Assembly: GCA_023511875.1 (NCBI GenBank)
Contig: JAIMAQ010000002.1
Span: 1 to 64,000 of the forward strand
DNA: 64,000 nt
Reading direction: 5' to 3'
Origin: Thermoflavifilum sp.
GTDB taxonomy: Bacteria; Bacteroidota; Bacteroidia; Chitinophagales; Chitinophagaceae
Numbering within the stretch: the stretch's first letter is position 1; the number at the start of each line of letters is the position of its first letter. The translations under genes were made by a program, and so were the position numbers. This document shows positions 1 to 64,000 of this stretch, piece after piece. The notes below the pieces were generated by a model. The model had not been told where the DNA came from. It worked only from the letters and a program-made list of their open reading frames with translations, and ran no database searches.

Positions 1-90
1 GCGGGTCAGGTAAACACCTAACCCGGTTCATAGTCACTACAAAATCTAAGCCTGCTTATGAAAAAAGCCTCTTTTATCGAAATAAAAAAC

Positions 91-1572
91 TTATTCGCAG
101 AGTTCCAGCAACGAATGATCTTTTCTTTCCAACAAGGAATAGCCCATTAAATATTCATCGACTTTGCGGGCGCATTCTCTTCCTTCGGAAATCGCCCAGA
201 CCACGAGCGACTGTCCACGTCGCATATCTCCAGCTGCGAAAACTTTTTCTATTGATGTTTGGTAATCTTTTTCAGATGCCTTTACGTTTCCTCGGTCGTC
301 TTTGTTCACGCCCAGTTGATCGAGCAAGCGATGTTCTGGATGTACAAAGCCCATGGCGAGTAACACCAGATCGGCTGGGATTTCCCGTTCGGAGCCAGGT
401 ATTTCTTCAAACCGAGTGGGGCGTTGCTCTTCGTTGAAGTTCCATTTTAGGTCTACCACTTTCAATGCACACACATGGCCATGGCCATCGTCCAGAAAGG
501 CTTTGGTAGCGATAGCCCAATGGCGTTGACCACCCTCTTCGTGGGAGGTAGAAGTTTTCAGAATCATGGGATAGGTGGGCCAAGGCATAAAAGGAGTACG
601 GCTTGCTGGCGGCTGGGGCAATAATTCAAACTGCGTTACCGAAGCAGCTTTCTGGCGATGAGCGGTGCCCACGCAGTCGGACCCTGTATCTCCCCCACCA
701 ATGATGATTACCTGTTTGCCGGTAGCCAGAATATCGGGAGCATCAATGGATTTACGACTCACTCGCTTGTTTTGTTGTTTCAAAAATTCCATGGCAAAGT
801 GAATGCCTTTCAGTTCTCGACCAGGAATAGGGAGATCACGCGGCACGGTTGATCCTCCGGCAAGTACTACAGCGTCGTATTCATCCAGCAATTCTTTGGC
901 GGAGATATTTACCCCTACATGGGCATTGCAAACAAAAATTACGCCTTCTTGTTGCATCAGGCGAATGCGGCGATCTACCACCCATTTTTCCAATTTAAAA
1001 TCGGGTATACCATAGCGCAAGAGTCCGCCTGGTGCATCATCGCGTTCAAAAACCGTAACGAGATGACCAGCATAGTTGAGCTGAGCAGCAGCTGCGAGTC
1101 CGGCAGGCCCAGAACCAACCACTGCTACTTTTTTACCCGTACGCACACGAGGAATTCGAGGCTTTACCAATCCTTTCTCGTAGGCAATTTCGATGATATG
1201 TTTTTCAATTTCTTCAATGGTTACAGGTGGCTGATTAATGCCTAACACACAGGCAGATTCACAAGGAGCCGGGCAAATACGACCTGTAAACTCAGGAAAA
1301 TTATTGGTACTACTTAAGATTTCATAAGCTTCTGCCCAATTTTTCTGATAAACGGCATCATTGAATTCGGGAATTACATTGCCTAAGGGGCAGCCATAAC
1401 TACTGTGGCAAAAGGGTGTGCCACAATTCATACAACGAGCTGCTTGTTGATTCAATTTTTCTTCAGTGAAACGGGCAACAAACTCCCGAAAATGCATGAT
1501 CCGTTCTTTCGGATCGGCTTTGGGAGGTAATTCCCGCTTAAATTCTAGAAACCCGGTAATCTTTCCCATCAC
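91..1572 (-). CDS. gltD: Glutamate synthase small subunit (NADPH)
   Basis: CMNCGTPFCHSSYGCPLGN Fe-S motif, VVGSGPAGLAAAAQL FAD motif, VIIIGGGDTGSDCVGTA; adjacent to gltB. Confidence 0.96.
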   Translation of the reverse strand: MMGKITGFLEFKRELPPKADPKERIMHFREFVARFTEEKLNQQAARCMNCGTPFCHSSYGCPLGNVIPEFNDAVYQKNWAEAYEILSSTNNFPEFTGRICPAPCESACVLGINQPPVTIEEIEKHIIEIAYEKGLVKPRIPRVRTGKKVAVVGSGPAGLAAAAQLNYAGHLVTVFERDDAPGGLLRYGIPDFKLEKWVVDRRIRLMQQEGVIFVCNAHVGVNISAKELLDEYDAVVLAGGSTVPRDLPIPGRELKGIHFAMEFLKQQNKRVSRKSIDAPDILATGKQVIIIGGGDTGSDCVGTAHRQKAASVTQFELLPQPPASRTPFMPWPTYPMILKTSTSHEEGGQRHWAIATKAFLDDGHGHVCALKVVDLKWNFNEEQRPTRFEEIPGSEREIPADLVLLAMGFVHPEHRLLDQLGVNKDDRGNVKASEKDYQTSIEKVFAAGDMRRGQSLVVWAISEGRECARKVDEYLMGYSLLERKDHSLLELCE

Positions 1573-1602
1573 ACATAAGTTTTAAGACTGGCCAATGCCA
1601 GA

Positions 1603-4600
1603 TCAATTTTTATTGGAGTGAACAGCAATTTGTTGTTGAGCCATTTTTTGTTTTTGGTCTAGTAAAACTTTTTTATAGTCTTTAGGAAATACTTTCACGA
1701 AGCTTTTCAATTGATTTTCCCAGTCGTTGAGCACAAATTCGGCCACTTTACTTTGGGTATATTGATAGTGGCGGCTGATGAGGCGGTGGAGCAAAGCTTC
1801 ATCTTCCTCATCGAGCGGATCGAGATCTACCATTTCCGGGTTATAGCGTTGGGTTAGTTGATTGTTCACATCATACACATAGGCGATGCCTCCGCTCATG
1901 CCAGCAGCAAAGTTGCGGCCAGTTTTGCCCAGAATTACTACTCGACCGCCGGTCATATATTCACACCCGTGGTCACCGACGCCTTCCACCACGGCAAGAA
2001 CTCCGGAGTTACGCACGCAGAAGCGTTCGCCTGCTTTACCGCGGATATAAGCTTCGCCGGAGGTGGCTCCATAGAAAGCCACATTGCCTACGATGATGTT
2101 TTCCTCGGGCACAAAACGGCTGCGGCGGTCAGGGTACAAGATGAGCTTAGCCCCGCTGAGTCCTTTTCCAAAGTAATCGTTGGCTTCTCCCTCTAATTCC
2201 ATGGTAAGGCCTGGTGCGGCGAAAGCGCCAAAACTTTGGCCTGCAGAGCCAGTGAATTTCAGCCAGATCGTGTCTTCGGGCAATCCTTCACGTTTATACC
2301 GCTTGGTGATTTCGTTAGACAGCATGGTACCGGTTGTGCGGTCGGTATTGCGAATCGTTAGTTCAGCGCGTACGGGTTGTTGATGGTCTAGTGCTGGTTT
2401 AGCCATTTCTATCAACTTCCAGTCGAGCACACCACTTAGGCCATGGTCTTGGGATTCACAGCAGTAGAGTGGTGTATGTTCACTTGTTTCAGGTTTATAT
2501 AATATGGGTGAAAGATCAAGCTTTTTGTATTTCCAATGTCGAATATCTTCTCTAACGGTGAGGCATTCGGTGTGGCCGATCATTTCATCTACGGTACGGA
2601 AACCTAGTTCGGCCATGATTTCTCGAAGCTCCTGGGTGATAAATTTAAACAGGTTAACCACGTATTCTGGTTTTCCCGTGAAGCGTTCGCGTAACACAGG
2701 GTTTTGGGTAGCTACACCAACTGGGCAAGTGTTGAGATGGCATTTCCGCATCATGATGCAGCCTTCTACTACTAAAGCTGCTGTAGCTATTCCCCATTCT
2801 TCGGCGCCTAGAAGGGCGGCAATAGCCACGTCGCGTCCGGTGCGTATTTGTCCGTCGGTTTGAACAATTACACGGTTTCGTAATTTATTTTTCACCAAAG
2901 TCTGGTGAGTCTCTGCCAGTCCCAGTTCCCAGGGTAGTCCAGCATGGCGGATGGAGCTGATCGGCGAAGCACCTGTACCTCCGTCGTGACCCGAGATCAA
3001 TACCACATCGGCATGAGCCTTGGTCACGCCGGCTGCAATAGTACCTACTCCTGCTTTCGACACCAGTTTCACGCTAATGCGGGCGTTGCGGTTAGCATTT
3101 TTGAGGTCGAAGATCAGTTGAGCCAAATCTTCGATAGAATAAATATCGTGATGCGGAGGTGGAGAGATCAATCCTACGCCTGGTGTGGAATGCCGTACGC
3201 GAGCAATCCATTCATCTACCTTATGGCCAGGGAGTTGACCACCTTCGCCGGGTTTAGCGCCTTGAGCCATCTTAATTTGTAATTCGTCGGCATGAGTAAG
3301 GTAGTAGCTCGTTACGCCAAACCTTGCCGAGGCCACCTGTTTGATGGCTGAGCGGGCACTATCGCCGTTGGGCAGAGGCTCGTAGCGCGATTCGTCTTCA
3401 CCTCCTTCGCCAGTATTGCTTTTTCCTCCCAGTCGGTTCATGGCTATAGCCAGCGTGGTATGGGCTTCATAAGAAATAGAGCCAAAGCTCATGGCGCCGG
3501 TAGCAAAGCGGCGATAGATATTTTCTGCAGGTTCTACTTCTTCAAGGGGAATAGAAGGTCTGGTCTTTTTAAAAGTCAACAAGCTACGCAACGTACAAGC
3601 CTTTTCACTTTGGTCATTAATCAGTCGGGCGTATTTTTTATATATCTCATAGCTTCCCGTACGTGTAGCATGCTGGAGCAAATGAATGGTTTGTGGATTA
3701 AACAGGTGGAATTCTCCTTTTCTTTTCCATTGATACACGCCACCGGTAAGCAATCGCTGAACGGGGATTTCTTTTCGAGAAAATCCCATCCAATGTTTAG
3801 CCAGGGTCTCCCGAGCGATGTCGTCGAGCCCCATACCCTGGATGCGCGAGATGGCTCCTGTAAAGTATTTATCTACCACCGAACGATTGATGCCTAGGAT
3901 TTCAAAGATTTGAGCACCTTGATAAGATTGGAGGGTAGAAATTCCCATTTTAGAGAACACCTTCAACAGGCCTTCATTGATTGCGTGGATGTAATTTTGG
4001 ATGAGTTGTTCTGTGCTAAGGGTGGTTTGAAGTTTGCCTGTTTCCTTCATGTCGCGAATAGTCGCAAATGCGAGATAAGGATTGATAGCGGTAGCGCCAA
4101 AACCCAGCAAGCAAGCAAAATGATGTACTTCCCAGACATCGCCGGCTTCAACCACCAGGCCCACTTGGCTCCGATATCCTTTACGGATGAGGTGGTGATG
4201 CACAGCCGAAACGGCCAGTAGCGAGGGAATAGCCGCATGCTCGGAATCAATAGCCCTGTCTGACAATACCAACACCTCGAATCCATCTTCTACGGCGTCT
4301 ACTGCATAGCGGCAAAGACGTTGCAGTCCTTTCTCTAGGGAGTCGGGCTTACCATCGGCTCTGAAATAGGTTTGAAGTGTTTTGGCTTGAAACATGCCCG
4401 TATCGATGCTGCGCAATTTTTCTAATTCCAGATCGGTAAGCACGGGATGCTTTAGGGCCACCGTATGACAGTGCATGGGATCTTCTTCCAGCAGGTTACC
4501 GCTATTGCCCACATAGGTAGCCAGACTCATCACCAGCCGTTCTCGAATTGGGTCGATAGGGGGGTTGGTTACTTGGGCAAACAGCTGCTTGAAGTAGCTG

Positions 4601-6159
4601 CTGAGGTGTTGAGGTTGCTCGGAAAGCACGGCCAGTGGTACATCAGCACCCATCGAGCCAACAGGTTCTTTGCCTTCAGTGGCCATGGGTGCGATGACCT
4701 TTTCCAGATCTTCGCTGGTATATCCAAAAACCTGCTGGTATTTAAAGATGTCGTCGTGCTGCAATTCGGTAAAGACCACCCGCGGTTCGGGCAGTTCCTC
4801 CAGCCTAATTTTATATTTATTCAGCCATTCGCCGTAAGGTTGGCGCGAACAGATCTCTCGTTTGATTTCTTCATCACTAATGATTCTTCCCCGTTGTAGG
4901 TCTACGACAAACATTTTTCCAGGCTGGAGTCGGCCTTTTTCCACGATCAATTCGGGATCTATGGGGAGCACACCGGCTTCTGAAGCCATGATTACACGGT
5001 CGTCGCGGGTCACTACGTATCTTGAAGGCCGCAATCCATTTCTATCGAGCGTTGCCCCAATGATATGGCCGTCGGTAAATGAAATAGAAGCCGGTCCATC
5101 CCAAGGTTCCATGATCGAAGCATGGTATTCATAGAAAGCTTTTTTGAGGGGGTCCATTTCCTCGTTACCGTCCCAGGCTTCGGGGATGAGCATCATCATC
5201 ACATGAGGCAAGGAGCGCCCACAGAGGGTGAGCAGTTCAATCATACTATCCAGGCAACCTGAGTCGGAAAGATCTTCTTCTACAATTGGCAACAACATTT
5301 CCATTTCTTCCCGGGTGAAGTATTTCGACTGCATATTGGCTTCATTGCTGCGCAGCCAGTTGAGGTTGCCCTTCAACGTATTAATTTCACCATTATGCGC
5401 TATGTAGCGAAAAGGCTGTGCGAGTTTCCAGGAAGGGAAGGTATTGGTAGCAAAGCGAGAATGGATGAGCCCAAAAGCTGAGATCATGCGCTGATCGCGC
5501 AAATCAGGAAAATACCACCGAAGCTGAGAGGAGGTGAGTTGCCCTTTGTAAACCAATGTTTTATAGGAAAAAGAAGCAAAATAAAACAGCCTTCCTTCTT
5601 CTCCCAAAGTATTGTGGATGGTATGTGAAATATAATTGCGGAGAACGAACAATTTTCGTTCAAAAGCTTCTGGTTCTCGTACAGATTCTGGCATTCCCAC
5701 AAAAAGCTGTTCCATTACCGGTTCCACACTGCGTGCGGTATCACCAATTTGTGAGTGATCGGTTGGTACTGGCCGGTAACCTAAAATGGGAATTCCCAAT
5801 CTTTCGGCACAACGCTGAATTATATCTTTACACTCCTCACGAATGCGGGCATCTCTTGGGAAAAAAGTCATTCCTACCCCATAGTGGCCATAAGCGGGTA
5901 GTGGGATATGCCATTTGGGGCATTCTTGTCTGAAAAATTCATCGGGTATCTGAATTAAAATTCCCGCTCCGTCGCCGGTATTATTTTCGCAGCCACAAGC
6001 GCCACGATGTTCCATATTTTCTAAAACAGTGAGCGCATCTGCAATCATTTGATGCGATTTCACCCCTTTAATATGCGCCACAAAGCCTATTCCGCAGGCG
6101 TCGTGTTCAAACTCCGGCGTATACAAACCTTCTTTTAACTGGTCATCCATCATAATCAA
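1603..6159 (-). CDS. gltB: Glutamate synthase large subunit
   Basis: 1518 aa; N-terminal [14 protein letters not shown] glutaminase, [17 protein letters not shown] and [13 protein letters not shown] domain, C-terminal GXGXG repeats. Confidence 0.97.
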
Positions 6160-6337
6160 CTATCGATTAACAAACCATCTCTGCGAAATCTCGAAAAAAT
6201 TTGTTTGTTAAAATTATAACTTTTTGAAAAAAAATTTTTCATTTTCCATGATGTTATAAAAAAATTTAGATAACATCAAAAAATAAAGAAAATAAATTAA
6301 AAAATTCTAATTAAAGAATGGGCTAAAAACGTGTAGT

Positions 6338-8182
6338 TTAGTAACCTCGTTCGTTTTTGCCTTCCATGAAATTGAGGAAAGCTTGGTTGACGACCTTATT
6401 TCCACCAGGAGTGGGGTAATTGCCTGTAAAATACCAGTCGCCCAGGTTATTTGGGCAGGAGAGATGGAGGTTTTCGATCGATTGATAGATGACGCTTACT
6501 TCCGCCCGCGTTCCAGGGGGGGTAATGATGCGAGCGATTTGTTGAGAAATTTCCTCTACGGTAAAAGGTTTGTAGATATGCTTTACCACGTTTTGGGCAT
6601 GCAAGCTATTGCTGCGCTGTAGTTGCTTGCACAGGCTATAGGTTTCTTCTAAGATGTAGGTTTTTTGTTTTTCCTTAAGGAGTTCAATGGCTGCTCTGAA
6701 AGCTACAAAATCGCCCAACTTACTCATATCGATGCCATAGCAATCGGGGTAACGAATTTGAGGCGCGGAAGATACGATAATGATGCGTCGTGGACCGAGG
6801 CGATCGAGCATTTTGATGATGCTTTCTCTAAGTGTGGTGCCGCGTACAATTGAATCATCGATGACCACGAGGGTATCGATTCCTTTTTGCACAGTACCAT
6901 AAGTGATGTCGTACACGTGTTGCACCATTTCGGTGCGGCCTTGATCGGCTGCAATGAAGGTGCGGAGTTTGACGTCTTTAATGGCAATTTTTTCAATTCG
7001 TACTCTTCTGGAGATTAATTCTGCGAGTTTGTTAGGATCCATGTCGTTTCCCCACGACAAGATGCGTTGCACTTTAATCTGGTTCAAATAATCTTCCAAT
7101 CCCTGGATAAGCCCGTAGAAAGCTACTTCAGCAGTGTTGGGGATAAACGAAAAGATGGTGTGTTTCAGGTCATAGTCGATCGCTTTCAAAATAATTTCAG
7201 AGAGCGTATAACCCAATTTTTTTCTTTCCTGATAAATCTTTTCGTCGTTTCCTCTAGAAAAATATATTCGTTCAAAGCTACAGGCACGCCGTTGCTGTGC
7301 GGGCAGGATTTGTTGCTCACTTATTTCACCTGCAGCATTCACCAATAAAGCTTTTCCAGGCATCAATTCTTTCACCATATCTTCTTCGAGGTTGAAGCAG
7401 GTGCGGATAGCGGCACGTTCTGAGGCAGCCACCACGATTTCCTCGTTGGCGTAATAATATGCCGGTCGAATTCCGTGCGGGTCGCGGATAACAAAACTAT
7501 CTCCCGTACCGAGTAGCCCTGCAGCTGTATATCCGCCATCAAATAGCGAAAATGCCCCACAAAGAACGCGAGGAAGGTTGGGCGATTCGTGATTTTGCAC
7601 ATCCTCTTGCAGATAATGATACATCACTTCCATCATGGCAGCCAGGTCTGAGCGGCGATAGCGCTCATCGGGGGTTACCCCAACATGGGCAAATAGCTCA
7701 TCGGTATTGATTAAGTTGAAATTGCCAGCCATGGCCAGGTTGAGTGCTGGCTTTTCGTGAATATGGATAAATGGGTGGCAAAGCTCAATATGATTTTTGC
7801 CTTGGGTACCATAACGGAGATGACCAAGCAGGAGTTCGCCCATAAAGCGCACATGACCTTTGAGCAAATCGGGGTTGTCCTGAATATGGGGCTGATAGCG
7901 GGCGGCGTCTTCTACTTCCTGAAAGATGGTGCGAAACAGCTCGGGTATGGGCTGTTGTGCATTGCTGCGGATACGGTGGAGCATGGGGTATCCTGGAGGT
8001 GTATGCAGTTTTACGACGGCAATACCAGCTCCATCCTGGCCTCGATTGTGTTGCTTTTCCATGAGGAGGTATAGCTTATTGAGGCCATAAAAAGCAGAGC
8101 CATATTGCTGTTGGTAATAGCTAAATGGTTTTAGTAACCGGATAAAAGCCAAACCGCATTCGTGATGGATATCTTCGCTCAT
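6338..8182 (-). CDS. Amidophosphoribosyltransferase-like protein (long Bacteroidetes form)
   Basis: Internal HHECGLAF (class II glutaminase Cys after a short propeptide-like N-terminus), RYGTQG, PRTase motif TLVVIDDSIVRGTTLRES. Confidence 0.88.
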   Translation of the reverse strand: MSEDIHHECGLAFIRLLKPFSYYQQQYGSAFYGLNKLYLLMEKQHNRGQDGAGIAVVKLHTPPGYPMLHRIRSNAQQPIPELFRTIFQEVEDAARYQPHIQDNPDLLKGHVRFMGELLLGHLRYGTQGKNHIELCHPFIHIHEKPALNLAMAGNFNLINTDELFAHVGVTPDERYRRSDLAAMMEVMYHYLQEDVQNHESPNLPRVLCGAFSLFDGGYTAAGLLGTGDSFVIRDPHGIRPAYYYANEEIVVAASERAAIRTCFNLEEDMVKELMPGKALLVNAAGEISEQQILPAQQRRACSFERIYFSRGNDEKIYQERKKLGYTLSEIILKAIDYDLKHTIFSFIPNTAEVAFYGLIQGLEDYLNQIKVQRILSWGNDMDPNKLAELISRRVRIEKIAIKDVKLRTFIAADQGRTEMVQHVYDITYGTVQKGIDTLVVIDDSIVRGTTLRESIIKMLDRLGPRRIIIVSSAPQIRYPDCYGIDMSKLGDFVAFRAAIELLKEKQKTYILEETYSLCKQLQRSNSLHAQNVVKHIYKPFTVEEISQQIARIITPPGTRAEVSVIYQSIENLHLSCPNNLGDWYFTGNYPTPGGNKVVNQAFLNFMEGKNERGY

Positions 8183-8195
8183 AAGCTGATGCTTT

Positions 8196-9608
8196 TTATT
8201 CAGTAGGCTCGTAATGGTTAGCTTGTTGGCTTGCCTCGGCCCACTGCGCTACGTTTTTGCAGCGTTGATAATCTGGATCTACCCAAATGTAGAAAGTAGG
8301 CATTTTTTCTCGAAACCATTTGTCGAGTGCAGCATATTGCTTTTGTTGAAGGGCCTCTTGCTGGATTTTATTGTAGTCGTCTTGCAAGTTTTCTAGATGC
8401 GGTTGGGTTCTAGATTTCAGGTATATGATCCGTACGGCTTTTTTGCCGTAGGGATCGGTAAATACCGTTGGTTGGGAGATATCTCCGGGTTTCAAGGAAT
8501 CGAGTGTAAGCACAATACCTGGGTCGAGCTGATCTAAGGTAAGGAAAGTAGAGCCATCGGGGGAGGTGATCATGCCAGCATAGAGTTTAGCCGATGGGTC
8601 ATCGCTGTATTTGACGGCCGCTTCGCCGAAGCTCATTTTCCCTGCAATGATATCGGCCCTAACGGAGTCGAGCTTTTTCTGCGCTGCTCTCATGTCGGAT
8701 GAAGTGACATCGGGAATCATCAACAGGTCGCGTACTTCTGCGTTATCACCTTGGCGATGAACCATTTGGATGAGGTGGTAGCCAAATTTAGATTTCACGG
8801 GATCGGATACTTCGCCGTCTTTCAGGCGGAAGGCTGCTGCCAGGAAATTCGGATCAATGTTTTTATCGGTGCGGGAGATGGTGAAAATACCATTGTTTTG
8901 TCGGCTACTAGGATCCTGGGAATAGAGGTTCATCAGGGTCACAAAATCTTGTTGACCCGAGCTAATTTGTTTCTTAAAATTTTCCAATTGTTGCAGGGTG
9001 TATTGCTCTACTTCTGGGCTGGGTTTGGGATAGATGACGATTTGGCCAACTTGTACTTCGGAAGGGAAAAATTTTAAGCTGTCTTTGGGAATATGTTTGA
9101 AATAATCTTCAACTTCGGTAGGCGTGATTTTAACGGCATCTACAATTTTTCTTCTTTCGGCGTCGGCCAGGAGGCGTTCGCGAATAGGCTCTCGGAATTT
9201 TTCTCGGATTTGATAAAGGCTCATTCCGGCTACTTCTTCAAGTTTTTTTTGAGAGCCATACATATTGATGAATCCGCGGATTTGGTTTTCCAATTGTCCT
9301 TCTACTTCATCGTCGCTAACGGGCAAACTATCACGTTGTGCCTGGATCACGAGGGCTTTTTGGGCAATCATTTGTTCCAAGATAGCACAATCGGCATCAG
9401 GAGGTAAAGGGCGAGAAGATTCTCTGTGCAATTGGTCGACTTGAGCTTGTAGATCGGATTGCAAGATGATGTTATCACCGATCACAGCCACGATTTTGTC
9501 GGCCACAGGAAGTTTACGCAGCTCAGCAGCATTCAGGCTTTGCTGAGCAAACCCTTTTGCAACGATAAGCATATAAGCTAGAGGAAGAAAGAAAAAAAAC
9601 TTTCTCAT
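8196..9608 (-). CDS. SurA-like periplasmic peptidylprolyl isomerase
   Basis: Signal peptide MRKFFFFLPLAYMLIVAKGFAQ (start moved from 9647 to 9608), SurA_N region, two parvulin-like segments (FGYHLIQMVHRQ; MSFGEAAVKYSDDPSA). Confidence 0.85.
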   Translation of the reverse strand: MRKFFFFLPLAYMLIVAKGFAQQSLNAAELRKLPVADKIVAVIGDNIILQSDLQAQVDQLHRESSRPLPPDADCAILEQMIAQKALVIQAQRDSLPVSDDEVEGQLENQIRGFINMYGSQKKLEEVAGMSLYQIREKFREPIRERLLADAERRKIVDAVKITPTEVEDYFKHIPKDSLKFFPSEVQVGQIVIYPKPSPEVEQYTLQQLENFKKQISSGQQDFVTLMNLYSQDPSSRQNNGIFTISRTDKNIDPNFLAAAFRLKDGEVSDPVKSKFGYHLIQMVHRQGDNAEVRDLLMIPDVTSSDMRAAQKKLDSVRADIIAGKMSFGEAAVKYSDDPSAKLYAGMITSPDGSTFLTLDQLDPGIVLTLDSLKPGDISQPTVFTDPYGKKAVRIIYLKSRTQPHLENLQDDYNKIQQEALQQKQYAALDKWFREKMPTFYIWVDPDYQRCKNVAQWAEASQQANHYEPTE

Positions 9609-9785
9609 GGAAAGAGCGTTCGTTTGGTGGAATAATAGCCTATGCAAAGGTAGTTAAGCTATATGGGATAGTGTTGTGCTTTCGGGGATTTTAACAAAAT
9701 TCAGTTAGGGGGGTGAAAAAGCCATTCGAAATAGGAGTTTCTATTAGTTTTGAGGTTCGAATTAGCCACTTTATCCTTTGTAACC

Positions 9786-11027
9786 ATGGCTATCTGGAAG
9801 GAAATACAAAGCTTAAGCACAGATCAACGGCACACCTTTATAGCAGGGTTGGGTGGTTGGGCGTTAGACGCTTTTGATTTTTTCCTTTACGTGTTTTCGC
9901 TCAGAGCCATCAGTCAGGATTTTCAAACAGATATTCAACATGTTTCGGAAGGGATATTTCTCACTTTAGCCTTTCGCCCATTGGGTGCGTTATTTTTTGG
10001 CTGGTTGGCCGAGCGTTATGGCCGGAGGTTGGTGTTGATGATCAATATTGTGAGCTATTCTGTTGTGGAATGTGCATGTGCATTTGCGCCTAGCTTGGTT
10101 GTATTGCTGGTGTTACGCGCATTGTTTGGCTTTGCTATGGGAGGAGAATGGGGTGTTGGTGCAGCACTCGTATTGGAATCGCTTCCTGAGAAAGGTCGTG
10201 GATTTTTCTCGGGCTTACTCCAGGAGGGATATGTGTTGGGGTATTTGTTTGCTTCTATCGTATTTGCCTATGCGTTTGATCAAATTGGGTGGAGGGGAAT
10301 GTTTATCATAGGAGTTTTACCAGCCTTTTTGGTCATTTATATTCGTTCTCGGGTGCCTGAATCTCCTGCTTGGCTTAGGGGTTTGGCTCACAGGCGTCTA
10401 GGTATTCGGGAATGGAAAAATATCCTCGTGCGTCATGGAGGTAGGCTTTTGTTTTTGATCATTTTAATGAGTTTTTTCAATGCCTTTTCTCATGGTACGC
10501 AAGACTTGTATCCAACATTTTTGCAGGTTCAACAGCATTTCGACGCAACGCTCACGGGTAAGATTGCTATTTGGATGAATGTAGGCGCGTTGTTAGGTGG
10601 AATGTTTTTTGGGAGTTTATCGGAACGATTGGGTCGGAGAAAGGCCATCGTCATTGCAGCCTTATTAGCCTTACCCATGATTCCGTTGTGGATTAAAAGT
10701 CATACGATATATGGTTTTGTTATTGGGGCATTTCTGATGCAGTTTATGGTACAGGGTGCTTGGGGTATAGTGCCTGCACATTTGAATGAGCTTTCTCCAG
10801 CTTCTGTGAGGGCGGTGTTGCCAGGTTTTGCTTATCAGATTGGCAACCTGATTATGTCGAAAATGGCTCCTTTGCAAGCTGGTTTGGCGGAGCATCATGG
10901 AAATGACTATGCGGGAGTACTTGCGTGGACGGTAATTATTGTAGCAGTATGTCTCGCTGTGGTTACGGCCATGGGCAAAGAAGCCAAATCGATAGCCTTG
11001 AATGTATCGGTTGAAGAAGGGCAATAG
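9786..11027 (+). CDS. MFS transporter
   Basis: 12-TM MFS protein, ERYGRRLVLM and ERLGRRKAIV loops; ATG at 9786 preferred over the upstream TTG at 9750 used by the ORF track. Confidence 0.88.
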   Translation: MAIWKEIQSLSTDQRHTFIAGLGGWALDAFDFFLYVFSLRAISQDFQTDIQHVSEGIFLTLAFRPLGALFFGWLAERYGRRLVLMINIVSYSVVECACAFAPSLVVLLVLRALFGFAMGGEWGVGAALVLESLPEKGRGFFSGLLQEGYVLGYLFASIVFAYAFDQIGWRGMFIIGVLPAFLVIYIRSRVPESPAWLRGLAHRRLGIREWKNILVRHGGRLLFLIILMSFFNAFSHGTQDLYPTFLQVQQHFDATLTGKIAIWMNVGALLGGMFFGSLSERLGRRKAIVIAALLALPMIPLWIKSHTIYGFVIGAFLMQFMVQGAWGIVPAHLNELSPASVRAVLPGFAYQIGNLIMSKMAPLQAGLAEHHGNDYAGVLAWTVIIVAVCLAVVTAMGKEAKSIALNVSVEEGQ

Positions 11028-11034
11028 AGGGCAA

Positions 11035-13734
11035 TTAAAGGGTGCGTTTCACGCTCACTTCTTCAAATCCTTCCAGCATATCTCCTACCTTGATATCGTT
11101 ATAGTTTTTGATGGTAAGGCCGCATTCCATACCAGCAGAAACTTCTTTTACATCATCTTTAAACCGTTTGAGTGAGCCAAGTTCGCCTGTATAAATCACA
11201 ATCCCATCACGAATAAGATGTACTTTGGTATTTCGGGTAAGTTTTCCTTCTAAAACTTGGCAACCGGCTACGGTATTTTTTTCGAATTTGAAGGTTTGCT
11301 TGACTTCTACTCGGCAGGTGACTTTTTCTTCGATCTTAGGTTCGAGCATACCCTCCATTGCGCTCTTGATTTCGTCGATAGCGTCGTAGATGACTGAGTA
11401 GGTGCGGATTTCGATGTTTTCTTTTTCGGCCAGTCGGGCGGCTTGCATGGAGGGGCGTACCTGGAAGCCCACGATAATGGCGTCGGATGCGCTAGCCAGC
11501 AATACGTCGGACTCGGTAATTTGCCCAACAGCTTTATGGACAATATTGACCACGATTTCTTCGGTGGAGAGTTTTTGCAGGGCATCGCTCAGCGCTTCTA
11601 TCGAGCCGTCTACATCACCTTTGATGATAAGGTTTAATTCTTTAAAAGTACCGAGGGCTAAGCGACGGCCGATTTCGTCGAGGGTAATGTGTTTGCGGGC
11701 GCGCATGCCTTGTTCGCGCAGGATTTGGGCTCGCTGGGTAGCAATTTCTTTGGCCTTGCTTTCATCGGCATATACTTTAAATTTTTCACCGGCTTGGGGT
11801 GCTCCGTCGAGGCCTAAGATTTGAACAGGAGTGGAAGGCCCTGCAGCGTTGATGCGTTGTCCACGCTCATTAAACATGGCTTTTACTTTGCCATAGTGAG
11901 CTCCCGCTACCACCACATCGCCTGGATGTAGGGTACCATTTTGCACCAAGAGGGTAGCCACATATCCCCTACCCTTATCGAGCGAGGCTTCGATAACCGA
12001 ACCTACAGCAGGGCGGTTAGGGTTGGCTTTGAGCTCGAGTAATTCGGCTTCGAGCAAAATTTTTTCCAAGAGCAAGTCGACGTTCAATCCTTGCTTAGCC
12101 GATATTTCCTGGCTTTGGTATTTTCCTCCCCAATCTTCCACTAGAAGGTTCATTGCTGCGAGTTGTTCTTTAATCTTATCGGGGTTTGCACCTTCTTTAT
12201 CGATTTTGTTGATGGCAAAAATCATGGGTAAGCCAGCGGCTTGGGCGTGTGAGATGGCTTCACGGGTTTGTGGCATCACCGCATCATCGGCAGCGATAAC
12301 AATCACGGCTATATCACCTATCGTGGCGCCTCTGGCGCGCATGGCCGTGAAGGCTTCGTGGCCTGGGGTATCGAGAAAAGTAATTTTTTTACCGTTGGGT
12401 AAGCTCACTTCATAAGCACCGATGTGCTGGGTGATTCCACCGGCTTCGCCGGCAATAACATTGGTCTTGCGAATATAATCGAGCAAGGAGGTTTTACCAT
12501 GATCTACATGCCCCATAACGGTAACAATAGGCGCACGGGGTACCAGGTCTTTTTCATCGTCGACAATTTCTTCCTCTTCGTCTTCGATTTCTTGTTCATC
12601 TAAGCCAATAAATTGTACTTCGTAACCAAATTCGTTGGCCACTAGTTCAATCACTTCAGCTGTTAGGCGTTGGTTGATCGACACCATCAGTCCTAAGCTC
12701 ATACATTTGCTGATCACATCGGTGTAACTTACATCCATCAGATTGGCTAGCTCGCTAACCGATATAAATTCTGTAACCTGAAGTATTTTGCTTTCAGATG
12801 TTTCGGCTGCTTGTTGTTGTTCTTGTTCTCTACGGTCGCGTCGGTGCTTAGATCTGGCGCTTTTGCTATGGGTGGCTGTGAGCTTAGAAATGGTTTCTTT
12901 AATTTTTTCTTGAATTTCTTTTTCGTCGATAGCTTCTTTTTCTGGAGCGCGATGTTTACGGTCGCGATGGCGAAAATCTTTATGTTCTTTTTTGCTTTTA
13001 TCTTCTTTTTCCCGGAATTTTTCATCCACTTTTTTCTCCAGGGGAATGCGTTTGCGTTTCCGCTTTTCCTTAGCGGAGGTGGGTTTGGTTTCTTTTTCTT
13101 TTCGCTCGGGCTCTACGGGGAGCTCGATTTTGCCTATTACTTTAGGTCCTGTAAGCCTTTGTGCTTCGATGTTTTCAATAACAGGCTCGGTTGGCTTTTC
13201 AGGTTCTGCAGGAGGGGCTGGAGCTGCAGCGACGGGCGTTTCTGGTGGAGCTGGGGGCTCGGGTGTTGGTTGAGAGGGTTTAGCGGCGGAAGGGGTTTTG
13301 ACGCTCTTTTTCTTGCCTTTAGGGCTAGTTGTGAGCATTTCAGGATCGATTTTGCCCACAACTTTAGGGCCTTCTAGTTTAGGGCTTTCGGGTAAAATCG
13401 TTTCGGTTTCTGCGGGCTTGGGAGGTTCTGGGGATTCGGTGATTTTTTCAGCTACATCAGTTTCTGCTTCGGTGGTGGATGGTTCTTTTTTAGGCAAAAT
13501 ATCTGATGAAATTCCTCGGGGCAGATCTATTTGTTCGCTTTTTTTCTTGTTAACTTTATCTTGTTGAAATTCTTCTTGAAGGGCGAGATACATTTCTTCT
13601 GTGAGCCGGGAATTGGCAGACATATCCGACATATCGAATCCTTTCGAGGTCAGGAATTCGATTAAGGTTTCCCGGCCAATGTTAAATTCTTTGGCGGCTG
13701 CTAATAACCGAGGTGTTAGCGTTTTTTCTGGCAT
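11035..13734 (-). CDS. infB: Translation initiation factor IF-2
   Basis: [40 protein letters not shown]; long charged N-terminal extension. Confidence 0.97.
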
Positions 13735-13901
13735 GCGTGGATCCTCTCAATTTATTCAACTGGTACTACAAGCTTACAAAGGTACTAAGCTTGTGGCGAA
13801 CGACCGATTTTTTCCTCGAGTCGAGTAGCCACGGCATAGCCACCATGAGGTGTTTGTTTTACATACAATGGTTAAAAACTCATTGGTGCCGTGTTTTCAG
13901 C

Positions 13902-15155
13902 TTATTCGGTTTCGTCTTTTTTAAATTCTTCTTCGATGATGCGTCTCACTTCTTTAATGGTTTCTTCTTCCAGATCGGTACGGCGAACGAGTTCTTCCAC
14001 AGAAAGTTCCAATACGCTTAGGGCTGTATCACAACCGATACGCTTGAGTTCATCGATAATCCATTCATCGATTTCATCTGCGAATTCGTCTAAGTCGATA
14101 TCATATTCTTCGGTGCCATCGGTATCTCGATACACATCGATGTTGTAACCGGTGAGCTCACAGGCCAGCCGAATGTTTACGCCACGTTTGCCTATTGCCA
14201 GTGAAACCTGGTCAGGGCGCAAGTATACCGAAGCTCGCTTGTTTTCGGTATCAATTTCCATTCGAGAAATCTTGGCTGGAGTGAGTGCGCGTTGGATAAA
14301 CAGTTGGATATTGTTGGTGTAGTTGATGATATCGATATTTTCATTGCGCAATTCGCGTACAATACCATGAATACGGCTTCCCTTCATGCCTACGCAGGCG
14401 CCTACGGGATCGATTCGATCGTCGTACGATTCTACGGCAACTTTGGCTCTTTCTCCTGGCTCACGCACAATTTTGCGAATCACGATGAGGCCATCAAAAA
14501 TTTCGGGCACCTCAATTTCCAATAGTTTAGCCAAAAACGATGGGTGAGTGCGAGAAAGGATAATGACTGGGTTGTTGTTTTTCATTTCCACTTTTTTCAC
14601 CACGGCTCGGATGGTTTCTCCTTTCTTGAAGTAGTCTGAAGGAATTTGCTCTGATTTAGGTAGAATCAATTCATTGCCCTCATCGTCGAGCAGGAGCACT
14701 TCTTTTTTCCAGACTTGATAAACTTCTACGGTAACAATTTCGCCAATGCGGTCGGCATATTTTTTCAACAATACATTTTTTTTGAGATCGCTGATGCGTG
14801 CTGCCAGCGTTTGTTTAGCCGCTAAGATGGCTCTTCTACCAAAGTCCTGGATATCGATTTCTTCATACAATTCTTCACCTACCTCATAATCGGGTTCAAT
14901 CTTGATGGCGTCTGAATAAGCAATCTGGGTGTTTTCATCGGTTACTTGTCCGTCTTCAACGATTAGGCGACGGCGAATAATTTCCAGATCACCTTTTTCG
15001 GTATTGACAATGACATCAAAATTTTCGTCGGTGCCATATTTTTTTCGAAGCAATGTTTTGAATACATCTTCCAGCACCTTCATCAAGGTAGGGCGGTCTA
15101 TATTTTCCGCTTCTTTGAACTCTGTAAAGGATTCAATTAAGTTAATACTTGCCAT
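13902..15155 (-). CDS. nusA: Transcription termination/antitermination factor NusA
   Basis: S1/KH architecture, RSYDDRIDPVGACVGMKGSRIHGIVRELRNENIDII-type motif; between rimP and infB. Confidence 0.96.
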   Translation of the reverse strand: MASINLIESFTEFKEAENIDRPTLMKVLEDVFKTLLRKKYGTDENFDVIVNTEKGDLEIIRRRLIVEDGQVTDENTQIAYSDAIKIEPDYEVGEELYEEIDIQDFGRRAILAAKQTLAARISDLKKNVLLKKYADRIGEIVTVEVYQVWKKEVLLLDDEGNELILPKSEQIPSDYFKKGETIRAVVKKVEMKNNNPVIILSRTHPSFLAKLLEIEVPEIFDGLIVIRKIVREPGERAKVAVESYDDRIDPVGACVGMKGSRIHGIVRELRNENIDIINYTNNIQLFIQRALTPAKISRMEIDTENKRASVYLRPDQVSLAIGKRGVNIRLACELTGYNIDVYRDTDGTEEYDIDLDEFADEIDEWIIDELKRIGCDTALSVLELSVEELVRRTDLEEETIKEVRRIIEEEFKKDETE

Positions 15156-15174
15156 ATATGTGAGCTCATTAAGG

Positions 15175-15639
15175 TTAAAAACGAATTTGTACTCGGGTAT
15201 ACCGGATTTCTGTAAATGGGATTTTGATAAATTGATGCTCGTTTTTGTTTTTTTTCACATCCAGCACAATGAAGTCGGGATTCACTTCTTGGAGTACGCC
15301 TTCACGCGATTGGTTATCGTGAAGGGTTACCACTACAGTTCGTCCAATGTTTTTAGGATATTGCCGATAAAATTTTAACGGGGTATCTACACCTGGTGAA
15401 GATACTTCGAGTGAAAAATCATCGTTTGGAAATATATGCTTATCGACCATCATTCGGCTTAATGCGCGATTAATTTGTGCCAGCCGATCGATTGAAATAC
15501 CCGTATCACTATCGATAAAGATCCTCACGGCTTGATCTGGGTTTACTACCAGATCTACCAGAAAACAATCGGGATAGAGTTGGAGCTCTTGCTCCACCAA
15601 TTCTTGAATCACTTGTCGAATATCTTCAGGTTGATGCAT
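15175..15639 (-). CDS. rimP: Ribosome maturation factor RimP
   Basis: LDxVxxxPDxVxRIFIDSDTGISIDRLAQINRALS, SLEVSSPGVDTPLK; start MHQPEDIR at 15639 preferred over 15687, which runs through a terminator-like hairpin. Confidence 0.92.
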   Translation of the reverse strand: MHQPEDIRQVIQELVEQELQLYPDCFLVDLVVNPDQAVRIFIDSDTGISIDRLAQINRALSRMMVDKHIFPNDDFSLEVSSPGVDTPLKFYRQYPKNIGRTVVVTLHDNQSREGVLQEVNPDFIVLDVKKNKNEHQFIKIPFTEIRYTRVQIRF

Positions 15640-15656
15640 ATTTTCGTTGTAAAAAA

Positions 15657-15682
15657 CAAGGGGACAACCACTTGTCCCCTTG
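15657..15682 (-). terminator. Terminator/attenuator-like hairpin in the rimP leader
   Basis: CAAGGGGACAA-CCAC-TTGTCCCCTTG perfect 11-bp stem; on the minus strand followed immediately by TTTTTT (15656-15651). Confidence 0.75.
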
Positions 15683-15812
15683 CTCAATACGCTTAATACC
15701 CATGCAAAATTAAGAATAATTCTTTTCTGAGAAAAGGAAAAACCAGGTTAACAAAAAGATAAATTCAATGTATACTGACTGGTGGCTTGAGTTTTTCCAG
15801 TATCTTTGAAAC

Positions 15813-16061
15813 ATGCTCAAGTTAATAGATTTAGCCATTGATCTTTTTGTGATCTGGCTGCTTTATAAGTTGGTTACAGAATTTGTGATCCCGCTGTTTC
15901 AGATCAGCCGGGAATGGCAAAAGCGCTTCAAATCGGCCCAAGAGCAGTCGTCGAGCAATACCTCTTTTCGTACGTCGTCATCATCTGCTCAGCATCGTGT
16001 GGAGGAAGGGGAGTATATTGAGTTTGAAGAAATCAAAAATGATGTTTCATCTCGCTCATAG
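15813..16061 (+). CDS. Small membrane-anchored protein (DUF4834-like)
   Basis: N-terminal TM helix, C-terminal GEYIEFEEI; TATCTTTG -7 box directly upstream (15801-15808). Confidence 0.7.
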   Translation: MLKLIDLAIDLFVIWLLYKLVTEFVIPLFQISREWQKRFKSAQEQSSSNTSFRTSSSSAQHRVEEGEYIEFEEIKNDVSSRS

Positions 16062-16116
16062 ATAAAAGAGCTCCCTGTTGTCAAACCATTCTTGAGCCTT
16101 TTGCGCGAAGCGGATT

Positions 16117-17574
16117 TCAAAAGTCTACTTCTTGCTCTCCTTGCCATTGTTCATCGATTTGTACACCAAAGTTGGTATTACTGCTCAAGAATGCTCGTCC
16201 TTTAAAAGTAAGCTGTACATTGTTTAAGATAGCTGCACGCACTTGGAAGGTGCGCAATAGTCCATCTTTGCCAAAGAGCGATACTGCGTATTGCAATGTT
16301 GCAGGCTGGGTAAGCCTTCCCAGAAATTGATTAAACCAGGCACTTCCCGTAGTTGGGTCAAATTCGATATTGAAACTACTGTCTGCGATAGAAAAAGCTG
16401 GCCGCTGCAATTGCGTATTAAATGGAGCATAAAAAGGCATTGGATGCAAGGGAGTGATTTGGATTTGGGTGATTTGATCTAATCCCTGAGTATCGGTAAA
16501 TTGAAACCGAATTTGGCTATAATAGCGCTTCAATACGGCGTCTACCACTTGATCTGTTTGCACGTTTAACGAATCGGCATATCCATATATTCTTGCTTGA
16601 AGATTGTTGGGCTGGTTAGCCAAATAATGAAGAGATGCAGACGCAGTAGAATCGGCCCAAATTAAAGGTTGGTGTGAAAAGTTGGCCACGAGATGAACAA
16701 GGTATTTGCCGTTGGGCATATTGAGTTGAAAATCGGGTGCATGTGTAGATAAATCGATTATTCCGTGGGCATAAAGGCTACTATCGGATTGGCGGAAAAG
16801 GTAATAATGCAACTCTTGCACGGGAAAAGTATTTGTGGGGCTGTCGACTGTGCCTATTAGATAGAAATTATCGATCCGGGTAACCCCCATGCTGGCATTA
16901 TAATCACTTATCCCCGAGCGATCGCCGGGTAGTGGCACAATTTTGATATAAAGTGTTTCCGATGGATGGATAGTTAAACCTTCCAGAGCAAACGAAAAAC
17001 TGTTGCGTGCTTGATTGGATCTATTGGTAAAGGGGTTGCTCGCCGAAAGCGTATCGTAGGTATTTCCTCCGTCGGTGGAATACATCAGGTAAAAGTCTTT
17101 TGGGCCAGTGTTAGATGAACTGATGTCGAAGCCCAATTGAGAGAGTGTACTCACACCTTGCAAGGGCATTTGAAAAATAATTTCTTGAAGACCCCTGATG
17201 CTCAGGGCTAAGCCTGCAGGGAAGCTATCTGTGGCAAAACCTGTGGCAAAGCTAGTAGGCACCTGGTTATCATTGTAGCGAATAGAAGTGCCTGAATGTA
17301 AAAAAATATCGGGCAAAAGGCTGCTGTCGTTAAACGACCAATAGTAGAGATAGTGAGGTGCCAACCGCCAAGCATCAATGCTTTTTCTACCGGTTGATAA
17401 TTCTGGTAATGGGGTGATTAGGCTTTCGAAACCCGAAACTTTGAATTGCACTTGATGTTGTGGAGAAAGATCGGTTCTAGAATCTTTTTCATTGTGCGAA
17501 CAGGAAATCATCAAGCAAAGAATTGGGGCACTTAGGCCCAGGCACAAGGTTAGCAGAGAGGAGTAGTGTTTCAT
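16117..17574 (-). CDS. Hypothetical lipoprotein
   Basis: N-terminal LCLMISCSHNEKD lipobox-like segment, extracellular beta-rich composition. Confidence 0.6.
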   Translation of the reverse strand: MKHYSSLLTLCLGLSAPILCLMISCSHNEKDSRTDLSPQHQVQFKVSGFESLITPLPELSTGRKSIDAWRLAPHYLYYWSFNDSSLLPDIFLHSGTSIRYNDNQVPTSFATGFATDSFPAGLALSIRGLQEIIFQMPLQGVSTLSQLGFDISSSNTGPKDFYLMYSTDGGNTYDTLSASNPFTNRSNQARNSFSFALEGLTIHPSETLYIKIVPLPGDRSGISDYNASMGVTRIDNFYLIGTVDSPTNTFPVQELHYYLFRQSDSSLYAHGIIDLSTHAPDFQLNMPNGKYLVHLVANFSHQPLIWADSTASASLHYLANQPNNLQARIYGYADSLNVQTDQVVDAVLKRYYSQIRFQFTDTQGLDQITQIQITPLHPMPFYAPFNTQLQRPAFSIADSSFNIEFDPTTGSAWFNQFLGRLTQPATLQYAVSLFGKDGLLRTFQVRAAILNNVQLTFKGRAFLSSNTNFGVQIDEQWQGEQEVDF

Positions 17575-17681
17575 ATAACAAAGGGTTTAAAAAGATGAAA
17601 AATATTCCGAAAACTAGACGAGAAGTTCATACTTGTCAACCCCCATTTTTGGGGGATTTGTATTGGATAAGAGGAATTCTG

Positions 17682-17689
17682 TAGCTTTG
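17682..17689 (+). promoter_or_regulatory. Promoter of the CAU tRNA
   Basis: TTTG (17657-17660)-N21-TAGCTTTG (17682-17689) matches Bacteroidetes TTTG/TAnnTTTG. Confidence 0.6.
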
Positions 17690-17725
17690 CCAGCCAGATA
17701 GCCTTCCGATGAGCTTGGAATGGCG

Positions 17726-17799
17726 GGTCCCATAGCTCAGTTGGTTAGAGCACCTGACTCATAATCAGGGTGTCGCAGGTTCAAGCCCTGCTGGGACCA
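17726..17799 (+). tRNA. tRNA with CAU anticodon (elongator Met or Ile2)
   Basis: GGTCCCA/TGGGACC acceptor, AGCTCAGTTGGTTAGAGC D-arm, CCTGA-CTCATAA-TCAGG anticodon arm, GCAGG-TTCAAGC-CCTGC T-arm, A73. Confidence 0.95.
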
Positions 17800-17855
17800 C
17801 AGAGATGGTTCTCATAACGTTGTATATTTTCTTGGAAATTGATAAAACCTAAAGC

Positions 17856-18032
17856 ATGATCAACCGACTCTTGCTCATTGCACCGAACGAATCTCATTTT
17901 TACAAAGTCGGCAACGATATTGGTTATTATTTGACCATTATCCTCATAGTGCTGCTGTTTCTGGCCGTAATCATTTGTTTACGATATGTGGGCCAGGATA
18001 AATACCCGCCACAGCCCGTTGATGAAGAATAA
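17856..18032 (+). CDS. Small single-TM protein, 58 aa (below ORF-track cutoff)
   Basis: MINRLLLIAPNESHFYKVGNDIGYYLTIILIVLLFLAVIICLRYVGQDKYPPQPVDEE*; one clear TM segment, charged tail. Confidence 0.55.
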   Translation: MINRLLLIAPNESHFYKVGNDIGYYLTIILIVLLFLAVIICLRYVGQDKYPPQPVDEE

Positions 18033-18250
18033 GCCTGTGTATTTTCAGTAGGTGGAAAATGCTCTCCAAGAAAAGTTGGACATCTGGGAATTGGGAGCAA
18101 AAAAGTGATTTGTTTTTCACAGTTGCAGGTACACACTTATTCGTAGATAGGGCTGATATGTGTTTTTGCTTATTCTCTTTCAGATGGGTTAAGGTATTTG
18201 TTCAATGGTCGAAAGGTACAAATTAGCGCATAGGCTTGTGCAATAATTTC

Positions 18251-18258
18251 TATCTTTG
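18251..18258 (+). promoter_or_regulatory. Promoter -7 box of dnaN
   Basis: TATCTTTG about 60 nt upstream of the dnaN ATG. Confidence 0.55.
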
Positions 18259-18318
18259 TTTGTCCGCTACTCAAAAGCGGGAACTACCATTCATTTCACT
18301 CATACAAACCGGTACCGC

Positions 18319-19506
18319 ATGAAGTTTATTGTTTCCGCCCATGCTTTATTGAAGTATTTGCAGATGATTTATGGGGTAGTAGGCACTAATGCCTCCTTGC
18401 CTATCTTAGAAGATTTTTTATTTCGCATTTCAGGTAATGGTCATCTTACAGCTTTGGCAACCGATTTGGAGACCTCATTAAAAATTACGATACCGGTAGA
18501 AGCGAAAGCATCGGGCGAAGTGTGTATTCCTGCCAAGGTGCTGATGGAAACGCTGAAAAACCTACCCGATCAGCCGCTAACTTTTCACATCAATCCCGAT
18601 AGTGGCGTAGTGGAAATGATTTCCGACAATGGGCGGTATAAGCTCATGGGAGAAAAAGCCGAAAACTTTCCTCGTGAGCCTAAGCCTGATGGTGTTTCTG
18701 AAGAAGGTGGGTCTCCTCAACAGCAATTTTCATTGATAGGAGATGTGTTATTATCGGCTATTCAAAAAGGCATTTTTGCGATTAGCACCAATGATATGCG
18801 CCCTGCTATGACGGGGATGTTGTTTGAGATAAGCCCAGAAGAGGCCACTTTTGTGGCTACCGATTCGCATCGTTTGGTAAAATATGTGCGGAAGTCCATC
18901 GCAGGCGAAGGGGCTGAGCAACCGATAGCCGTTTCTCAACCGACAAGTTTCATTGTGCCGCGTAAGCCACTGAATTTGCTCAAGGGCTTAATATCGGATC
19001 AGGCTGTGGTGCAGGTTTCGCTGAGCAAGAGCCATATGTTTTTACAAACCCATGAACCAGCCCAATTAGAGATTGCTTGTAGGCTCATTGATGCTCGCTT
19101 CCCCGATTATCGGGTGGTGATTCCTACAGATAGCCCTTATCATTTGATTATTTCCCGTACCGATCTGCAGCAAGCTTTAAGAAGAATTAGTGTATTTGCC
19201 AATAAAACGAACAACCAGGTAATTTTCACTATTCAGGGCAGTACGCTTGAGCTTTCGGCACAGGATATTGATTATTCGTTTGAGGGGAATGAACGGTTGA
19301 ATTGCCAATATGAGGGGGAAGACATGCGCATTGCATTTAATGCGCGGTTCTTACTAGAAATGTTGAATGTGATAGATACAGATGAAGTGCGTTTTGACTT
19401 ATCGACGCCTTCTCGTGCGGGTATTATTCGGCCCGCAGAACAATCAGACACGGAAGACTTGCTGATGCTGATTATGCCCTTGATGATAGCCGAGCCCGTT
19501 TCATGA
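18319..19506 (+). CDS. dnaN: DNA polymerase III subunit beta (sliding clamp)
   Basis: MKFIVSAHALLKYLQMIYGVV...LPILEDFLF, C-terminal LIMPLMI; internal ATG at 18319 preferred. Confidence 0.96.
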   Translation: MKFIVSAHALLKYLQMIYGVVGTNASLPILEDFLFRISGNGHLTALATDLETSLKITIPVEAKASGEVCIPAKVLMETLKNLPDQPLTFHINPDSGVVEMISDNGRYKLMGEKAENFPREPKPDGVSEEGGSPQQQFSLIGDVLLSAIQKGIFAISTNDMRPAMTGMLFEISPEEATFVATDSHRLVKYVRKSIAGEGAEQPIAVSQPTSFIVPRKPLNLLKGLISDQAVVQVSLSKSHMFLQTHEPAQLEIACRLIDARFPDYRVVIPTDSPYHLIISRTDLQQALRRISVFANKTNNQVIFTIQGSTLELSAQDIDYSFEGNERLNCQYEGEDMRIAFNARFLLEMLNVIDTDEVRFDLSTPSRAGIIRPAEQSDTEDLLMLIMPLMIAEPVS

Positions 19507-19516
19507 ATTAAGCTTC

Positions 19517-21331
19517 TCAGAAAGGCGAAGTGCCCGCCATTCGTTTTTGCTGTTTTTTCCGTTGTTCGGCATCTAGAATCAACTTACGCATGCGGATATG
19601 TGTGGGAGTGACTTCGATGCATTCATCGGCTTGGATATATTCCATACATTCTTCGAGCGACATTTGGCGTTTGGGCACAATTTGTGCCGCCGCATCGCTA
19701 CCGCTGGCACGCATGTTGGTGAGTTTTTTCCCTTCGTTCGTGTTTACTACTAAATCTCCTGGTTTATTGTTTTCACCCACAATCATACCCCCATATACTT
19801 CGTCGCCTGGTTCAACAAAAAATATTCCTCGGTCTTGCAATTTATCCAGAGCATAGGCGGTAACGGTGCCTGTTTCTTTAGCCACAAGCACACCGTTGAT
19901 ACGGGAGGGGATAAGGCCTTTCCAGGGCTTGTATTGGGTGAAGCGGTGGGCCATGATGGCTTCACCAGCAGTAGCAGTGAGGAGCTGGGTACGTAGGCCA
20001 ATGAGTCCTCTCGAAGGAATCTCAAATTCTAAATGTTGCATGTGGCCACGGGTATCCATAACCAGCAGTTCTCCTTTTCTACGGGTAACTAAGTCAATTA
20101 CCTTGCTGGCATAAGGGGTGGGGACATCTACCACAAGCACTTCGTAGGGTTCACAGGCTTGCCCGTTGATTTCCTGAATGTTTACTTGAGGCTGCCCAAC
20201 GGTGAGTTCATAACCTTCCCGGCGCATCGTTTCGATAAGTACGCCCAAATGCATTACCCCTCTTCCATAAACCAAAAAGCTATCTGCATTTTCCGTTTCT
20301 TCAACACGCAGGGCTAAATTTTTCTCGGTTTCTTTTAACAAACGTTCACGTAAGTGACGAGAAGTGACGAATTTCCCTTCGCGTCCGAAAAAAGGAGAAT
20401 TGTTGATAGAAAACAACATGTGCATAGTGGGCTGTTCCACTTCCAGCGGAGGCAGCGGCTCGGGACAAGAGATATCGGCTACAGTTTCTCCGATAGAAAA
20501 ATCGTCTAAGCCCACAATAGCCGCAATATCGCCAGCTTGTACGGTATCTACTTTTTGTTTTCCCAATCCTTCAAACACATAAAGTTCCTTCACGCGTGAT
20601 GCACGAATTTGGCCGTTGGCATCGATAAGGCATACCTGTTGGTTTACAGCAATTTGCCCGCGTTGTACTTTGCCAATGGCAATTCTTCCCAGAAATGAGG
20701 AATAGTCTAATGAAGTAATTTGAAGTTGGAGAGGGCCTTTATCCACACGAGGTGGAGGAATATGGGTGAGGATACCATCGAGAAGCGGAGTGATATTGGC
20801 CGATGGGGTCAACGAATCATTGAACCAGCCTTGTTTACCCGAACCATAGTAAGTGGGGAAGTTTAATTGAGCTTCGGTAGCATCTAATTGGAAGAATAGT
20901 TCAAACACGGCTTCGTGTACTTCTTCGGGTCGGCAGTTGGGTTTATCTACTTTGTTGATGACAACAATGGGCACCAACTGAAGTTGCAAAGCTTTTTGCA
21001 AAACGAAGCGAGTTTGAGGCATGGGTCCTTCAAATGCATCTACCAGCAGCAATACTCCGTCGGCCATTCGCAAAACTCTTTCCACTTCACCTCCAAAATC
21101 GGCATGGCCGGGGGTATCGATAATGTTAATTTTAACGCCTTTGTAAAAAATACTGATGTTTTTAGAGAAAATGGTGATTCCTCGTTCTCGTTCCAGGTCA
21201 TTTTGATCCAATATTAATGTTCCCATTTCTTGATGGTCGCCCAGCAAATGGGTTTGGTGAATCATGTTGTCTACCAATGTGGTTTTCCCGTGATCTACGT
21301 GAGCGATGATAGCTACGTTACGAATTTGCAT
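19517..21331 (-). CDS. typA: Translational GTPase TypA/BipA
   Basis: [53 protein letters not shown]; start at 21331 because a TACCTTTG box (21350-21357) overlaps the upstream Met. Confidence 0.96.
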
Positions 21332-21376
21332 ATATAAAATTTCAGCCTGCAAAGGTAGGCAAAGCGCAAAGAAAAG

Positions 21377-21402
21377 CCATCCGGCCTATTTGAGCCGGAT
21401 GG
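21377..21402 (-). terminator. Intrinsic terminator-like hairpin upstream of typA
   Basis: CCATCCGGC-CTATTTGA-GCCGGATGG perfect 9-bp stem, followed on the minus strand by CTTTTCTTT. Confidence 0.6.
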
Positions 21403-21434
21403 AAACCATAAACAGGCTTTGAATGGTGTAAAAA

Positions 21435-21560
21435 TTACGCAAAACGTGTCAGAATAATTTGTTGATCAATCATTTTGGGCAAATAACAACGGCCTACAAA
21501 GGCATTTAGGAAATAAGTAAATACTACAGAAGGTATGGATAATGCAGTAAAGTTACACAT
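21435..21560 (-). CDS. Candidate 41-aa small ORF
   Basis: MCNFTALSIPSVVFTYFLNAFVGRCYLPKMIDQQIILTRFA*; ATG start, terminator-like hairpin about 35 nt after stop. Confidence 0.3.
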   Translation of the reverse strand: MCNFTALSIPSVVFTYFLNAFVGRCYLPKMIDQQIILTRFA

Positions 21561-21634
21561 ATGCAGGTAAAAATCAAGCAGATATATCAGATATTGGGGA
21601 GCGAAAGCTGGATCTTATTACCTTTACAAGATTT

Positions 21635-22576
21635 TTGAAACGAAGTAGAAATATGTCATTACTTGTTGTAGGCTCCATGGCCTTTGATACCATTGAAACG
21701 CCATTTGGGAAAGCCGATCGGATTGTAGGAGGTGCGGCAACCTATATCGCGTGGGCGGCTTCTTATTTTGTACAAGATATCCTGCAAGTTTCTGTAGTAG
21801 GCGATGATTTTCCTCAGGCCGAGCTTGAGCGTTTGGCTGCTCGGGGGGTAGATATCAGCGGAGTGCAGGTGAAGCCCGAACAAAAAAGTTTTTATTGGGC
21901 GGGTCGTTATCATTTAGACATGAATAGCCGGGATACGCTCGTAACCGAATTAAATGTATTGGCCGATTTTAAGCCAGTGATTCCAGAGCGCTTCCAACGA
22001 CCAGATTATGTGATGTTGGGCAATCTTTCGCCTACTGTGCAAATGAGTGTTATTCAGCAATTGCGTCATCGTCCTAGGCTCATTGCCATGGATACCATGA
22101 ATTTTTGGATGGATACGCAGATGGATGAATTGAGAAAAGTGGTAGCCAAGGTAGATGCTTTGATTATCAACGATGCAGAAGCTCGGCAGCTGAGTGGGGA
22201 ATATTCCCTAGTCAAGGCTGCTCGAGTTATTCACCGAATGGGCCCGCGTTATTTGGTGATTAAGAAGGGCGAACACGGGGCTTTATTGTTTTATAAAAAT
22301 CATGCATTTTTTGCGCCGGCATTGCCTCTCGAAGAAGTCTTTGATCCTACTGGGGCCGGTGATACATTTGCCGGGGGCTTTATGGGGCATATTGCCCATA
22401 CCACCGATCTGTCGTTTGAAAACATGAAAACCGCAGTTGTGGTGGGCTCGGCAATGGCTTCTTTTTGCGTAGAAAAATTTGGCATAGAACGATTGAAAGA
22501 AATTTCTTCAGAAGATATTGAAAATCGAATTCGTCAATTTGTTGATTTGATGCATTTTGATATTGACCTTGTCTAA
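21635..22576 (+). CDS. PfkB-family carbohydrate kinase
   Basis: GGAATYIAWAAS, DPTGAGDTFAGGFMGH signature; real start probably MSLLVVGSMAFDT. Confidence 0.9.
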   Translation: MKRSRNMSLLVVGSMAFDTIETPFGKADRIVGGAATYIAWAASYFVQDILQVSVVGDDFPQAELERLAARGVDISGVQVKPEQKSFYWAGRYHLDMNSRDTLVTELNVLADFKPVIPERFQRPDYVMLGNLSPTVQMSVIQQLRHRPRLIAMDTMNFWMDTQMDELRKVVAKVDALIINDAEARQLSGEYSLVKAARVIHRMGPRYLVIKKGEHGALLFYKNHAFFAPALPLEEVFDPTGAGDTFAGGFMGHIAHTTDLSFENMKTAVVVGSAMASFCVEKFGIERLKEISSEDIENRIRQFVDLMHFDIDLV

Positions 22577-22670
22577 TTTTTAAGTAATAATTTTAGAAAA
22601 CATCCAGGATTTAGTGTTTTTTATTGAACTCTGATCTATCTTTGCGCCAACTTGAAATGATGGATATCTC

Positions 22671-23663
22671 ATGAAAGTAGCTGTTGTAGGTGCTACAGGC
22701 CTGGTAGGCACCAAGATGCTTCAAGTATTGGAAGAACGTAATTTCCCCGTTACGGAGTTGATTCCCGTAGCTTCTGCTAAGTCGGTAGGGAAAATGGTTC
22801 AATTTAAGGGCAAAGCTTATCAGGTGGTAGACGCCGATACAGCAATTATGGCACGGCCTGCGTTGGCTCTTTTCTCGGCAGGGGGGGGTACTTCATTAGC
22901 ACTAGCACCGCGTTTTGCAGAAGTGGGCACTACAGTGGTCGACAATTCTTCGGCCTGGCGCATGGATCCTACCAAAAAATTAGTCGTTCCAGAGATCAAT
23001 GCCGATGTACTTACGCCCAATGATAAAATTATTGCCAATCCCAATTGTTCGACCATTCAAATGGTGATGGTCTTGAATCCTTTACACAAGGCCTATCGTG
23101 TAAAACGTGTGGTGGTATCTACTTATCAATCTGTTACGGGTACGGGGGCAAAAGCGGTACAGCAGCTCATGGATGAAAGAGCTGGCCGACCTGCAGCAAA
23201 AGTATATCCGTACCAGATTGACCTGAATGTGATTCCGCAGATCGATGTGTTTTTAGAAAATGGGTATACCAAAGAAGAGATGAAAATGGTGAATGAAACA
23301 AAAAAAATTATGCGGGATGATACCATTCGGGTAACGGCCACTACGGTGCGAATTCCCGTTGTAGGGGGTCATAGTGAATCAGTAAATATAGAGTTTGAAC
23401 ACGATTTTGATCTTGATACGGTTCGACAGCTATTGGCGCAAACACCCGGTGTAGTGGTGCAAGACAATCCAGCCGAAGCATTGTATCCCATGCCACTTTG
23501 CGCACATGAAAAAGACGAAGTATTTGTAGGCCGCATTCGCCGTGATGAGTCGCAGCCTAAAAGCTTAAACCTGTGGATCGTAGCCGATAACTTGCGTAAA
23601 GGAGCAGCTACCAATGCCGTACAAATTGCCGAATACCTATATCGGCAGGGCTGGTTGCAATGA
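22671..23663 (+). CDS. asd: Aspartate-semialdehyde dehydrogenase
   Basis: VAVVGATGLVGTKMLQVLEERNFP, NPNCSTIQMV catalytic Cys, GGHSESVNIE; TATCTTTG box at 22637. Confidence 0.96.
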   Translation: MKVAVVGATGLVGTKMLQVLEERNFPVTELIPVASAKSVGKMVQFKGKAYQVVDADTAIMARPALALFSAGGGTSLALAPRFAEVGTTVVDNSSAWRMDPTKKLVVPEINADVLTPNDKIIANPNCSTIQMVMVLNPLHKAYRVKRVVVSTYQSVTGTGAKAVQQLMDERAGRPAAKVYPYQIDLNVIPQIDVFLENGYTKEEMKMVNETKKIMRDDTIRVTATTVRIPVVGGHSESVNIEFEHDFDLDTVRQLLAQTPGVVVQDNPAEALYPMPLCAHEKDEVFVGRIRRDESQPKSLNLWIVADNLRKGAATNAVQIAEYLYRQGWLQ

Positions 23664-23668
23664 TCTTG

Positions 23669-24334
23669 TCAATCCAGGGCTCTAGATAAAAAATCTATAA
23701 ATGGCTTCATGAGTGCAAAAGAGCCAACAACCTGCTTGAGAAAGTCAGCAGTTTGTACCTGGGCGTCGCTTACTTCATAACCTACCACGAAATTGCGCAT
23801 CTTCAAATAATCTATACCTAGATGATCAGCAGAGTATCCTTTGGGTGGGCGTTGTAGAGCCTCTTCATCGTAGAGCTCGCCGAATCGACGCTTAAAGGCA
23901 GGATCTTGAATCAAACGCTCAAATTCTTCGAGGTTGTAATCGATTTCCTGGCGAATTTTCCTTAAGTCTTCTGGAAAAGGATGCCAAATGCCTCCTCCAA
24001 TGAAGCTGTTCCCATCGGGTTCAATATGCACATAATAACCAGGCTGGTGTACTTTTTTGCCTCCACGCTGAAAGCTAGCAGCAAAATGGGTTTTATAAGG
24101 AGTTTTATCTTTCGAAAAACGGGTATCGCGATAGATGCGGAAAATGCAATCTTTGGGCTGCAGCCAGGCCATTTCTGGTTCAATCGTAGCCAATTGCTGA
24201 ATCAATTCAGCCACAAACAATTCGAAATTTTCCTTGGCTTGCAAATACGAAGAGCGATGCGATTCAAACCAATCGCGATGATTATGCTGGCGTAGTTGTT
24301 GAAGAAATAGTAAAGTATGCGCTTGAATAAGCAT
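23669..24334 (-). CDS. DUF2461 (TIGR02453) family protein
   Basis: NHRDWFESHRSSYLQAKENFELFV, FRIYRDTRFSKDKTPYKTHFAASF, GGGIWHP. Confidence 0.88.
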   Translation of the reverse strand: MLIQAHTLLFLQQLRQHNHRDWFESHRSSYLQAKENFELFVAELIQQLATIEPEMAWLQPKDCIFRIYRDTRFSKDKTPYKTHFAASFQRGGKKVHQPGYYVHIEPDGNSFIGGGIWHPFPEDLRKIRQEIDYNLEEFERLIQDPAFKRRFGELYDEEALQRPPKGYSADHLGIDYLKMRNFVVGYEVSDAQVQTADFLKQVVGSFALMKPFIDFLSRALD

Positions 24335-24359
24335 AAGTCACCTGTAACCCTGCTCTGGC

Positions 24360-24941
24360 TTAGTGAATTTGCAGACCCAGCAATTTATAAAACTCTTTTA
24401 AGATAGCGGGATGTGCGGGCCAGGCGGGTGCGGTAACCAGCTGACCATCCACCACGGCCTGATCTACGGGTACATTTCGCCAGGTGCCTCCTGCGAGTGC
24501 AATATCAGGGCCAATGGCAGGATAAGCGGTTAAGGTTTTGCCTTGCAATACTTTAGCCGCAGTAAGTATTTGAATGGCATGGCAAATAGCGGCTACGGGC
24601 TTACCCTTTTCAAAAAAATGGCGTACCAGCTCCAATACACGAGCATTTAGGCGGATGTATTCAGGAGCGCGCCCACCTGGTAAGTACAATCCATCATATT
24701 GTTGGGGTTGTACTTCATCAAAAGAAACGGTGATGGCAAACCGATGTCCGCCTGTTTCCCGATAGGTTTGGTCTCCCACAAAATCGTGAACTGCCGTAGG
24801 CACCGAATCTCCTTTTTTCCGATCTGGCGCAGTGGTATCTACTTGCAGGCCCACAGAAAGCATGGCTTGATAGGGAACCATGGCTTCATAGTCTTCGACA
24901 TAATCGCCGACAATCATGAGGATTTTTTTAGCCATAAACAA
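24360..24941 (-). CDS. DJ-1/PfpI family protein
   Basis: KKILMIVGDYVEDYEAMVPYQAM, YDGLYLPGGRAPEYIR, PVAAICHAIQIL. Confidence 0.92.
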   Translation of the reverse strand: MFMAKKILMIVGDYVEDYEAMVPYQAMLSVGLQVDTTAPDRKKGDSVPTAVHDFVGDQTYRETGGHRFAITVSFDEVQPQQYDGLYLPGGRAPEYIRLNARVLELVRHFFEKGKPVAAICHAIQILTAAKVLQGKTLTAYPAIGPDIALAGGTWRNVPVDQAVVDGQLVTAPAWPAHPAILKEFYKLLGLQIH

Positions 24942-24990
24942 AAGATTTTCTGGAAAATAAGATTTCTTTTACACCCAAACAAGTATTGTA

Positions 24991-25374
24991 TTAAGGTTTT
25001 GCGGCGATGATAGCAATTTCCACACGGGCTCCTTTTGGCAATCCTGCCACCTGAACCGTTTCTCGTGCAGGAAAATTCCCTTGGAAATATTTACCATAGG
25101 CGTCATTGACCGCAGAAAAATCTTGCATATCGAGAATGAAAATAGTGGTCTTCACCACATGTTGAAAATCCATACCTGCTGCAGCCAATATAGCTTTTAG
25201 GTTTTGCATAACCCGATGAGTTTCTTCTACGATATCGCCTTTAATCATCTGGTCGGTAGCTGGGTCAATCGCTATTTGTCCAGAAACAAACAACAAGTTG
25301 TTTACCCATACGGCTTGGCTGTAAGGCCCAATCGGAGAAGGAGCTTGATTGGTTTGTATAATTGTTTTTTCCAT
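24991..25374 (-). CDS. RidA family enamine/imine deaminase
   Basis: APSPIGPYSQAVWVNNLLFVSGQIAIDP, ARETVQVAGLPKGARVEIAIIA. Confidence 0.95.
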   Translation of the reverse strand: MEKTIIQTNQAPSPIGPYSQAVWVNNLLFVSGQIAIDPATDQMIKGDIVEETHRVMQNLKAILAAAGMDFQHVVKTTIFILDMQDFSAVNDAYGKYFQGNFPARETVQVAGLPKGARVEIAIIAAKP

Positions 25375-25492
25375 GAGGTTGAAGGGTTTTGGTTGAACGA
25401 GCGGTAAAAATAAAGCAATTCGGCTTAGTAGAAAGCATTTTCCTTACCTGCTTTTGGTTGTACCTTTGCCCGACTGATTGAATTGAACTCTC

Positions 25493-26164
25493 ATGCTAAT
25501 ACTCATTGACACGGCTACGACGGCGGGTTCTGTATGTTTTAGTGAAGGAGATCGGGTATATGCAGTTTATGGGCATACGCAGGCTGAAGATCATGCGGCA
25601 AAGATCATAGGCTATGTGCAGAGAGGTTTGCAGGAACTGCGTATACAGCCCAGCCAAATTCAAGCCATAGCCGTAACTGCTGGGCCAGGATCTTATACGG
25701 GGCTTCGAGTGGGTTTAGCTACGGCGAAAGGGTTGTGTTATGCGTGGAATTGTCCGCTCGTGTTGCTGCCTACCCTGAGGGTGATGGCTGCAGGATACTT
25801 GCTGCAGCATCCTAGCTTGGCAAGCAACAGCTTTTTGTTGCCGGTTTTGCTCTCGAGAAGGAGTGAAGTATATGCAGCTTTGTATAAGGCCGATGGTACG
25901 GAACTCATCTCTGCGCATCCAATTGTATTAGATGCGTTCAATCTAGCTGAGTGGCAAGCCTACAAGCCTTTAGTGGTGTTTGGAGAGGGAGCCGAAAGGT
26001 TGTATCCACACTTACAGCCCATGGGGATGGTTGAGATAGATTATGCTTACCAGCTCTCTGCTGCAGATATGCGTAAATTGGCATGGGAAGCAGTAGCAGA
26101 ACATCGATTTGCAGATTTGGCTTATGCAGAACCTTTTTACCTGAAACCTACTTATGCTGGCTAA
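25493..26164 (+). CDS. tsaB: tRNA t6A biosynthesis protein TsaB
   Basis: ILIDTATTAGSVCF, VTAGPGSYTGLRVGLATAKGLCYA; TACCTTTG at 25461-25468. Confidence 0.93.
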   Translation: MLILIDTATTAGSVCFSEGDRVYAVYGHTQAEDHAAKIIGYVQRGLQELRIQPSQIQAIAVTAGPGSYTGLRVGLATAKGLCYAWNCPLVLLPTLRVMAAGYLLQHPSLASNSFLLPVLLSRRSEVYAALYKADGTELISAHPIVLDAFNLAEWQAYKPLVVFGEGAERLYPHLQPMGMVEIDYAYQLSAADMRKLAWEAVAEHRFADLAYAEPFYLKPTYAG

Positions 26165-26332
26165 ATGTTAAAATTCAACCCTATCAACGCTTTCCTGACA
26201 AAGTGATTACGAATTCTATACATGCGAATTTTTTCAATTTAATAGTATTAGATATTTTTGTAATTAATTTGTCGTTATTTCTGATGAGTGATTTGTACTC
26301 GGAAAATCATTTTGAGATTTAAAACCGTTAAC

Positions 26333-26707
26333 ATGGAAAAAGCCATTATGCCTACATCATCGAACTTGCTTATCATATCCCAGGAAGGTAGGTCGGGAGA
26401 GCCCATTAAACTCGATTACTATCATGTTCGCATTGCTGCGCATGTGCTTAGGGCTATCAATCACAAGCTCAGGCAACAAATCATTAAGTTATTGGAAGAG
26501 CATAAACGCATGACGGTTACAGAGATTTATGTAAAACTGAGGTTAGAGCAATCTGTAGCTTCACAACATTTGTCTATTCTGCGGCGCAATCATATTGTGC
26601 GGCATGAGCGCGATGGGAAGTTTATTTATTATTCATTGAATACAGAAGCATTAGAAACGATAGCTCGGGTGGTAGACGAGTTATATGCATTAAAGCCCGA
26701 TAAATGA
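26333..26707 (+). CDS. ArsR-family transcriptional regulator
   Basis: winged HTH: HKLRQQIIKLLEEHKRMTVTEIYVKLRLEQSVASQHLSILRRNHIVRHERDGKFIYYSL. Confidence 0.9.
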   Translation: MEKAIMPTSSNLLIISQEGRSGEPIKLDYYHVRIAAHVLRAINHKLRQQIIKLLEEHKRMTVTEIYVKLRLEQSVASQHLSILRRNHIVRHERDGKFIYYSLNTEALETIARVVDELYALKPDK

Positions 26708-26740
26708 GAGGTAGGCGTTATAAGTTATGGCGAGAGATAT

Positions 26741-26767
26741 AAAAAGCTGCCCGCAAGGCAGCTTTTT
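26741..26767 (+). terminator. Intrinsic terminator between arsR and the MBL/rhodanese gene
   Basis: AAAAAGCTGCC-CGCAA-GGCAGCTTTTT perfect 11-bp hairpin. Confidence 0.8.
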
Positions 26768-26806
26768 ATGCAATTGTGTAATTTTAAAAATATAATTGGT
26801 GGGTCT

Positions 26807-28213
26807 ATGATTGTGAAGCAAATGTATACTGGGTGCTTGTCGGAAGCAGCATATTTCATAGCTTCTGATGGAGAAGCTGCTGTGATTGATCCTTTGCGCG
26901 ATATTGATGCTTATTTGGAAATGGCTGCAGAAACGGGTACAGTGATTCGATACATTTTTGAAACACATTTTCATGCTGATTTTGTTTCTGGCCATCTCGA
27001 TCTGGCCGAGAAAACGGGTGCGAAAATTGTATTCGGGCCGCAAGCAGCCACTGAGTATCGGGTACATGTGGGTCGAGATGGGGAGGAATTCCTAATAGGG
27101 AGTCTTCGGTTGAAATTGATTCACACACCCGGTCATACCATTGAATCGAGTTGTTATTTGCTTTATGATGAGGCTGGCAAACCATATTGCTTGTTTACTG
27201 GCGATACTTTGTTTGTAGGTGATGTGGGGCGGCCCGATCTATCGAGTGGCGGATTTACGGCCGAGGAGCTAGCCGAATATTTGTACGACTCCGTACATTT
27301 AAAAATTAAGCCACTTCCCGATGAATTGATCATTTATCCTGCTCATGGCCCGGGCTCGGCCTGTGGCAAGCAGATTGGTCAGGCCACTTTTAGTACACTG
27401 GGCGAGCAAAAGCGTACCAATTATGCATTACTGGCTGAAAATAAAGAGGAGTTTATTGAGAAGGTGACTCAAGGGCTCACCCGCGCGCCAGAATATTTCC
27501 GGGTGAATGCACGCATAAACCAAAAAGGGTACGAGCGCTTGCATCAAATCTTGGAGCGCAGCATGGTAGGGCTCACCGTGCAGGAGTTCAAACAACAGAT
27601 GCAGCGACACCAAATGTTGTATCTCGACAGTCGCTCGCCAGAAGTTTTTGTAGATGGGTTTATTCCGGGTTTCTTGAATATAGGTTTAAGAGGGCGTTTC
27701 GCAGAATGGGCGGGTCGTTTATTACCTTATCACCGCCCCATTTTATTGGTGACCGAGCCGGGTCAGGAAGAAGAAACTATCACTCGGCTCGCGCGTGTGG
27801 GGTTTGATGGAGTGGTGGGTTATCTAAAAGGGGGCTTTCAGTCGTGGATCGATGCTGATGAACCCAGGGATATGATCATCAGTGTAGATGCAGAGGAATT
27901 TGCACTTGATATTCCTTATGATCAGCGCATGGTAATTTTAGACGTACGCTCTGAGACCGAACACATTCAGGCGCATGTGCGTGGAGCCGTGAATATTCCA
28001 TTAGAAGATATGCGTGACCCCGTTTCGCTCATGCATCTAGAAGATCATCATAACCTCTATGTGCACTGTGAAACGGGTTATCGCAGCGTAATTGCTTGTT
28101 CCTTACTCAAGCAACAGGGTATCCACAATTTGCGCAACATTGGAGGTGGGTTTCGGGAAATTCGTCGACATCCAGCTATCGAAATTGTGGAAGAAAAGAG
28201 CGTGCTCAACTAG
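26807..28213 (+). CDS. MBL-fold hydrolase with two C-terminal rhodanese domains (persulfide dioxygenase/Blh-like)
   Basis: ETHFHADFVSGHLDLA, HTPGHTIESSCYLL, rhodanese VILDVRSETEHIQAHVRGAVNIP with HCETGYRS active loop. Confidence 0.9.
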   Translation: MIVKQMYTGCLSEAAYFIASDGEAAVIDPLRDIDAYLEMAAETGTVIRYIFETHFHADFVSGHLDLAEKTGAKIVFGPQAATEYRVHVGRDGEEFLIGSLRLKLIHTPGHTIESSCYLLYDEAGKPYCLFTGDTLFVGDVGRPDLSSGGFTAEELAEYLYDSVHLKIKPLPDELIIYPAHGPGSACGKQIGQATFSTLGEQKRTNYALLAENKEEFIEKVTQGLTRAPEYFRVNARINQKGYERLHQILERSMVGLTVQEFKQQMQRHQMLYLDSRSPEVFVDGFIPGFLNIGLRGRFAEWAGRLLPYHRPILLVTEPGQEEETITRLARVGFDGVVGYLKGGFQSWIDADEPRDMIISVDAEEFALDIPYDQRMVILDVRSETEHIQAHVRGAVNIPLEDMRDPVSLMHLEDHHNLYVHCETGYRSVIACSLLKQQGIHNLRNIGGGFREIRRHPAIEIVEEKSVLN

Positions 28214-28784
28214 TGGCCAGGTTTTTTAAAGTGGCATAGCGAAAACAGGTAACTGCATGGTCGTTGATCATGCCTGCAGCCTGCATGAAAGCATAGCATA
28301 TGGTAGAGCCTACGAATTTAAATCCAAGCTGGCGTAGTGCCTGGCTCATCGCGTCAGACTCAGGCGAAGTCGCAGGAGCAGGTGTACCGGGCTGCAAGTC
28401 GTGATGCAAGGTTTGATAATGGGTAAACTGCCAGATAAACCGATCAAAGCTGCCGTATTTGGCTTGCACGTCCAAGAAGCGACGGGCGTTTTCAATGGTA
28501 GCTTCTATTTTCAGTCGATTTCTGATCAAGCGTTTGTCTTGCAAGAGCCATTGGATTTTTGCAGAACCATATCGGGCAATTTTTTGGGGGTCAAACCCAT
28601 CCCATGCTTCTCGAAACGCGGCTCTTTTATACAAAACCGTGCGCCAGCTTAAGCCAGCTTGAAAAGCGTCTAATACCAAGAATTCAAAAAGCTTTTGGTC
28701 ATCATGCAGCGGAACGCCCCATTCCTCATCGTGGTAAGCCTGCATGAGCAAATCGTTGCCTGGCCAAGCACAGCGGTTGATCAT
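28206..28784 (-). CDS. tag: DNA-3-methyladenine glycosylase I
   Basis: CAWPGNDLLMQAYHDEEWGVPLHDDQKLFEFLVLDAFQAGLSWRTVLYKR, FKFVGSTICYAFMQAAGMINDH. Confidence 0.95.
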   Translation of the reverse strand: MINRCAWPGNDLLMQAYHDEEWGVPLHDDQKLFEFLVLDAFQAGLSWRTVLYKRAAFREAWDGFDPQKIARYGSAKIQWLLQDKRLIRNRLKIEATIENARRFLDVQAKYGSFDRFIWQFTHYQTLHHDLQPGTPAPATSPESDAMSQALRQLGFKFVGSTICYAFMQAAGMINDHAVTCFRYATLKNLATS

Positions 28785-28808
28785 ATACTCAGTCGTTTAA
28801 CGAGCAAG

Positions 28809-29696
28809 TTACAGTTTTTGGGAAGCATCTGCACCATGCTGAGGCGGCCTATGTTTCCAACGACGATGACTCCACACCCAATTTTCGGGTTGTTGATGGA
28901 TTTGAGCTTCTAAAAACCGACTAAATTCTTGGGTAATTAATCCTTCGGCCGTTTGTTGTGGATGTGTAAATGCTTCTCGGATAGTGGCTCGATAATAGCC
29001 TCGTTTTATCTTTTGGATATCGCCCCAAATGACGATTTCCCCAAAGCGGCGAGCAATCAATTCAGGCCCTTTGTAAAAGGCGGTGGGGCGATTTAAAAAT
29101 GGCATCCAATAGCATCTTCTGGGATTCGATGGGTTTTGATCGGCCACTAAAATGGTGATATGGGGCTGAGATTGCCAAGGGTGCAGGGCTTCTAGCACCC
29201 GATCGGCAGGAATGAGGATAGTACCAAAACGGCGACGAATGTAGTTGAACAATCGGTCTACATGTGGATTGGAAATGGGCATGTACACGACCAAAAAAGG
29301 AACATTGGTGCCCAGTTTGAAATAGAGATTGGCCCATTCCCAATTAAAGCGGTGCCCAAGCTGAATTTGGCAGCTTTTCCCTTCTGCAGCAATTCGATGT
29401 AGCAGGCTGAGATCACACTGGAAACGTTTTTGCAGGCTGGCAGGTGAAATGGTCATCATTTTTAGGGTTTCCATGATCATATCTGCAAGATTGCGATAGT
29501 ATTTTTTTTCAATTTGTTGTAAGGCTTTCTGATCATAATCAGGGAAAGCTTGCTGCAAGTGTTGCCTGACCAGCTTTTTCCGATAACCAATAACAAAATA
29601 CAGGGAAACATACACGACGTCGGAAATCGCATAGAGCACAGGGAATGGAAACAGAGAAATGAGGTAACAGCAGGCAAATAGAAGATAATACCACAT
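28809..29696 (-). CDS. LpxL/HtrB-like lysophospholipid (lauroyl) acyltransferase
   Basis: RKLVRQHLQQAFPD, LGHRFNWEWANLYF, ILVADQNPSNPRRCYWMPFLNRPTAFYKGPELIA. Confidence 0.9.
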   Translation of the reverse strand: MWYYLLFACCYLISLFPFPVLYAISDVVYVSLYFVIGYRKKLVRQHLQQAFPDYDQKALQQIEKKYYRNLADMIMETLKMMTISPASLQKRFQCDLSLLHRIAAEGKSCQIQLGHRFNWEWANLYFKLGTNVPFLVVYMPISNPHVDRLFNYIRRRFGTILIPADRVLEALHPWQSQPHITILVADQNPSNPRRCYWMPFLNRPTAFYKGPELIARRFGEIVIWGDIQKIKRGYYRATIREAFTHPQQTAEGLITQEFSRFLEAQIHQQPENWVWSHRRWKHRPPQHGADASQKL

Positions 29697-29707
29697 GCAA
29701 ACCCGAT

Positions 29708-31321
29708 TTAAAGAATAATATTTTGCACGATTGCACTTTTTTCGGGGTAATCGGTATTGAAATGCAACCCCCTACTCTCTTTGCGAAACATAGCAGATTT
29801 AACGATTAAGTAACCTACTGTGATGAGGTTGCGTAGTTCACACAGTTGGGGCGAGAGTGTAGTAGATTCATAAAGGGTTTCTGTTTCTTCAAAAAGCAAG
29901 TCGAGCCGGCTCATAGCGCGTTGGAGGCGGACGTTGGAACGAACAATACCCACATAGTCGCTCATCACTTGTTGTAATTCTTTGAGGCTTTGGGTGATGA
30001 GAATCATTTCGCTAGGAGCCGTAGTGCCTGCCGCATTCCAGTCGGGCACATCTGGTAAACTAAATGGTTGTTGCACAAGCTGTACAGTATCGAGGTAACA
30101 CCGATGGGCGAAAACGATAGCTTCTAATAACGAATTAGAAGCAAGTCGGTTGGCTCCATGTAAGCCAGTTGAGGCACATTCTCCGCAGGCATATAGCCTA
30201 CGTATAGAAGTGCGCCCCCATTCATCGGTTTTGATACCGCCACAGCTATAATGTGCTGCTGGAGCTACTGGTATCCAGTCTTTTCTCACGTCGATATTGA
30301 GCTGGAGGCATTTTTGATAAATATTGGGAAAATGGCTACGGAAGCGCTCTTCTGGAATGGTTGTACAATCGAGATAAACATTCTCGGTGCCCGTACGTTT
30401 CATTTCACTATCTATAGCTCTGGCTACAATATCGCGGGGTGCCAGCTCTTTGCGGGGATCGTATTTAGCCATAAAGGCTTCGCCATCGTGGTTACGCAAA
30501 ATAGCTCCCTCACCGCGCACTGCCTCTGAGATCAAAAAAGGGGATTCGTTGCCTGGTCGATAAAGTGCTGTAGGATGAAATTGGATAAATTCCATGTTTT
30601 CGATGCGGCCTTTTGCGCGATACACCATCGCAACACCATCGCCAGTGGCAATGGGAGGATTGGTCGTGGTGCGATACACGCGGCCACAGCCGCCAGTGGC
30701 GAGTAAGGTAACAGGGGATAACAGCTTTTCGATTTGCTGGGTATGCAAGTTGAGCACATATACCCCAAAGCAGGTGATATCGGGGGTAGATTTGGTAACC
30801 AAATAACCCAGGTGGTGTTGGGTGATGAGGTCTACAACAAAGCAATGCGAGAGAAGTTGTAGATTAGGTTGTTGATGTACTGCTTGCAGTAAGGCTCTTT
30901 CGATTTCCCAACCCGTACTATCTTTATAATGCAATACCCGATGGCGAGAATGCCCACCTTCGCGGCCACGTTCAAAAGTTCCCTCTGCGTTTCGGTCGAA
31001 GCGAGCGCCCCATTCCATGATTTCTTTCACCCTTTCTGGCCCTTCTTGAATCACTAAGCGCACGATATGTTCGTTGCAAAGTCCATCGCCAGCGATCAGG
31101 GTGTCGGCAATATGGTTTTCGAAGCTATCGTTTTCCAGGTCATTTACCACAGCTACCCCACCCTGGGCATACTTGGTGTTGGTTTCATCTTCTTGGGTTT
31201 TGGTGAGTACCGTTACTTGTTTATCTGGAAAATGTTGGGCAATTTTTAGGGCATAGGTTAATCCAGCAATGCCAGAGCCGATGACTAGAAAATCTGTGTA
31301 CATGGAAACAGACCAATTCAA
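29708..31321 (-). CDS. nadB: L-aspartate oxidase
   Basis: DFLVIGSGIAGLTYALKIA, GGHSRHRVLHYKDSTG, CGECASTGLHGANRLASNSLLEA. Confidence 0.95.
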   Translation of the reverse strand: MNWSVSMYTDFLVIGSGIAGLTYALKIAQHFPDKQVTVLTKTQEDETNTKYAQGGVAVVNDLENDSFENHIADTLIAGDGLCNEHIVRLVIQEGPERVKEIMEWGARFDRNAEGTFERGREGGHSRHRVLHYKDSTGWEIERALLQAVHQQPNLQLLSHCFVVDLITQHHLGYLVTKSTPDITCFGVYVLNLHTQQIEKLLSPVTLLATGGCGRVYRTTTNPPIATGDGVAMVYRAKGRIENMEFIQFHPTALYRPGNESPFLISEAVRGEGAILRNHDGEAFMAKYDPRKELAPRDIVARAIDSEMKRTGTENVYLDCTTIPEERFRSHFPNIYQKCLQLNIDVRKDWIPVAPAAHYSCGGIKTDEWGRTSIRRLYACGECASTGLHGANRLASNSLLEAIVFAHRCYLDTVQLVQQPFSLPDVPDWNAAGTTAPSEMILITQSLKELQQVMSDYVGIVRSNVRLQRAMSRLDLLFEETETLYESTTLSPQLCELRNLITVGYLIVKSAMFRKESRGLHFNTDYPEKSAIVQNIIL

Positions 31322-31456
31322 ATTGCGCCCAAAGTTACAAGAGAATTATGCTGCATGGGCAGCAAAATGCGTAAAGATTACCATTCCTGCATAAAAATAC
31401 CCGTTTATCCCAAAGGTTTTGATGGTTGCAGATGTGGCTTGTTATATTTGCTACAT

Positions 31457-32929
31457 ATGTTTCGTTCAATGCGTTTTATGCCAAATCTCATTCGTAGATG
31501 CACATTTATCATAGGGCTGTGGATGTTGGGCACAGCAGGATATGCACAGCAGCTTTGGTCTTTGCAGCAGTGTGTAGATTATGCATTGACGCACAACATT
31601 CAGATTCAGCAAGCCGAGATCCAAAAACGTCTCAACCAGCTTATTCTTCACCAAAGCCAGCTGTCGCGCTTGCCCAACTTGAGCGCTGGGATCAACAATG
31701 GTTTCAACTTCGGTCGGTCTATAGATCCTACGACCAACCAGTTTATCAACAAGCAGCTGTATTATTTAGGTGGAAGTGTAAACATGAGTGTGAATTTGTT
31801 TAGTGGCTTGCAGAAAACCCATACCATACAAGCCAATAAGTTTACCCTTGCTGCAAGCGAACAGCTTGAGAGAAAAATGCAAAACGATGTAGCCTTAAAT
31901 GTAGCCACAGCTTATTTACAGATTTTGTTGAACACCGAACAGCTGCGTGCCACGCGGCAACAACTTGCATTATCACAAGCCCAGTTAGAAAACACCCGCA
32001 AGCAGGTGATGGCTGGCGCGCTTCCTGAAAGCAATTTGGCCGATATGCAGAGCCAGGTAGCATCGGATAGTGCTTCGCTGATTACAGCTGAAAACAACCT
32101 GCTTCTTTCAGAATTGCAAATGAAAGCCATTCTGAACATGCCAGCCGAAACGCCTTTTGCTGTGGATACCCAATTGAATGTGGATGCAATTCCTCTGATT
32201 AATTTAGATGAAGTTACCCCTCAGCAAATTTATGCAGAGGCTATAGGTATTCAGCCGCAGATTTTGGCCGACTCATTAACCACGCTGGCCAGTAAAAAGC
32301 AGCTCGCTGCAGCGCGAGGCGCCCTTTATCCTACCGTATATCTTTCTGGAAGCCTGGGTAGCAATTATGCCAGCACCTTTACCCAATATCATATCGACAC
32401 CATATTGGTTCCTCCTTTTCAGATTGGTACGGTGAACATCAATGGGCAAGATTACAAGGTCAATTCTTTACCTACGACACAATCTGTATATCAGCCTTAT
32501 AAAAGTCCATTAGGCAGCCAGCTCAGGAACAATTTTAATCAGTCAATAGGCATTGGGGTGAATATTCCCATTTTCAATGGGTACACAGCCCGTACCAATG
32601 TGAAGCGTGCAGAGTTAGAATTATTCAATCAACAACTCACTACCGAGCAAGATAAAATTACCTTACGGCAAAATATCTTTCAGGCTTATGCCGATGCGCG
32701 AGGTGCCCGAGAACAATACCGTGCAAGCATACGAGCATTTGATGCTGCTCGCTTGGCTTTTGACTATGCTGCTAAGCGATATGAGCTAGGCCTGATTAAC
32801 TCGGTAGATTACCTCACCAGTCAAAATAATTTATTTAAAGCTAGGGTCAACATGATTACGGCAAAATACAATTACGTATTTAAGCTAAAAGTGTTGGAAT
32901 TTTATCAAACCCTGCGGGTACAATTTTAA
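31457..32929 (+). CDS. TolC-family outer membrane efflux protein
   Basis: signal peptide, LQQCVDYALTHNIQIQQAE, C-terminal YELGLINSVDYLTSQNNLFKA; promoter TTTTG-N22-TATATTTG (31443-31450) excludes the 31355 start. Confidence 0.92.
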   Translation: MFRSMRFMPNLIRRCTFIIGLWMLGTAGYAQQLWSLQQCVDYALTHNIQIQQAEIQKRLNQLILHQSQLSRLPNLSAGINNGFNFGRSIDPTTNQFINKQLYYLGGSVNMSVNLFSGLQKTHTIQANKFTLAASEQLERKMQNDVALNVATAYLQILLNTEQLRATRQQLALSQAQLENTRKQVMAGALPESNLADMQSQVASDSASLITAENNLLLSELQMKAILNMPAETPFAVDTQLNVDAIPLINLDEVTPQQIYAEAIGIQPQILADSLTTLASKKQLAAARGALYPTVYLSGSLGSNYASTFTQYHIDTILVPPFQIGTVNINGQDYKVNSLPTTQSVYQPYKSPLGSQLRNNFNQSIGIGVNIPIFNGYTARTNVKRAELELFNQQLTTEQDKITLRQNIFQAYADARGAREQYRASIRAFDAARLAFDYAAKRYELGLINSVDYLTSQNNLFKARVNMITAKYNYVFKLKVLEFYQTLRVQF

Positions 32930-32962
32930 TTGCATTTTCATGTTAAACGCATAAATGGGTCT

Positions 32963-34318
32963 ATGAAAAAAAGAACCTTATACACGATTGCCGGAATACT
33001 ACTCGTCATAGTAATTGTACTATTGGTACTCAAATCAAAAGGAGTTATTGGGGGCAATGATGCAGTGAGGGTAGCCGTTGACACAGCCAATTATCGCACC
33101 ATTACGCAAATAGTCACGGCTAGTGGAAAAATTTACCCAGAAACAGAAGTTCGAGTAAGCTCTGATGTATCTGGTGAAATAGTGGATCTTCCCGTGCAAG
33201 AGGGGGACTCCGTACGTAAGGGTCAGGTAGTGGCTCGCGTGTATGCCGATATTTACAGCTCTATCGTGCAACAACAGCAAGCCATTCTCAAGCAAGCCGA
33301 AGCCCAGTATGCCAACGCCCAAGCAGCTTTGGGAGCATATAAGGCCCGCTTAGATCAAGCAAAATATACTTATGATCGGGATAAGCAGTTGCTTCAACAA
33401 AAAGTAATTGCCCAGAGCGAATTCGAACAAGCAGAAAGCGCCTATTACTCTGCGTTGGCCGATTATGAGGCTGCGCAACAACAAGTAAAAAGTGCTCAAT
33501 TTGCCGTACAGTCGGCCAAAGCCAATTTATCACAAGCTCAAGACAACCTGCGACGTACCACTATCGTAGCGCCAATGGATGGCATTGTTTCCGTGCTCGA
33601 TGTGAAAAAAGGTGAGCGGGTGGTAGGAACCGCACAAATGGCGGGAACGGAAATCATGCGAATAGCCGATATGAATGTGATGGAAGTAAGGGTAGATGTG
33701 GGAGAAAATGATATTCCCAAAGTGCAACTGGGCGATACGGCTATCATTGAAGTAGATGCTTACAACAACCGCAAGTTTATAGGTATTGTAACCCAAGTAG
33801 CGCCTTCTAGCCAAGCCGTTGCTCAGCAAACCTCTACGGCGGCTGCGCTTTCTTCTTCCGCCGATCAGGTGGCCAACTATACCGTACATATTCGCATCTT
33901 GCGCAGTAGTTATGCCGACTTGTTTGATCCTAAACGTCCGCGCTTTTTCCCCTTGCGCCCCGGCATGAGCGCTAGTGTGAATATACAAACTGAAACGCAT
34001 CATCATGTGTTGGCCGTGCCGATCAATGCAGTAGCCTTGCGCAACTTACCGAATAAAAATCATGCTGCTAGAACCGCTAATATGAATACTGCTCAGCAAG
34101 AAGTGGTATTTAAGCTCGTTGGGAAAGATTTAGTGCGCATGGTACCCGTTAAAACGGGCATACAAGATGATAACTATATTGAGATTGATTCTGGATTGCA
34201 AGTAGGGGATATTGTGGTCACAGCTCCTTACAATGCTGTTTCTAAAACCCTGAAAGATAGTACCCAAGTTAAAGTTGTGCCACAGCAACAGTTGTTTGAA
34301 GCCTCAACTTCTCAATAA
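32963..34318 (+). CDS. Efflux periplasmic adaptor subunit (HlyD/MacA-like)
   Basis: MKKRTLYTIAGILLV TM anchor, GKIYPETEVRVSSDVSGEIVDLPVQEGDSVRKGQVVARV lipoyl motif. Confidence 0.93.
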   Translation: MKKRTLYTIAGILLVIVIVLLVLKSKGVIGGNDAVRVAVDTANYRTITQIVTASGKIYPETEVRVSSDVSGEIVDLPVQEGDSVRKGQVVARVYADIYSSIVQQQQAILKQAEAQYANAQAALGAYKARLDQAKYTYDRDKQLLQQKVIAQSEFEQAESAYYSALADYEAAQQQVKSAQFAVQSAKANLSQAQDNLRRTTIVAPMDGIVSVLDVKKGERVVGTAQMAGTEIMRIADMNVMEVRVDVGENDIPKVQLGDTAIIEVDAYNNRKFIGIVTQVAPSSQAVAQQTSTAAALSSSADQVANYTVHIRILRSSYADLFDPKRPRFFPLRPGMSASVNIQTETHHHVLAVPINAVALRNLPNKNHAARTANMNTAQQEVVFKLVGKDLVRMVPVKTGIQDDNYIEIDSGLQVGDIVVTAPYNAVSKTLKDSTQVKVVPQQQLFEASTSQ

Positions 34319-34509
34319 TTTGGTGGTATAGAATGGGGATGATTCTTCTTAGGTATAAAATGCCCTATTAGTATTTACGGCTTCAATATGCTTCTGAAAA
34401 ATCTACCCAGATATAAGCCTTTGCGTTTTTTGCACACCTAAACCGTGGGATAATAGAGGTATAACTTTTTACATCTACAAAGTTTTTTCACTATTGGCGA
34501 GATAGTGAA

Positions 34510-35481
34510 TTATTGAAGAAGTTCATATTGCAAATCGTGTACATAGCGAATAGGCACTTCAATATCTTGTTTCATCTTTTTATTGTATGCAGCCCGATAA
34601 ATGTATTTGCCATTGATTTCAGTGTGTTGCACACTGCGTGTAGGCCAGCCATTATCTGCTGCAATCAGATATGAAGCCTGAATATTGCCTTGCACATCTA
34701 CGTTGCCTTTTATTCCGCCACCTAGATCCATGATTGCCGATCGATTACTGATCATTTTTCCTTGAGCAGACACCTTGATGCCGTACTTATCTCCATAATC
34801 GAGCTTCCAAGCCGTTGTGAGGCTACCCCCCAGCCTGCCCAAAATTTCTACTATATCAGTCCATCCATCACCTATTTGAATAGCATGATCAGCGTAGCGA
34901 GGGAAAAGGCTAATAAACTGGTTGTAAAAAGCGTTTGCATCGAATTGCTCAGTAACAAATTGCACAATTGCTTGTCGATCGGCCTTCGATGTGCGACTGG
35001 GTATGGCTTGCAAAGCCCTTTGAATAAGACTATCTACGCCTTGAATATCTTGAATGGTACCATTGTTTTTTAGGGTAAAATAAAATGGATGATCAATGAG
35101 TGCACGAAAAACCAGGTTAAGAGCATCTTGTGCATTTCCTTCGGTGTTGATGGTATTGCTTACGTCTTGCGAGGAGGCAGTAAGAAATATCTTTTTATAT
35201 CGAGCTTCGATGCGAGCGGCCGAAATAGTAGGTAAAAGCTGCACTACTCGTAACGACAATGTGTAATTGCCTTGCGTAGATGTACGCTGGTGGTTATCTT
35301 GAATGGTCAGATAGGTTTCTGAACGATCTTGTACGCGTAGCTCAAAGCTTCTGCCAGATGTAAACTCATATCGCAATTGCACTCCCTGTGCGAGGGAGAC
35401 GAGAGGCAATAAGCTGCCAAACAACATGGCTCGAAAAAGCATGCTTGTGTTTTTATGTATATCTGCGAAGATCATACCCAT
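34510..35481 (-). CDS. Hypothetical secreted protein (possibly DUF6263)
   Basis: signal peptide, beta-rich, GGGIKGNVDVQGNIQASYLIAADNGWPTRSVQHTEINGKY. Confidence 0.6.
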   Translation of the reverse strand: MGMIFADIHKNTSMLFRAMLFGSLLPLVSLAQGVQLRYEFTSGRSFELRVQDRSETYLTIQDNHQRTSTQGNYTLSLRVVQLLPTISAARIEARYKKIFLTASSQDVSNTINTEGNAQDALNLVFRALIDHPFYFTLKNNGTIQDIQGVDSLIQRALQAIPSRTSKADRQAIVQFVTEQFDANAFYNQFISLFPRYADHAIQIGDGWTDIVEILGRLGGSLTTAWKLDYGDKYGIKVSAQGKMISNRSAIMDLGGGIKGNVDVQGNIQASYLIAADNGWPTRSVQHTEINGKYIYRAAYNKKMKQDIEVPIRYVHDLQYELLQ

Positions 35482-36251
35482 TTTTCAATCACCCCCAAAC
35501 CAAACAAAGCAAAATCGTATTTCACAGGGTCGTGAGGATCGAAAATACGCAATTTCTGAGTGAGCTCCAGGGCCGATTTCCAGGTTGCCGTTTGGGTATG
35601 AATTAAGCCCAGTCTACGCGCCACACGCGCTACGTGCACGTCCATGGGGCATATCAGTTGATGGGGCTTGATTTGCTGCCAGCAGCCAAAATCAATACCC
35701 TTTGGATCACGCCTTACCATCCAGCGTAAAAACATGTTCAGGCGTTTACACGATGAGCCGCGAAAAGGCGCGGGAATATGTTTACGGGTGCGATCGGGAT
35801 GTTCACCAGCAAATACTGTATGGTAAAATCCATTCAATGCGGCTTCCACGGTTGGAGCATGAGGTGATAAATGAGCCGCAAATGCTGATTCTAGTGAATG
35901 GAAATGTTGATAATAATCTTGTAAGAAATTGATGAAAAACAATAGATCAGTGGCTTGAAAGGTGCGATGGGCAAAAGAAATGAATCTTTTTAGATCATGA
36001 GGTTGATGGTGTACAATGAAATCATATGGAGCATTGTCCATCAAATCTAGCAGATGGGTGGCACTGCGAATGATGCTGATGCGGCTGCCCCAGGCAAATA
36101 AGGCGGTAAAAAATCCAGCAATTTCAATGTCTGGCAAACGGGTAAATCTATGTGGCACAACAATGGGATCCTGATCAATAAACTCAGGTTGGTAATAAAA
36201 TTTGAGTTTATCATCGAGAAATTTTTTAACCAAGCTCAACTGTTTGTCCAT
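35472..36251 (-). CDS. TIGR02757 family protein
   Basis: PHRFTRLPDIEIAGFFTALFAWGSR, KRLNMFLRWMVRRD, PMDVHVARVARRLGL. Confidence 0.85.
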   Translation of the reverse strand: MDKQLSLVKKFLDDKLKFYYQPEFIDQDPIVVPHRFTRLPDIEIAGFFTALFAWGSRISIIRSATHLLDLMDNAPYDFIVHHQPHDLKRFISFAHRTFQATDLLFFINFLQDYYQHFHSLESAFAAHLSPHAPTVEAALNGFYHTVFAGEHPDRTRKHIPAPFRGSSCKRLNMFLRWMVRRDPKGIDFGCWQQIKPHQLICPMDVHVARVARRLGLIHTQTATWKSALELTQKLRIFDPHDPVKYDFALFGLGVIEKWV

Positions 36252-36271
36252 CGTGGGTACACATTAACCTA

Positions 36272-37699
36272 TTAAAATTTAAATCTTGGACAATTAAGCC
36301 GCTTATCTTGCTTGCGGGGAGTGAGTTGACTCGGCCGAATGGTAATAGCGATATATCCACCACTTTGTGTGGCTTGCTGCGAAGAAAACAATCCTGGCAA
36401 ATGGTGCACCCCAACCAGCAAGGGCCCCGCACGCAGGGCTAGCCCAATCCACAATTTTTGCGTAATGGTGTATTGCAAGGGCATATATACGCCCCAGTGG
36501 CGCGTTTCCCAGCGGGGGGTGAACAGCAGTAATTCATTGCTCCGGATTCCCCTGGTAGTGCTATTGGAAAAGATCGGTAAGGGAATGGTTAGTGAAGCAT
36601 GTAGAAAAACATGTTTCCCCATAGGATGATCTACATCCACAATCATGCGGGTAGGGTTACTGATCGAAAACCATCCATTCAGCGGGCGCATGTTGCTCAC
36701 CACAGTTTGCAGGCTATCATTGAATTGGGATAAGGAGTTCACTCCATTAAATTTTTGTTGGAGCACTGAATCGGTAATATTGTTCAGTATTTGGCCAACG
36801 GTTCGGCTTTGTGCCCCATAACGAAAACGGTTTCCTCCAATATCCACGATACTGATTCCAATTTTCCACCAATAATCGTAATAGGGATCGGGTGCGTCAT
36901 ATTTAATGGGTTCTTGCTTTTTGAGCAAATATTCTACGCCTACATCAACGGCAATGCTGCCTTGAGAGTGGTTCAGAAAATCGTAAGTATTGCTGGCTAC
37001 TTGCTGATCATAGTTTGATGAATAGCCATACGATGCTTGAAATTGTGGGAACAGATAAGTATTTCCTTGCGGGAGAGTACGCTGCCTCACTTGCAATTCT
37101 TCTATTCGGGCATAGGCACCACTAATGCCTCGCATGATATGCAGGGTAAAGCCACCATTGAGTCGTTCTACAGTATTATCTATCCAGGTTTGGGCGTAGG
37201 TAGCATGTAAGTCTATCCACCCTGAAGAGCTGAATCGTCCATTGTAATTACGATCTTGTTGGATGTTTAAAAAACTGTTTAGGGTAGAAACGGTATCTAC
37301 CACGTTTAACGGACTGGTATGTGCCCAGCCATAAACATGTGCGCTAAGACCGAATCCAATAGCTCGTTTGCGGTCAAGGGCAATACGAGCATTCAATACA
37401 TTTAAATCGGCTTGGGCCAAGGCATAACGACTAAAATGTCCTTCAGTAAAGCGATAATGAATAGTGTCGGGCCAGTGGAGCAAAGTGCCATCATTTAAGG
37501 TGATGGCATTGGTGCTTTGAGCTTGTTGGTAAGCCAGCAGGGTAAGATCCCAAAGGAAGGGTGTATTCACGATGCTAGCTGGGTTAGTAAGCATATTCAG
37601 GCTACCTCCATAAGGTGAACCCCAAATGCCATACAGGTGCTGAGCAGGCAATGCCTGATAGCAGATGAGCCCAATGCACAAGAGTAAATACCTTTTCAT
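36272..37699 (-). CDS. DUF5723-like outer membrane protein
   Basis: MKRYLLLCIGLICYQALPAQ signal peptide, NPASIVN, beta-barrel composition; start moved from 37744 because a hairpin lies there. Confidence 0.7.
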   Translation of the reverse strand: MKRYLLLCIGLICYQALPAQHLYGIWGSPYGGSLNMLTNPASIVNTPFLWDLTLLAYQQAQSTNAITLNDGTLLHWPDTIHYRFTEGHFSRYALAQADLNVLNARIALDRKRAIGFGLSAHVYGWAHTSPLNVVDTVSTLNSFLNIQQDRNYNGRFSSSGWIDLHATYAQTWIDNTVERLNGGFTLHIMRGISGAYARIEELQVRQRTLPQGNTYLFPQFQASYGYSSNYDQQVASNTYDFLNHSQGSIAVDVGVEYLLKKQEPIKYDAPDPYYDYWWKIGISIVDIGGNRFRYGAQSRTVGQILNNITDSVLQQKFNGVNSLSQFNDSLQTVVSNMRPLNGWFSISNPTRMIVDVDHPMGKHVFLHASLTIPLPIFSNSTTRGIRSNELLLFTPRWETRHWGVYMPLQYTITQKLWIGLALRAGPLLVGVHHLPGLFSSQQATQSGGYIAITIRPSQLTPRKQDKRLNCPRFKF

Positions 37700-37730
37700 A
37701 TCATAGGATCTGAGGCTTAGTGCTCTGTAA

Positions 37731-37766
37731 AACGAAAAACCCATTCCGCATCGTATGGAATGGGTT
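37731..37766 (-). terminator. Intrinsic terminator after the DUF2911 gene
   Basis: AACCCATTCC/GGAATGGGTT perfect 10-bp stem, minus strand then TTTTTCGTTTT. Confidence 0.75.
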
Positions 37767-37792
37767 GAAAATCTGTTTGTTTTAGAGAAATC

Positions 37793-38380
37793 TCAAAACT
37801 CAAAGGGCACCCGTACCAGAGTAGTATCCCAGCCAATAACCAAATCGGCGCCTTTGCTGGTCTTTTGGAAAACCATGCTCAGGGCTTCGATGGGCTGGCT
37901 CACCTGTTGCACGGGAACGTCTATCCGAACGATATCTTTTTTAGGATCATAGCCAAAAGCGCCCCAGGTATCGGTTTCAGCGTTTACAATAAAGGTCCAA
38001 TGGTCGGGGTTAAAAATGGCGTAAAAGGTGTAGCGACCTGGCTGAAGGGTCTTTCCGCCAATACTTACTGGAGAAAACACATCCAGCTCATCGGCTTCAT
38101 TAGCGCCTAAGCGATCTACTTTGCCAAAGGGTTCCAACCCGCCAAAAATAGTGCGTCCTTTTTTCTGTGGGCGGCTGTAAATCACCCGCATGATGAGCTC
38201 ACCCGCTTGTCCACTAAGCTTAGCAGATGGGTAATTGGGTGGATAATAAATCATATCCATTGGGCTCACATCAAGAGGTGGAAACTTGACTTCGGTTTGC
38301 TGGGCATAGCTGGTTTGAACAAGCCAGGTGCAACAGGCTATGAGCAGGAGGGGAAGAAAGTGTTTTTTCATAAACAACAT
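37793..38380 (-). CDS. DUF2911 family protein
   Basis: signal peptide; VSPMDMIYYPP, RVIYSRPQKKGRTIFGG, GRYTFYAIFNPDHWTFIVN. Confidence 0.88.
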   Translation of the reverse strand: MLFMKKHFLPLLLIACCTWLVQTSYAQQTEVKFPPLDVSPMDMIYYPPNYPSAKLSGQAGELIMRVIYSRPQKKGRTIFGGLEPFGKVDRLGANEADELDVFSPVSIGGKTLQPGRYTFYAIFNPDHWTFIVNAETDTWGAFGYDPKKDIVRIDVPVQQVSQPIEALSMVFQKTSKGADLVIGWDTTLVRVPFEF

Positions 38381-38413
38381 ATTTGATGAGTTGAATAAAC
38401 AAAAATAGACAAT

Positions 38414-39010
38414 TCAATGCTGTTTGCCATCATGAGATTGTTGGCCAACAAAAGCCATTAATTCTGGGAAGAAATCGGCATAAATAGCTTGTAGTTGAGC
38501 ATAGTGCAAGCGAAAATCACGCATCACAGGCCCAGCTCCTTGAGGCAATTGGCAACGCCTTACCAATCCATCGAAGGTACGAAATAGTCCTGCCTGTGTA
38601 CGATAGCTCAGCAACCAATTGTGTGATTCCATGTAGAGAAACATTTGTTTAAAAGCTACAGGTAAATATTTCTCATATTGGTGCAGCATTTGATAGGTTT
38701 CGAGTGTAAAATGGCGCAAGCTATTTCCTGGAAAAATATGGCGATCATTAGCTAAAAAATGATCGTATATCACATCCACAAAAGCAGCAGCATATAATCC
38801 ATAATCGGGAGAGAAAAAAGATTTTATTTGACGTGTCAGTGGGTGATGATCAGTGAAATCGTCGATAGCCCTATGCAAGAGAATACCTCTTTGAATGCCT
38901 TCAGGATATTGATTCAAGCCTTTTCGCCCTTTCACAAAATCAGCAATCATATTTCCCACTAGTATGGGTGGATTGTGAAAAGAAAGATATGCATGGGCAA
39001 GAAAATTCAT
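38414..39010 (-). CDS. Acyl carrier protein phosphodiesterase family
   Basis: MNFLAHAYLSFHNPPILVGNMIADFVKG, LHRAIDDFTDHHPL. Confidence 0.9.
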   Translation of the reverse strand: MNFLAHAYLSFHNPPILVGNMIADFVKGRKGLNQYPEGIQRGILLHRAIDDFTDHHPLTRQIKSFFSPDYGLYAAAFVDVIYDHFLANDRHIFPGNSLRHFTLETYQMLHQYEKYLPVAFKQMFLYMESHNWLLSYRTQAGLFRTFDGLVRRCQLPQGAGPVMRDFRLHYAQLQAIYADFFPELMAFVGQQSHDGKQH

Positions 39011-39077
39011 GTGTGTGTAAGTTACGATTCTTTTCTCTGGTGCAACATATTGGCTCTGCGAGCTGCAGCTAAATCAG

Positions 39078-39085
39078 TATTTTTG
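39078..39085 (+). promoter_or_regulatory. -7 box upstream of the deoxyhypusine synthase-like gene
   Basis: TATTTTTG, 22 nt before ATG 39107. Confidence 0.5.
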
Positions 39086-39106
39086 TTGCAATCAAATACA
39101 AAGAGT

Positions 39107-40081
39107 ATGGCAAAAGGTCCTGTTTCTCAATTTATTGAGTATCATTATCGGCATTTCAACGCGGCCACACTGGCCGATGCAGCCAAAGCTTATGAAGCCC
39201 ATTTAGAAGCTGGCGGAAAGATGATGATTACCTTAGCTGGAGCTATGAGTACGGCCGAGCTGGGCATATCCTTGGCCGAGATGATTCGTCGAGATAAGGT
39301 ACACATCATTAGCTGCACGGGTGCGAATTTGGAAGAAGATATCATGAATTTAGTGGCGCATAAGCATTACAAGCGAGTGCCACATTATCGTGAACTCAGC
39401 CCGCAAGAAGAATGGAAATTGCTCGAGCAGGGCTACAATCGGGTAACCGATACGTGCATCCCGGAAGAAGAAGCTTTTCGTCGTATTCAACGACATATTG
39501 AAAAACTCTGGAAGCAGGCCCAGCAAAAAGGAGAACGATATTTCCCCCATGAATACATGTATCAGTTGTTGTTGAGCCGTGTGATGGAACCTGATTATGA
39601 AATTGACCCGAAAGATAGTTGGATGTTGGCGGCCGCCGAAAAGAATTTGCCTATAGTAGTACCTGGCTGGGAAGATAGCACCATGGGAAATATTTTTGCT
39701 TCATATTGCATCAAAGGTGAGCTACAGCCATCTATTGTAAAATCGGGCATCGAATACATGATGTCTTTGTCTGACTGGTATCGAAAAAATTCTGCCGGGA
39801 AAGGAGTGGGTTTTTTTCAAATTGGTGGAGGAATAGCTGGAGATTTTCCGATATGTGTGGTGCCAATGATGTATCAAGATTTAGGTTGGAAAGATGTGCC
39901 TTTTTGGAGTTATTTCTGTCAGATATCCGATTCTACTACTTCATATGGATCTTATTCTGGAGCGGTTCCCAATGAAAAAATCACTTGGGGAAAATTGGGT
40001 ATAGACACGCCTAAATTCATCATTGAATCAGACGCCACCATCGTGGCTCCGCTGATCTTTGCTTGGGTGCTGGGCTGGTAA
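39107..40081 (+). CDS. Deoxyhypusine synthase family protein
   Basis: GGKMMITLAGAMSTAELGISLAEMIRRDKVHIISCTGANLEED, FFQIGGGIAGDFPI, EKITWGKLG (catalytic-Lys region). Confidence 0.92.
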   Translation: MAKGPVSQFIEYHYRHFNAATLADAAKAYEAHLEAGGKMMITLAGAMSTAELGISLAEMIRRDKVHIISCTGANLEEDIMNLVAHKHYKRVPHYRELSPQEEWKLLEQGYNRVTDTCIPEEEAFRRIQRHIEKLWKQAQQKGERYFPHEYMYQLLLSRVMEPDYEIDPKDSWMLAAAEKNLPIVVPGWEDSTMGNIFASYCIKGELQPSIVKSGIEYMMSLSDWYRKNSAGKGVGFFQIGGGIAGDFPICVVPMMYQDLGWKDVPFWSYFCQISDSTTSYGSYSGAVPNEKITWGKLGIDTPKFIIESDATIVAPLIFAWVLGW

Positions 40082-40094
40082 TAAGTATTGTTTG

Positions 40095-40132
40095 AAAAAT
40101 CCCTTCTTCCATTATGAGGAGAAGGGATTTTT
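40095..40132. terminator. Bidirectional intrinsic terminator
   Basis: AAAAATCCCTTCT ... AGAAGGGATTTTT between convergent genes. Confidence 0.85.
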
Positions 40133-40144
40133 GTGAGGGAATGT

Positions 40145-40909
40145 TTATCCATTTAACCGAATGCCGTATCCTACCAGGAGGATAGCTGCACCCGTATGAT
40201 TTTTCCCGTCTTCAGCATATTTCTGGATGTTCAGGAATCCGTAGTTTCCTCCAGCGTGCACAAACACATATCCTTGCCTATTTATGTTGCGCATAAGGCT
40301 CACACCACCTTGAATACCGAAGTTGGCTTTATGAATTTGGTCTTTGATATTCTCATTGGCATCAAATGATTGGGTAGGAGCAATTTGTTGGGTTTCTTGC
40401 GGATCAGCATAAATGGGGCTTGAGCCAGAGGTTACATTTTTGGCATTTACTAGAAAACCCACATAAGGGCCTGCATCTACTGCAAAACGCCAGTTTTTCG
40501 ACTCTCCCCAATTCCATCCAAACTTAGCCAGCACGGGTATTTGAATATAGTTTAGTTTGGCTTCACTTTTATAATTGGCATACACGTAGCTGCCGGGAGG
40601 GGCTTGTGGGTTAAAGTTACTGGCGGGGATAGCCTGTTGGCCATTTTTCTTGCCTCCTTGTGAAGAGTAATTCACTTCGGGTTGTAGAGAAAATAGTGGG
40701 CTAAAATGGATCTCGGTAAAGATACCCACATCAGGGCCCAGCCGAGATGAGTATCCTTTGCTAATCGCTGTGGCGCCAGATCCAGCCTGCAGGTTGGGAA
40801 TACTCAGGCCTCCTTGTACACCAAAATAAAGCTCATTTTTTTGGGCAAAAACTTGGAAGCTTATGGCCATTAGGCAAGTGAATAAAGCTACAGACAAAAG
40901 GGTACGCAT
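40145..40909 (-). CDS. Outer membrane beta-barrel protein
   Basis: signal peptide; FGVQGGLSIPNL, SLQPEVNYSSQGGK, GIQGGVSLMRNI porin-like pattern. Confidence 0.82.
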   Translation of the reverse strand: MRTLLSVALFTCLMAISFQVFAQKNELYFGVQGGLSIPNLQAGSGATAISKGYSSRLGPDVGIFTEIHFSPLFSLQPEVNYSSQGGKKNGQQAIPASNFNPQAPPGSYVYANYKSEAKLNYIQIPVLAKFGWNWGESKNWRFAVDAGPYVGFLVNAKNVTSGSSPIYADPQETQQIAPTQSFDANENIKDQIHKANFGIQGGVSLMRNINRQGYVFVHAGGNYGFLNIQKYAEDGKNHTGAAILLVGYGIRLNG

Positions 40910-41126
40910 AATGTGAAGATTTAGCGGTAAAAGAATAGATGTTTTGCCAGATCCAGTAATGGGTAATTGCTGGTTGCAAACGTTATTTCAAAAGTATTGA
41001 TTATCAAAAAGTTTTTTGTCGGCTTTTTGTCGAAATCCAGTAAAACTGGTATACGCAGTGATGGTTTTGTTTTTCCAGACAAAACCTTTAGCTTTCGAAA
41101 TCATTTCACAAATAATCTTTTTCAAC

Positions 41127-42485
41127 ATGCCATCGGGTCATCGTAAAGCCATACAGTATGCACTTATTGCAGCATTAGGTGGATTTTTGTTTGGATTTGA
41201 TACAGCAGTTATTTCTGGCGTAGAAAAAACCATACAACAGCTTTGGCACCTTAGTGATCTTTGGCATGGTTTTACGGTATCGGCTGCATTGTTTGGAACA
41301 GCTTTTGGCGCTTTGTTTTCGGGTAGGCCAGCCGAGCGATTGGGTCGAAAAAAGATGTTGCAGTTCATTGGTTTTTTGTATGCTTTCACCTCTATTGCTA
41401 CGGCATTAAGTCATCATTGGATTGACTTTATTGTGTTTCGTTTTTTAGGAGGCTTGGCTGTAGGCGCCTCATCGGTAGTGGGGCCCATGTATATTTCCGA
41501 GATTTCCCCAGCCAGGCTTAGAGGTAGGTTGGTTGGGTTTTTTCAGTTGAATATTGTGGTGGGCATTTTGGTGGCTTTTTTGTCGAATTATTTTCTATTA
41601 AAATATTTAGGGTCAGGTTCTTGGCGGTGGATGTTGGGCGTACAAGCGGTACCTGCATTGATTTTTTTTGGATGGGTGTTTTTCATTCCCGAAAGTCCTC
41701 GTTGGTTGATCGGGCACGATCAGTTGGACCGAGCACGTGTGGTATTGCAAAAATTACAAGTGCAACACGTAGAAGAAACATTGCAAGAAATTCGGCAATC
41801 GTTACAACATCGAGAAGACTTAGTGAAGGAAAAACTCTGGCAGAAAAAATATGCGCGCCCTATAGCTTATGCCATGTTGCTAGCGATGTTTAATCAACTG
41901 TCGGGGATCAATGCGATTTTATATTATGCACCACGCATTTTTGAGATGACGGGTATCAGAGCCAATCTGGCCTTTTTGCAAGCCATGTTAGTGGGTTTTA
42001 CCAATTTTGTGTTTACCATCATAGCCATGTCGGTCATAGATCGGGCAGGTCGTAAAACCCTGCTCATCATTGGGTCGCTTGGGATGATTTTATTTTTAGG
42101 GCTTACGGCCAATGCCTTTTTTCAAGATGTTCATGGGGGATATGCCGTGATGATTTATCTCATTGGGTTTATAGCCTTTTTTGCTTTTTCGCAAGGCGCG
42201 GTTATTTGGGTGTTCATATCCGAAATATTTCCCAACAAAGTACGCTCAAAAGGGCAGGCAATTGGGAGTACTACTCATTGGACGATGGATATCCTTATTT
42301 CTTGGCTATTTCCTTGGATGGCAGCCACTCTGGGAGGAGGTGCCAGCTTTCTCATTTTTGCTGGCATGATGGTGTTGCAACTCATCTTTGTCTGGCGCTT
42401 TTTACCAGAAACTCGAGGCAAATCGCTCGAGCAAATTCAAGCGGCATTGGGTATCGACGTGAAACCGAGTGAGGTCTCTGTCTAA
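41127..42485 (+). CDS. Sugar porter family MFS transporter
   Basis: GGFLFGFDTAVISG, RFLGGLAVGASSVVGPMYISEISPARLRGRLV, PESPRWL, PETRGKSLEQI; MPSGHRK start at 41127. Confidence 0.94.
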   Translation: MPSGHRKAIQYALIAALGGFLFGFDTAVISGVEKTIQQLWHLSDLWHGFTVSAALFGTAFGALFSGRPAERLGRKKMLQFIGFLYAFTSIATALSHHWIDFIVFRFLGGLAVGASSVVGPMYISEISPARLRGRLVGFFQLNIVVGILVAFLSNYFLLKYLGSGSWRWMLGVQAVPALIFFGWVFFIPESPRWLIGHDQLDRARVVLQKLQVQHVEETLQEIRQSLQHREDLVKEKLWQKKYARPIAYAMLLAMFNQLSGINAILYYAPRIFEMTGIRANLAFLQAMLVGFTNFVFTIIAMSVIDRAGRKTLLIIGSLGMILFLGLTANAFFQDVHGGYAVMIYLIGFIAFFAFSQGAVIWVFISEIFPNKVRSKGQAIGSTTHWTMDILISWLFPWMAATLGGGASFLIFAGMMVLQLIFVWRFLPETRGKSLEQIQAALGIDVKPSEVSV

Positions 42486-43321
42486 GACCATTCTTGAGCA
42501 GCTTTTTCTTGCTTTATTACTCTTGCTGAAATACCAATGCTGAGTTCGTACAGCAAATACAAAGGAAAAGCGATAATGAGCTGGCTGGTAATATCGGGCG
42601 GAGCAATAAATGCGGCGAGCACAACGATTACCAAGATAGCATGCCGGCGATAAGTTTTCATGAATTGAGGAGTAATCAATCCAATTTTCGTCAGAAAATA
42701 CACCAGAATAGGCAATTCAAAAATACAGCCCAACCCAATTACCAGTTGGGATAGCATGCTCAAGTAACTCTGCACAGTAAATATGTTCTCGAATTGATTG
42801 GAAATTTTATAATTCGCAAAAAAGGTAAGTGCATAAGGAGCAATGAGAAAATACCCAAATGAAACACCTAGGAAAAACAATAATGAAGTCCAGAAGACAA
42901 GGCCACGGGCATATCGGATTTCTTGAGGAGTGAGTGCGGGTTTGATAAAACGCCAAAATTCCCATAAAATATAAGGAACCGATACAATGACGCCTATCAC
43001 CACCGATGAAGTTAAGCTCAACATGAATTGACCCGATACTTCCAGGTTTTGAAAATGAATATCGAGTGATTGCAGACACAGTTTATTGCCCAGATGCAAG
43101 GCCTGATCAATATGACATAATATCCGATAGGTAATGAAATCGGGGTGGGTAGGACCCATAATGATATCATTATAAATCTGGTGAATGAAGATAAACACGA
43201 GAGTGGCAGCCACAATAACGGCGATCAACGAACGAATAATATGCCAACGAAGTTCTTCTAGATGATCGAAAAACGACATTTCAGCCTTATCGGGGTTGTT
43301 TTTAAACAGCTGCCGAAACAT
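42482..43321 (-). CDS. tatC: Sec-independent protein translocase TatC
   Basis: MSFFDHLEELRWHIIRSL, PYILWEFWRFIKPALTPQE, FELPILVYFL. Confidence 0.95.
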   Translation of the reverse strand: MFRQLFKNNPDKAEMSFFDHLEELRWHIIRSLIAVIVAATLVFIFIHQIYNDIIMGPTHPDFITYRILCHIDQALHLGNKLCLQSLDIHFQNLEVSGQFMLSLTSSVVIGVIVSVPYILWEFWRFIKPALTPQEIRYARGLVFWTSLLFFLGVSFGYFLIAPYALTFFANYKISNQFENIFTVQSYLSMLSQLVIGLGCIFELPILVYFLTKIGLITPQFMKTYRRHAILVIVVLAAFIAPPDITSQLIIAFPLYLLYELSIGISARVIKQEKAAQEWS

Positions 43322-43374
43322 ATATTGCGATTAAAAGCTGGGCAAATTTACGGGAAAAGGCCTTTCTTGCTGGT

Positions 43375-46300
43375 TTAAGCAGGAATATTAGCTGCAGGAG
43401 CTATCTGTACATTTCCTGTTCGTTTAAGCGCACCCCAATGTTGCAACTCTCCTTTAATAGCTTTTTTGATGGCTTTGATCACAACTACATACATGAATAC
43501 CCGATATATGAATCGTTGGGGAATTACCCAAACCAACTTACGGTAGTTGGCCTTTTCAAAGGCAAAAGCCAACCAGGCTGCTGCTGCATCTACCATCAAA
43601 AAGATCAGATAGTATTCGAGAATATGAATTTTGCTGGCTACATTTAAAAAAATCAATCCGAACAACAAAATGATATCGGCCAATGGAGCCAGCAAGGGAA
43701 GCAGGATTTGGAAAATCAAGATATTGGGTAGGGCTATCCATCCCAGGCTGCCATAGTGGCTATTGAAACAAGCATCGCGGTTTTTCCAAAAGCTTTGCAT
43801 GATACCAAAACACCAACGAAATCGTTGCTTGAAAAGCATTTTCCAGGTTTCTGGGGCTTCTGTGTAAGAAATAGCTTCTGCACAATGACGAATGCGGTAC
43901 CCTTTTCGAAGAATGCGAATAGTGAGGTCGCAATCTTCGGCAAGAGTGTCTGAAGTAAAACCTCCAGCATCCAGAATAGCCGACTTGCGAAAAGCACCAA
44001 TAGCCCCCGGAACCACTGTAATGCAATTGAGCAGGTCAAAAGCCCTACGGTCAAAATTTTGGCTGGTGATATATTCAATAGATTGCCAACGAGTAAGTAT
44101 GTTTACTTCGTTGCCTACCTTCACATTGCCGGCCACAGCACCCACCCGTTCATCGGTAAACATATTCATCAGTGCAGTAATAGCATCGGTTTTCAGCTGA
44201 GTATCGGCATCTATGCATACTACAAAATCGCCAGCTGCATGAGCGATACCGTAGTTTAATGCGGAAGCTTTTCCCCCGTTGGGTTTGGTATAAATATGCA
44301 CCAGGGGATGGCTAGCAAAGCTAGCTTCCATAACCTTCAGGGTATTGTCGGTAGAACCATCGTCAACGCAAATTATTTCCAATGGTCGATAATCATTGTT
44401 TAATATGGTGCGAATGGTGCGAACAATGTTTACTTCTTCGTTGTATGCCGGAATGATCACGCTCACCAAAGGCTTGCTAGCCTCAGGAAGGCTATGGGGT
44501 ATCAATTTTTCCCGCCGAGATTCTTTCCAGGCTAGAATGGCCATGAATACAATTCGCCCCAACGAAAGCACAATACCTACCATAAATAAGGCCCAAAGCA
44601 AGTTATTGATCCAGTAGGTACAGGTAGCGAAGAAGTAATTGAGCTTGATGAGATAGTAATCTCTTTTATTTTTGATGGGGGGCATCAATTGTTCACGGGT
44701 TTTACCCATCAGGTCCCCTACAGTCGTGAATTGATAACCATGCGCCTTGAAATAATGAATAATACGGGGTAAGGCTTCTACGGTGGCTTCCCGATTACCT
44801 CCAGCATCGTGTAGTAAAATGATATTGCCTCGATCTTGCATGCGCACTACCCGGTTGAAAATAGTATCGGCGTTTACTCCATCTTCTACATCCCAGTCTT
44901 CTGGGTCTATATTTTCACCAATGGTGTAATAGTTGAGCTTCCGTGCAAGCGCTACTGGGATCAATTCCACCATGAGATGAGGTTCTGAATCTGCGTTGTA
45001 TGGAGCACGAAACAAGATAGTAGAATGACCCGTAATGCATTCAATCAATAGTCTTGTGGCTTGAATCTCATAGATGGCTAACTTAGGAGGCAGAGCGGCT
45101 ATATTGGGATGAGTGAAGGTGTGATCTCCAATTTCAAAGCCATCGCGAAATTCACGTTTTACCAGAGGTATATTATTTTCGGCATTGATACCTACTAAAA
45201 AAAATGCAGCAGGTACATGTTCTTTTTCCAGAATATCTAAGATTCGAGGGGTATAGCGGGGATCAGGGCCATCGTCGAAAGTCAGTACCAGTTTCTTTTG
45301 AGCTGCCCCAAATTGACGAATCACAAATGTAGAGGGTAGTGTCACATAATGTTGCTCAGCAATGAGCATATCAGGGGTATCGATTTTCAGTTCAATTTTC
45401 CCTGCTTCAGGAGTGGCCAGCACATCTAATATTTCGCCTTCTCCCAGGTAGTCGACGTCGTTTGATAGGGTAACACTGGAGAATTTGCTAAAATCAATCG
45501 GTTTAAGTGCTATGGCCGAGTCGCTCAAGTCGCGGGTGTAGAAGTTCCATAGCCTATTGTCTTCCGAGCCCAGCCGCCAAAAACATACTCCCGCCAGGTC
45601 ATCTTCGGCTGCAAAACGCATGGTATTGAAGTTAGTAGCTGCATCGGTAAAATACACATCATGTTTCACCGAGTCATCGTCAAAATAGCTATAGTGAAGG
45701 TTATAGCTATCGTTGTCAAATTGTATTTGGGCATGATGTTCTTTAGCCAGGCTAAGGGCTTCTTGATAGGTGAGATTAGCCGCTTGCGATTGCTCAGGCC
45801 AGTCGTATCCATACGATGCCAGCCCAAGGATTATTTTTTCAGAAGGTACTTGATTACCGATAGCATCTAGGGCTCCTTCTATCCAATGTTGATCACTGAT
45901 AGGTCCCGGCATGCTCTGGTCATTGTGTTCGTCATAAGCCATAACTACCAGATAGTCTGATACTTCGGCCAAGCGGCCATAATCATAATCTTCGTTGAAA
46001 GGAGGGACGTCTATGGTCACCAGTAAGCCCGCCGGGTGTAAGGAATCGTAGAGCTGGCGTTGAAAAGCCACTAATGCATCATTATTGTTCTCGATCAGGT
46101 TTTCGAAGTCTATATTTACTCCAGCGAAATGATTTTGTATCAATAATTGCTTGAGTTGATGAATGATGCGTTTGCGCAAACCAGCTTGATGCAATAGGCG
46201 ATGAACCGATTTGCCGTCGAAATCATCGTTAAAATGGTTAGAAAGTATGGGCAATATATGTAAGCTGCTATCGCGCATAATTTTTAAAGCAGCTGGGTCT

Positions 46301-46770
46301 ATGCGAGTTTGGAGCGTGTCGGATGGAGTGAGGAAAATCCATTCTGGGAAAATCATATTGAGCTTGCCTGCATTGTTCTTCAAGGAAAAAAATGATTGTG
46401 CATCCCAAGGCACATAAAACGCCGCACGGATTTGTTGGGTTGGTATGAGTGCTTTTTTTTCATGATGGGTTTTGTTTGAGTGAGCTTGCCTTAGCTTGTG
46501 TTGCTGCTGAATAAACTGTTGAAAGCTTTGCAGTTTCAGGTTTTTGCGGGTGATAAATGTGGTAGGGTCGTTCGGGTTTAAAATTCTTTTATACACTTCG
46601 TTTTTATCGCGCAAACGGGGAAGCGAAGGATTAGTGGCATTGATGAGTGCAATGAAGAATATGATTAGGAAAAATAAAGCAATAGCAAGTAAGATCCTTA
46701 ATGTCCATTTCACTCGATTCCAGCGGCCGGGATGATTGGTTTGAAATATTTGTCTGTAAGCCGTTTCCAT
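43375..46770 (-). CDS. Trimodular GH18-like / NodB polysaccharide deacetylase / GT2 glycosyltransferase
   Basis: GVNIDFENLI and VVMAYDEHND (GH18-like); KLVLTFDDGPDPRYTPRILDIL and GDHTFTHPNI (NodB); VIIPAYNEEVNIVRTI, DDGST, QRFRWCFG (GT2). Confidence 0.9.
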   Translation of the reverse strand: METAYRQIFQTNHPGRWNRVKWTLRILLAIALFFLIIFFIALINATNPSLPRLRDKNEVYKRILNPNDPTTFITRKNLKLQSFQQFIQQQHKLRQAHSNKTHHEKKALIPTQQIRAAFYVPWDAQSFFSLKNNAGKLNMIFPEWIFLTPSDTLQTRIDPAALKIMRDSSLHILPILSNHFNDDFDGKSVHRLLHQAGLRKRIIHQLKQLLIQNHFAGVNIDFENLIENNNDALVAFQRQLYDSLHPAGLLVTIDVPPFNEDYDYGRLAEVSDYLVVMAYDEHNDQSMPGPISDQHWIEGALDAIGNQVPSEKIILGLASYGYDWPEQSQAANLTYQEALSLAKEHHAQIQFDNDSYNLHYSYFDDDSVKHDVYFTDAATNFNTMRFAAEDDLAGVCFWRLGSEDNRLWNFYTRDLSDSAIALKPIDFSKFSSVTLSNDVDYLGEGEILDVLATPEAGKIELKIDTPDMLIAEQHYVTLPSTFVIRQFGAAQKKLVLTFDDGPDPRYTPRILDILEKEHVPAAFFLVGINAENNIPLVKREFRDGFEIGDHTFTHPNIAALPPKLAIYEIQATRLLIECITGHSTILFRAPYNADSEPHLMVELIPVALARKLNYYTIGENIDPEDWDVEDGVNADTIFNRVVRMQDRGNIILLHDAGGNREATVEALPRIIHYFKAHGYQFTTVGDLMGKTREQLMPPIKNKRDYYLIKLNYFFATCTYWINNLLWALFMVGIVLSLGRIVFMAILAWKESRREKLIPHSLPEASKPLVSVIIPAYNEEVNIVRTIRTILNNDYRPLEIICVDDGSTDNTLKVMEASFASHPLVHIYTKPNGGKASALNYGIAHAAGDFVVCIDADTQLKTDAITALMNMFTDERVGAVAGNVKVGNEVNILTRWQSIEYITSQNFDRRAFDLLNCITVVPGAIGAFRKSAILDAGGFTSDTLAEDCDLTIRILRKGYRIRHCAEAISYTEAPETWKMLFKQRFRWCFGIMQSFWKNRDACFNSHYGSLGWIALPNILIFQILLPLLAPLADIILLFGLIFLNVASKIHILEYYLIFLMVDAAAAWLAFAFEKANYRKLVWVIPQRFIYRVFMYVVVIKAIKKAIKGELQHWGALKRTGNVQIAPAANIPA

Positions 46771-46785
46771 GTTAAGTATCGATAA

Positions 46786-46821
46786 AAAAATTAGCCCGCT
46801 CAAGAAGACTCAAGAGCAGGC
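46786..46821 (-). terminator. Terminator-like hairpin directly upstream of the trimodular gene
   Basis: minus strand GCCTGCTC-N12-GAGCGGGC then TAATTTTTTT. Confidence 0.5.
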
Positions 46822-46981
46822 CTTTCATCCATTGTTTGTTAACCCCAAAAACTTTTGTGAAATAACGAAATATTCTGAATAAAAACAAATTGCGTTTTCA
46901 CCAGTAGCAGCAAAATTAACACCAGTGCTTAAACTGGAGTACAAAAATATAAAAGTTTAACAATCATGCAACAATTGTCGC

Positions 46982-48250
46982 TTACTCCAATACTCGCAGC
47001 TTAACAGTCTCAATGCGGGTTTCGGAAACATGAATAATTTCAAATTCAAATCTATCGATAATAATCCGTTCTTTTTCTCGAGGAATGGTTTCATGATAAG
47101 CGATGATGAGGCCAGAAAGTGTTTCACTGTCTTCTTTGGGCAAGCCAAACTGATATTTTTCATTAAGGTAATCGATTTCTAGGCGTCCGGAAAAGAGGTA
47201 TTCATTTTCAGCAAGTTGTTGCTCAATCAGCCCTTTCTGGTCGTGTTCATCACGGAACTCGCCAAAAATCTCTTCCAGCACATCTTCTATCGTTACAATA
47301 CCCGCTGTGCCACCAAATTCGTCTACTACCCAGGCAATGGTTTTTCGGGTTTCGATGAATTTATGTATCAGGTCTACTGCCCGCATTGTTTCGGGAACGG
47401 CTGGAATTTCGTGGATTATTTTATTGAGATGAGTGGGTTTAGAGAAAAAATCTAACTGATGCACATAACCTTTCACGTTATCGATATTGTCTTCATATAC
47501 CACAATTTTAGATAATTTGGAGTCAACGCATTTTTCTAAAGCTTCTTCCACCGTGCTAGAAAGCGGTATAGCCACAATTTCGTTGCGAGGCACCATACAC
47601 TCGCGTACTTTCACATGTACCAAAGCCAATGCATTTTCAAACAACTTGGTATTGAGTTCTTGACGAGTAATTGATCCTGGATTTTCGCGCATAAACTGAT
47701 AGAGTTCCATCTTGCTAAACACCAACTTGCGATCGGAAATACGGGCATTAAACAAGTAAATAAGTATCCATTCGGCAGCACCAATCAAGCTATTGACAAG
47801 AGGTTGTAGGAGTTTATAGAATCCGTAAAAGGGGATGATGCATAATTTCAATAAGGTATCGGCCTTGGCTTTAAACAAAATTCTGGGCAAAAACTCCCCG
47901 ACAGATAGGATCAAGAGGCTAGAAAGAAGAATTTCTACGGCAAGTTTCAGATAAGGAGTGTTTAATGCGCCCCGAAAGATAGTTTCCCAAAAAGGTTGAA
48001 GCGTATTAAATACGACTGTACCGTAAATAACGAGCATGATATTGACCCCCACGATGCTAGCTCCTACCAGCTGGTCGGGATTTTGGATAAAATGATCCAA
48101 CACAAATCGCATGAGCCGGCCTCCCTTTTTCTTGCGAACCTCTAGACTCAATTTGTTGGCCGAGAAAAAAGCAGTTTCTGTGCCCGTAAAGAAAGCGGTG
48201 AGTAGCAGCAGTAGAATCAAGACAAGTCCAGAGGCCTGATAGGTATCCAT
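46982..48250 (-). CDS. CNNM/CBS-domain membrane protein (hemolysin-like, GldE-like)
   Basis: DUF21-like TM region (FFTGTETAFFSANKLSLE), CBS pair, VVDEFGGTAGIVTIEDVLEEIFGEFRDEHD. Confidence 0.85.
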   Translation of the reverse strand: MDTYQASGLVLILLLLLTAFFTGTETAFFSANKLSLEVRKKKGGRLMRFVLDHFIQNPDQLVGASIVGVNIMLVIYGTVVFNTLQPFWETIFRGALNTPYLKLAVEILLSSLLILSVGEFLPRILFKAKADTLLKLCIIPFYGFYKLLQPLVNSLIGAAEWILIYLFNARISDRKLVFSKMELYQFMRENPGSITRQELNTKLFENALALVHVKVRECMVPRNEIVAIPLSSTVEEALEKCVDSKLSKIVVYEDNIDNVKGYVHQLDFFSKPTHLNKIIHEIPAVPETMRAVDLIHKFIETRKTIAWVVDEFGGTAGIVTIEDVLEEIFGEFRDEHDQKGLIEQQLAENEYLFSGRLEIDYLNEKYQFGLPKEDSETLSGLIIAYHETIPREKERIIIDRFEFEIIHVSETRIETVKLRVLE

Positions 48251-48276
48251 ACAGGGTTTGCTGACTGAAGCTAAAA

Positions 48277-48900
48277 TTAGGGATTTTCTTTGTGGAAAAC
48301 TTGCGCAATGAAAGGACTCACAATTTTTTCTGCTTGGGAAAGGGCATGCGTGAGAGAGTCATTGTAAATGATGTGGTGAAATCGGGGAGCATACGACAGC
48401 TCTTCTGCTGCCTTTTGAAGGCGCTCTTCTAAAGAGATAGAGGTTTCAGAACCTCTGTTGATGAGCCTTTCTCGCAATACTTCTAATGATGGAGGCTGAA
48501 TAAATAGAGATAACGATTGATCGGGGTATTTTTCTAAAAGTCGTAAGGCTCCACGTACATCAATGTCTACCAAAGGGATCTGGTGTTGGTTCCAAATTCT
48601 TTCCAGTTCGCTGATGAGCGTGCCGTAGTATTTGCCTGCATATACCATTTCATATTCAGCAAAAGCACCTTCTTGGATTTTTTGCTGAAAAGCTTCTGGC
48701 GTGAGAAAATAATAATCGCGGCCATTCACTTCATGAGCACGTGGCGGCCTTGTGCAAGCAGATACCGAAAAGTCTAATTCAGGAAATCGGTTTAGGAGGT
48801 GATGCACAATAGTAGTTTTTCCAGATCCTGAGGGAGCGGTGACGATGAGCAGTGGATGAAAAGAGGTATTTTCAGAATGTTGATGCGTAGTATGATCCAT
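48277..48900 (-). CDS. gmk: Guanylate kinase
   Basis: LIVTAPSGSGKTTIVHHLLNRFPELDFSVSACTRPPRAHEVNGRDYYFLTPEAF. Confidence 0.95.
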   Translation of the reverse strand: MDHTTHQHSENTSFHPLLIVTAPSGSGKTTIVHHLLNRFPELDFSVSACTRPPRAHEVNGRDYYFLTPEAFQQKIQEGAFAEYEMVYAGKYYGTLISELERIWNQHQIPLVDIDVRGALRLLEKYPDQSLSLFIQPPSLEVLRERLINRGSETSISLEERLQKAAEELSYAPRFHHIIYNDSLTHALSQAEKIVSPFIAQVFHKENP

Positions 48901-48901
48901 A

Positions 48902-50212
48902 TCATGATATCTCTATCCGTCGGATGTGGGCTCCTAAAGCTTGCAAGCGCTGATCTATAGCTTCGTATCCTCGGTCAATTTGTTCTACATTATAAATTGT
49001 ACTAGTTCCCTCAGCACTCAATGCAGCAATGAGCAAGGCTACTCCAGCGCGAATATCGGGGGAGGTCATAGTTATTGCTCGAAGGGGATATTCGTGGTCG
49101 AGCCCAATGACTACGGCTCGGTGTGGATCACAAAGGATGATCCGCGCCCCCATATCGATTAATTTATCTACGAAGAATAATCGACTTTCAAACATTTTTT
49201 GGTGGATTAACACGCTGCCACGAGCCTGTGTGGCCACTACCAGCATGATGCTCAACAAGTCGGGCGTAAAGCCTGGCCAGGGATGGTCGTATATAGTGGG
49301 AATAGAGCCATCTAGAAAATGTCTCACCTGGTAATGTGCTTGCCGAGGAACGAAGATATCGTCTTGCTCGATGATGAGTTCAATTCCTAGTTGGCGAAAC
49401 TTATCGGGAATTTGTCCCAGATGAGCTACTCCCGCATGGCAGATGCGAATCTCTCCACCCGTCATAGCGGCCATGCCAATGAAAGAGCCTATTTCAATCA
49501 TGTCGGGTAAGATATGATGGGTGCACCCCCCCAATTCATTCACTCCTTCAATGGTGAGCAAGTTAGAGCCTATGCCTTGAATGCGAGCTCCCATACGCAC
49601 CAGCATTCGACAAAGCTGTTGAACATAGGGTTCGCAAGCTGCATGATAAAGGGTGGTAGTGCCTTTGGCGCATACAGCAGCCATGATTAAATTGGCTGTG
49701 CCGGTAACTGAGGGCTCATCGAGCAATACATAATTGCCCTTCAAGCCAGAGCTGTGCAGCTCGTAATAAAAATCCCGATATTGGAAAGTTACACCCAATC
49801 GTTGTAGGCCGAGCAAATGGGTATCGAGCCGGCGTCTCCCAATTTTATCACCACCCGGACTGGCCATGATAGCTTTACCCATTCTGGCTAATAAAGGGCC
49901 AGCCAACAACACAATACCCCGTAGTCGGGATGATTTTTTCCGAAAAGATTCGCTTCTCAAGTATTCAAAATCAATGTCTCGTGCCTGGAAAGTGTATTGA
50001 TGGGAATCATGTTGCTTAATGTCGACCCCCAGCTCACGAAGAATATCTATCATGAGGTTGACATCGGCAATGTTGGGTATATTGTGAATGGTAACGGCTT
50101 CTCGGGTCAACAGTGTGGCCGCAATCACCTGCAGCGCTTCATTTTTAGCTCCCTGGGGTACAATTCTTCCCTGAAGTGCCTCTCCTCCGGTAACTTCGAG
50201 AACTGTACTCAC
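48902..50212 (-). CDS. murA: UDP-N-acetylglucosamine 1-carboxyvinyltransferase
   Basis: GGEALQGRIVPQGAKNEALQVIAATLLT, SPGGDKIGRRRLDTHL; GTG start overlapping the upstream TGA (GTGA). Confidence 0.95.
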   Translation of the reverse strand: MSTVLEVTGGEALQGRIVPQGAKNEALQVIAATLLTREAVTIHNIPNIADVNLMIDILRELGVDIKQHDSHQYTFQARDIDFEYLRSESFRKKSSRLRGIVLLAGPLLARMGKAIMASPGGDKIGRRRLDTHLLGLQRLGVTFQYRDFYYELHSSGLKGNYVLLDEPSVTGTANLIMAAVCAKGTTTLYHAACEPYVQQLCRMLVRMGARIQGIGSNLLTIEGVNELGGCTHHILPDMIEIGSFIGMAAMTGGEIRICHAGVAHLGQIPDKFRQLGIELIIEQDDIFVPRQAHYQVRHFLDGSIPTIYDHPWPGFTPDLLSIMLVVATQARGSVLIHQKMFESRLFFVDKLIDMGARIILCDPHRAVVIGLDHEYPLRAITMTSPDIRAGVALLIAALSAEGTSTIYNVEQIDRGYEAIDQRLQALGAHIRRIEIS

Positions 50213-50841
50213 TTGTTTCGATTTTTGTTGTATTTGTTGTATTTGTTGTATTTCCCGTTGAATTTGTTGTAACGGCGTTTTGAAGATCGATAAGGTTCTC
50301 CCGAATAATTGGCCATCGATATGCCTGGCTGGTAATCGAGTTGGTTATGGGTGATGGCAGCTAACTCACTCTTGATCATATCATCGTGTACATTTTCTTT
50401 GTGCCAGTTGTTGTATGCCAGCTTCATATAATTGCCAATAACCTGGGCAAAGGCTGCACGCCTGTCTGGGTCGGGCTCTTGTAAGGCTTTTTCAATCAAC
50501 ATCTCGAGATTCTTCCCCAAATGGCTATAACGGGGGTGGCGTTTTGGGTAGGGCAGCGGAGCAGGCTTGGGCTTAAGCAATTCGCGGGTGGGTTTAGGAT
50601 ATGGGGAGTCTACATCAAGTTTAAAATCGGAGATCAAAAACAAATGATCCCAAAGTTTATGTCGGAAATCTTCCACATTTCGAAGTTGTGGGTTTAAGGT
50701 GCCCATCAGCTCGATCACGGCAAGAGCGTTTCGTTGCCTTTTTTCCTTGTCTTCAATGGTGAGCAGGTATTCAATCATCTTCTGAATATTCCGCCCATAT
50801 TCCCGAATTACCAGCGGGGTGCGGGTGGTGTTATACTCCAT
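50209..50841 (-). CDS. DUF4290 family protein with NKY-repeat tail
   Basis: YNTTRTPLVIREYGRNIQKMIEYLLTIEDKEKRQRNA; C-terminal NKFNGKYNKYNKYNKNRNK. Confidence 0.85.
   Translation of the reverse strand: MEYNTTRTPLVIREYGRNIQKMIEYLLTIEDKEKRQRNALAVIELMGTLNPQLRNVEDFRHKLWDHLFLISDFKLDVDSPYPKPTRELLKPKPAPLPYPKRHPRYSHLGKNLEMLIEKALQEPDPDRRAAFAQVIGNYMKLAYNNWHKENVHDDMIKSELAAITHNQLDYQPGISMANYSGEPYRSSKRRYNKFNGKYNKYNKYNKNRNK
50224..50272. repeat. Short tandem repeat, about 9-nt unit (TTTGTTGTA)
   Basis: tttttgttgtatttgttgtatttgttgtatttcccgttgaatttgttgtaa. Confidence 0.8.
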
Positions 50842-50912
50842 GAAGAATCTTTTTGCAAACCTACACGAATTCTTTTATAGCGCCAAGCAACTTGAATATA
50901 GAGAGGAGAATT

Positions 50913-50920
50913 TATCTTTG
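50913..50920 (+). promoter_or_regulatory. -7 box of the SDR gene
   Basis: TTG-N18-TATCTTTG, 23 nt before ATG 50943. Confidence 0.5.
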
Positions 50921-50942
50921 AAAAAAAGCGAATACCATACTC

Positions 50943-51728
50943 ATGGAACTATCATTAGCCGGTAAAACGGCATGCATTGGAGGAGCCTCGCAGGGCATTG
51001 GCCTAGCAACGGCCATAGAGCTATCGCGCCTGGGTGCAAGTTGTATTTTAATGTCGAGAAATGAATACCGTTTGCAAGCGGCATTGGAAAAGCTTGACCA
51101 TAGTCAAGGACAGCAACATCGTTATGCAGTTGTAGATTTTGCCAGTCTTGAACAGGTCAGTAAAACGGCTAGCTGGTTAGTAGATCAAGGAGTTGTGCAT
51201 ATTTTAGTCAACAACAGTGGCGGGCCAGCACCTGGTCCACTGCTAGAAGCTCATCCAGAAGCTTTTGAAAAAGCGTTTCGGGAGCATTTGCTGGCGAGTC
51301 AGTTGCTCGTGCAGGCATTGGTGCCAGGCATGCGCAGCCAGGGGTATGGACGCATTATTCAAGTGCTTTCTACCTCGGTGAAGGCTCCCATTGTTGGATT
51401 AGGTGTTTCTACATCTATCCGATGGGCGGTAGCAGGCTGGGCAAAAGTGCTTGCACAAGAGTTGGCGCCCATGGGTATTACGGTAAATGCGGTGTTGCCA
51501 GGATCCACCCTTACGACTCGATTAGAAGAATTGTTTGTCGATTCATCGCGTCGTCAGCAGGTTTCGGTAGAGCAGATCAAACAACAAGCAGAACAACAAA
51601 TTCCGATGAAGCGATTTGCTCAACCCCATGAAATCGCACAAGCCATAGCATTCCTAGCTAGCCCCGCAGCAGCTTACATTACGGGAGTATTTCTTCAGGT
51701 CGACGGGGGGAAGACGCCCGTGGGATAA
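50943..51728 (+). CDS. Short-chain dehydrogenase/reductase (FabG-like)
   Basis: GASQGIGLATAIELSRLGA, ILVNNSGGPAPG, ITGVFLQVDGGKTP; catalytic-loop Tyr replaced (STSIRWAVAGWAKVLA). Confidence 0.9.
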   Translation: MELSLAGKTACIGGASQGIGLATAIELSRLGASCILMSRNEYRLQAALEKLDHSQGQQHRYAVVDFASLEQVSKTASWLVDQGVVHILVNNSGGPAPGPLLEAHPEAFEKAFREHLLASQLLVQALVPGMRSQGYGRIIQVLSTSVKAPIVGLGVSTSIRWAVAGWAKVLAQELAPMGITVNAVLPGSTLTTRLEELFVDSSRRQQVSVEQIKQQAEQQIPMKRFAQPHEIAQAIAFLASPAAAYITGVFLQVDGGKTPVG

Positions 51729-51730
51729 GC

Positions 51731-52234
51731 CTATTCTTTGTCATTTCTCCCGGCGATAACCGATTCATTGGGCTCAATCTGTACGCTGCGGCTAAAGCTT
51801 TCTTCTAAGGAAATAAAAGTTTCTGTGCGTTCTATACCCTTTACTTTTTGTAATTCGTCGTGCAAAACTCTTCTGAGTTGTTGAATATCGCGGCAGACTA
51901 CTTCTGCAAAGATGCTGTAATTGCCCGTAGTGTAGTTGACCCGTACGATTTCTGGTATGCGGCGTAATTCCTTAACTACACTGTCGTACAGGGAACTTTT
52001 TTCCAGGTAGATACCCACAAAAGCCGTAACATCATAACCTATTTTTTTAAGATCTACTTGCAGTCGGGTACCTTTGACGATGCCCAATTCCTGGAGTTTT
52101 TTCATGCGAACATGAATGGTGCCGCCCGAGACAAAGAGCTTTTTGCCCAGATCGGCATATGAAATGCCCGCATCGTTCATCATTTCATTAATGATTTTCA
52201 AGTCGAGTTTGTCAATATTCAATGAGCTGGCCAT
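51731..52234 (-). CDS. Lrp/AsnC family transcriptional regulator
   Basis: LDLKIINEMMNDAGISYADLGKKLFVSGGTIHVRMKKLQELGIVKGTRLQVD. Confidence 0.94.
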   Translation of the reverse strand: MASSLNIDKLDLKIINEMMNDAGISYADLGKKLFVSGGTIHVRMKKLQELGIVKGTRLQVDLKKIGYDVTAFVGIYLEKSSLYDSVVKELRRIPEIVRVNYTTGNYSIFAEVVCRDIQQLRRVLHDELQKVKGIERTETFISLEESFSRSVQIEPNESVIAGRNDKE

Positions 52235-52317
52235 TTTAAAAAATTGTTTTAGATAATAGTTAAAATTTGATTGTTATTTTAAATAAAATCAATAATATCA
52301 AAAAATACATTAAAAAA

Positions 52318-52349
52318 TTTGCAACAAAACAGGATTATGCTTAGATTTG
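52318..52349 (+). promoter_or_regulatory. Promoter of the tRNA-like RNA
   Basis: TTTG (52318-52321)-N20-TAGATTTG (52342-52349), exact Bacteroidetes consensus form. Confidence 0.65.
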
Positions 52350-52367
52350 CACTAGTTCTTTCTACAA

Positions 52368-52531
52368 TGTAGAGTGATGAAACTGGCAGACATGCCCTCT
52401 TGTCTCGGGGGTGGGGATCACAGGACAAACCCGGCATAATGCTGGCCGCAAGGCCGGCATGGGGTTGACCACTAAGCTTCTTCTGTGCCGGCGCTAACTG
52501 CCCCGTGGAGGTTCGAATCCTCCCTCTACAG
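52368..52531 (+). ncRNA. tRNA-like RNA (class II/Leu-like cloverleaf ends) with about 95 nt between anticodon arm and T-arm
   Basis: TGTAGAG/CTCTACA acceptor; ATG-AAACTGGCAGA-CAT D-arm; CCCTC-TTGTCTC-GGGGG anticodon arm; GGAGG-TTCGAAT-CCTCC T-arm; own promoter and terminator. Confidence 0.75.
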
Positions 52532-52542
52532 CTTCGTACTTC

Positions 52543-52570
52543 AAGCCACTGCGCCAGCAGTGGCTTTTTT
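52543..52570 (+). terminator. Intrinsic terminator of the tRNA-like RNA
   Basis: AAGCCACTGC-GCCA-GCAGTGGCTTTTTT. Confidence 0.88.
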
Positions 52571-52785
52571 ATTGCAACAACAGCTAGAGGATTACCCATC
52601 TCAACCTCCAACGTTTGATGTAAATATAATTTGCTTAGTGGGAATTTCATATACATTAAAACTTGTATTTTATTCGTTTACCAGATAAATTATTTCATTC
52701 GCTGTTTTTCACGGCATGAAAATACAAAGGCGATTTATAATTTGAATAGGTTTTTCATAGGATATGGTTAAGTTATTTGAGCAGA

Positions 52786-52812
52786 GGGCTGTTGTCTAAC
52801 AGCCCTTTCTTT
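52786..52812 (+). terminator. Intrinsic terminator upstream of trmB
   Basis: GGGCTGTT-GTCT-AACAGCCC-TTTCTTTT. Confidence 0.7.
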
Positions 52813-52836
52813 TATCTAGAGTTGAACCAGCAGGTG

Positions 52837-52844
52837 TAGATTTG
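52837..52844 (+). promoter_or_regulatory. -7 box abutting the trmB start (possible leaderless mRNA)
   Basis: TAGATTTG ending 4 nt before ATG 52849. Confidence 0.45.
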
Positions 52845-52848
52845 TAGC

Positions 52849-53595
52849 ATGGCGCATAAGAAATTAATTCGGTTTGAAGAGATCAAACATTTTCCCAATG
52901 TGTGGAGCTTTCCGCAAGGCATGGCAGGGAATTGGCATCGTTACTTTCAAAATGATTTTCCCATTGTATTAGAGCTTGCTTGTGGAAAAGGAGAATATAC
53001 ATTAAGCCTTGTAAAAATGTATGAACAACTCAATGCCATTGGGGTTGATGTAAAAGGCAATCGAATCTGGAAAGGGGCCAAAGCTGCGCTGGAACAGCAG
53101 TTAACCCGTGCAGCATTTTTGCGGATTCAAATTGAGCACTTGGTATGGTACTTTGCACCACAGGAAATATCGGCTATTTGGATACCCTTTCCCGACCCTT
53201 TTTTAAAGAAATCGAAGGCTAAAAAACGACTTACCCATCCGCGATTTCTTTGGCAGTATCAACAAATATTGAAGCCCAATGGAAAAATACATTTGAAAAC
53301 CGATTCTCCAGAGCTCTTTGATTATACGCTGGAAATGATTGATCAAATAGGAGGCAGGTTGCATGTGCGAGTAGATGATGTTCCTGAAGATGCTTCTGGT
53401 GAGCTCGGCATCCAAACTTATTATGAGCGTTTACACCGAGCCGAAGGGAAGAAAATTTATTATTTAGCATTTAGTTTGCCAGAAGACTGGAAAGCCCTGG
53501 AGCCTTGGCGGCAAGAAGGCCTGGCTGCACTGGAAAAACATCTTCAGCACTTAGCTGGTATACATGATCCTAAATCCATTTCAAACGTTGAATAA
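52849..53595 (+). CDS. trmB: tRNA (guanine-N7-)-methyltransferase
   Basis: LELACGKGEYTLSLVKMYEQLNAIGVDVKGNRIWKGAKAA, WIPFPDPFLKKSKAKKRLTHPRFL. Confidence 0.93.
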   Translation: MAHKKLIRFEEIKHFPNVWSFPQGMAGNWHRYFQNDFPIVLELACGKGEYTLSLVKMYEQLNAIGVDVKGNRIWKGAKAALEQQLTRAAFLRIQIEHLVWYFAPQEISAIWIPFPDPFLKKSKAKKRLTHPRFLWQYQQILKPNGKIHLKTDSPELFDYTLEMIDQIGGRLHVRVDDVPEDASGELGIQTYYERLHRAEGKKIYYLAFSLPEDWKALEPWRQEGLAALEKHLQHLAGIHDPKSISNVE

Positions 53596-53963
53596 TGAGC
53601 AAACAATCCCATACAATGCCTGAGAGACCATCTACAGCCGAATCTTCGTTTGTAGATCGTGTATATATGTTGGTACGTAAAATACCTCGTGGAAGGGTAA
53701 CGACTTATGGTGCCATTGCAGAAGCTTGTGGATCACGTATTTCCGCTAAAATGGTGGGTTGGGCAATGAATATGTCGCACCGGGTGTTGCCTCCAGTGCC
53801 AGCACATCGCGTGGTAAACCGAAAGGGGATTCTCACGGGCAAGCATCATTTTGCTACCCCCACACTCATGCAAGAATTATTGGAACGAGAAGGGATACGC
53901 GTAGAGGATGATCGAGTAATCGATTTCGACAAATTGTTTTGGGATCCCAGAAAATCTATTTAA
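53595..53963 (+). CDS. MGMT-family / alkyltransferase-like protein (active-site Cys replaced by Ala)
   Basis: IPRGRVTTYGAIAEACGSRISAKMVGWAMN...PVPAHRVVNRKG (PCHRV becomes PAHRV). Confidence 0.88.
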   Translation: MSKQSHTMPERPSTAESSFVDRVYMLVRKIPRGRVTTYGAIAEACGSRISAKMVGWAMNMSHRVLPPVPAHRVVNRKGILTGKHHFATPTLMQELLEREGIRVEDDRVIDFDKLFWDPRKSI

Positions 53964-53965
53964 TC

Positions 53966-54421
53966 ATGAAAACTACATCGATTAAAACATTGCGTATAGA
54001 TGAGCGTGAGCTTGTTAATCAGTTTTTTGAATCGACTCATATCATTGGATTGATATCTGATTTACCCGATTATCAGCTCTGCTGGCATTTGAATCGAGAA
54101 TTGGATATGGATTTTCGGGTAAATGATGAATTGGAAATTCAGTGGCAAACTTCACATCGACGTATTTATTATTTTACTGTGTTTGAATATGTCGATATGC
54201 GTTCATCAAACGTGCATTATTTATACAACAATCATAAGCAAGGTATTGTCTTATTGCCCGAAATCAAACACATTAATTATATCTGGCTCATTAAAGGGCC
54301 CTATTTCACCGCAAACGAGTGCAATGAATGGTTACAACTATTACATCGACTTCCATATATTCGAATGGCTATAAAGTTTTTACCGGAAGATTTAAAAAAC
54401 CGCCAGAACTTAATTTTATAA
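53966..54421 (+). CDS. IPExxxVDY family protein
   Basis: NRELDMDFRVNDELEI, LLPEIKHINYIWLIKG. Confidence 0.75.
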   Translation: MKTTSIKTLRIDERELVNQFFESTHIIGLISDLPDYQLCWHLNRELDMDFRVNDELEIQWQTSHRRIYYFTVFEYVDMRSSNVHYLYNNHKQGIVLLPEIKHINYIWLIKGPYFTANECNEWLQLLHRLPYIRMAIKFLPEDLKNRQNLIL

Positions 54422-54433
54422 CTTGCTAAACAA

Positions 54434-54682
54434 ATGAATATGATGTGGGAAGAAAAAGATAATCGACTCGTACGTACGTTTGTGTTTCACGATTTTTCTG
54501 AAGCTTTTGCCTTCATGACAAGAGTGGCCTTGCTGGCCGAAAAAATGGATCATCACCCATACTGGGAAAATGTGTATAACAAAGTCACTATTTATTTAAC
54601 CACACACGATGCTGGGAATATGATCACAGAAAAAGATCGACAGCTCGCCCAGGCTATTGACGCGCTTTTCACTCAACAATAG
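54434..54682 (+). CDS. 4a-hydroxytetrahydrobiopterin dehydratase-like (PCD/DCoH)
   Basis: [42 protein letters not shown]. Confidence 0.9.
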
Positions 54683-54755
54683 CTTGAAGTGTACGCATGA
54701 AAATCTGCTTTCTGCTGAGTAGCATATAAAATGGCTGACACGTTCAGCGAAGACA

Positions 54756-56858
54756 ATGAAAAGAGGTATTTGTTGGATAGGAAAATGGTTACAGGTTTTT
54801 TACCTGATTATTGGCTTGATGCAAACTCACCAAGCTCTTGCTCAAGTTATAAGTGCTACCAACTCATTTATATTGCCCAATCGCATGCCCGACACAGCTA
54901 TTTCTTTACAAGCGTATACATTTTTTTTAGAAGAAGATAGCCAGTTGTATTCCTTGCCGGAAGTTGTGCATCAACATTTTTTGTCTCCACGTAATTTTCA
55001 TCAAACTCCCTGGCAAAATATCCACACGCATGCTTTTTGGATGAAGCTATCGATATACAATCCAGGTGTTCAGCAAGATGATCTCTATTGGTTTTTGGGT
55101 TATCCAGATCGTGTAGCGTTTTATGCTTTGCAAGATGATGGGGCTTACCACTTGGTGCAACGTGCCGGGTTGATGGAGCCTGGAAGTGGATGGAAAAAAT
55201 GGAATCAATTTGCTTTTCCATTACACTTACCGGCTGGCACCACTAGTACATTTTACGTGCATATTACGAATGAATATGATATTGAAAATCCTTTATTTTC
55301 ACAACTTTTCACTCGTGATAGCTGGAATGAATATGCTGTTGAGCAATATCGTCGATTCGATTCTTTGGGCAACTGGGTTTTTTTTGCTGCAGGTTTCCTA
55401 TGCATAATTGCTGTTTTATCGATTATTGGTTACTTGCAAACTCGTGAGGCAAGTTATTTGATCTTAAGTGGTTTTAGTATTGCTCAAGGGCTGTATTTCT
55501 TCGCACAACTATCTCATTATCCAGGTCAATTCTCATTGTTTGGCTTTTGGCCATCATTGCAATATGCATTCGATATTCCAGGGCCTTTATTGAGTTTTTA
55601 TTTGCCTTATATGTGGTTGAGTAAACATGTTACAGCTGAACAGCTAAACAAGCTTAAAATCTATTCCATCTGGCGATATATACTTATTGGCATTTGTGCA
55701 ATAGTGTTGTTTCAATGGATAAGCATGGCTTTGCATAATTTTCATCTTGCTAGAATCATCTTTGTTACATTTTTTTATTTATCATTGCTTCCTGCAGTTG
55801 CATTCCTTTGGTGGTTGGGGAATTATTTTACCCATACGGTGATCCGAATTTTTTTGATAGGTTCATGGGTTTTATGGTTCACAGCCTTGCTGGCTTTTCA
55901 TCTGGGTTTCATTTCGCATCAACCTTTACCCTCTTATGGTATGCAGCCGCTTTCCTTGCAAATACTCATCATAGGAAGCATCATATCTACTACAGCCTTT
56001 TGGGTGTGTGTGTTACGAAAACTAAGGTCTACACAAGTAGCAGCTTTGCTTCATGAACAACAGCAGATAGATCAAGAACAACAACTGATGCGCAACTTAT
56101 CTCATCAGGTAGAAGAGCTAAAAGATATGTTGAAACAAAAAGATGAAGCGCTTCAACAGCATATCGATGAGCTTCAGCACATGCGTCAGAAAGCCATGGA
56201 TACAGAGTATAAACTGAAATTAAATGAATTAGAATTAAAAGCCATCAGGGCACAGATGAATCCGCATTTTATTTTTAATTGCTTGAATTCAATTCAGCTG
56301 TTTATCATGCAACATCGCGAAGAGTTGGCACAGGAATATCTCTCAGATTTTTCATTGCTTATTCGACAAACATTGGAAATGTCAAAAATTAATTTTGTGT
56401 CGCTCGATGAAGAAATTCAATATTTACAAACTTATTTACGTTTGGAAAAAATGCGATTTGAAGACAGGATGGATTATGAAATCATAGTAGCACCGCAGCT
56501 CGATATTCATAAGGCTGAGTTGCCTACTATGTTGTTACAACCTTATGTAGAAAATGCAGTTAAGCACGGAATCAATCATCCCCTTCATAAAGGATTAATT
56601 AGTTTGCGATTTGAAGAGCAAGCCGAGTCTCTAATCTGTTCGGTTGAAGATAATGGTATAGGTATTAAACGTACTAAAGCCATTGGTGTAAATCATTTTC
56701 GATATCATCTCATGGCGGGCATGGAAATGAGTAAGATGCGAGCAGAGTGGATCAATAAATTATATCAAACCGATATTCGCATTGAGATTATTGATAAAGA
56801 AGAAATATATGGCGATGCATCGGGAACGATAGTTCGTATACATGTTCCTCAGGTTTGA
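54756..56858 (+). CDS. LytS-type sensor histidine kinase with 7TMR-DISM region
   Basis: DISMED2-like N-terminus, 7 TM helices, coiled coil, AQMNPHFIFNCLNSIQ, LLQPYVENAVKHGI. Confidence 0.9.
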   Translation: MKRGICWIGKWLQVFYLIIGLMQTHQALAQVISATNSFILPNRMPDTAISLQAYTFFLEEDSQLYSLPEVVHQHFLSPRNFHQTPWQNIHTHAFWMKLSIYNPGVQQDDLYWFLGYPDRVAFYALQDDGAYHLVQRAGLMEPGSGWKKWNQFAFPLHLPAGTTSTFYVHITNEYDIENPLFSQLFTRDSWNEYAVEQYRRFDSLGNWVFFAAGFLCIIAVLSIIGYLQTREASYLILSGFSIAQGLYFFAQLSHYPGQFSLFGFWPSLQYAFDIPGPLLSFYLPYMWLSKHVTAEQLNKLKIYSIWRYILIGICAIVLFQWISMALHNFHLARIIFVTFFYLSLLPAVAFLWWLGNYFTHTVIRIFLIGSWVLWFTALLAFHLGFISHQPLPSYGMQPLSLQILIIGSIISTTAFWVCVLRKLRSTQVAALLHEQQQIDQEQQLMRNLSHQVEELKDMLKQKDEALQQHIDELQHMRQKAMDTEYKLKLNELELKAIRAQMNPHFIFNCLNSIQLFIMQHREELAQEYLSDFSLLIRQTLEMSKINFVSLDEEIQYLQTYLRLEKMRFEDRMDYEIIVAPQLDIHKAELPTMLLQPYVENAVKHGINHPLHKGLISLRFEEQAESLICSVEDNGIGIKRTKAIGVNHFRYHLMAGMEMSKMRAEWINKLYQTDIRIEIIDKEEIYGDASGTIVRIHVPQV

Positions 56859-56888
56859 AATAATGCGGATATTTTTTACCCCAAAAAC

Positions 56889-57653
56889 TTGTCTATGTTA
56901 AATGAACCACTTAGGGTTTTAGTGATCGATGATGAGCCAGATGGTTATGCCATTATAGAAATGATGCTTCGTCGTCAGTCACAATGGCCTATTGCCTCTT
57001 GCCAATATGTGCCCGATTTGTTTCAAGCTGAATCGTTGATTCATCATTTTCGCCCACATTGGCTCCTCGTAGATTTGGAACTTACAGAAGCCAATGGTCT
57101 TTCCATAGCTCATATCTTACCAGCAGATGTTGAGTTGGAATTGAGTTTTATGACGGCGCATGATCAGGAGAAAGGAGAAGTGCTTTGCTTTAGCCAAATG
57201 TTTTTATTGCAAAAACCTATACATCGAGAGGCATTACAACGTGTGTTGCAATTTATGCAAGATCATTTGTTTGATCAGCAAAAGCATGTTCGCCTACAGG
57301 TATTAAAATCCAATTTGAAACAGCTTTATGATCCTCAATATTTGGCATTGCCCATGCAACAAAGTTGGGTATCGCTTTCGCTCGATCAAATCCGCTATCT
57401 CACTACTTATGGCGATAAAACCGAATTTTTTTTGCTAGACAATCAGGTAATTGTTGATCGGCCATTTAGTGAATACCAGCGATTTTTGCATCGGCATCCT
57501 GCATTTTTACATATTCATCCTGCATATCTTATTCAACTTACACATGTAGAATGGATAGACATAGAGAATTTACAAGTGCATATGGATGATGGGGCAATAC
57601 TGCCGGTTACAGCGCATAAACTTCCTATTTTGCTGCGTACCAAGCAAGGATAA
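56889..57653 (+). CDS. LytTR-family response regulator
   Basis: VLVIDDEPDGYAIIEMML receiver (LLVDLEL, LLQKPI), C-terminal LytTR domain. Confidence 0.9.
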   Translation: MSMLNEPLRVLVIDDEPDGYAIIEMMLRRQSQWPIASCQYVPDLFQAESLIHHFRPHWLLVDLELTEANGLSIAHILPADVELELSFMTAHDQEKGEVLCFSQMFLLQKPIHREALQRVLQFMQDHLFDQQKHVRLQVLKSNLKQLYDPQYLALPMQQSWVSLSLDQIRYLTTYGDKTEFFLLDNQVIVDRPFSEYQRFLHRHPAFLHIHPAYLIQLTHVEWIDIENLQVHMDDGAILPVTAHKLPILLRTKQG

Positions 57654-57657
57654 GAGC

Positions 57658-58452
57658 TTATTGAATTTGGTAAGTGTAGAGATCAATTTTTTGCCCTGTA
57701 TCATCTAAGCTGGTAAACGATATTAAGCCTACCTGATTAGCAAAACGTAGATCGGAATTAAATGTTTGGTTGAATATGGTGGTATTATTGGTCAACACCT
57801 GTACTTGAACTTTCATTTGTTCTTCAATCACTTGTGAAAAAGGATTGTTTTGCAAAGGCAGTTTAGCGATGATAGATTGAATGGTAAAGCTATAATTGAG
57901 TTTGATTTCAACAGACAGAGTTCCGCTCTGATAAGTGAAGTCTTGTGTTTGTGACCAGGTAGTTCCAACGGGCATGCTCGATTGCAGATAAAGTACTTCG
58001 GCATAGGATAATGAATCGAGTAGTGGTTGGGGAAGAGTGCCAGGAATTACAGCGATCAATTGAGCACCTGAAAATAAGCCACCAGCTGCGTAATAACGAT
58101 TTCCTTCTCTTCGCATGTAGCTCTGGGATACCGTATTGCCGAAATCGAGTGAAAACACATGATATTGATGTCCATGAAAGCTCGTGTCTTTATTGGTAGA
58201 AATCACGCTCAGAAACAGCTGGTTAGGATTTTGTGCGGGATAATAATACCAGTATGATCCCGCTGAAGTTGGTTGATAATTGAGTGTGTCTTGCGTAGTG
58301 TCGGCAGGCAGGGTGTCGGTGGCCGAAGTATCGGTAGTATCTGTCAATCGGCGCGACTCGAGAGAAAGCTCTTTTTTACAACCCGAATACAACGCCAGTG
58401 TTAGCAAGGCTATGCAACAACCCCATACCAATGTTTTCACCTGTATCCCCAT
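57658..58452 (-). CDS. Hypothetical lipoprotein
   Basis: LLTLALYSGCKKELS lipobox, Thr/Asp-rich linker. Confidence 0.7.
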   Translation of the reverse strand: MGIQVKTLVWGCCIALLTLALYSGCKKELSLESRRLTDTTDTSATDTLPADTTQDTLNYQPTSAGSYWYYYPAQNPNQLFLSVISTNKDTSFHGHQYHVFSLDFGNTVSQSYMRREGNRYYAAGGLFSGAQLIAVIPGTLPQPLLDSLSYAEVLYLQSSMPVGTTWSQTQDFTYQSGTLSVEIKLNYSFTIQSIIAKLPLQNNPFSQVIEEQMKVQVQVLTNNTTIFNQTFNSDLRFANQVGLISFTSLDDTGQKIDLYTYQIQ

Positions 58453-58511
58453 TTTAGGTATAGATAACGCAATTTCCCTTAAAATATTTTTATGTGATGC
58501 AAAGCATTATG

Positions 58512-59948
58512 TTAGAAGGAAATATTTTTAGGTGTGCGGGGGAAGGGAATCACGTCGCGGATATTGGTCATACCTGTTACAAATTGTACCATTCGTTCAA
58601 AGCCCAATCCAAATCCTGAATGTGGGCAACCGCCAAATTTGCGACTATCTAAATACCAATACAATTCATTTGGGGAGATATGTAATTCTTGCATGCGGTG
58701 CAATAGGCGATCATAGCGCTCTTCACGTTGTGAGCCACCAACAATTTCGCCAATACCTGGAAACAAAATATCCATTGCCCGTACAGTTTTGCCATCATCA
58801 TTCTGGCGCATGTAAAAAGCTTTGATTTCTTTTGGGTAATCGGTAATGATTACGGGCTTTTGAAAATGTTTTTCTACCAAATATCTTTCGTGTTCACTCT
58901 GAAAATCCATGCCCCAGCGTTCTACGGGAAATTGAAATTTTTTCTTTTTGTTGTATGGACTATTTTTTAAAATTTCAAATGCTTCGGTATATGTAATCCG
59001 TTCGAATGGGTGTGCAATAACAAAATGCAGTTTTTCTAACAAATTCATGCCCGATCGTTCTGTTTGGGGCTTTTTGCTTTCTTCTTCTTGAAGTCGATTA
59101 GCGAGCCATTCGAGATCGGTAGGATGATGATCCAATACATATTGAATGATGTATTTGATAAACTCTTCAGCCAGGTTCATATTATCGTGTAGGTCATAAA
59201 AAGCCATTTCGGGTTCTATCATCCAGAATTCAGCCAAATGGCGGGTAGTATTGGAGTTTTCAGCACGAAAAGTAGGCCCGAAAGTATAAATCAAGCCCAA
59301 GGCCATGGCCCCCAATTCACCCTCCAGTTGCCCAGATACCGTAAGGTTGGCTTTTCGTCCAAAAAAATCCTGGGAATAATCTATTTCACCATTTTCAGTA
59401 CGTGGGAGTTGCTTTAAATCGAGTGTAGTTACCTGAAACAGTTCGCCGGCACCCTCAGCATCGTTGGCCGTGAGGATGGGGGTATGCAGGTAAATAAATC
59501 CCTTTTGGTGAAAAAAATGATGGATAGCATAAGCCAGGCTATGACGAATGCGAAATACCGCGCCAAAGGTTTGCGTACGCATGCGCAGATGAGCATGCTC
59601 TCGCAAAAATTCCAAGCTATGTTTTTTGGGTTGCAGGGGATAAGTTTCCGCAGGGCAATCGCCCAGTATGTCAATGTGTTGAGCCTTCAGCTCCAGTTTT
59701 TGTCCGCGCCCAATAGATGCTACCAACTCACCTTGTGCTGCAATTGCTGCTCCTGTAGTGATGCGTTTCAATAGAGCAGGGTCGTATTGTTGAGGGTCTA
59801 TTACCACCTGTAGGTTTTCATGGCAAGAACCATCGTTTACCGCAATAAACTGATCATTGCGAAAGCTACGCACCCAGCCTTTAATGGTCAATGAAGGCTT
59901 GGGGGGCTCCATGAGCAATACTTCCCGAATTCGAATATGTTGTGGCAT
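58512..59948 (-). CDS. asnS: Asparaginyl-tRNA synthetase
   Basis: [82 protein letters not shown]. Confidence 0.96.
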
Positions 59949-60054
59949 AATAATGGGCTATACTTTGAATAAAGAAAAATTGTGCCGACAAAAATATCAA
60001 ACTTCAACCAGCATAAGCCACGATAGCTGAATTATCTGATAAAAGGCTGAAAAA

Positions 60055-60086
60055 TTTTGATAAAACCAAAACTTGTTGTAATCTTG
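60055..60086 (+). promoter_or_regulatory. Candidate rho promoter
   Basis: TTTTG-N19-TAATCTTG; implies a roughly 200-nt leader. Confidence 0.5.
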
Positions 60087-60295
60087 CACCAGCTTGGTTT
60101 GACTGTTTAAAGTCTTACTTATTCTTCTCCAGAATTAAGTCATTATTAACTCAAATCATTTTCTGAGAACAACTATAAGCCTGAAAGTGCTCATTGGTGT
60201 GGATATTGCGGATGTAATTCAACGAATCATGGTGTAGATAACAAACACAGTCAATTTCATGACATATTTATTTTGGTTAACCAATCATTCATTAC

Positions 60296-61936
60296 ATGAT
60301 GTATCAATTTGCGCAACTCAACGAGATGTTTGATCTCGAATTGAAAGACATTGCAGCTCAATTAAACATTCCCGACGCCCACAAATTAAGCCGAGAAGAA
60401 TTGATTCACCGTATTCTTGATGCACAAGCCGAGCAATATGCGGTGAATGGTGCAGAAGCGCCTGCAGAAGAAACAAAGAAAACTCGTAGACGCCGCACCG
60501 TGAGAAAACAAGCTAATAGCGAGACTGCAGAAGCATCAGAAATGCCTTCAACGGCCGCGCCGCAAAGTGCGGAAGCCGAAGCAGTAGAAGAACCCAAACG
60601 TCCGAGCCGTCGTGGACGCAAAGCCGCATCAGCCGAAGCCCAAACTGAAGAAGCCCGGCCAGAGCCACCCGTTCTGGAACAAGATCCCTTGATGATGAGC
60701 ACTGAGGAAGAAGATACTGAAGTGGGAATAGAAATGCCTGAAGAAATTGGCTCGGAAGCTTATCCAACAGAAGAAGAAAAGCCACGAGCTATACCCAAAG
60801 AAGTGCATTTCAACATTGAGTTCGACGGTGTCATTATCAGCGAGGGAGTGTTAGAAATGATGCCCGATGGATATGGCTTTTTGCGATCGTCGGACTATAA
60901 TTACCTCAGCTCGCCCGATGATATTTATGTATCGCCTTCTCAAATCAAATTGTTTGGCCTTAAAACCGGCGATACCGTGCAAGGCGCAGTGAGGCCTCCT
61001 AAAGAAGGGGAAAAATATTTTGCCTTGTTGAAGGTAGAAACCATCAACGGCCGCAAGCCCGAAGAAGTGCGCGATCGCGTGCCCTTCGATTATCTCACCC
61101 CACTTTTCCCTTATGAAAAATTCAACTTGGTCACCTCGGCTACAAATTATTCCACCCGCATCATGGATCTATTTACTCCTATTGGAAAGGGACAGCGTGG
61201 CTTGATCGTAGCCCAGCCCAAGACGGGTAAAACCATGTTGCTCAAAGAAGTGGCCAATGCTATTGCTACCAATCACCCGGAAGCGTATTTGATGGTGTTG
61301 CTAATCGACGAGCGGCCAGAAGAAGTCACCGATATGGAACGCAGCGTAAAAGCCGAAGTGATTGCATCAACCTTCGATGAACCTGCAGAAAAACATGTAA
61401 AAGTTTCTTCTATTGTCCTGCAAAAAGCTAAGCGCCTCGTAGAATGTGGTCATGATGTGGTAATCTTGCTCGACTCAATTACGCGTTTGGCACGTGCACA
61501 CAATACGGTAATGCCTGCCTCTGGAAAAGTACTTAGTGGAGGGGTAGAAGCCAATGCCTTGCATAAACCTAAACAGTTTTTTGGTGCAGCCCGTAAAATC
61601 GAAAACGGCGGCTCACTCACCATCCTGGCTACCGCTTTGATTGATACCGGCTCGAAGATGGATGAAGTGATCTTCGAAGAGTTTAAGGGTACCGGGAACA
61701 TGGAATTGCAGCTCGACCGCCGACTGGCCAATAAACGTATTTTCCCGGCTATCGACCTCAATGCCTCTTCTACCCGACGGGAAGACCTGCTGCTCGAAAA
61801 AGATGTGTTGCAACGCATGTGGATCTTACGCAAGCACCTGGCCGATATGACTACTGAAGAAGCCATGACCTTTATGCTCGACCATATGCGAGGCACCAAG
61901 AGCAACGAAGAATTCTTGATTTCGATGAACAGCTAA
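60296..61936 (+). CDS. rho: Transcription termination factor Rho
   Basis: [53 protein letters not shown]; charged insertion in the N-terminal region. Confidence 0.97.
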
Positions 61937-61942
61937 TCAGCT

Positions 61943-63004
61943 ATGTCCATAGAAACGGTTCCAGTTCAAGCTTTTCTCCAATTATCCGTTTCTTATCCTA
62001 TTGTAGATGTGCGCTCTCCAGCCGAATATGCACATGCACATATTCCAGGAGCTTTTTCATTGCCACTCTTTACCGATGAAGAGCGAGCTGTTGTGGGCAA
62101 GACCTATCATCATCGGGGCCGACTAGCGGCGATTCGCACAGGATTAGATTTTTATGGGCCTAAAATGCGCCGATTGGCCGAGCAGGCCGAGGCTATTGTG
62201 CATCAACACAGTCCAGATCGGCACACCATTTTATTGCATTGCTGGCGTGGAGGCATGCGTAGTCGAGCAGTAGCCTGGCTTCTCGACCTGATGGGCTATT
62301 CTGTACACCTCTTGCAAGGAGGCTATAAAGCATTTCGGCGAGAAGTGCTACAAACGTTTACCCTACCCCTGCCTTTGCGCTTGCTGGGCGGGTATACGGG
62401 CTCGGGTAAGACGCGTTTTTTACAGGCTATGCAGCAAAAAGGTCTGCCCGTAATTGATCTGGAGCAGCTGGCCTGCCACAAAGGTTCGGCTTTTGGCGAT
62501 TTGGGTATGCCCTTACAGCCTTCTCAAGAGATGTTTGAAAATCTATTGGCTATGCATATTCGCCGTTGCCTGGCCATGCCCAACATCGCCGAAAAGGCTA
62601 TTTGGATGGAAGATGAAAGCCAGCGCATTGGCGATTTAGTCATTCCCAATCCACTCTGGATGCAAATGCGCAAGGCACCTCTATATTTTCTGGAACTGCC
62701 ATTTTCTCATCGACTTCAACAAGTGGTAGACGAATACGGTATTTACGATATTGGGCTGCTCGAAGCAGCTATCTTGCGGATCCGCAAGCGATTGGGTGGG
62801 GTAGCCACACAGCAAGCGCTCGACGCCCTTTATGCCCGGCAAATGATCTCATGTTTTACCATTTTACTGAGGTATTACGACAAGTTGTACGATAAATCTT
62901 TACTTCAACGCGAGTCTGACGTGCCCATTTTTCGATTGCCTATGGAGATTTCCTGTGCCGACGAACTCTTGAGGCAATTGATGGATTTACAGGTAACCTT
63001 ATAA
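61943..63004 (+). CDS. mnmH: tRNA 2-selenouridine synthase
   Basis: rhodanese PIVDVRSPAEYAHAHIPGAFSLPLF with LLHCWRGGMRSRA, then P-loop LGGYTGSGKTRFLQAMQ; adjacent selD. Confidence 0.95.
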   Translation: MSIETVPVQAFLQLSVSYPIVDVRSPAEYAHAHIPGAFSLPLFTDEERAVVGKTYHHRGRLAAIRTGLDFYGPKMRRLAEQAEAIVHQHSPDRHTILLHCWRGGMRSRAVAWLLDLMGYSVHLLQGGYKAFRREVLQTFTLPLPLRLLGGYTGSGKTRFLQAMQQKGLPVIDLEQLACHKGSAFGDLGMPLQPSQEMFENLLAMHIRRCLAMPNIAEKAIWMEDESQRIGDLVIPNPLWMQMRKAPLYFLELPFSHRLQQVVDEYGIYDIGLLEAAILRIRKRLGGVATQQALDALYARQMISCFTILLRYYDKLYDKSLLQRESDVPIFRLPMEISCADELLRQLMDLQVTL

Positions 63005-63019
63005 AATGCATTTCGCTAT

Positions 63020-64000
63020 ATGGATAAACCCTCTTCCACATCAACTTATCGCCTCACCCAGTTTGCTCATGGAGCGGGTTGTGGATGCAAGATTTCTCCC
63101 GCCGTGTTGGAAGAAATCTTACAACGTAGTAATGCCACACCGGTTTATCCACAGCTCATCGTGGGATTCGAGCATCGCGATGATGCGGCGGTGGTAGATC
63201 TGGGGAATGAACGGGCACTGATATCTACTACCGATTTTTTTATGCCAATTGTAGATGATCCATATGATTTTGGCCGCATTGCCGCTGCCAATGCCCTGAG
63301 CGACGTGTATGCTATGGGAGGTAGTCCACTGGTAGCTTTGGCTATCTTGGGTTGGCCAGTCAATAAGTTGCCTGCAAATTTGGCTCGGGCCGTGGTAGAA
63401 GGCGGGCGAGATATGTGTGCAGCGGCTGGTGTGCCCTTGGCTGGCGGACATAGTATTGACGCTCCCGAACCCATCTTTGGCCTTTGTGTAAATGGTCTTG
63501 CTCCTTTATCGCATATCAAACGAAACCATACCGCCCGTCCAGGAGATCAACTTTACCTCACTAAGCCATTGGGCATTGGTATTCTAAGCACTGCCGAAAA
63601 ACAAGGGTTACTTCAACTCCACCATCGCAATCTGGCCATTGATTGGATGACTCGACTCAACCGGGCAGGAAATTGGCTGGGTAGCCAATTGGCCATCACA
63701 GCCATGACCGATGTGACGGGGTTTGGCTTATTGGGGCATTTGTTGGAAATGGTGGAAAACACGCCTTGTACCGCAGTAGTAGAATATCATCGCTTGCCTT
63801 TGATTACGCCCGAATTGCATACATACATCATGGCCGGAGCTGTGCCCGGAGGCACTCGACGCAATTGGCAAAGCTATGGAAACCAGGTATCCTTGGGCAA
63901 TGAGCAATGGATAAACTTATTGGCCGACCCCCAAACCAGTGGGGGATTATTGTTTGCCGTAAAGCCAGAATCTGCTCAGCAAATTGTAGACAACCTTACT
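63020..64000 (+). CDS. selD: Selenophosphate synthase (3' end truncated by window)
   Basis: My translation: MDKPSSTSTYRLTQFAHGAGCGCKISPAVLEEIL...STTDFFMPIVDDPYDFGRIAAANALSDVYAMGG...TDVTGFGLLGHLLEM...DPQTSGGLLFAV; absent from the ORF track. Confidence 0.96.
   Translation, partial: MDKPSSTSTYRLTQFAHGAGCGCKISPAVLEEILQRSNATPVYPQLIVGFEHRDDAAVVDLGNERALISTTDFFMPIVDDPYDFGRIAAANALSDVYAMGGSPLVALAILGWPVNKLPANLARAVVEGGRDMCAAAGVPLAGGHSIDAPEPIFGLCVNGLAPLSHIKRNHTARPGDQLYLTKPLGIGILSTAEKQGLLQLHHRNLAIDWMTRLNRAGNWLGSQLAITAMTDVTGFGLLGHLLEMVENTPCTAVVEYHRLPLITPELHTYIMAGAVPGGTRRNWQSYGNQVSLGNEQWINLLADPQTSGGLLFAVKPESAQQIVDNLT

Follow-up and report, generated by a model that had tools for sequence, protein, structure and literature searches.

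The window, a stretch of 64,000 nucleotides from the Bacteroidota bacterium Thermoflavifilum sp., carries a gene for a tRNA-like RNA on its forward strand at positions 52368–52531. The 164-nt RNA, a length that includes the discriminator G73 (52531), has homologues in other genomes and scores 119.2 bits against core covariance model R1. Its acceptor stem begins with the strand TGTAGAG (52368–52374) and pairs perfectly over 7 bp with positions 52524–52530, thereby forming U1:A72 and G2:C71, two pairs that are invariant among the homologues. There follow a D arm that resembles that of tRNA-Leu (52377–52393), with G18 G19 and with A at position 20a rather than the antideterminant U20a, and an anticodon arm (52395–52411) in which a 5-bp stem closes the 7-nt loop UUGUCUC (52400–52406). 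In this loop, G34, U35 and C36 occupy positions 52402–52404, U37 is position 52405 and C38 is position 52406. The T arm, GGAGG-TTCGAAT-CCTCC (52507–52523), is evident both from the sequence and from the consensus structure. Thus, the acceptor, D, anticodon and T arms of a canonical tRNA are all present, as are the elbow elements G18G19 and TTCGANN. Upstream lies a promoter-like pair of the Bacteroidota type, TTG-N20-TAGATTTG (52319–52349, forward strand), and downstream a terminator-like 10-bp hairpin followed by T6 (52543–52570, forward strand). An earlier note on this DNA had proposed the same four arms, promoter and terminator, and all are confirmed from the sequence. A 125-aa open reading frame runs antisense to the RNA (52279–52656, reverse strand) and bears no sign of being a gene.

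The RNA belongs to a sizeable family. The core covariance model, which comprises 117 positions and 32 pairs, was used to search 395 genomes from the class and 297 from the phylum, and its scores are bimodal: members reach 63–125 bits, whereas ordinary class II tRNAs (76–87 nt) reach at most 58 bits, and members are further set apart by their length and conserved variable arm. Our collection comprises 104 copies at about 80 loci of Bacteroidota, and a further 31 on phage contigs. The RNAs range from 107 to 210 nt and include a short form (roughly 107–130 nt) and a long form (roughly 135–195 nt), which sometimes lie side by side. Carriers include Chitinophaga, Dyadobacter, Cyclobacterium, Fulvivirga, Flammeovirga, Saprospiraceae and others; the named carriers that a pattern search picked out are members of the Chitinophagaceae or of other Chitinophagales and Cytophagales. 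A BLASTN search with the stretch, a check that the earlier note had suggested, recovered homologues in most family members at 70–86% identity, some of them in tandem. In Flammeovirga pacifica (L273, 3798–4614), for example, five copies of the anticodon-arm pattern recur evenly every 197 bp as a tandem RNA array.

Signals around the gene recur in the family as well. Within 100 nt upstream of the RNA, 44% of the 104 copies show the arrangement TTG-N17–23-TANNNTTG, compared with 1.5% of shuffled sequences, and a run of T5 lies within 90 nt downstream of the RNA in 74% of copies. The nucleotide after G73 is C in all 104, as it is (C74, position 52532 in the window) at most tRNA genes of the window genome.

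The most distinctive part of the RNA is a giant variable arm (52413–52504, forward strand), which is supported by covariation in both the core and the full-length alignments. Its outer helix, GGGG/CCCC (52413–52416/52501–52504), is joined through an asymmetric bulge to a helix CAG/CTG (52421–52423/52498–52500), beyond which come a conserved internal loop, GACAAA (52424–52429)/CTAA (52494–52497), and an inner helix (52430–52436/52486–52493). In the full-length alignment, 98.4% of the cells of the consensus structure are paired, compared with 44–57% in controls in which the alignment was slid; the covariation score is 0.296 (0.07–0.10 for the slid controls) and 15 consensus pairs have changed on both sides. 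The core alignment agrees, and together with the model score these values lie well outside what chance would give. Specifically, GGGG/CCCC covaries across the family to GAGG/CCTC, GGAG/CTCC and GAAG/CTTC, and CAG/CTG covaries to CGG/CCG and TGG/CCA, whereas the internal loop keeps the form GGAYAAA/CTAA with a variable inner helix beyond it. The earlier note was therefore right to see a giant structured variable region, and its outer GGGG/CCCC helix stands. Two further helices that it drew by eye, CACAGGA/TTCTGTG and AACCC/GGGTT, find no support; the compensatory changes that it had proposed to look for do exist among homologues, although they fall in the consensus helices. A hairpin capped by GCAA (52439–52460, forward strand), also read by eye, is specific to the lineage, and the same pairs are not conserved in relatives. 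In the test of these by-eye helices, 65% of cells are paired, and pairs with double changes do no better than shuffles.

Long forms also share the conserved and presumably single-stranded segment GGGGTTGACCAC (52461–52472, forward strand), whose motif T[TC]GACCAC recurs in 44 of the 58 long copies from bacteria and in 30 of the 31 from phages. Within this segment, GAC is complementary to the GUC anticodon, and an intramolecular contact is possible. A likeness of the GCUAA internal loop to tetraloop receptors was considered and dropped because no conserved GNRA partner exists. The D loop of some copies contains further hairpins, such as GGCGTAAGCC (L028:1515–1724, L019:1515–1692 and L367:1468–1626), and in the first of these another hairpin separates the variable stem from the conserved internal loop.

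The RNA is a member of a new and widespread family that lies outside all RNA families tested. A search of Rfam, again suggested by the earlier note, gave no match at the gathering threshold, tmRNA, tRNA-Sec and introns included, and at E ≤ 10 only chance matches. The canonical tRNA model (RF00005) misses it at its gathering score, and ARAGORN calls neither the RNA in the window nor any in 30 homologous loci. No description of such an RNA was found in the open-access literature searched. The earlier note had judged the RNA to be tRNA-like and yet not tmRNA, tRNA-Sec or a group I intron, which holds. Like tmRNA, it is tRNA-derived and is predicted to be a stable RNA that uses a synthetase and does not decode as a tRNA does. 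Unlike tmRNA, it keeps an anticodon arm and has no tag reading frame and no alanine G3:U70, and neither Rfam nor ARAGORN finds a tmRNA with a tag peptide here; phages that have the RNA carry tmRNA separately. A tRNA-Sec is rejected for want of a UCA anticodon and of an Rfam tRNA-Sec match, and a group I or II intron within a tRNA because Rfam finds no intron and the insertion falls inside a covarying variable arm.

Among the tRNAs of the window genome, the body of the RNA is closest in sequence to tRNA-Leu(UAG). It shares the D arm and the variable-arm geometry of this class II tRNA, from which it differs by G73 in place of A73, by U1, by the GUC anticodon loop and by the elaboration of the variable arm. 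Given this body, G73, U1 and the GUC loop seem to have been acquired and not inherited.

The features that look acquired are those by which enzymes would recognize the RNA. Bacterial aspartate identity rests on G73, G34, U35, C36 and C38, with G2-C71 and G1-C72 (PMC9976931), and amidation of Asp-tRNA by the amidotransferase GatCAB requires U1-A72, whereas G1-C72 and U20a act as antideterminants (PMC9976931; PMC4206432). In the RNA family, U1:A72, G2:C71 and G73 are each found in 104 of 104 copies, as are U35, C36 and A at position 20a; G34, and with it the complete anticodon GUC, occurs in 101 of 104 and C38 in 102 of 104. The full aspartate set (G34 U35 C36, C38, G73 and G2:C71) is present in 97 of 101 distinct sequences. 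Judged by these elements, the RNA matches what aspartyl-tRNA synthetase (AspRS) reads except for G1-C72, and the pair that stands in its place is the one that GatCAB needs. The absence of G1:C72, which is helpful to the AspRS of Escherichia coli, can be understood from this requirement for U1:A72. In every copy, the elements sought by GatCAB are thus present and both antideterminants absent.

In contrast, features expected of a decoding tRNA are not maintained. U33 is found in 79 of 104 copies and lost in 25, and position 37 is a purine in only 8 of 104 and never A. The variable positions of the anticodon loop are 32, 33 and 37, none of which belongs to the published aspartate identity set. 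Four divergent copies have altered loops (L155, TCGTCTA; L142, CGTTCTA; L123, CTTTCTC; L149, CTCTCTC), in which GUC or C38 is imperfect, and may be decaying or specialized; they count against the proposed charging. The window genome has a separate, normal tRNA-Asp (GUC), which begins with G1, and decoding therefore does not depend on the RNA; tRNA-Asn and both tRNA-Gln of this genome begin with U1. Compared with tRNA-Asp, the RNA therefore shares the bacterial determinants and differs in having U1:A72 for G1:C72, no U20a, a Leu-like class II body, no A37 and a length of 107–210 nt.

These observations make it very improbable that the RNA is a decoding tRNA of odd structure, be it an extra tRNA-Asp or a tRNA that recodes aspartate to asparagine. 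Its cloverleaf is complete and its anticodon is GUC, but such a role fits poorly with a normal tRNA-Asp in the same genome, with the loss of U33 in 25 of 104 copies and of A37 in all, with the giant arm and with the harm expected from asparagine at aspartate codons.

The gene next to the RNA also points to asparagine. A regulator of the Lrp/AsnC family (51731–52234, reverse strand; Pfam AsnC_trans_reg) is transcribed divergently, 134 bp away. Its closest solved relative is E. coli AsnC (2CG4, 119 bits; next 75 bits), and among NCBIfam models it scores highest with AsnC (162 bits; next model 68); as this falls short of the equivalog cut-off of 227 bits, we call the protein only AsnC-like. When proteins encoded within 5 kb of the RNA were clustered over about 80 loci, a regulator of this family was found beside the RNA in 57 loci, nearly always upstream and divergent at roughly 90–440 bp, whereas the next cluster appears in 11. 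The gene trmB, downstream of the RNA in the window and named in the earlier note as a neighbour to look for, is present in only 7 loci and is rejected as a conserved neighbour. An AsnC-like orthologue scoring 160 bits or more is present in 39 of 39 genomes that carry the RNA compared with 5 of 30 that do not. The window also encodes asparaginyl-tRNA synthetase (asnS, 58515–59894, reverse strand; TIGR00457, 585 bits) about 6 kb from the RNA; asnS is near the RNA in a congener (G001) too, and this is not a general linkage.

The 39 genomes with the RNA and 30 without were hand-chosen from the model lists before the following genes were examined. GatB (TIGR00133) occurs in 39 of 39 genomes with the RNA and in 12 of 30 without (P = 5 × 10⁻⁹), where this and the next P value carry no correction for phylogeny and the 69 genomes are not phylogenetically independent. 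Asparaginyl-tRNA synthetase (AsnRS, TIGR00457) is found in 69 of 69. Among genomes that also have glutaminyl-tRNA synthetase (GlnRS, TIGR00440), GatB is present in 26 of 26 with the RNA and in 1 of 19 without (Fisher P = 1 × 10⁻¹¹). The absence of GlnRS can therefore be rejected as the reason for GatCAB in these 26, where it has no canonical task because GlnRS and AsnRS are both present. The sole exception without the RNA (G071) carries a 1,106-aa frame (L318:3804–7124) in which GatB and a bacterial AspRS are joined; a GatA-like frame lies immediately upstream. The arrangement suggests conversion of aspartate to asparagine by other means, possibly through a one-chain transamidation enzyme.

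AsnB of the E. coli type shows the opposite distribution. It is found in none of 39 genomes with the RNA and in 11 of 30 without, and every genome that has it lacks GatB; AsnA occurs in 2 of 39 and 4 of 30, respectively. Contrasts are also seen within single families. In one (f61), four genomes with the RNA have GatB and lack both AsnB and AsnA, whereas three without it lack GatB and have AsnB, two of them with AsnA in addition; in another (f1), two genomes tested that lack the RNA also lack GatB and the AsnC-like gene. Both cases argue against mere shared ancestry. The broader model TIGR01536, which covers all AsnB-like proteins, is above its cut-off in 63 of 69 genomes. Most genomes with the RNA have such paralogues, those listed being mostly 590–670 aa, and one of these could be a true asparagine synthetase. 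Five genomes with the RNA (G356, G061, G419, G298 and G346) have neither a TIGR01536 protein over the cut-off nor AsnA.

Copies of the RNA are also carried by phages. The anticodon-arm pattern is present in 31 IMG/VR contigs of uncultivated phages (L352–L382), and every one of them is confirmed to hold the RNA by the covariance model, at 73–111 bits. The GUC anticodon and C38 are present in 31 of 31, and U1, G2, C71, A72 and G73 in each of the 30 that are complete at the 3′ end. In nine contigs, the RNA lies among tRNA genes, often with tmRNA too, and one contig (L376) encodes a phage portal protein and terminase. Among 50,697 annotated records of isolate phages, none matched two of the phage copies. 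No AsnC-like gene adjoins the array whose reading frames were read (L379).

From the family, its structure and conserved elements, its linkage to the AsnC-like gene and its co-occurrence with GatCAB, all of which are observed, we infer charging, amidation, asparagine release, AsnC control and exclusion from the ribosome as steps of one pathway. The RNA would be transcribed from the promoter divergent to the AsnC-like regulator, presumably asparagine-responsive and probably in control of it, and matured as tRNAs are. The ordinary AspRS of the cell would load it with aspartate by way of G34 U35 C36, C38, G73 and G2:C71, and GatCAB would amidate Asp-RNA to Asn-RNA, as U1:A72 and the lack of U20a would permit. 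The asparagine would then be released or handed over and could supply AsnRS and metabolism in cells without the usual asparagine synthetases, with the AsnC-like regulator adjusting the supply of the RNA. Asparagine on a GUC anticodon would misread aspartate codons, and the loss of U33 in many copies and of A37 in all, together with the giant variable arm, fits an RNA that is kept out of the ribosome. We thus favour, with a probability of about 0.6, the reading that this tRNA derivative does not decode and is dedicated to the RNA-dependent formation of asparagine. A more far-reaching proposal, a tRNA-derived metabolic cofactor that has left decoding and has no task but to carry a free amino acid through its formation and release, which is under AsnC-type control and which phages have borrowed, seems to us evenly balanced. 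The earlier note had left the choice between a non-canonical tRNA and a tRNA-derived regulatory RNA open-ended, and had missed the anticodon identity and the upstream regulator, on which the functional reading turns. Its tRNA-like character stands, and the identity elements, AsnC linkage and GatCAB co-occurrence narrow it to a probable substrate of AspRS and GatCAB tied to asparagine metabolism.

This proposed role resembles that of tRNA-Asn in the indirect pathway of AspRS and GatCAB. Both have U1:A72 without G1:C72 or U20a, the RNA is likewise predicted to hold aspartate and then asparagine at its 3′ end, and it too accompanies GatCAB, usually where AsnA and AsnB of the E. coli type are missing. 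Unlike tRNA-Asn, the RNA has the anticodon GUC rather than GUU, a class II body with a giant variable arm and decoding features that are not conserved; it coexists with a normal tRNA-Asn and its gene is tied to AsnC.

The reading of dedicated asparagine formation leaves the conserved elements of the variable arm without explanation. By our own rough estimate, uncatalysed hydrolysis of the ester is probably too slow for the asparagine demand of a whole cell, so that release would call for a deacylase, for an acceptor or for some contribution of the variable arm, unless the RNA acts as a sensor instead. As a sensor, a reading that we regard as possible though considerably less probable, the RNA would be charged and amidated in the same way, and its Asp-, Asn- or uncharged state would report asparagine status without bulk supply. 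Receivers could be AsnC, GatCAB or target mRNAs contacted through the exposed GGGUUGACCAC. The divergent AsnC-like gene, the conservation of single-stranded GGGUUGACCAC and of the internal loop in the variable arm, and the lack of a known route for asparagine release all speak for such a sensor. However, the absence of AsnB of the E. coli type from genomes with the RNA suggests a need for synthesis, as do the five genomes without any AsnB-like protein over the cut-off; furthermore, GGGUUGACCAC is absent from short forms, and phage copies lie in tRNA and tmRNA arrays, with no AsnC-like gene by the one array noted above.

A different use of the same enzymes has a lower probability still. As in Bdellovibrio, a non-discriminating AspRS could let GatCAB act on ordinary tRNA-Asn, with another role for the RNA in the same pathway. 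This route is open to bacteria that have AsnRS, GlnRS, GatCAB and a single AspRS (PMC4206432), and the U1 of tRNA-Asn in the window genome is compatible with it. We found one bacterial-type AspRS in each of 30 genomes tested, and their anticodon-binding domains show no obvious signature specific to genomes with the RNA, for which a special or second AspRS is thus rejected. Instead, these domains resemble those of close relatives that lack both the RNA and GatCAB (the motif RDLGG, for example, is shared by G436 and G419 with G201 and G099), and the AspRS of such relatives has to be discriminating. The resemblance counts against the use of ordinary tRNA-Asn and agrees with an RNA that uses the aspartate anticodon GUC, not GUU. 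Nor would that route give a reason for AspRS and GatCAB elements to be kept in the RNA itself, or account for the gain and loss of the RNA and GatB together.

Equally improbable as a decoding role is a decoy function, in which the RNA would imitate a tRNA to soak up toxins or anticodon nucleases, or would titrate AspRS, and would be no substrate of GatCAB: the phage tRNA and tmRNA arrays and the conserved anticodon arm would suit it, yet it predicts neither the invariant U1:A72 nor the coupling to GatCAB and AsnC, and the RNA is chromosomal and lineage-wide.

To our knowledge, tRNA-dependent amino acid synthesis occurs only on tRNAs that then decode. If asparagine is indeed formed on the RNA described here, the reading would answer, for a large part of the Bacteroidota, what GatCAB is for in bacteria that also have AsnRS and GlnRS, and would explain the source of asparagine in organisms without AsnA or AsnB as well as the presence of such an RNA in phages. 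The culturable genera Chitinophaga, Dyadobacter and Flammeovirga allow a direct test. If true, the family would represent a previously unknown class of metabolic RNA and illustrate the recruitment of tRNAs to serve as cofactors.
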